Virus record (IMG/VR): IMGVR_UViG_3300030450_001652
Span: 1-24,027 of that record
DNA length: 24,027 nt
DNA from: a virus
Direction: 5' to 3' (one strand)
Positions 1-24,027 of this stretch are shown here, in pieces. Within the stretch, counting starts at the first letter, position 1. The number at the start of each line of letters is the position of its first letter. The notes beneath the pieces are model-generated. The model worked only from the letters and a program-made list of their open reading frames with translations, had not been told where the DNA came from and searched no databases. The translations under genes were made by a program, and so were the position numbers.

Positions 1-1238
1 AATCATTCAATTTTATTAATCCTGCAAGCAGAGAAACTTTAACTTATATGTCTCCAGATGAGTTTTTGACTTTGGCAGAAAAAGGTACAGACAAAGGAAA
101 AACAAAGAAAGTTAGTGAACTTATTAAAAGTGACACTAAATTTGAAAATCTCCCTAGTATACACTTTACTCACGATGGTAAGGGTATGGCACAAGTTGTA
201 GGGCATGAGGGTAGACATAGAATGAGGGCTTTAAAAGAACTTGGCGTTACTAAAGTTCCTGTTCGATTTAATTCTCAAGGGAAGAAGTCTATACGATGGG
301 GTAATGCGGATGAAGTAGATCATTTGGATTATATTCCACCTAAAGCAAGACCAACTCAAATAAAAAGTGAAGATGGAGATGCTGTGCTACCTATGTTTGA
401 TAGCGATGCTTTTCCTATTTATTCTCCTAAAGAAGCTATAGTTACAAAACAAGCACCAAAAATAGAAAACTTAAATTTTAATGAATTATTAACAGCATGG
501 ACTGTTGACCAAACAAAAGTTCCTAGAAAGTTATTATCAGATAAATTATCAACACCAGAAAATAAAAATAGAACCATTAAGGCTTTAAATAACTTAGGCT
601 ACAAAGATACAGTTCCTGTATATAGAACTGTTCGTTATAAAGGTGAGTTAAAAGATGAGGATTTAATATCTGCATCTCTAACCCCAGAAGCAAATATAAA
701 TTTTACTAAATTTAGTACAGAGGGGAAGACAATAAATCCATTTTCTGATAACCCAGTACCACAAGATTTTGCTATTTTAAGATATGATGTGCCTATAAAC
801 GATGTTAAAGGATATTTGCCTGAATTTGCAGGAGATATAAAAAGAACTGTAAATAAGAAAATTAAAGATTTAGGCATAGGTCAAGAAAAAATAAGTGGTT
901 TGAAAACAGTTACTAACCCATCAGCACACGCCAAACAATTATTATCTACACAAGATGAAATTATAGCAGATGTTTCTAAAATAAAACCAAAAGTTTTACA
1001 ACATTATGGTGGTAATAAAAATTTAAATCCTCTTTCTTCAGAATTGTCAATACCATCTGAAATTGCAAAGGGGAAAATAACTAAACCTAGTGATTTACCA
1101 AGCAATTATTCTGTTTTACCTTTCCCAAAGGGTGGAATTAATGCACCAAAAGAAGCATGGGATGCTTGGGCAAAAAATGAAGAAATAGCAAAAAAAGAAA
1201 TGATCAAATATTACAAAGAATTTTATAATATAAAATGA
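1..1238 (+). CDS. C-terminal part of a large phage protein with GHEGRHR domain and possible ART-like domain (5' partial)
   Basis: The frame is open without a stop from the left edge, so the ATG at 48 is probably internal and the gene begins outside the window. Numbered from that Met, a G52-H-E-G-R-H-R58 motif sits in a ParB-like segment common in large phage virion and polyvalent proteins. The C-terminal half has features recalling the R-S-E class of ADP-ribosyltransferases: R193 in a VYRTV strand, S208-A-S210 in place of Ser-Thr-Ser, and Q302-D-E304 as a Q-x-E motif followed by a short strand. The gap between R193 and S208 is shorter than is usual in that family, so the ART reading is an inference of moderate strength. 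Its position just before the scaffold and capsid genes suggests a portal-proximal or packaged protein. It could equally be a non-enzymatic structural domain. The stop overlaps the next gene (ATGA). Confidence 0.8.
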   Translation, partial: SFNFINPASRETLTYMSPDEFLTLAEKGTDKGKTKKVSELIKSDTKFENLPSIHFTHDGKGMAQVVGHEGRHRMRALKELGVTKVPVRFNSQGKKSIRWGNADEVDHLDYIPPKARPTQIKSEDGDAVLPMFDSDAFPIYSPKEAIVTKQAPKIENLNFNELLTAWTVDQTKVPRKLLSDKLSTPENKNRTIKALNNLGYKDTVPVYRTVRYKGELKDEDLISASLTPEANINFTKFSTEGKTINPFSDNPVPQDFAILRYDVPINDVKGYLPEFAGDIKRTVNKKIKDLGIGQEKISGLKTVTNPSAHAKQLLSTQDEIIADVSKIKPKVLQHYGGNKNLNPLSSELSIPSEIAKGKITKPSDLPSNYSVLPFPKGGINAPKEAWDAWAKNEEIAKKEMIKYYKEFYNIK

Positions 1239-1468
1239 AAACAATAATTCACGTTAATCAACATAAGATTAAAGCTAATACAAAGAATGGCACTAATGAA
1301 CCTGTGCTTACAGTTAAAACTTATAAAGATAATAGATACTGCCATGAAGCAATAATTCATGGTGAATCCAAAGTAGTTCATAGCCCACATAAACCATTAC
1401 CTTGTGGTGCTAGAGTTTGGATCGAAACACAAGCAGAAGTAGAAACAATACAGGATTTACACCCTTAG
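1235..1468 (+). CDS. Small hypothetical protein (77 aa)
   Basis: I do not recognise this protein. It begins at the ATG that overlaps the stop of the upstream gene (ATGA), so the two are likely translationally coupled. It is soluble, with two Cys and several His residues (one CHEAIIHGE segment) and beta-strand-like alternation, with no membrane segment and no signal peptide. It lies between a portal-proximal gene and the scaffold gene, a slot where short podophages often carry a small accessory protein of unknown role. A zinc site is conceivable from the His/Cys content, but the residues do not form a standard finger. Confidence 0.7.
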   Translation: MKTIIHVNQHKIKANTKNGTNEPVLTVKTYKDNRYCHEAIIHGESKVVHSPHKPLPCGARVWIETQAEVETIQDLHP

Positions 1469-1480
1469 TGTAAGTGCGAG

Positions 1481-1495
1481 TCGGGCGTAACCCGA
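1481..1495 (+). promoter_or_regulatory. Small stem-loop upstream of the scaffold gene
   Basis: A perfect 5-bp stem (TCGGG/CCCGA) encloses the loop CGTAA. It lies 24 bases before the likely scaffold start codon at 1519 and has no T-tract, so it is not an intrinsic terminator. Its loop shares CGTA with two of the hairpins before the capsid gene (2411-2457). Confidence 0.4.
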
Positions 1496-1518
1496 AAGCG
1501 TTCACAGAGGACGAAAAC

Positions 1519-2406
1519 ATGGAAAACGAAGAAGCGTTAAATGCAGAGATGGATAAAATGCGCGAAGAAGACGCGCAATTTAATCCAGATGAAGTTGCAG
1601 AGGAAGTAGTAGAGACTCCTGAAGTCGAAGCAACAGAAGCAACTGAAGAAGCACAAGTCCAAGAAACTTCAGAAGAAGTTAAAGAAGAAGTAAAGGAAGA
1701 AGTTAAAGAGGACGAAAAAGAAAAGCATTGGGCTATTAATGCGATGCACGAAGAACGTGAGCGTAGGAAAGAAGTACAAGCCCAGATGAATAAGATGGAA
1801 GATAGATTCCAAAAGATACAGGAATCTATGATGCCAAAAGAACCTGAAGAACCTAAACCTGACTTTGAAGAAAACCCTGCCGAGTATCTTAAAACTGAAC
1901 TCGATGAAATAAAGGGATTCAAAGCACAAGCGGAACAACAGGCACAAATAACTCAAGCACAACAACAGTTCTATGGTGATTTTTCAAAAGTAGAACAAGA
2001 ATTTTCAGAAAAGACTCCTGATTATTTTGATGCGGTTAAGCATCTTTATGATTCAAGAATGTCTGAGTATAAAACGATGGGATATGATGATAATCAATCC
2101 TATCAATTAGCCCAGCGCGATGCTTGGAATATTGCACAAGATGCAAATAATCGTGGTAAGAATGGGGCTGAAGTATTTTATAATCTCGCTAAAACAAGAG
2201 GTTATGAGAAAGGAAAAGAAACTACCGAGAAGTCAGAAATAGAGACTTTAAAGGAAGTTAAAGAAGTAGCTAAAAATACGGGTCTGGGTACATCGGGAGA
2301 TACACCAAAAGGACAAGTAAGCCTATCTGACCTCGCTGGTATGAATGATGCTGAGTTCGATAAACTCACATCAGGAGATAACTGGCGTAATATGATGGGT
2401 GGCTAA
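1519..2406 (+). CDS. Putative capsid scaffolding protein
   Basis: The 295-residue product is strongly acidic and Glu-rich in its first 70 residues, including a short EEVK-type repeat, followed by a long charged helical or coiled-coil stretch rich in Lys, Glu and Gln (about 70-165) and a looser C-terminus. Together with its place immediately upstream of the major capsid gene, this is the usual look of a phage scaffolding protein, which guides procapsid assembly and then leaves. The start is set at the ATG at 1519 because AGAGG lies 8 bases before it. An in-frame GTG at 1474 would add 15 residues that run through a hairpin and have no clear ribosome site. Assignment rests on composition and position, since scaffolds share little sequence. 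Confidence 0.75.
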   Translation: MENEEALNAEMDKMREEDAQFNPDEVAEEVVETPEVEATEATEEAQVQETSEEVKEEVKEEVKEDEKEKHWAINAMHEERERRKEVQAQMNKMEDRFQKIQESMMPKEPEEPKPDFEENPAEYLKTELDEIKGFKAQAEQQAQITQAQQQFYGDFSKVEQEFSEKTPDYFDAVKHLYDSRMSEYKTMGYDDNQSYQLAQRDAWNIAQDANNRGKNGAEVFYNLAKTRGYEKGKETTEKSEIETLKEVKEVAKNTGLGTSGDTPKGQVSLSDLAGMNDAEFDKLTSGDNWRNMMGG

Positions 2407-2410
2407 TCGC

Positions 2411-2497
2411 ACACAGCGTATCTGTGTTCCGTTTCTTCTCAAGACGTAAGTTGAGAAATCGTTGTACACCACGATAGTGTGTATTCGCATGAAGCGA
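2411..2497 (+). promoter_or_regulatory. Cluster of four stem-loops in the capsid gene leader
   Basis: The 129 bases between the scaffold stop and the capsid start hold four hairpins in a row. They are 2411-2427 (6 bp, loop CGTAT), 2436-2457 (7 bp, TTCTCAA/TTGAGAA, 8-base loop containing CGTAA), 2465-2483 (7 bp with one bulged C and a GATA loop) and 2485-2497 (TCGC/GCGA). None is followed by a T-tract, so these are not intrinsic terminators. They could be RNA processing or stabilising elements, or binding sites, for the highly expressed capsid message. The function is unknown. Confidence 0.5.
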
Positions 2498-2535
2498 TAA
2501 ACAACTAACTTTAATTAACAAAAGGAAATGTGTAA

Positions 2536-3603
2536 ATGGCTAATACAAGTTATGGGGTTAACAACCCTGCTGCGGTTAAGCTATGGTCACGCAAACTCTT
2601 TCACGAAGCACTTAAAGCTACTTGGATGTATAAGTTTATTGGTAAAGATTCCAATAACGTCATTCAAATGCACGATGACACATCAAAAGGTGCTGGTGAT
2701 CGCGTAAGAGTTATTCTCCGTATGTTGCTATCTGGTAATGGTATACAAGGTGACGGAACATTAGAGGGTAATGAAGAAGCGTTGACTACATTTACTGATG
2801 ACTTATTGGTTGATCAACTGCGACACGCAGTTCGTTCAGGCGGTAAGATGTCAGAACAGCGCATCCCATTCTCAGTTCGTGAAGAAGCTCGTTTAGGTCT
2901 TCAGGATTGGTGGGCTGACCGCATGGACACATGGGCTTTCAATCAGTTGGCAGGTAATACTGTTCAATCTGACACAAGGTTCACAGGCAACAATTCGGTA
3001 ACCGAAGCAGATTCAGATCATAAACAAGTCGTTGGGGTTAACACCACAACTGATGACACGATCTCTGCTACAGGTTCATCATGCGTTGCAACCATTAACA
3101 TGATTGATTCGGCAGTAGAGTCAGCTAAAACGCTAGACCCTATGATTCGACCAATCAAGTTGAAAGGCGAAGACAAGTACGTTATGTTCTTCCATCCTTT
3201 CCAAGTATTTAACTTACGAACCAGTTCTAGTACAGGTCAATGGCTTGACATTCAAAAAGCTGCTGTACAAGGGCATGGTAAGTATGATTCTCCTATCTAT
3301 ACTGGTGCGATGGGCGAATACAATGGCGTAGTTATTCACGAATCAAGTCGAGTACCAAAAGGGCATACCTCTGGAACTGAAAACGCAAGTGTACGAAGAG
3401 CAATCTTCTGTGGCGCACAAGCTGGACACATAGCGTTTGGTCAGGGTCATGCACCAAGTAAGTATTCTTGGGTTGAAGAACTGTTTGACTATAACAATCA
3501 ACTTGGCGTTTCGGCTGGGTGTATAAGCGGATTGAAGAAAGCTATTTTTAATGGCAAAGACTTCGGAACTATCGCTTCATCATCTTTTGCCGTTGCACAC
3601 TAA
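2536..3603 (+). CDS. Major capsid protein, N4-gp56 family
   Basis: The 355-residue product matches my recollection of the N4-gp56 type major capsid proteins. An early segment (LWSRKLFHEALKATWMYKF) precedes a basic region with SKGAGDRVR, then a GGKMSEQR and LQDWWADRMD region, and late capsid-fold segments with MFFHPFQV and GVVIHESSRVP. It forms the head shell, and its length suits the family. AAAGGA lies 10 bases before the ATG. It is preceded by a structured 129-base leader and followed after 15 bases by the decoration-type gene. The codons are a little less AT-rich than in neighbouring genes, consistent with high expression. Confidence 0.93.
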   Translation: MANTSYGVNNPAAVKLWSRKLFHEALKATWMYKFIGKDSNNVIQMHDDTSKGAGDRVRVILRMLLSGNGIQGDGTLEGNEEALTTFTDDLLVDQLRHAVRSGGKMSEQRIPFSVREEARLGLQDWWADRMDTWAFNQLAGNTVQSDTRFTGNNSVTEADSDHKQVVGVNTTTDDTISATGSSCVATINMIDSAVESAKTLDPMIRPIKLKGEDKYVMFFHPFQVFNLRTSSSTGQWLDIQKAAVQGHGKYDSPIYTGAMGEYNGVVIHESSRVPKGHTSGTENASVRRAIFCGAQAGHIAFGQGHAPSKYSWVEELFDYNNQLGVSAGCISGLKKAIFNGKDFGTIASSSFAVAH

Positions 3604-3618
3604 TAGGGGGCAATAGAC

Positions 3619-4050
3619 ATGGCTACAGCTACATTAACTAGCACTGCTGCTGCTTCTGGTGTTCCGCCAAGAGCAGTACACGCTGGATTAAATAGTTTGT
3701 CCGTTGAGTTTGACTCAGGGGCAATTTCATTATCTGGCGCATCAACAGTCTATATGGCTAAAATTCCTTCTGGCGCAACTATTGTTGACGTTATTCAAGT
3801 ACATTCATCAGGCGCAGATACCTGCCCTATGGATATTGGTATTAGTAATGCAACTGGTTCTTTGTCTGCGTTTGCTTCACAAGCTACACAAGGCACTGCG
3901 ACTCATGCAGAAAAAGGTGTTCCTTATGATGTTGATGCTTCTCAAACAGTAACTGCTGGGTACGAAATACTTAAATGTACTACTACCGCAGGTACTACCA
4001 CAGCCAACGTAAAGATTAACTTAACAGTTCTCTATACGATGGATAAATAG
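3619..4050 (+). CDS. Probable head decoration or head fibre protein
   Basis: The 143-residue product is rich in Ala, Thr, Ser and Gly with alternating beta-strand patterns and lacks membrane segments or catalytic motifs. It sits directly after the major capsid gene with a strong ribosome site (AGGGGG, 9 bases before the ATG). A strong terminator follows directly, so it is the last gene of the head-shell transcript. Small beta-rich proteins in this slot are usually capsid decoration, cement or head fibre proteins. No family-specific motif was identified, so the role is inferred from position and composition. Confidence 0.65.
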   Translation: MATATLTSTAAASGVPPRAVHAGLNSLSVEFDSGAISLSGASTVYMAKIPSGATIVDVIQVHSSGADTCPMDIGISNATGSLSAFASQATQGTATHAEKGVPYDVDASQTVTAGYEILKCTTTAGTTTANVKINLTVLYTMDK

Positions 4051-4064
4051 CTTTTTTGCTATAT

Positions 4065-4100
4065 GAAAAGGGGGCGTTATCGTCCCCTTTTCTTTTCTTA
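4065..4100 (+). terminator. Rho-independent terminator after the head genes
   Basis: A 12-bp stem starts at GAAAAGGGG, has one G-T wobble, encloses a TTAT loop at 4077-4080, closes with CCCCTTTTC, and is followed by a T-rich tail (TTTTCTTTTCTTA). It begins 15 bases after the decoration gene stop and is the strongest intrinsic terminator in the window. Confidence 0.9.
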
Positions 4101-4169
4101 ATTATTGTCACAAGCACTAGCGCGTGGCAAAAAATTCTCATATTCAGCGATAAATCCTAAGGGTACGTT

Positions 4170-5558
4170 ATGACAATTAAAAAAACAGAAAAATATACTG
4201 TAGATGAATTATTTACAGAATCAGTTTCTCTTATTGAAGAGGATGTAGAACAAGCGTTAAATGGATTTCACTATCTATTAAACAATGACCCCGATAGTAA
4301 TGCTTTAGTTTTTTATATTGGCACTTGCGAAATGAAAAGGGGTAATTTTGGAGTTGCTGTAAATCTTTTAAAACTTTCTATTGATATGAAGAAAGATGGA
4401 GATTTTGCAGAAGCGTGGAATAATCTTGGTTGGTGTTACCACGAACAAGGTTTCATCGAAAAAGCTGATGATTGTTTCAAAAAAACAATGGAATTAAAAC
4501 CAGAATCTGCCGATGTATATAACAATGTAGCTAGTTGTTATGTTAATAATGGCACACCTGACAAAGCACTTCATTTTCTAAAAAAAGGATTTGAATTAGA
4601 CCCAAAGCATGGTCAAATTTCTTGGAATATTGGATTAGTATATTTAGAAAAAGGTATGTGGGTAGAGGGTTGGAAAGGCTATGAGTTTGGTTTAGAGTCT
4701 GGTCACAGGAAAAGACGTAATTACCACAAGGATGTGGAGACTCCCCTATGGAAAGGGGAAAAAGGACATACTGTTGTTATTTATGGCGAACAAGGTATTG
4801 GCGATGAAACAATGTTTGCTTCTATCTTACCTGATGCAATAAAAGATGCAGATGTTATTTTTGATTGTCATCCTAGATTAGTTAATATATTTAGAAATTC
4901 ATTCCCCGATATACCTATCTTTGGTACTAGGAAAGAGAAAGAATTAGATTGGTGTACTAAAGAAAAGATTGATTCATGCTTACCTATTGGTTCTTTAGGT
5001 GGGATGTATCGAAAAAAGTTAAAGGATTTTCCAAAGAAACCTTATATAAAAGCAGATGATTTTCTTGTAAGTAAAATTAAAGAACGTCTTAACACAAAAA
5101 AACCTATTGTAGTAATACATTGGAAAGGTGGTACTGCTAAAACTAATAAGGATTATAGATCAATCGGTTTAAAAGAATGGAAACCTATTCTTGAAAAAGA
5201 TTGTGAATTTGTATCTTTACAATATACCGAAAATGCACCAGAAGTTGTTAAAATGGTTAACGAAGAATATGGTGTTAATATTCATCATTGGGAAGATGTT
5301 GTTGCTGACATGGATTGGCAGACAGCAGCACTTCAGGCTAGTGATTTAGTTATTTCGGTTAATACATCTATTGTCCACATAAGTGGGGCTTTAGGTAAAG
5401 AGTGTTGGTGTCTAACACCAAAAAAATGTGCGTGGAGATATGGACTCAAGGACGAGCAAATGGCTTGGTATGGTTCAGTAAAACAATATCGAGAAACAAA
5501 TGGGTGGACTCCCATCATTGAACAAGTTGCAAAAGACCTTGAGGAGAAGTTATGTTAA
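4170..5558 (+). CDS. TPR-repeat glycosyltransferase (GT-B fold, heptosyltransferase-like)
   Basis: The first 170 residues are tetratricopeptide repeats, with AEAWNNLGWCYHEQGFIEKA, SADVYNNVASCYVNNG and QISWNIGLVYLEKG as successive helical units. From about residue 195 follows a GT9/heptosyltransferase-like domain: G206-E-Q-G-I-G-D212 in the first Rossmann half, a VVIHWKGG segment opening the second half, and a D392-LVISVNTSIVHISGALG sugar-nucleotide-binding region. The expected activity is sugar transfer, with the TPR part binding acceptor or partner. AAGGG lies 6 bases before the ATG. It begins about 70 bases after a strong terminator and leads a cassette with a methyltransferase and a second glycosyltransferase. 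Its target (virion protein, host polysaccharide or other) cannot be told from sequence. Confidence 0.8.
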   Translation: MTIKKTEKYTVDELFTESVSLIEEDVEQALNGFHYLLNNDPDSNALVFYIGTCEMKRGNFGVAVNLLKLSIDMKKDGDFAEAWNNLGWCYHEQGFIEKADDCFKKTMELKPESADVYNNVASCYVNNGTPDKALHFLKKGFELDPKHGQISWNIGLVYLEKGMWVEGWKGYEFGLESGHRKRRNYHKDVETPLWKGEKGHTVVIYGEQGIGDETMFASILPDAIKDADVIFDCHPRLVNIFRNSFPDIPIFGTRKEKELDWCTKEKIDSCLPIGSLGGMYRKKLKDFPKKPYIKADDFLVSKIKERLNTKKPIVVIHWKGGTAKTNKDYRSIGLKEWKPILEKDCEFVSLQYTENAPEVVKMVNEEYGVNIHHWEDVVADMDWQTAALQASDLVISVNTSIVHISGALGKECWCLTPKKCAWRYGLKDEQMAWYGSVKQYRETNGWTPIIEQVAKDLEEKLC

Positions 5559-6055
5559 TAACTGAAGAATATAGAGAACTTAATAGAAAATTACACGCAG
5601 GAAATAAAGAGTATGGCGTTACTTCAAAATATTATGCAAATGATATTCTTGATATGTGTAATTCTATCAATGACCAAGATGTTCTTGATTATGGTTGCGG
5701 TAAAGCTGAACTAGCGAAACTAATTCCTTTTAAAATACAAAGTTATGATCCATGTATAGAAAAATTTTCTAACAGACCAAAACCTGCTAATATTGTAGCT
5801 TGTATTGATGTGTTAGAACATATTGAACCAGAATGTTTAGACGATGTTTTAGAAGATATACAAAATCTTACAAAAAAAGCTATTTTTTTAACTGTTGCTA
5901 CAGCAGAAGCATTAAAGAAATTACCAGATGGTAGAAATGCTCATTTAATTGTTCAGGATTATACAAAGTGGTTACCCAAGTTATGGGAACATTTTACATT
6001 GGTTAACTATTCAAAAAGGGATTATGGGTTTCTTTTTATAGGAGAACCAAAGTGA
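5552..6055 (+). CDS. Class I SAM-dependent methyltransferase
   Basis: The 167-residue product carries V44-LDYGCGK51, a clear motif I for S-adenosylmethionine binding, an SYDPC segment as the acidic end of strand 2, and A83-CIDVLEH90 as the following post-II region. This matches the short Methyltransf_11/23-like phage methyltransferases. There is no DPPY or NPPF motif, so a DNA adenine methylase is unlikely; a sugar, small molecule or protein acceptor fits better beside two glycosyltransferases. The ATG overlaps the end of the upstream gene by 7 bases (GGAG lies 5 bases before it) and the stop overlaps the next start, so the three are probably translated together. Confidence 0.8.
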   Translation: MLITEEYRELNRKLHAGNKEYGVTSKYYANDILDMCNSINDQDVLDYGCGKAELAKLIPFKIQSYDPCIEKFSNRPKPANIVACIDVLEHIEPECLDDVLEDIQNLTKKAIFLTVATAEALKKLPDGRNAHLIVQDYTKWLPKLWEHFTLVNYSKRDYGFLFIGEPK

Positions 6056-6768
6056 AAGAACCTATAAAAGTATTCATTGGTTATGACCACGCAGAAGCTG
6101 TTGCTTATCACACTTTATGTCATTCAATAATGACTAAATCATCAGTACCAGTTTCTATCACTCCTGTATGTTTAGATAATTTAAAAGATATATTTACAAG
6201 AAAAAGAGATGAAAAACAATCTAATGAGTTTTCTTTTTCAAGGTTTCTAGTGCCTTATCTTTGTGGTTATAAAGGTCAAGCAATCTTTATGGATTGTGAT
6301 ATGTTATTAAGAACTGACATAGCTGAATTATTTGAACATTTTGATTTTTATTATGCAGTTCAAGTTGTCAAACATGATTATATCCCAAAAGATGATAAGA
6401 AGTATTTAGGGAATGAACAGCACGTTTATGAAAAGAAGAATTGGTCATCAGTTATGTTGTTTAACTGTAGCCACCATCATACAAGAAAATTAACTCCCGA
6501 ATACGTTAATACAGCTTCTGGTCTTGAACTTCATCAGTTTAAATGGACTGAAGAAGAAAGGATTGGAGAGATTCCAAAAGAATGGAATTGGTTAGTCGGG
6601 GAATATGGAGTTAATTCCAATGCTAAGATAGTTCATTATACTATAGGCACACCATGTTTCTATGAATATGAAGATTGTGACTATTCGGAAGAATGGAAAG
6701 AACAGTATCGTGATATGAACCATTGCGATCAATTATTCATGCCACAAATAAGGGCTTCTGGTAAATGA
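6052..6768 (+). CDS. GT8-like nucleotide-sugar glycosyltransferase
   Basis: The product starts KVFIGYDHAEAVAYHTLCHSI, the usual GT-A/GT8 opening, and has F-M-D81-C-D83-ML, a DxD metal and nucleotide-sugar site, followed by R-T-D-I-A-E-L-F. A second region (VMLFNC, then EWNWLVGEYG and IVHYTIGTPCF) corresponds to the acceptor end and the conserved His near the C-terminus of such enzymes. The likely reaction is transfer of a sugar from a UDP-type donor. The start is a GTG overlapping the methyltransferase stop (GTGA); AGGAG lies 8 bases upstream. It belongs to the same cassette as the TPR-glycosyltransferase, and its stop overlaps the next ATG. Confidence 0.8.
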   Translation: MKEPIKVFIGYDHAEAVAYHTLCHSIMTKSSVPVSITPVCLDNLKDIFTRKRDEKQSNEFSFSRFLVPYLCGYKGQAIFMDCDMLLRTDIAELFEHFDFYYAVQVVKHDYIPKDDKKYLGNEQHVYEKKNWSSVMLFNCSHHHTRKLTPEYVNTASGLELHQFKWTEEERIGEIPKEWNWLVGEYGVNSNAKIVHYTIGTPCFYEYEDCDYSEEWKEQYRDMNHCDQLFMPQIRASGK

Positions 6769-6929
6769 GCAGAAGAAGACAAACTTTAAGAGAGAACCAA
6801 GAAGAATTACAAAAGAAAAAAGATTATTCTTTTAAAAAAGGCATGAAAGAATGTCCAGCTTGTGGTCTTAGAGTAAAGAGAGGATTACATATTCACATGA
6901 AATATTGTGATGAAATAAATAATATTTAA
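6765..6929 (+). CDS. Tiny zinc-finger protein (54 aa)
   Basis: This short gene starts at the ATG overlapping the GT8-like stop (ATGA) and ends just before the ribosome site of the next gene. The first 28 residues are very basic (S-RRR-Q then KKK). The C-terminal half has C30-x2-C33-x10-H44-x3-C48, a plausible C2HC zinc-binding finger. Such small basic finger proteins commonly bind nucleic acid or a protein partner. Its place at the end of the sugar cassette does not by itself give a role. Confidence 0.7.
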   Translation: MSRRRQTLRENQEELQKKKDYSFKKGMKECPACGLRVKRGLHIHMKYCDEINNI

Positions 6930-6939
6930 CGAGGGTAAG

Positions 6940-7410
6940 ATGGCAACATTAACAGTAACATTAACCGAATCTATATCATTAAATGATAGAGAACAAGGCG
7001 CAACTAATTCATTTACTGTGGCTAATGTAGATGAAACATATAAAAGAATTGTAACTTGTCAAGAAGATTCAGATACTACTATTGCAACATTTAAGGAACA
7101 CGCACATACAGATGATAATGCACTAGATGTTGAAGATGTAAAATATATTCGTGTAACAAATTTAGATTCTACAAACCCAATAAATTTATCCTTGCAAATA
7201 GATGCAGGAGAAGATAATTCTGCTGCTGATGAATCAACAACATTTTTAATTGAAGCTGGTAAAAGTTTTGTAATGGGAACACCTAGTGATGGAATAGCAG
7301 TTCAAGACACTAACGCAAATATAGAAACAACTCTACACAATTTAGAAAGTTTGTTAGTTGACCCGTTAAGTGAAAACGTACAAGTTGAAGTATTTATAGC
7401 GAGCGCATAA
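6940..7410 (+). CDS. Probable virion protein of unknown role (156 aa)
   Basis: The product begins MATLTVTLTESISLNDREQG and is rich in Thr, Asp and Asn with regular beta alternation, no membrane segment and no catalytic motif. A good ribosome site (GAGGG) precedes the ATG. It lies between the sugar cassette and the head-tail adaptor. Acidic beta-rich proteins of this kind are frequent small structural proteins in marine podovirus genomes. A head or tail accessory role is inferred from context only. Confidence 0.6.
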   Translation: MATLTVTLTESISLNDREQGATNSFTVANVDETYKRIVTCQEDSDTTIATFKEHAHTDDNALDVEDVKYIRVTNLDSTNPINLSLQIDAGEDNSAADESTTFLIEAGKSFVMGTPSDGIAVQDTNANIETTLHNLESLLVDPLSENVQVEVFIASA

Positions 7411-7412
7411 TT

Positions 7413-8039
7413 ATGAGCGACTATGGAAAAATAAAATCACGCATATCAAAAGAAATGAAACGCGGTGAACTTTCCGTAAGTTCCACCGCAGTTGCTCAAT
7501 CTGTTATTGATGCTATTAATCATTTTTCAAAAAGAAGATTTTGGTTTAATACAGGATTTGAAGAAGTAGTAACAACGCCTGATACTGCAACTATAGGTTC
7601 AGCCGTAACTGGAATTATAAAAATAGATTCAATAAAAGCTGCTATCGGTAACAGAGATTATCCTTTAAGTCCTATGACTTATAGAGAAATGGAAAGAATT
7701 GATTCAGGTCAATGGTCAGGTTATCCAGAATATTATGCTCATTACAATAATAACATTCGACTTTATCCTATTCCTAATGCAACTTACACAGTTAAAGTCT
7801 CATACATAAAAGAACTTACTGACGTAACTCTATCATCAGTTGCTACTTCAAGTAATGAGTGGGTAGATGATTGCGAGTTAATGATTAGGAAAAGAGCAAA
7901 GGGCGAATTATTTGAAAACGAATTAAGAAATGTACAAGAAGCACAAATGATGTTTCAGTCTGCTGAACAAGAATATAAAGAACTCAAAAGACAAACAGAT
8001 GGCAGACAATCTGGGCGTGTCAAGGCTACAACATTCTAA
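7413..8039 (+). CDS. Head-tail adaptor (connector) protein
   Basis: The 208-residue product has an N-terminal helical part (IKSRISKEMKRGE, then VIDAINHFSKRRFWFNTG), a central beta insertion in which short strands surround the SGYPEYYAHYNNNIRLYPIP segment, and a long C-terminal helical region (DDCELMIRKRAKGELF). This order is typical of podovirus adaptor proteins of the P22 gp4/T7 gp11 functional class, which form the ring below the portal. It starts 2 bases after the previous stop and its own stop overlaps the next ATG (TAATG). The neighbouring tail hub gene supports the call. Confidence 0.8.
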   Translation: MSDYGKIKSRISKEMKRGELSVSSTAVAQSVIDAINHFSKRRFWFNTGFEEVVTTPDTATIGSAVTGIIKIDSIKAAIGNRDYPLSPMTYREMERIDSGQWSGYPEYYAHYNNNIRLYPIPNATYTVKVSYIKELTDVTLSSVATSSNEWVDDCELMIRKRAKGELFENELRNVQEAQMMFQSAEQEYKELKRQTDGRQSGRVKATTF

Positions 8040-8536
8040 TGGATTATTCTGCATTAAATTATAAGAAAGATAATAAAAAAAATACCAATAGCGCACTAGG
8101 CGATGTTGAATGGTTTAATAATAAAGAAAATTGGACATTTAATTTAGAACCTAATATTTCTGGTGGTACATACTCTAGTGGTCAAGATGTTCAATTACCC
8201 GATCAAACAGTAAGAATAACTGATGAGGGTTTTGGCGCAGGTGGTAATGTTGATTTTAATGTTGGGACACCAAGTGGTTATGGATTTGGTGGTGGAGTAG
8301 AGGGTCAATATAATAGAGGTACTGTTAATTTTCCTGCTGAATTACAACAATATGGCGCACCAGATAATATAAATTATGGAGAGGGTTTAGATATAACTGG
8401 ATATAACGCTAATGTAACTACACCATCAGGCGCAAGATTTGGTGGGTCTTATTACCCACAAGAGGGTAAAGATGCTTGGATGTTAAATTATAATACTCCT
8501 TTTGACCTATCGAAGATATTAAGAAATGTACGTTAA
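8039..8536 (+). CDS. Gly-rich hypothetical virion protein (165 aa)
   Basis: I do not recognise a family. The protein is rich in Gly, Asn and Tyr, with two similar stretches (GGNVDFNVGTPSGYGFGG and GYNANVTTPSGARFGG), both of the form beta strand, TPSG turn, F-GG. This suggests a repeated beta-hairpin or barrel-like structure. Start and stop overlap both neighbours (TAATG before; the stop lies inside the start of the tail hub gene), so it is translated within the adaptor and tail hub block. A small tail or connector component is likely. Confidence 0.6.
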   Translation: MDYSALNYKKDNKKNTNSALGDVEWFNNKENWTFNLEPNISGGTYSSGQDVQLPDQTVRITDEGFGAGGNVDFNVGTPSGYGFGGGVEGQYNRGTVNFPAELQQYGAPDNINYGEGLDITGYNANVTTPSGARFGGSYYPQEGKDAWMLNYNTPFDLSKILRNVR

Positions 8537-10007
8537 AACACTAGGTTTTGCACCAGACTTACCACCTGAAACAGCAGGGGTAATGACAGATTGCGATGGT
8601 TTTATCCCAACAGTAAGAGGTATGGAAGCTGTAAGTAGTGGAGAAGATGCAAGTCTTGGTACTTTGTCTTCAACCGCTATTGGTTTGGCTACAATAAGAA
8701 GATTAGATGGCACAAGATTAACATTCGCAGGAACTACGACTGACTTATATCATGGGACGAGTATATGGAATAAAGTAACAAGGTCTAGTGGCGAATATTC
8801 TGTTCCATCTAATGAATATTGGACGTTTGCTCAATATGGTAATGTAACTCTTGCATCTAATGGCGCAGACCCAATACAAGTTATGAACTCTGGCGATTCT
8901 GTATTTTCTGACTTAACTGCTTCTGTTGTTGCTAAGATTGTTCTTGTTGTTAATGATTTTATATTTGCATTTAACACAAATGAATCAACTTATGGGGAAA
9001 GCCAAGATAGATGGTGGTGTTCCGCTTTAGGAGATCACACTAATTTTACTCCATCTATCCAAGTACAATGTGCAACCAATAGACTAACTGATACCTTTGG
9101 TGGGATAGAAGCAGCAGCACGTTTTGGTGATGATGTAATTGTTTACAAACCTCAATCAATGTATATCGGAAGATATATTGGCGCACCTTTTATTTGGGAC
9201 TTTAGAGTTATATCAGATGAAGTAGGGGCTATTGGGGTTAACTCCGTTGTTACTATAGGTGATCCAGTACCATTACAATTCTTTGTTGGTTATGATGATT
9301 TCTATATCTATGATGGTTCTCGACCAAGAGTAATAGGACATACCGAACAAGGTTCAATTATATCCGATCACTTCTTTAATGATTTAAACAACACGCATAG
9401 AAATAAAATAATAGGAACACACGATAGTAAAAACTCAAGAGTATTTTGGTTTTATCCAAACAATTCTTCTAGTGGCACACCTAATAAGTTTGTTTGTTAT
9501 AATTATAGGTCTAAGCAATGGGGGAAAGGTTCTTTAGATGTAACTGCTGCAACTACTTACTTTGGTTCGGGTACAACTTATAATGATTTAGGAACATTAT
9601 TTTCTACTTACCATGATTTACCTGATTTACCTTATAGCACAGCTTTTCTAGGGACAACAACTCCTGTATCTGCTTTCTTTAAACCTAATAAAACATTCTA
9701 TCAGTTGACGGGTACACCATCGACAAACTCTTATGTCACTAATAACTTTGGCGAAGATAATAAGATGACTGTCATTAATAGGATGCGACCAAGATTTACT
9801 ACTAACCCAACTACGGGTACTCAAAAGACAATGTATAGAGATTCATTAGGTGACTCTGATGTAACACTATCCTCAACCGCTAACCTAACTGATAATTGTT
9901 TTGATGTTGTTAATGAAGCGAGGTGGCAATCATTCAAACATGAATATACTGGTAGCATTGAATTAAATGGAATAGATGTTGAGGGACAATCGGGTGGGTT
10001 AGAATGA
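8526..10007 (+). CDS. Tail hub / packaged-DNA stabilisation type protein
   Basis: The 493-residue product resembles the podovirus tail accessory proteins of the P22 gp10 type, which cap the connector and hold packaged DNA. It opens with the conserved kind of start (GFAPDLPPETAGVMTDCDGFIPTVRG split over the first 32 residues). It then shows propeller-like repeats such as GDDVIVYKPQSMYIGRYIG and FFVGYDDFYIYDGSRPRVIG, and an SRVFWFYPN and WGKGSLDV region. No membrane segments. It overlaps the upstream gene by 11 bases and its stop overlaps the next ATG. Gene order after the adaptor supports the assignment; the exact family name should be treated as probable. Confidence 0.75.
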   Translation: MYVKTLGFAPDLPPETAGVMTDCDGFIPTVRGMEAVSSGEDASLGTLSSTAIGLATIRRLDGTRLTFAGTTTDLYHGTSIWNKVTRSSGEYSVPSNEYWTFAQYGNVTLASNGADPIQVMNSGDSVFSDLTASVVAKIVLVVNDFIFAFNTNESTYGESQDRWWCSALGDHTNFTPSIQVQCATNRLTDTFGGIEAAARFGDDVIVYKPQSMYIGRYIGAPFIWDFRVISDEVGAIGVNSVVTIGDPVPLQFFVGYDDFYIYDGSRPRVIGHTEQGSIISDHFFNDLNNTHRNKIIGTHDSKNSRVFWFYPNNSSSGTPNKFVCYNYRSKQWGKGSLDVTAATTYFGSGTTYNDLGTLFSTYHDLPDLPYSTAFLGTTTPVSAFFKPNKTFYQLTGTPSTNSYVTNNFGEDNKMTVINRMRPRFTTNPTTGTQKTMYRDSLGDSDVTLSSTANLTDNCFDVVNEARWQSFKHEYTGSIELNGIDVEGQSGGLE

Positions 10008-10153
10008 TTAACACAGAAAGATTCTTTAACTTATTAGCAGACTCAAACTTAGAGTATGATTTACAAAAACAATTTATTGAATTGGCTAATGAGATAAATA
10101 ATCTAAACGAAGAGACTGATGCAAAACGATACGCATTATTGGGGACTGAATGA
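10004..10153 (+). CDS. Tiny hypothetical protein (49 aa)
   Basis: The reading frame starts at the ATG overlapping the tail hub stop (ATGA) and ends at a TGA overlapping the next ATG, the tight coupling seen throughout this block. The product is a short acidic amphipathic helix (FFNLLADSNLEYDLQKQF then LANEINNLNEE). No family recognised. Conserved coupling on both sides supports it as a real gene. Confidence 0.65.
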   Translation: MINTERFFNLLADSNLEYDLQKQFIELANEINNLNEETDAKRYALLGTE

Positions 10154-10494
10154 GTTTCTTTCAAGAGAAAAAATTTAATAATGTAAGACCTGATGGTTCA
10201 GCAACTGCTGTTACCTTAGTAGCAACTCAAGTTAACTCAACTAGGATAGTAAAGAATATCTTTGTTAGTAACTCAGGTGCTGCTACTGAGTATGGGATTT
10301 ATCATAGTGCTTCATCAACAGTAAGTGCTGCGCTTTACCACAACGTGAGTATAAGCGCATCAGCCACAGCAAAGATTTCAACTTACATACCAGTTGAATC
10401 AAGTGGTAGTCCTGTTGTAGTGATAGCTAAGAATCCAACTTTGACTTTTACAGCTTATGGCGCGGAAGTAATAGAGACACCTTTTAACAATTAA
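10150..10494 (+). CDS. Small beta-rich virion protein (114 aa)
   Basis: The product is Ser/Ala/Thr/Val-rich with strong beta alternation (VTLVATQVNSTRIVKNIFVSN, SPVVVIAKNPTLTFTAYG). It resembles the small proteins that follow tail hub genes in many marine podoviruses, perhaps a head or tail decoration. It starts inside the stop of the 49-residue gene and is the last + strand gene before the minus-strand pair. No catalytic motif is visible. Confidence 0.65.
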   Translation: MSFFQEKKFNNVRPDGSATAVTLVATQVNSTRIVKNIFVSNSGAATEYGIYHSASSTVSAALYHNVSISASATAKISTYIPVESSGSPVVVIAKNPTLTFTAYGAEVIETPFNN

Positions 10495-10517
10495 AAAAAA
10501 CCCCACCGAAGTGGGGT
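10493..10517 (-). terminator. Rho-independent terminator for the minus-strand gene pair
   Basis: Read on the minus strand, a 7-bp stem (ACCCCAC/GTGGGGT) closes a TTCG tetraloop and is followed by eight T residues. It lies a few bases beyond the stop of the metalloprotease gene. On the + strand the hairpin has no T-tract, so it should act mainly on minus-strand transcription. Confidence 0.85.
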
Positions 10518-10523
10518 AAAAGA

Positions 10524-11087
10524 TTAAGATACTTTCTTTAAATAATACTTTTGTTTTTTGTAAAGTTTCTTGAGTGCATTTTCTGCTCTCTTCTTTTTTA
10601 TTTCCCATTGTTTGATATTGTTATTTACACGTTCAAAACGAACTTGGACATAATCTACTTTGGGTTTAGATTTCTTTTCTTTTAAGAAATTAACATCCCC
10701 AAATTTTTCTTGAATTTTATCAAGTTCTTTTTTAGTTAATGGGTATGTAGCAAATTGATGATGCTTCCACCCATAACTGTGCATTAATTCATGTGCAAAT
10801 AATTGGCTTGTTTCTTTTAAATAGTATTCTTTATCTATTAAATATTCATCCAAATTTCTTGAATAGCAGGATAAAGAAAGAAACATATCCCAACCATTAC
10901 CATAAACTTTGCCAAGATAGGCTTGACCACTAAAGCCATGAGATTTATGTCTTATTTCAATTTTTAGTGTGTCCCAATGTTTTAATCTACCAATACGCAA
11001 ATCTTTTGCTATTAGCGTGTGGACAAAACAAAAAAGACTTCTTAATTTTTTTGAATCAAACTTAGATGTGTTTTTAATAATTTTCAT
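10524..11087 (-). CDS. Putative zinc metalloprotease (HExxHxxGxxH)
   Basis: The 187-residue product contains H99-E-L-M-H103-S-Y-G106-W-K-H109, a perfect HExxHxxGxxH zinc-protease signature in which three His residues would bind zinc and Glu100 would be the base. Before it are beta strands (LKIEIRHKSHGFSGQAYLG) and a helix leading into the motif. After it comes a Lys-rich helical tail (residues about 140-187) that looks like a coiled coil and could bind nucleic acid or a partner. No signal peptide. AAGGAG stands 8 bases before the ATG. The gene is on the opposite strand to the surrounding virion genes with its own terminator. No clear Met-turn is visible, so a true metzincin is not assured. 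Confidence 0.7.
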   Translation of the reverse strand: MKIIKNTSKFDSKKLRSLFCFVHTLIAKDLRIGRLKHWDTLKIEIRHKSHGFSGQAYLGKVYGNGWDMFLSLSCYSRNLDEYLIDKEYYLKETSQLFAHELMHSYGWKHHQFATYPLTKKELDKIQEKFGDVNFLKEKKSKPKVDYVQVRFERVNNNIKQWEIKKKRAENALKKLYKKQKYYLKKVS

Positions 11088-11092
11088 AATGT

Positions 11093-11314
11093 TTACTCCT
11101 TATATAATTTAATACTTATTGGATTGTAATTTGGCAAATCTATTTTTATAGTTTTACCCTTTTCTAAATTTGTAATATCTTTTATATGGTTTGCCGAAAG
11201 TATATTTTTGTTGTTCTTACAAAAAGTATCGGCACATAGAATATGAACATTACCAGAGATTTTTCCTGTTACTGTTTCTTCTATTTCAATTTTCTTTCTT
11301 ATGTTTATTTTCAT
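11093..11314 (-). CDS. Small hypothetical protein (73 aa)
   Basis: The start is placed at the ATG at 11314 because GGAG lies 6 bases upstream; an in-frame TTG four codons earlier would overlap that site. The product is beta-rich and basic, with two Cys in an LCADTFCKN segment and the short KGKTIKIDLPNY near the end. It stands first in a two-gene minus-strand unit with the metalloprotease, 5 bases upstream of it, so a related role such as partner or inhibitor is possible but unproven. No known family recognised. Confidence 0.6.
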   Translation of the reverse strand: MKINIRKKIEIEETVTGKISGNVHILCADTFCKNNKNILSANHIKDITNLEKGKTIKIDLPNYNPISIKLYKE

Positions 11315-11326
11315 AATTGTCTCCAA

Positions 11327-11558
11327 TTAATTAATTTGAGTGTTTATTTTAACATACGCACTTTTGAGAAATCGGCTAAAACACCCATTTACAAAGGTTA
11401 TTGGCTCTAAGAGTTAGGGTTTACTTGATCGAAAAAAAACCTTGACTGAGTTATAATAAGGTTCTTAGCTTGTGGATAACTGTTTTTTTGTCCATAAGAG
11501 TTAGATATACAGACGTTGAAAAAAAATAAATTTTTTTTTATCCACAATTTAGAGAAAA
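11327..11558 (+). other. AT-rich divergent intergenic region with inverted DnaA boxes (candidate origin or control region)
   Basis: No gene is visible here. Two perfect matches to the DnaA box TTATCCACA are present in opposite orientation: 11471-11479 (as TGTGGATAA) and 11538-11546. They form part of a 10-bp inverted repeat (TTGTGGATAA at 11470-11479 and its complement at 11538-11547). A 7/9 match lies at 11488-11496. TAAGAGTTAG occurs twice as a direct repeat (11408-11417 and 11495-11504). The segment 11519-11541 is all A/T (A8, T, A3, T9), a possible unwinding element. The region separates divergent genes, so promoter or operator use is an alternative reading. Confidence 0.4.
11346..11354 (-). 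promoter_or_regulatory. Possible extended -10 promoter for the minus-strand pair
   Basis: On the minus strand TGTTAAAAT matches an extended -10 element (TGn then TAAAAT). It lies about 30 bases upstream of the ATG at 11314, giving a short leader with GGAG in it. No good -35 hexamer is present, so confidence is low. Confidence 0.3.
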
Positions 11559-11975
11559 ATGAATTTTAATTACATAGCACCAGAACAGATACCAACTGTT
11601 TGGCGAACAATAAGAAAAGATGTCATTCAATGTATCAATCAAGATACTGACGATTGTTTAATTGAAGACGTTTATTATTTTATAAAAGCAAACTTAGCAT
11701 CTTTATATGTATGCTACGATAAAGATAAGTATATTGGATTTTGTGTACTCCAAAGAATACACGATATGTATTCTGGCGTACCAAAAATAATTGTTTGGTT
11801 ATGTAAAAGTAAAAATAGAAAATACACAGAAATGTGTTTTGAATTAATAAAGAAACAAGCAATAGAATCAGGATGTAATAAGATTGTGTTTAAGAATACA
11901 AACAAAAGTTATTTAAGATTAATGAAACCACTAGGATTTAAACAAGGTGAAATGGAATTTATTTGCGAGATATAA
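11559..11975 (+). CDS. GNAT-fold acetyltransferase-like protein
   Basis: The 138-residue product has the GNAT order. An N-terminal helix (IPTVWRTIRKDV) is followed by a strand pair (ASLYVCYDKDKYIGFCVLQR), a strand before the cofactor loop (KIIVWLCKSK), a helix (CFELIKKQAIESG) and the C-terminal NTNKSYLRLMKPLGFKQ, which is very typical of GNAT domains. The usual Q/RxxGxG/A pyrophosphate loop is not clear, so catalysis may be lost. The gene stands at the head of the ejection-protein run, where T7-like phages carry the gp13 protein, which is related to acetyltransferases. AGAG lies about 6 bases before the ATG. Confidence 0.7.
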   Translation: MNFNYIAPEQIPTVWRTIRKDVIQCINQDTDDCLIEDVYYFIKANLASLYVCYDKDKYIGFCVLQRIHDMYSGVPKIIVWLCKSKNRKYTEMCFELIKKQAIESGCNKIVFKNTNKSYLRLMKPLGFKQGEMEFICEI

Positions 11976-11978
11976 ACT

Positions 11979-12950
11979 ATGTATATAACAACTTATGCTG
12001 AATCACAATGGGATGAAAAACTCCAAAGATATGTCACTACATATACTGAGGGTTATGAATATGATGGTGAAGTGTCAGAATGTAAAGGCGGTGGTGGCGG
12101 TTCACCACCAGCAGATACGACACAAACTGTAACCCAAGAAATCCCTGAATATGTAAAGCCTTATGCTGAAGATTATTTAGGTAGGGCTGATGTATTGTCA
12201 GGGAAACCTTTTGAACAATATCAAGGTCAGCGTATAGCAGGTCTTGATCCATTACATACTCAAGGTATTCAGCAAACAGTAGATGCAGCTACGGGGCAAA
12301 TAATGCCAACTGCAACTGATACCTACATGAAAACAGCAAGAGGTGATTTTTTAGGCGCAAATCCTTTTGTTGACCAAATGTTTAATAGAGCAGCACAAGG
12401 TGTTGTTAATCAATATACAGGCACAACTATGCCTAATATTGATACTGCTGCTAATCGAGCAAATGCTTTAGGTGGTTCTGCTTATCAGGAATATGCAGAT
12501 AGGTCAAGATTCGATCTAGGACAAAACTTAAATAATCTCGCTACTCAAATTTATGGTGGTAACTACATGAATGAGAGAGGTATGCAACAACAGGCAATGA
12601 TGGGCGCACCTCAAATGCTTGAGGGCAATTTGAGAGGCGCACAAGCAATGCTTGGTGCTGGTGATATAAGACGAGGTATTGAACAAGATGTTCTTAATCT
12701 TGGTTATGAAGATTTTGAAAGAGCAAGATTACAAGACTACTCTAATCTTGACGTATTAGGTAATGCTCTTGGAATATCTATGGGTGGTGGTGGCACAACG
12801 ATAACGCAATCACCATCTTTCTATCAAGCTAATCCAGTAGCTGGTGCAATAGGTGGTGGCGCACTTGGTTATCTTGGCGCACAAGCATTTAATCAGAATC
12901 CTTACGCTGGTACTGCACTAGGCGCATTAGGTGGGAGTATGTTGGTCTAA
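11979..12950 (+). CDS. Putative internal virion / DNA ejection protein (323 aa)
   Basis: After an N-terminal part with a GGGGGSPP linker, the product has a conserved-looking EIPEYVKPYAEDYLGRA helix, then long Ala/Gln/Gly-rich helical regions (ANRANALGGSAYQEYADR, then QQQAMMGAPQMLEGNLRGAQ). It ends in a Gly/Ala-rich hydrophobic C-terminus (about 285-323) that could insert into a membrane. This is the look of the smaller ejection proteins of podoviruses that pass through the tail to make a channel for the genome. It starts 3 bases after the GNAT gene and ends TAATG with the next gene. Confidence 0.65.
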   Translation: MYITTYAESQWDEKLQRYVTTYTEGYEYDGEVSECKGGGGGSPPADTTQTVTQEIPEYVKPYAEDYLGRADVLSGKPFEQYQGQRIAGLDPLHTQGIQQTVDAATGQIMPTATDTYMKTARGDFLGANPFVDQMFNRAAQGVVNQYTGTTMPNIDTAANRANALGGSAYQEYADRSRFDLGQNLNNLATQIYGGNYMNERGMQQQAMMGAPQMLEGNLRGAQAMLGAGDIRRGIEQDVLNLGYEDFERARLQDYSNLDVLGNALGISMGGGGTTITQSPSFYQANPVAGAIGGGALGYLGAQAFNQNPYAGTALGALGGSMLV

Positions 12951-13267
12951 TGTTTAACAAGCCCATAATGAGTATGTTAGAACAAATGCCAGCATTTAAA
13001 GATATGTTTGCTAAATTTGAGGATATAAAAAGAAGAGAACAAAAAAAAGCAAATAGGGAAAAATATAGTTATTTATTAGACCCAACAACTGATTCTTTTA
13101 ATCCTAACGAAATAGATCAACAACAATTAATTGATTTAAGAAATTTAGATTTTTTATCTCAACCTAGTGCTTTAGCACCAAGAAAACAAAAGCCAAGTGC
13201 TTTAGTTGGAATCCCAGTATTTGATACTGATATAACCAGACAACTGTATGGAGAAGAAAATGTCTAA
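12950..13267 (+). CDS. Hypothetical protein in the ejection module (105 aa)
   Basis: I do not recognise this protein. It is charged and helical (FEDIKRREQKKANREKYSYLLD), then Gln- and Leu-rich, and contains a repeated PSAL motif (PSALAPRK, PSALVGIP). Its ATG overlaps the previous stop (TAATG) and its 3' end overlaps the next gene by 8 bases. Placement suggests an internal virion or assembly component. Confidence 0.55.
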   Translation: MFNKPIMSMLEQMPAFKDMFAKFEDIKRREQKKANREKYSYLLDPTTDSFNPNEIDQQQLIDLRNLDFLSQPSALAPRKQKPSALVGIPVFDTDITRQLYGEENV

Positions 13268-14039
13268 ACTAGGAGATGCTTTACCATATATAGCATTAGC
13301 TGCGGTAGGTGGCGCAGGAATTGGTCTTGCAGGGGCTGGGGCTGGCGCAGGGGCAGCAGGTGGAACTATTGCAGGGACAACAGCAGGAGCAGGTGCATTA
13401 GGAACAGCAGGGACACAAACTGGACTTGCTCTTGGAAGCGCACTTGGAACTAGCGCAGCAGTCGCACCAGAAGCAGCATTTTTAGCATCAATGGGCGCAT
13501 CATCACCAGCAGTAGCCCCATTAGCAACTGAAGCAGCAGCATCAACACTTGCACCGCATTTAGCTGGTGGTCATTATGGGACAGGAGTTGGTTATGGTAC
13601 TACTGGTTCTTTCCCAGAAGCATTACAAATAGGAACAGGAATGGAAGGAGTTACTTCGCCTACTACACCAATAGGTTCGCATTTAGATACATCCTACGCC
13701 CCTATTGATGCTATGACAGCAAAACCAAACTATGCTTTCGGGGGTAGAGAGATGGAAAGTGCTATGCCACAATGGATGGATTTGTCTAGTAATATATCGC
13801 CAGCAGTAGAAGAGGGAACTAAAACTTTAATGGAAAAACTAGGTATTGATAAGAAAACAGCGTTTCAATTCGCTTCACAATATTATGGTGGCTCAATGGA
13901 AGCACCGCCAAATTATCAAACAGCACCACCACCAACTTCAACAGGAAGACAATATCAATATAGACCATCTACTATGGCTCAAATAATGAATCGTAATAGA
14001 AGTAATACTAATAGGCAGATTCGGAGATCGACAGTATGA
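13260..14039 (+). CDS. Gly/Ala-rich putative membrane-active ejection protein
   Basis: The start is set at the ATG at 13260 because GGAG lies 6 bases upstream; an ATG four codons earlier overlaps that site. Residues 8 to about 105 are almost entirely Ala, Gly, Thr, Leu and Val, with long hydrophobic runs (LPYIALAAVGGAGIGLAG), suggesting membrane-inserting helices. The C-terminal part is Pro/Gln/Asn-rich and ends with Arg-rich RNRSNTNRQIRRSTV. A hydrophobic N-terminus with a basic tail suits a virion protein released into the cell envelope during infection. Overlaps on both sides bind it to the same transcript. No named family recognised. Confidence 0.6.
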   Translation: MSKLGDALPYIALAAVGGAGIGLAGAGAGAGAAGGTIAGTTAGAGALGTAGTQTGLALGSALGTSAAVAPEAAFLASMGASSPAVAPLATEAAASTLAPHLAGGHYGTGVGYGTTGSFPEALQIGTGMEGVTSPTTPIGSHLDTSYAPIDAMTAKPNYAFGGREMESAMPQWMDLSSNISPAVEEGTKTLMEKLGIDKKTAFQFASQYYGGSMEAPPNYQTAPPPTSTGRQYQYRPSTMAQIMNRNRSNTNRQIRRSTV

Positions 14040-15457
14040 GTAATGGAAAAAGCGCACTAGGAACATTTAGTCCTAGTAACCCTGATTATGGAAGAAATGC
14101 AGGATTATTGGCGTTTGCAGCTACTATGTTACAAAACGCAGGAAGACAACCTTTTGGACGAGGTGCGCCTATATCAACAGCACAAGCATTAGGTTCTGGT
14201 GCATTAGCAGGATTAGGTGCTTATGGTCAAGCTGAACAACAACAATACGCAAGAACAAAACCAAACTATCAGGTTATCAATGATAAGTTAGTATCTATTA
14301 CTCCACCTACTGAAAGAGGTGGTACACCAACTGTAGAAGAAGTTGCTGACTATGGGACAACTGCAACACCAGTAACTATGAAAGGTAAAGATGGATATAA
14401 CTACACTTTAAACAAAACTACAATGCAATGGGAAAGAACAATTCCTGATATAGACGTTCCTGACCGCAGAGTAGTTAATGGTACTGTAGTTGATATAACA
14501 GATGATGGTGAAGTAAAGGAACTTTGGAGTAAACAAAGCGAGTATGAAAAGGCAAAGCAAAGAGTTCAGAACTTAGAACAAAGTTTAAAAAGACCAAATT
14601 TAAAACCTGAAGAAAAAGCAAGACTAGAAAAAGAATTAGAAAGAGATAAAGGAAGACTAAATAAACTTATTGAACGGGAAGGAAAATGGTCAGACCCTAA
14701 ACCAGACCCACATGGTAATTTAATTCAAACTCATAGTTTAACAAATGAAATCAAAATTTTACCAACAAACAAAAAATACAAAGAAGAAGTAGATGAAGCT
14801 GGTAATTTATGGCAAATAGAAATAGGTACAGGTAAAAAGAATATTTTAATTAATGCAAATGATAGCGATGGGAGATTCAAATATAATAATAGTATCGAAG
14901 CAGCAAGAAAAAAACTTGAAGCAAATGGGATAAATCCTCAAAATGGCAGTTACGTTATAACTACAGTTCAATCATTGGCTGATACTGGTTTAGGGAAAGA
15001 TGCGTTAACTGCTTCTAAAAAATTACTTGGTAAAAAAGACCCATATTATGAAAAACACTTTGGGGAATTAGATAAAAAACACTCAGAAAGTATGGGTGAA
15101 AAACCTGAAGATAAACCTGAAGTAATGCCGTGGGAAGAAAATTACGAAAAACAACCTGATTTAGAGCGACTACCTGTGGAAGATTATTTTCCTATTGGGG
15201 CTGATATATTAACAGACCCAACAACTGTTATCCCGAAAAGGAATAATATAGAAACTGGCATAGCAACTGATATATTAACAGACCCAACAACTGTTAATGC
15301 TAAAAAATCAAATATTAGTATGGCTAAAAAAATAGAAATAGAAGATGCTATACAAAAACTTCTTCAATTAAGAAATATGCCAAATGCTGATGTTGAAGCA
15401 TTAGATTTTAATATAAATCTTTTACAACAAGAATTAATTAAGAGAAGTAAATCTTAA
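14036..15457 (+). CDS. Putative internal virion protein with coiled coil and 22-residue internal repeat
   Basis: The 473-residue product starts with a Gly/Ala-rich section (AGLLAFAATMLQNAG, then ALGSGALAGLGAYGQAEQQQ), followed by strand-rich repeats around TVEEVADYG and KDGYNYTLNKTTMQWER. A charged coiled coil spans about residues 165-220 (SEYEKAKQRVQNLEQSLK). Near the C-terminus DILTDPTTV is present twice, encoded by an identical 30-base repeat. It starts inside the stop of the upstream gene and its own stop overlaps the next ATG. Its role in DNA ejection is inferred from neighbours and composition. Confidence 0.6.
   Translation: MSNGKSALGTFSPSNPDYGRNAGLLAFAATMLQNAGRQPFGRGAPISTAQALGSGALAGLGAYGQAEQQQYARTKPNYQVINDKLVSITPPTERGGTPTVEEVADYGTTATPVTMKGKDGYNYTLNKTTMQWERTIPDIDVPDRRVVNGTVVDITDDGEVKELWSKQSEYEKAKQRVQNLEQSLKRPNLKPEEKARLEKELERDKGRLNKLIEREGKWSDPKPDPHGNLIQTHSLTNEIKILPTNKKYKEEVDEAGNLWQIEIGTGKKNILINANDSDGRFKYNNSIEAARKKLEANGINPQNGSYVITTVQSLADTGLGKDALTASKKLLGKKDPYYEKHFGELDKKHSESMGEKPEDKPEVMPWEENYEKQPDLERLPVEDYFPIGADILTDPTTVIPKRNNIETGIATDILTDPTTVNAKKSNISMAKKIEIEDAIQKLLQLRNMPNADVEALDFNINLLQQELIKRSKS
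15201..15296 (+). repeat. 30-base direct repeat encoding DILTDPTTV twice
   Basis: Bases 15201-15230 and 15267-15296 are identical (30 of 30), starting 66 bases apart, so the reading frame is kept. The intervening bases are partly similar, suggesting an in-frame 66-base duplication that has since diverged between the identical cores. Confidence 0.85.
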
Positions 15458-18400
15458 TGGCTAGTGATTATAATTTACCAATGGGCTATGAAAGAAATGG
15501 ATATAGTTATCAAGGGGGCGATCCAAACGATAAAAAGAATTGGGAAAAAATACCTACGCCAGAAGACCTAAGAACAGCAGAACTTACAGAATCTGGGGTT
15601 AACCCACCAGATTTATCTGAAAGTATGATAGGTAGATTTCAGCAAGGTGTTAAAAAAACTGGCAATGTATTATTGGACACAATAATGTTTCTTGATAAAC
15701 CAAGAAATGCGTTAGCTTCTGGCGCAATGTCTGCTGTTGATGACCCATCTTTATCTAATATTAAACGTGGTCTTTCAGAGGGTTTTGCTCAAGATGTAGA
15801 AACATATTCTCAGGACTTTTACCCATTAGCAGAAGAATTTGTTACTGGGGAAAGAACAGACAAATTTAGACAAAATTATCCTATCAGTTCTACAATAACT
15901 GGGATAGGTACTGATATAGCAACAGACCCATTAAGTTATGCCCCATCAGCTTTGTTAACAGTCCCATCTAAATTAGCTAAAGGTGCTGTGAAACTTTCTA
16001 GATTAGATAAAGGTTTTGCTAATTTAGTTAAAAAAAATCAAGATTTCTTTTCTGGATTTAATCTTTATATTGGTAATGCTAAAAAAGCGAAAGAATTATC
16101 AGACAAATATAGACATTTTATTGAGGGTGCAGAATTTAAAGGTTTAAGAAGTGCAGATGAATTAGGTGCTGTGATTGATGATTTAGCAAGGCAATCTGGT
16201 GTTCCTAGAGAAGAACTCATGCGAGGTGTTATTGATAATATAGAAACTGGTAAAAGAAGTTTTAAATTAAAAGGTAAATATGAAACCCAATTACAAGGAT
16301 TAGAAAGACATTTAGTAGAAAGAAACAAACAGATACTTCAAATAGAAAAAGATTTAGGAGTAAAAATATCTGATCTTGGTGAGGGTTATTTCCCACATAT
16401 CCTTACAAAAGAAGCATTACAATCAGGTGATTTTAAAAAAACATTAGGTGATTTTCTAAAGACACCAAACTTAACCCACGCATCTACTAAACAAAGAAAA
16501 TTTGAAGACACTATAAAAATTATTAATAAAGATAACCTAAAACAAAGAGGATATAATCTGTTTACAGATGACGTAACAGAAGCAATGTTTATTAGAAATT
16601 TAAGACACGCTAATGTTGTTCAGTCTGCTAAGTATATCCAAGATGCTAAAAGTAAATTTGGCGTTATTATTGCAGGTAAAGGCGATGATTTTGTAAGTTC
16701 TCTTAGAGCAAAAGGTTATAGAGAATTAAAATTAAGTGTTCCAAAGGATGTATCTCCTGAGTTTTTAAAAAAATATCAAGGAACTTTATTCCCAGATGAT
16801 GTAGCACAAGTAATTGAACGACAATATAAAGTTATGTCAAATCCAGATGAAATTAGAAATACTTTAAAGGTTTTTGATGGTGTGCAAAACTGGTGGAAAA
16901 AATGGACGTTAGGTGCAAGACCATCATATCACGCAAGGAATCTTGTAGGTAATGTTTGGAACGCTTATATTGGTGGTTTACAAAATCCTCTAATGTATGA
17001 AAAATCTGGTGTACTTATGGCTAAAGCGTTTGCTACTACTGGAAAAAGATCAGATGTTACATGGGATGAATTAGGAAACTTTAAAGTATCAGGTCTTGAT
17101 GACACTAAACCTTTTTTAAAAGGAACTAACTACACAGAACAACAAATTTATGATGCAGCCGTAGATCATGGAGTGTTTGGTTTTAAAGGACAATATGGTG
17201 CTGATATACCACTTGCTCAAAGAAGTAGAATAAATAATCAATCTTCATTTAAAAACCCACTTGATTGGATTACTCCAAGTGCTGAAAAAAATGTAATATT
17301 AAAAACTGGTTTTAAATTTGGTGGCGCAGTTGAAAATAATGCCAGATTAGCTTTGTTCATGGATGGATTATCAAAGGGCAAAAATTTTGATGAAGCAGCA
17401 AAACACGTTCAAAAACATCTATTTGATTATAAAGACTTAGGGCATATTGAAGAATCTGCGCTTAAAAGATTAGTCCCTTTTTATACATGGTCAAGAAAAA
17501 ACATACCTCTTGCATTAGAAACACTTGCAAACCATCCAGATAAAGTACAAAAAATAAATATTATCAGAAATAATATAGAAGCTGATATTTCAAGACCACC
17601 ACAAAAAGATGTCCCAGATTATATAAAAGATCAAGGTGGAATATTTACCAGACAATATGCTAAAGAACAATTTTATGATGAAAATGGTAAATTGAAAGAG
17701 GGTGTTGCTGCTGATATGTACACAATATATTCATTAACTGGTTATTTACCATTAATGGATGTTAATAGAATTATAAGTCCTGAATCATTAATTACTTCTA
17801 TGGTCAGTCCTATTATTAAAACACCAATAGAATATTTTTCTAATTATGATTGGTTTAGGCAAGAAGATATTATTCCTGAAGAAGTTACGAAAATGTCTGA
17901 AAGAATGAAAGGCAAGGGTGTGCAGCATAGCACAGATTTTCTAGGTGTAAGGATGCCAACAAAAACTGCTCATCTTCTTAAAAATCTTGTTATGCTTAAT
18001 GAATTAGACAGATTAAATCCCTTTGACATTTTTGGTGAAGCTACTGTTACTGAAAGTGGAGAATACAAACGAACACCCAGTTATGGTTTAGAAGAACCTA
18101 AGAGTGTTGATTTACCTTTAGGGCTTGGTACTTTTTCAGTAGGACACCCAAGAGAAGAAAGGACTGACATACCTGTAAAACAAAGATGGTTACAATATTC
18201 TTTTGGTTTTAGACCACATGAAGTTGATGTAAGTAATCAGAGAGTTCTTAATATTTTAAATATAAAAAGAGAACTGCAAGAAGCAAAAGCATTAGCAAAA
18301 AGAAATTTAAGAACTGACAGAAAAACTGGTGCAGATGAAATATTGGCTCATACAGAAGTATATATGAATGAATTAGATAATATTATAAATGGTTACCCAG

Positions 18401-18474
18401 AAGATATGGTAGTCAGAGCAAGAAAAGTTCTAAAAACAGTAGATGAAAATAGACAAAATCAATTAAAGGAATAG
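15457..18474 (+). CDS. Large internal virion / ejection-type protein (1005 aa)
   Basis: This is the largest gene in the window and the last of the ejection module. The protein is mainly helical. Notable segments are an N-terminal part with GIGTDIATDPLSY (similar to the DILTDPTTV repeat upstream), a KWTLGARPSYHARNLVGNVWNAYIGG stretch from about residue 482 (a pattern I associate with very large phage polyvalent or virion proteins), a FYTWSRKNIPLALETLANHP stretch near 673, and a basic helical tail. No lytic transglycosylase or kinase motif is evident. Size and position match the large gp16-like ejection proteins of podoviruses, but enzymatic parts are not seen. Confidence 0.65.
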   Translation: MASDYNLPMGYERNGYSYQGGDPNDKKNWEKIPTPEDLRTAELTESGVNPPDLSESMIGRFQQGVKKTGNVLLDTIMFLDKPRNALASGAMSAVDDPSLSNIKRGLSEGFAQDVETYSQDFYPLAEEFVTGERTDKFRQNYPISSTITGIGTDIATDPLSYAPSALLTVPSKLAKGAVKLSRLDKGFANLVKKNQDFFSGFNLYIGNAKKAKELSDKYRHFIEGAEFKGLRSADELGAVIDDLARQSGVPREELMRGVIDNIETGKRSFKLKGKYETQLQGLERHLVERNKQILQIEKDLGVKISDLGEGYFPHILTKEALQSGDFKKTLGDFLKTPNLTHASTKQRKFEDTIKIINKDNLKQRGYNLFTDDVTEAMFIRNLRHANVVQSAKYIQDAKSKFGVIIAGKGDDFVSSLRAKGYRELKLSVPKDVSPEFLKKYQGTLFPDDVAQVIERQYKVMSNPDEIRNTLKVFDGVQNWWKKWTLGARPSYHARNLVGNVWNAYIGGLQNPLMYEKSGVLMAKAFATTGKRSDVTWDELGNFKVSGLDDTKPFLKGTNYTEQQIYDAAVDHGVFGFKGQYGADIPLAQRSRINNQSSFKNPLDWITPSAEKNVILKTGFKFGGAVENNARLALFMDGLSKGKNFDEAAKHVQKHLFDYKDLGHIEESALKRLVPFYTWSRKNIPLALETLANHPDKVQKINIIRNNIEADISRPPQKDVPDYIKDQGGIFTRQYAKEQFYDENGKLKEGVAADMYTIYSLTGYLPLMDVNRIISPESLITSMVSPIIKTPIEYFSNYDWFRQEDIIPEEVTKMSERMKGKGVQHSTDFLGVRMPTKTAHLLKNLVMLNELDRLNPFDIFGEATVTESGEYKRTPSYGLEEPKSVDLPLGLGTFSVGHPREERTDIPVKQRWLQYSFGFRPHEVDVSNQRVLNILNIKRELQEAKALAKRNLRTDRKTGADEILAHTEVYMNELDNIINGYPEDMVVRARKVLKTVDENRQNQLKE

Positions 18475-18477
18475 ATT

Positions 18478-18747
18478 ATGGCAGTTAATGAAGCATTATC
18501 ATCATTAAGTACAACACCAGCAAGTAATACTCCTGCTGGTACAGATAGTATAGGAACAGATTTAGATGATCACTTGAGGGATATAAAGAAGAATGTACGT
18601 TTTGCTTCTAACCACCCCGTACAAGCAGCTAAGATAACAGCCTATACTGTCGTTGCTACCGATCACAATACATTACTACAAGTCAATGCGACTGCTTCTG
18701 CTGTAACAGTTACGCTGTTAGCAGCAGCAACAGCAGGATGGGTTTAA
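18478..18747 (+). CDS. Tail protein, upstream (0-frame) part of a frameshifted gene
   Basis: The 89-residue product starts 3 bases after the 1005-residue gene. Its sequence is TDLDDHLRDIKKNVRFASN followed by a beta segment (VVATDHNTLLQVNATASAVTVTLL) that ends abruptly after TAGWV at a TAA. The beta domain clearly continues in the +1 frame (KVGVKRLNTTNNVTVDGNSSE), so this is the N-terminal third of a 307-residue tail or fibre protein. Whether a short form is made alone depends on whether the shift is programmed. The LDDHLRDIK element is common near the start of podovirus tail proteins. Confidence 0.7.
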   Translation: MAVNEALSSLSTTPASNTPAGTDSIGTDLDDHLRDIKKNVRFASNHPVQAAKITAYTVVATDHNTLLQVNATASAVTVTLLAAATAGWV

Positions 18748-18748
18748 A
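18735..18748 (+). other. Candidate +1 ribosomal frameshift site (AGGA, 3-base spacer, GTT TAA A)
   Basis: In the 0 frame the codons are GCA GGA TGG GTT TAA. Moving the P-site tRNA from GTT to the overlapping TTT (+1) puts AAA in the A site, and the frame then stays open for 218 more codons. A Shine-Dalgarno-like AGGA lies three bases before the slip codon and a stop codon occupies the A site, the same arrangement as the prfB recoding site. A sequencing or assembly error in the G or T run, or a genuine mutation, is the alternative. Confidence 0.45.
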
Positions 18749-19402
18749 GTTGGTGTTAAAAGATTAAACACAACTAACAATGTTACAGTTGATGGTAATT
18801 CAAGTGAGACAATAGATGGTTCTGTAACTTCAGCATTAACTACTATAAATGAAATTGAATGGTATGTATGTGATGGCTCTAAGTGGCATATAGAAAGTAA
18901 TTATGATTCTAGTTGGGCGGATGTTAGTCCTACTGCACCTAATTTTACTACCATAGAACTTGGACACGCATCGGACACTACTTTAGCAAAAGAGTCATCA
19001 GGGGTTATTGCGGTTGAGGGCAATACAATAGCATCATTAGACTTAAAACAAGTATGGACAAAGGCGCAAGCACCTGCAACTTTTAGTGCAACTCTCGCCT
19101 CTGTATCTGGTGTTTTAGATTATGATGCCTTCCAGAATTTTATAATAACTTTAGCAAGTGGGTCTAATACTTTAGCAGCACCAACAACTGAGGCTGATTG
19201 CATCGGTCAAACAGGAGTGATGATATTCATTCAACCAAGTTCAAGTTCGGCAGGTACATTATCACTACATGCTGATTATGAAACAGCAGCATCAGCAGGT
19301 ATAACTTTATCTACCGCTAATAATGATTACGATATTGTGCCGTATGTAGTCAAAGCAGATAATTCAATTCTGCTTGGCGCACCACAATTAAATTTCGGAT
19401 AA
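18746..19402 (+). CDS. Tail protein, downstream (+1 frame) part of the frameshifted gene
   Basis: The frame is open for 218 codons before its stop but contains no ATG, GTG or TTG until 19217, so most of it cannot be translated by independent initiation; it must be read from the upstream part. The sequence continues the beta-rich domain (VTVDGNSSETIDGSV, EWYVCDGSKWHIESN), then an ESSGVIAVEGNTIASLDL segment and a FIITLASGSNTLAAPT-type beta region ending LLGAPQLNFG. It resembles the C-terminal parts of short tail-fibre or knob proteins. The next gene, a large tail protein, starts 4 bases after the stop. Confidence 0.65.
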   Translation, partial: KVGVKRLNTTNNVTVDGNSSETIDGSVTSALTTINEIEWYVCDGSKWHIESNYDSSWADVSPTAPNFTTIELGHASDTTLAKESSGVIAVEGNTIASLDLKQVWTKAQAPATFSATLASVSGVLDYDAFQNFIITLASGSNTLAAPTTEADCIGQTGVMIFIQPSSSSAGTLSLHADYETAASAGITLSTANNDYDIVPYVVKADNSILLGAPQLNFG

Positions 19403-19406
19403 AAAT

Positions 19407-21842
19407 ATGCCTTTAAGTTCAGAATCAGGTTGGGGGTATAACGCTAGTACAGGCGTTAATGTTGGCGAGTATGATGGTAAAAGTTTAATCTTTAATAGTG
19501 GTAGTTCACAATATCTTTCAAGAAGTGGTGCAACAGCTACAGATATTGATACATGGACATTTTCATTTTGGGTTAAGAGAAGTACTCTAGGTGGTCAGTA
19601 TTTATGGAGTGTAGGTGCTGTTAATGATAGAGGTGATATAAAATTTAATACCGATGATACGTTACAAATTATGCCTTATAACTCATCTGGTGCAAATGCA
19701 ACCTTTAGTTCTACTATGAAATTTCGTGATACATCAGCTTGGTATCATATTGTTATTTCTGCTAATGGACTTTCTTCTACAGCTTCTACTAGTGATATGG
19801 ATTCAAAGATGAAAGTCTATGTAAATGGTGATGAGATATCATGTACGTCAAGTGTATATAACACTCCAACTGGCGGTGTTAAGATTCTCCAAAACGCTAC
19901 TTATCAAATTGGTCAATTATCTGCAAGTGGTGGTAATTTTTTTGATGGTTATATGGCAGGAGTAGCTTTAGTAGATGGCTCAGTCGTTGCTCCGACAAGT
20001 TTTGGTGAAACATCAGATGACACAGGCGAATGGGTAATGAAAGACTATTCAGGCAGTCATGGTAATTTAGGATTTTATTTTGATTTCTCTGATACAGATT
20101 CAACAACTGTAACCGATAATTCGTCTAATAGTAATAATTTTACTGCAAATAATTATAGTAGTGATGTTGATGCTTCTTATACAACAGATACACCTGTTGA
20201 TAATTTCTCTGTTTTAAATTTTGTAGACAAACATAGTAGTGCAACTCTTAGTAAGGGTAACTTAGTAGTTAATGGTTCATTATCAAACTGGTATGGTGTT
20301 ACAGGTACAACAGGAGTTTCATCTGGCAAGTATTATTGGGAAGTCGATATTACTGCGATAGGAAGTTACGTTCAGTTAGGGATATGTAATGAAAAGCATA
20401 GAGGTGTAACAGATACCTCTTTAGAAACATATACAAGTGCATGGGGTTATTATAGTTACAATGGTAATAAACTTCATAATTCCGCAAGTTCTTCCTATGG
20501 TGCAACATATACAACAGGCGATACTATTGGCGTTGGTTTAGATATGGATGCAGGGAAAGTATATTTTTACAAAGATGGAACAATTCAAAATAGTGGTACA
20601 GAGGCATTTAGTTCAATAACAGGTCACATCAGACCAATCGTACAATTATATGGTTCTGCAACTGTAACTTTTGATTTCAATCCAACTTGCCCAACAGGGT
20701 ATTTACCTCTTTCTTCCGCTAACCTACCAGAAGTTGAAATCGGACAACAGTCTGGAGATTTAGCAACAGATTATTTTTCAACAACCCTATATACAGGAAA
20801 TGGCTCACAAACTAGAACAATAAGCGGAATTGGATTTCAACCAGATTTAGTATGGCAAAAGATTAGAGCAGGTACAACACAAGGCACAGGTGTTTGGGAT
20901 GTTCTTAGAGGTTTTGCAGGAGCAAATGCTTTAGATTTAGCTGAAACTTCTGTTGAAGGAACTTGGGTTGGTGCTAACTCTGCGGAATATGGATTTGTTT
21001 CAGGCGTTGGTGATGGTACAGTTTCTTTAAATGATGGTACAACCGCAACAACAGGTGGTTTTGTAAACACCAATACTAGAACTTATGCACTTTGGTGTTG
21101 GAAAGGTGGTACTGCACAAAGTAGTGCTGACACAACGGGTAGTGGTACGCTTAAAACTTATACGGCAAATTATAATGTAGATGCAGGTTTTCAAATGTCT
21201 GCCTATACAGGAAATGGCACATCAGGACACACTCTGCCAATACATTTAGATTCTGCACCAGAAATGGTTATTCTTAAAAGGCTAGATTCAGCAGATTGGT
21301 GGGGAACATTTCATATTGGTACAGATTCTTCTGCACCAGAAGATTTTTATATGCCATTAAATGCTACTGATTCTAAACAAGATTTATTAGGATTTATGAA
21401 TGATACTGCGCCAACTTCTTCAGTTGTAACTTTAGGAAATAACTCTGGTGTTAATGCTAATGATGTCACCTATTTAATGTACGCTTGGCACTCAGTTGAG
21501 GGATATTCAAAATTTGGTAGCTATAAAGGCAACGGCTCGGCAGATGGCACGTTTGTCTATACAGGATTTCCTGTTGGATATGTGATGTCAAAACGTGTTG
21601 ATAGTGCTGATAACTGGACAGTACATGACGTTGGTCGCGACCCAACTGGTAATCCTAGTGACTCTTATCTTCTTTTAGATGACACAGCAGTAGAAGCAAC
21701 ATACTCAACGGCACTAGTTGATTTTTTAAGTAACGGTTTCAAGTGGAGGGGTGCTGTCAACTACGGTAATAACTCATCAGGAACGTATGTCTATATGGCG
21801 TTCTCAAGAGGAACAGGGTTTAAATATAGTAATGCACTTTAG
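19407..21842 (+). CDS. Large tail/receptor-binding protein: LamG-like + SPRY-like + three Y-x-GNG repeats
   Basis: The 811-residue product has a concanavalin/LamG-like domain first (SLIFNSGSSQYLSRSG, TWTFSFWVKRS, FDGYMAGVALVDG; residues about 10-215). A SPRY-like domain follows (SGKYYWEVDIT, GVGLDMDAGKVYFYKDG; about 270-430). Last come three related repeats beginning YTGNG at 462, YTGNG at 600 and YKGNG at 706, each with a hydrophobic strand like PDLVWQKIR, PEMVILKRL or GYVMSKRV followed by a W-containing segment. This fits the marine-phage domain usually listed as DUF7483. LamG and SPRY folds bind sugars or proteins, so a host-recognition role is likely. There is no chaperone domain or transmembrane segment. 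Confidence 0.8.
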   Translation: MPLSSESGWGYNASTGVNVGEYDGKSLIFNSGSSQYLSRSGATATDIDTWTFSFWVKRSTLGGQYLWSVGAVNDRGDIKFNTDDTLQIMPYNSSGANATFSSTMKFRDTSAWYHIVISANGLSSTASTSDMDSKMKVYVNGDEISCTSSVYNTPTGGVKILQNATYQIGQLSASGGNFFDGYMAGVALVDGSVVAPTSFGETSDDTGEWVMKDYSGSHGNLGFYFDFSDTDSTTVTDNSSNSNNFTANNYSSDVDASYTTDTPVDNFSVLNFVDKHSSATLSKGNLVVNGSLSNWYGVTGTTGVSSGKYYWEVDITAIGSYVQLGICNEKHRGVTDTSLETYTSAWGYYSYNGNKLHNSASSSYGATYTTGDTIGVGLDMDAGKVYFYKDGTIQNSGTEAFSSITGHIRPIVQLYGSATVTFDFNPTCPTGYLPLSSANLPEVEIGQQSGDLATDYFSTTLYTGNGSQTRTISGIGFQPDLVWQKIRAGTTQGTGVWDVLRGFAGANALDLAETSVEGTWVGANSAEYGFVSGVGDGTVSLNDGTTATTGGFVNTNTRTYALWCWKGGTAQSSADTTGSGTLKTYTANYNVDAGFQMSAYTGNGTSGHTLPIHLDSAPEMVILKRLDSADWWGTFHIGTDSSAPEDFYMPLNATDSKQDLLGFMNDTAPTSSVVTLGNNSGVNANDVTYLMYAWHSVEGYSKFGSYKGNGSADGTFVYTGFPVGYVMSKRVDSADNWTVHDVGRDPTGNPSDSYLLLDDTAVEATYSTALVDFLSNGFKWRGAVNYGNNSSGTYVYMAFSRGTGFKYSNAL

Positions 21843-21853
21843 AGGAAAATTTA

Positions 21854-22411
21854 ATGTATACACATAACGGAAGAACAATACAAGCTAATAGAGCTTGGAC
21901 TTCAGATGATGGTTATCAACATCCAAGCACTTGGACAAAATGTTGGGGTGAGGCAGATTTGGAAAGATGGTCAGTAATATGGACAGATAACCCTGTTAAA
22001 AAATCATTTAATGAAACTTTTTATCATGGTTACGAAGTTGATGCAGACGGAAATGAAACTAATAAATTAATACCAAGAAGTCTTGTTGACGTTGAAGCAA
22101 AAGACGTTGAGGGTAATAATTACAAAGACAAAGATGGTAATAATGTAATAACACTTGGTCTGAAGTCAGTATGGATAGCAAGAAAGAAAGCTGAAGCTAA
22201 TGATTTATTATCTAAGACTGATTGGTATGTCACACGCAAACAAGAAAAAGATACAGCAATACCAAATTTAATAACACTTGAGCGTAATGCTATAAGAACA
22301 GCGTGTGCAGGGATAGAAACGAAAATTACTAATGCCTCTGACCTTGATGCTTTTATGGCTTTATTTGATAAAAAGCAAAATGGCGACCCATCTGATATGG
22401 ATTGTTATTAG
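21854..22411 (+). CDS. Tail-fibre-assembly-like protein (185 aa)
   Basis: The N-terminal half has short beta strands including WTKCWGEADLERWSVIWTDNP. The C-terminal half carries AEANDLLSKTDWYVTRKQEKDTAIPNLITLERNAIRTAC, the pattern of an L-x-x-TDW-Y-x-R-R/K helix with an ITLERNAIR helix that is common at the end of tail-fibre assembly and related phage proteins (DUF4376/XkdW-like). AGAGGA lies 9 bases before the ATG. It directly follows the large tail protein, as an assembly factor or chaperone would. The stop overlaps a GTG start of the next gene. Confidence 0.7.
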   Translation: MYTHNGRTIQANRAWTSDDGYQHPSTWTKCWGEADLERWSVIWTDNPVKKSFNETFYHGYEVDADGNETNKLIPRSLVDVEAKDVEGNNYKDKDGNNVITLGLKSVWIARKKAEANDLLSKTDWYVTRKQEKDTAIPNLITLERNAIRTACAGIETKITNASDLDAFMALFDKKQNGDPSDMDCY

Positions 22412-22884
22412 TGACGAATATAACATGGTACGGCTACCTAATTCTGTTATTCTTGCCCTTGTTAATAAGTACGGCAGTCAGCTTGTATATACAGCTTTGT
22501 CTGAAAAGGATAAATCGACAAGAGAAGAAACCAGCGTGGACGTACAAAAAAAGTCTGATTAATGCAATTATTTTTTCATCACCACTAGCAGCACTTACGC
22601 AAATGCTACTACAAGAAAGTCTATCTCCTTATGTATATTTATCAGATCAAGCACAAGTAAATTTAATAATCTTTGGTGCTTTGTTTAGCCCATTTCTTGT
22701 CATGTTGACGTATAGTGGTCTGCTCTGGTATACAAAGAACAAATATCCTTTATTGTACGAGTGGCTACGGATTCGGCATAGACCTATTGATGATGATGAT
22801 GATTATTGGGAAGATTCAGAATATACGATTAAAGGTTATCATAAAAATTCAGAATTGAATGGCAATGATAAGAGTGCAGAATAA
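22411..22884 (+). CDS. Membrane protein with about three TM helices (holin-like candidate)
   Basis: The start is placed at the GTG overlapping the previous stop (TAGTGA), suggesting coupling; a TTG at 22402 would add only three residues. The 157-residue product has three hydrophobic segments: GYLILLFLPLLISTAVSLYI (about 8-27), INAIIFSSPLAALTQML (about 50-66) and LIIFGALFSPFLVMLTYSG (about 85-104). A charged cytoplasmic-type tail with a DDDDD run follows. Position between the tail genes and a second small membrane gene suggests a lysis cassette, but no holin family motif was seen. It could also be a superinfection-exclusion or entry protein. Confidence 0.6.
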   Translation: MTNITWYGYLILLFLPLLISTAVSLYIQLCLKRINRQEKKPAWTYKKSLINAIIFSSPLAALTQMLLQESLSPYVYLSDQAQVNLIIFGALFSPFLVMLTYSGLLWYTKNKYPLLYEWLRIRHRPIDDDDDYWEDSEYTIKGYHKNSELNGNDKSAE

Positions 22885-23090
22885 TGTTACCTGAAAAATC
22901 GTCAGCGATTATTTATTCCACTTGTGGTGTCGGTTGTGTATTAGCTTGGTTAGATGTACATGGTGCAGGAATTTTAGTAATTGTTGCTATTATTACAGCT
23001 ATATTCAATATTATTTACAAGATAAAACACTATAAACTAGAACAGGCAAAATTCAGAAAGTTATTCTCTCCAGAAAGAAAGGATTTATAA
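22884..23090 (+). CDS. Small membrane protein, putative holin (68 aa)
   Basis: The ATG overlaps the previous stop (TAATG). Two hydrophobic helices (IIYSTCGVGCVLAWLDVHG and ILVIVAIITAIFNIIYKI) are followed by a strongly basic tail (KHYKLEQAKFRKLFSPERK). Two helices with a positive C-terminus and about 70 residues match class II phage holins, which open the inner membrane at lysis. No endolysin is visible near it, so the call rests on form and position. Its last 6 bases overlap the end of a convergent minus-strand gene. Confidence 0.65.
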   Translation: MLPEKSSAIIYSTCGVGCVLAWLDVHGAGILVIVAIITAIFNIIYKIKHYKLEQAKFRKLFSPERKDL

Positions 23091-23234
23091 TTCACTTACC
23101 TTAAAAATTAAACACACACAACTAGCACCATAGAAGAAAAACATCCAACCTAACCAAAAATCTCCTTTCATCAATAAATCAACAAAAGTTACTACATAAC
23201 AAATTGTACAAATAATTAGACCTATTGTTGACAT
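23085..23234 (-). CDS. Small two-helix membrane protein (49 aa)
   Basis: This short minus-strand frame starts at an ATG overlapping the stop of a tiny upstream frame (TAATG) and ends by overlapping the last 6 bases of the convergent holin-like gene. The product has two hydrophobic segments (TIGLIICTICYVVTFVDLL and WMFFFYGASCVCLIFKV) joined by MKGDFWLG, with three Cys. It forms a unit with the minus-strand genes on its right. Family not recognised; the hydrophobic pattern and coupling support a real gene. Confidence 0.55.
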   Translation of the reverse strand: MSTIGLIICTICYVVTFVDLLMKGDFWLGWMFFFYGASCVCLIFKVSEL

Positions 23235-23305
23235 TAACCCACCAACAAAACAGCACACCCAGCAATAACCACCATAAAAATAGCAAAGATAATTACATTA
23301 GCCAC
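23234..23305 (-). CDS. Possible 23-residue membrane peptide
   Basis: A GTG-started frame encodes a single hydrophobic helix (NVIIFAIFMVVIAGCAVLLVG) and its stop overlaps the start of the 49-residue membrane gene (TAATG). It lies 17 bases beyond the stop of the 105-residue gene on the same strand. The ribosome site is weak and the true start could be a later ATG at 23275. The coupling is the main reason to keep it. Confidence 0.35.
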   Translation of the reverse strand: MANVIIFAIFMVVIAGCAVLLVG

Positions 23306-23321
23306 AATTAAAGATTTTTCT

Positions 23322-23627
23322 TCAATTATTAGATATTTTTTTTTTCGTTTCGTTTTCAATTAATATTGCCCTTTCTTTATATGCTTCTTTATTTAGCTTT
23401 TGTTTATCTGCTAAATCACAAAGGCGTTCAGTAAAATTATCTAAATCAGAAAAGAATATTTTCCCATTTATATTACCAAACCATCTTTGTTCATCTGTTT
23501 TAAATAATATAGTTCTAAATTTTTTAGTTCTAATTTCAATTTTAGTAGTGTCTTTTGGTACGGGGTGGTAATCATCATTATAACCGAAATATCCCGTCAT
23601 AAATATAATACATAAAGAATCAAGCAT
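23322..23627 (-). CDS. Hypothetical protein (about 101 aa)
   Basis: The product is charged and soluble: a hydrophobic start (MLDSLCIIFMTGYFG), a basic strand region (TTKIEIRTKKFRTILF), an aromatic FKTDEQRWFGNINGKIFF segment, then a Lys/Glu-rich helical tail. The start at the ATG at 23627 has GGAG only 3 bases away; an upstream TTG at 23639 or 23636 is possible. It overlaps the end of the 98-residue gene by a few bases, so the two are probably coupled. No family recognised. An early or accessory gene is likely, as its strand is opposite to the virion genes. Confidence 0.55.
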   Translation of the reverse strand: MLDSLCIIFMTGYFGYNDDYHPVPKDTTKIEIRTKKFRTILFKTDEQRWFGNINGKIFFSDLDNFTERLCDLADKQKLNKEAYKERAILIENETKKKISNN

Positions 23628-23916
23628 CCTCTCCAACAACCTTTAAATCAGGTTTCCTAGAAGTATACTCATTTAACAACCTTTCAATAATTGAAGCTAG
23701 CATTGTTGCATCTTTCTCAGTATTACCGAACACACGACAACACTCATGCCCACCATCAAAAAACTCTGCCCCACTTTTAGCTTTTTTTGCGTTAGGAAAC
23801 CTCATAATAGGACATACAAAAATATTGTATTCTTGTTCTCCATCTTTAACCTTAGTAATTTGAGTCTCTTCACGCAATGCACAAAATTCCTGATTATTAA
23901 TTTCTTCTGCGTTCAT
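23620..23916 (-). CDS. Hypothetical protein (98 aa)
   Basis: The ATG is preceded by TAGGAGT, a good ribosome site. The product is soluble and acidic at the start (NAEEINNQEFCALREETQI), has FVCPIMRFPNAKKAK and GGHECCRVFGN segments with four Cys after residue 30, and a helical C-terminus (MLASIIERLLNEYTSRK). Metal binding is conceivable from C-P and H-E-C-C, but no standard motif is present. It lies in the minus-strand block at the right edge, between an edge-cut gene and the 101-residue gene. Confidence 0.6.
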   Translation of the reverse strand: MNAEEINNQEFCALREETQITKVKDGEQEYNIFVCPIMRFPNAKKAKSGAEFFDGGHECCRVFGNTEKDATMLASIIERLLNEYTSRKPDLKVVGEDA

Positions 23917-23925
23917 TTGATACTC

Positions 23926-24027
23926 CTATTTAGGATTTTTTATATGCCACGCTTTGGTAGCTAAATCAAATAATTCCTTACCTTTTTCTAATTCTTTTTC
24001 ATTGTGAATGTGAAAATCTATTTGACC
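23926..24027 (-). CDS. C-terminal fragment of a gene cut by the right edge
   Basis: The minus-strand frame is open from the right edge to a TAG just upstream of the ribosome site of the 98-residue gene. The 33 visible residues (ending ELFDLATKAWHIKNPK) are charged and helical. Too little is present to name a function. The close spacing indicates one minus-strand operon. Confidence 0.6.
   Translation of the reverse strand, partial: GQIDFHIHNEKELEKGKELFDLATKAWHIKNPK

Follow-up and report, generated by a model that had tools for sequence, protein, structure and literature searches.

CGNNA-loop hairpins recur in the leaders of N4-gp56-type phage capsid genes and may form a docking array for post-transcriptional control

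What purpose could be served by four small hairpins lined up, almost without gaps, between the scaffold-like gene and the major capsid gene of a tailed phage? We address this question for a phage record of 24,027 bases, hereafter called the window. There, the stop codon of the scaffold-like gene (2404-2406) and the ATG of the major capsid protein (MCP) gene (2536) delimit a leader within the following set of features:

1481..1495, + strand: extra hairpin in the leader of the scaffold-like gene, TCGGG-CGTAA-CCCGA
1519..2406, + strand: scaffold-like gene starting with the ATG at 1519 and encoding 295 aa, named by its position before the MCP gene
2352..2368, + strand: hairpin in the 3' end of the scaffold-like gene, TGAGTT-CGATA-AACTCA, a possible extra copy
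2407..2535, + strand: capsid leader holding the hairpin array, 129 nt between scaffold stop and MCP ATG
2411..2427, + strand: hairpin 1, ACACAG-CGTAT-CTGTGT, a near-miss to CGNNA; pairing probability 0.66-0.79
2436..2457, + strand: hairpin 2, TTCTCAA-GACGTAAG-TTGAGAA, loop with CGNNA; pairing probability 0.67-0.99
2464..2484, + strand: hairpin 3, GTACAC-CACGATAGT-GTGTAT, loop with CGNNA; pairing probability 0.33-0.64
2485..2497, + strand: hairpin 4, TCGC-ATGAA-GCGA, no CGNNA; pairing probability 0.57-0.67
2506..2513, + strand: TAACTTTA, similar to the epsilon element of T7 gene 10 (weakly supported)
2522..2526, + strand: Shine-Dalgarno-like AAGGA, read from the sequence
2536..3603, + strand: MCP gene, 355 aa, N4-gp56 / Phage_capsid_3 type
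3619-4050: 143-aa gene after the capsid gene
4065..4092, + strand: intrinsic terminator ending the unit of the MCP and 143-aa genes, from a terminator consensus scan

The N4-gp56 identity that the initial annotation had given to the capsid protein is borne out by its matches to Pfam PF13252 (E 5.8e-70) and PHROG 334 (E 1.5e-85). The product of the scaffold-like gene has no significant Pfam or PHROG match, and 71 of the 85 upstream open reading frames (ORFs) tested, that of the window among them, form one similarity group. Since a strong terminator follows the 143-aa gene, the capsid and 143-aa genes end one transcription unit, and a simple pattern search found a hairpin like that at 4065-4092 in six of nine close relatives. 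As for the stretch TAACTTTA, it resembles the epsilon element of the T7 gene-10 leader; 7-mers akin to epsilon (TTAACTTTA) occur in 6 of 109 leaders versus 2.9 ± 1.6 in shuffled ones, a weak enrichment only.

The initial annotation had described four closely packed stem-loops at 2411-2497, devoid of a terminator T-tract and with CGTA in the first two loops, and all of this is found: the hairpins are separated by 8, 6, and 0 nt, CGTA lies in loops 1 and 2, and loop 3 contains the related CGATA. An uninterrupted T-tract is absent throughout; the terminator consensus scan nonetheless flagged hairpin 1 as weakly terminator-like, with TCCGTTTCTT as its tail, and flagged none of hairpins 2-4. An intrinsic terminator or attenuator, which calls for a G+C-rich stem followed by a T-tract, was thus rejected as a reading of the hairpins. 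The folding energy of the whole leader (minimum free energy -27.9 kcal/mol, z -1.21) is unexceptional, as 27 of 200 shuffles fold equally well, and this measure does not reveal the element. At least four local hairpins arise in 22 of 1,000 shuffles of the window leader, which is moderately unusual, and the summed energy of the local hairpins, matched by 5 of 1,000 shuffles, is more so.

The array is kept in close homologs: among the nine relatives with a 94-99% identical MCP, all nine have a leader that is almost letter for letter the same, an invariance that makes conservation visible and covariation invisible. Around it, the hairpin in the scaffold-gene leader carries CGTAA in five and CGAT in three of the eight close relatives whose contigs reach this region. 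The hairpin inside the scaffold-like gene has CGATA in 8 of 10 sequences and TGATA, with the C lost, in the other two; it may be a chance occurrence. Elsewhere in the window, a perfect 8-bp hairpin with the same loop, AGAATACA-CGATA-TGTATTCT, lies at 11754-11774 within a coding region.

More distant relatives, with only 55-62% capsid identity, have leaders that likewise abound in hairpins, with the pattern CGNNA recurring in the loops. In the window leader, hairpins 2 and 3 alone match it strictly. The pair of CGTA loops that had first drawn attention is real, but the recurrent element is the broader CGNNA, which also takes in hairpin 3 and a hairpin of the scaffold-gene leader at 1481-1495. 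In the discovery set (set A), 56 of 176 leader hairpins with a stem of at least 5 pairs carry CGNNA, when 60 dinucleotide shuffle sets yield 4.85 ± 2.1 (maximum 11) and the opposite strand yields 5 of 172. This set comprised 74 loci plus the window, reduced to 47 leaders by dereplication and a 60-nt minimum, and left out L043 and L068, where the match begins inside the gene, as well as L029, L063, L074, and L076, where the upstream gene was not found.

Because the CGNNA pattern was picked on seeing set A, the clean test is that of the hold-out leaders alone. They were collected in two additional scans that used different capsid queries, were dereplicated against the discovery set, and were searched with the motif fixed beforehand; 133 loci entered, 131 had a leader, 22 leaders were shorter than 60 nt, and 62 remained after dereplication, with seven loci (L117, L119, L123, L125, L131, L156, L167) and four loci repeating contigs already in use (L209, L216, L218, L225) left out. 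One part of the hold-out, 34 leaders, had CGNNA in 19 of 88 hairpins (1 on the opposite strand; 2.0 ± 1.4 in shuffles, at most 6), and the other, 28 leaders, in 34 of 101 (5 on the opposite strand; 2.6 ± 1.5 in shuffles, at most 7). Pooled, these 62 leaders have CGNNA in 53 of 189 loops versus 205 of the 4,257 loops in the rest of these loci (p 7e-24). In discovery and hold-out alike, CGNNA ranks first of 384 three-letter loop patterns, CCNNA being a second, weaker form. The contigs are mostly metagenomic, and the upstream gene was taken as any open frame (at least 100 codons in set A, or 60 if cut; at least 60 in the hold-out), a simple rule that makes some leader limits wrong.

CGNNA hairpins reach 5.78 per kb in capsid leaders, versus 0.64 in coding and 1.13 and 0.56 in other noncoding sequence. 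When both strands of a 39.7-kb relative of the window (L003) were scanned, the capsid leader was the sole place with two CGNNA hairpins at most 90 nt apart, and this also holds for the L021 record; among the 12 genomes scanned, two others also have the leader pair, and G+C-rich genomes have background pairs. The CGNNA signal is restricted to one strand, the sense strand, and to one place, the capsid leader. A DNA-level element, such as a single-stranded hairpin origin, a recombination site, or a promoter site, might have been suspected, given that the hairpins are also inverted repeats in the DNA, but the strong bias toward the sense strand of the capsid mRNA (56 vs. 5, 34 vs. 5, and 19 vs. 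1) and the coupling to one gene junction make it very improbable.

Of the combined 109 leaders, 24 lack a C[GC]NNA hairpin and the other 85 have one or more. With loops searched up to 9 bases, the commonest cores are CGTTA, CGTCA, CGTAA, CGAAA, CGTGA, and CGATA; the CGNNA core mostly sits near the middle of the loop, and the pair that closes the loop most often is C-G (59 of 130). Successive hairpins cluster at a spacing of 7-11 nt, and the median pairing probability of CGNNA stems in full-leader ensembles is moderate (0.45).

As the close relatives of the window vary too little, compensatory changes were sought in another subfamily, made of eight sequences (L009, L012, L017, L019, L022, L029, L212, L214) in which two orthologous hairpins hold GCCG..CAA-type loops on varying stems. 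In a MAFFT alignment, 87.7% of the cells are paired and 6 of 11 pairs show changes on both sides; helix 1 is paired in 100% of the cells and helix 2 in 79%, partly through misaligned rows. The covariation score, 0.445, compares with 0.221 for shuffled alignments, none of 500 of which reached it, and with a maximum of 0.169 for slid controls, over which the consensus structure has an advantage because it was derived from the same eight sequences. In this subfamily, the element is a conserved structured RNA with compensatory stem changes; such changes, proposed as a check by the initial annotation, are thus found outside the immediate family of the window, whose own members are uninformative. 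Against this background, the idea that hairpins merely arose by chance in an A+T-rich leader, to which the whole-leader z of -1.2 and the four hairpins in 22 of 1,000 shuffles could lend some credit, is contradicted by the recurrence across families in the hold-out and by the compensatory changes, and we find it scarcely credible.

What would a leader of this kind do? A loop that is kept while its stems change in distant relatives looks like a protein-docking array, and we hold, with middling confidence, that the capsid leader may act as a tandem array of RNA hairpins on which a putative binder sets capsid synthesis post-transcriptionally. The small hairpins would offer their common CGNNA loop as docking sites, a trans-acting RNA-binding protein would read this loop, and the bound protein would set the translation and/or the lifetime of the capsid mRNA. 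The earlier suggestion that the leader does more than load ribosomes, possibly by binding a protein, is in this regard well supported by a CGNNA loop that highly diverged leaders share on differing stems, that is specific to the sense strand, and that is concentrated in the capsid leader. Several observations weigh against the docking array: 24 of 109 leaders are devoid of a C[GC]NNA hairpin, most Bartonella relatives do not have it, the stems pair moderately in full-leader ensembles, and the window leader has two strict CGNNA loops among its four hairpins.

A simpler role has nonetheless to be weighed, namely generic mRNA stabilization or a standby-site architecture in which short hairpins would protect the 5' part of the mRNA or space out a landing site for ribosomes and CGNNA would be nothing but a favorable loop fold. 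The position of the hairpins fits it, since a median of 53 nt separates the start codon from the C[GC]NNA hairpin closest to it, leaving the Shine-Dalgarno clear, and so do the hairpin that T7 gene 10 has in that position, whose loop is ACAAC, the terminator that closes the transcription unit, and the ordinary energy of the whole leader. However, a role in stability alone would not predict that one loop pattern comes first of 384 in two sets, and CGNNA is not used by hairpins in other parts of these genomes, so that we consider this explanation unlikely.

Known systems provide partial parallels to the docking array. The T7 gene 10 leader combines a 5' hairpin, an epsilon element, and a strong ribosome binding site, and the resemblance to the window extends to a hairpin between scaffold and capsid genes, a weakly supported TAACTTTA-like element, and a downstream terminator, gene 10 closing its transcription unit as the capsid and 143-aa genes do here. 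T7 itself, however, has one hairpin, with an ACAAC loop and no CGNNA, and its capsid family is presumably unrelated by sequence to that of the window. In the RNA phages MS2 and PP7, which have single-stranded RNA genomes, the coat-protein operator is a single hairpin over the replicase start. There too, a loop of defined sequence sits on a short stem, where a virion protein could recognize it and so repress or couple synthesis; the present case differs by its array, its double-stranded DNA tailed phage, its other loop, and a binding that is only putative. The scaffolding protein of P22 is subject to post-transcriptional autoregulation, and the likeness is that head-gene output is tuned after transcription by a head protein. 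In P22, though, the scaffold and coat genes overlap, which leaves no such leader, and this autoregulation is not known to use hairpins.

A closer parallel is found in 60-kb Bcep22-like relatives (JC1, BcepMigl, ZX1, Skulduggery), most of which have a CsrA-like gene directly upstream of the capsid gene. Inspected by eye, 12 of 12 Bcep22-like records have a hairpin GCGC-[AT]NGA(N)-GTGC in the capsid leader, after sigma70-like promoter elements in most of them, and the CsrA-like gene and the hairpin occur together at L088, L089, L091, L086, L473, L474, and L476-L479. PBC5 has no annotated CsrA within the stretch examined, and POI1126 has a weak CsrA-like gene apart from its capsid gene. As in the window group, the hairpin lies between the scaffold and capsid genes and is a plausible regulator site, but it is a single hairpin of NGA/GGA type accompanied by CsrA, whereas the window group has CGNNA arrays and no CsrA over the cut-off in 41 records. 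The presence, at the same junction, of a CsrA-type gene with a hairpin of its own makes the regulation of capsid mRNA the most economical reading of the CGNNA arrays. It also suggests that the CsrA of Bcep22-like phages works on capsid mRNA rather than as a moron, the name given until now to phage CsrA genes beside capsid genes, and that such genes may have a cis action on this mRNA. In the portions consulted of the JC1 description, CsrA is classed as a moron, one CsrA peptide is reported in virions, and no link to the capsid leader is made (PMC9144972); a survey of CsrA lists phage csrA genes (PMC7366521).

Which protein might read the CGNNA loops? A CsrA-like binder, the first candidate suggested by the Bcep22-like relatives, was rejected for the window group because none of its 41 records, including the window, a 24-kb fragment, has a CsrA over the cut-off (one match is weak) and because the loops lack GGA: this triplet is absent from the hairpin loops of the window and occurs in the loops of hold-out leaders about as often as in shuffles (4 of 88 vs. 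3.5 shuffled, and 4 of 101 vs. 3.1). A dedicated small RNA-binding regulator of the phage was likewise set aside. In a blastp comparison of the ORFs of 14 genomes, which may miss small proteins that evolve fast, the capsid and nozzle-like proteins occur in 13 of 13 motif-bearing genomes, the scaffold-like and portal proteins in 12, and the adaptor protein in 11, functions being named by position and from the KLEP18-1 annotation; no small protein is widely shared except frames overlapping the genes of these proteins. With no conserved dedicated regulator in sight, a head protein and a host factor are left as candidate readers. Pfam, PHROG, and similarity comparisons gave no obvious RNA-binding domain or conservation hint for the scaffold. 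With low confidence, we favor a head protein over a host factor; this is the least certain step of the proposed mechanism, in which the capsid or scaffold protein would read the CGNNA hairpins as an operator array and, when unassembled, would feed back on capsid synthesis, a feedback that we put forward tentatively.

A host RNA-binding protein or RNase reading CGNNA loops, to which phage capsid leaders would have adapted, is possible as well, if doubtful. CGNNA occurs in phages and prophages of hosts as diverse as Methylobacterium, Bradyrhizobium, Reyranella, Microcystis, and Rhizobium, and it also reaches another capsid family. T7-type capsid leaders, meant as a negative control (41 leaders after dereplication, with L323, L324, and L329 omitted as the match stops short of the start), have CGNNA in 6 of 62 hairpins, all within one subgroup, and the control is not clean because these hairpins concentrate where a CG loop is kept on varying stems. 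In this T7-like subgroup (L263, L267, L295, L303, and relatives, including Erwinia phage L1), a hairpin lies 50-60 nt before gene 10 with CG invariant in its loop, as in TGGTCA-GCGTAA-TGACCA, TGGCCC-ACGTTAC-GGGCTA, and TGGCTC-ACGAAAC-GAGCTA. Such a motif before the gene of a different capsid family weakens the case for a binder specific to N4-gp56-type capsids, and reflects either convergence or a shared host factor. The host-factor explanation sits less well with the almost complete lack of CGNNA in 19 Rhizobium and marine T7-like leaders, with the unenriched other noncoding regions of the same phages, and with Methylobacterium, where 23 HK97-type capsid upstream regions have CGNNA in 4 of 54 hairpins versus 5 of 17 in six PF13252 leaders, a comparison of small numbers in which leader definitions differ between capsid types.

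Accounts of how tailed phages control their capsid-to-scaffold ratio dwell largely on gene order and ribosome binding sites. In capsid leaders, a recurrent loop motif offers a concrete, mutable element for testing post-transcriptional control, and could yield a new RNA-protein pair for tethering. If a head protein did read it, tailed phages would have an RNA operator system for their shell, widespread across hosts and replaced by a CsrA-based one in the 60-kb relatives. No Rfam 15 model matched the window or any of the 20 loci scanned out of 81, and no description of the CGNNA capsid-leader element was found in open PMC papers, nor in passages from two structured-RNA surveys (PMC2864571, PMC8040213).

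Other elements were seen at the same position in further groups. Bartonella relatives mostly lack CGNNA, with one hairpin each in L352 and L377 among the loci viewed; their capsids probably belong to gene transfer agents or prophages. At several Bartonella loci among L366-L387, a recurrent CCGGC-GCTTT-GCCGG precedes the capsid ATG in place of CGNNA hairpins. In alphaproteobacterial and marine T7-like phages (L428, L430-L432, L435-L443), a G+C-rich hairpin stands about 70-90 nt before the capsid gene, with a TGCG (UNCG-type) or similar loop followed by ACAACC or ATAACC, forming another capsid-leader element. Close to the scaffold-capsid junction, between the portal/scaffold and capsid genes, insertions of HNH or other endonuclease genes recur (L084, L085, L082). 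Lastly, the leader of the Bartonella locus L378, about 812 bases long, holds some 12 tandem CGCA-GGAGAA-TGCG hairpins upstream of the capsid gene.
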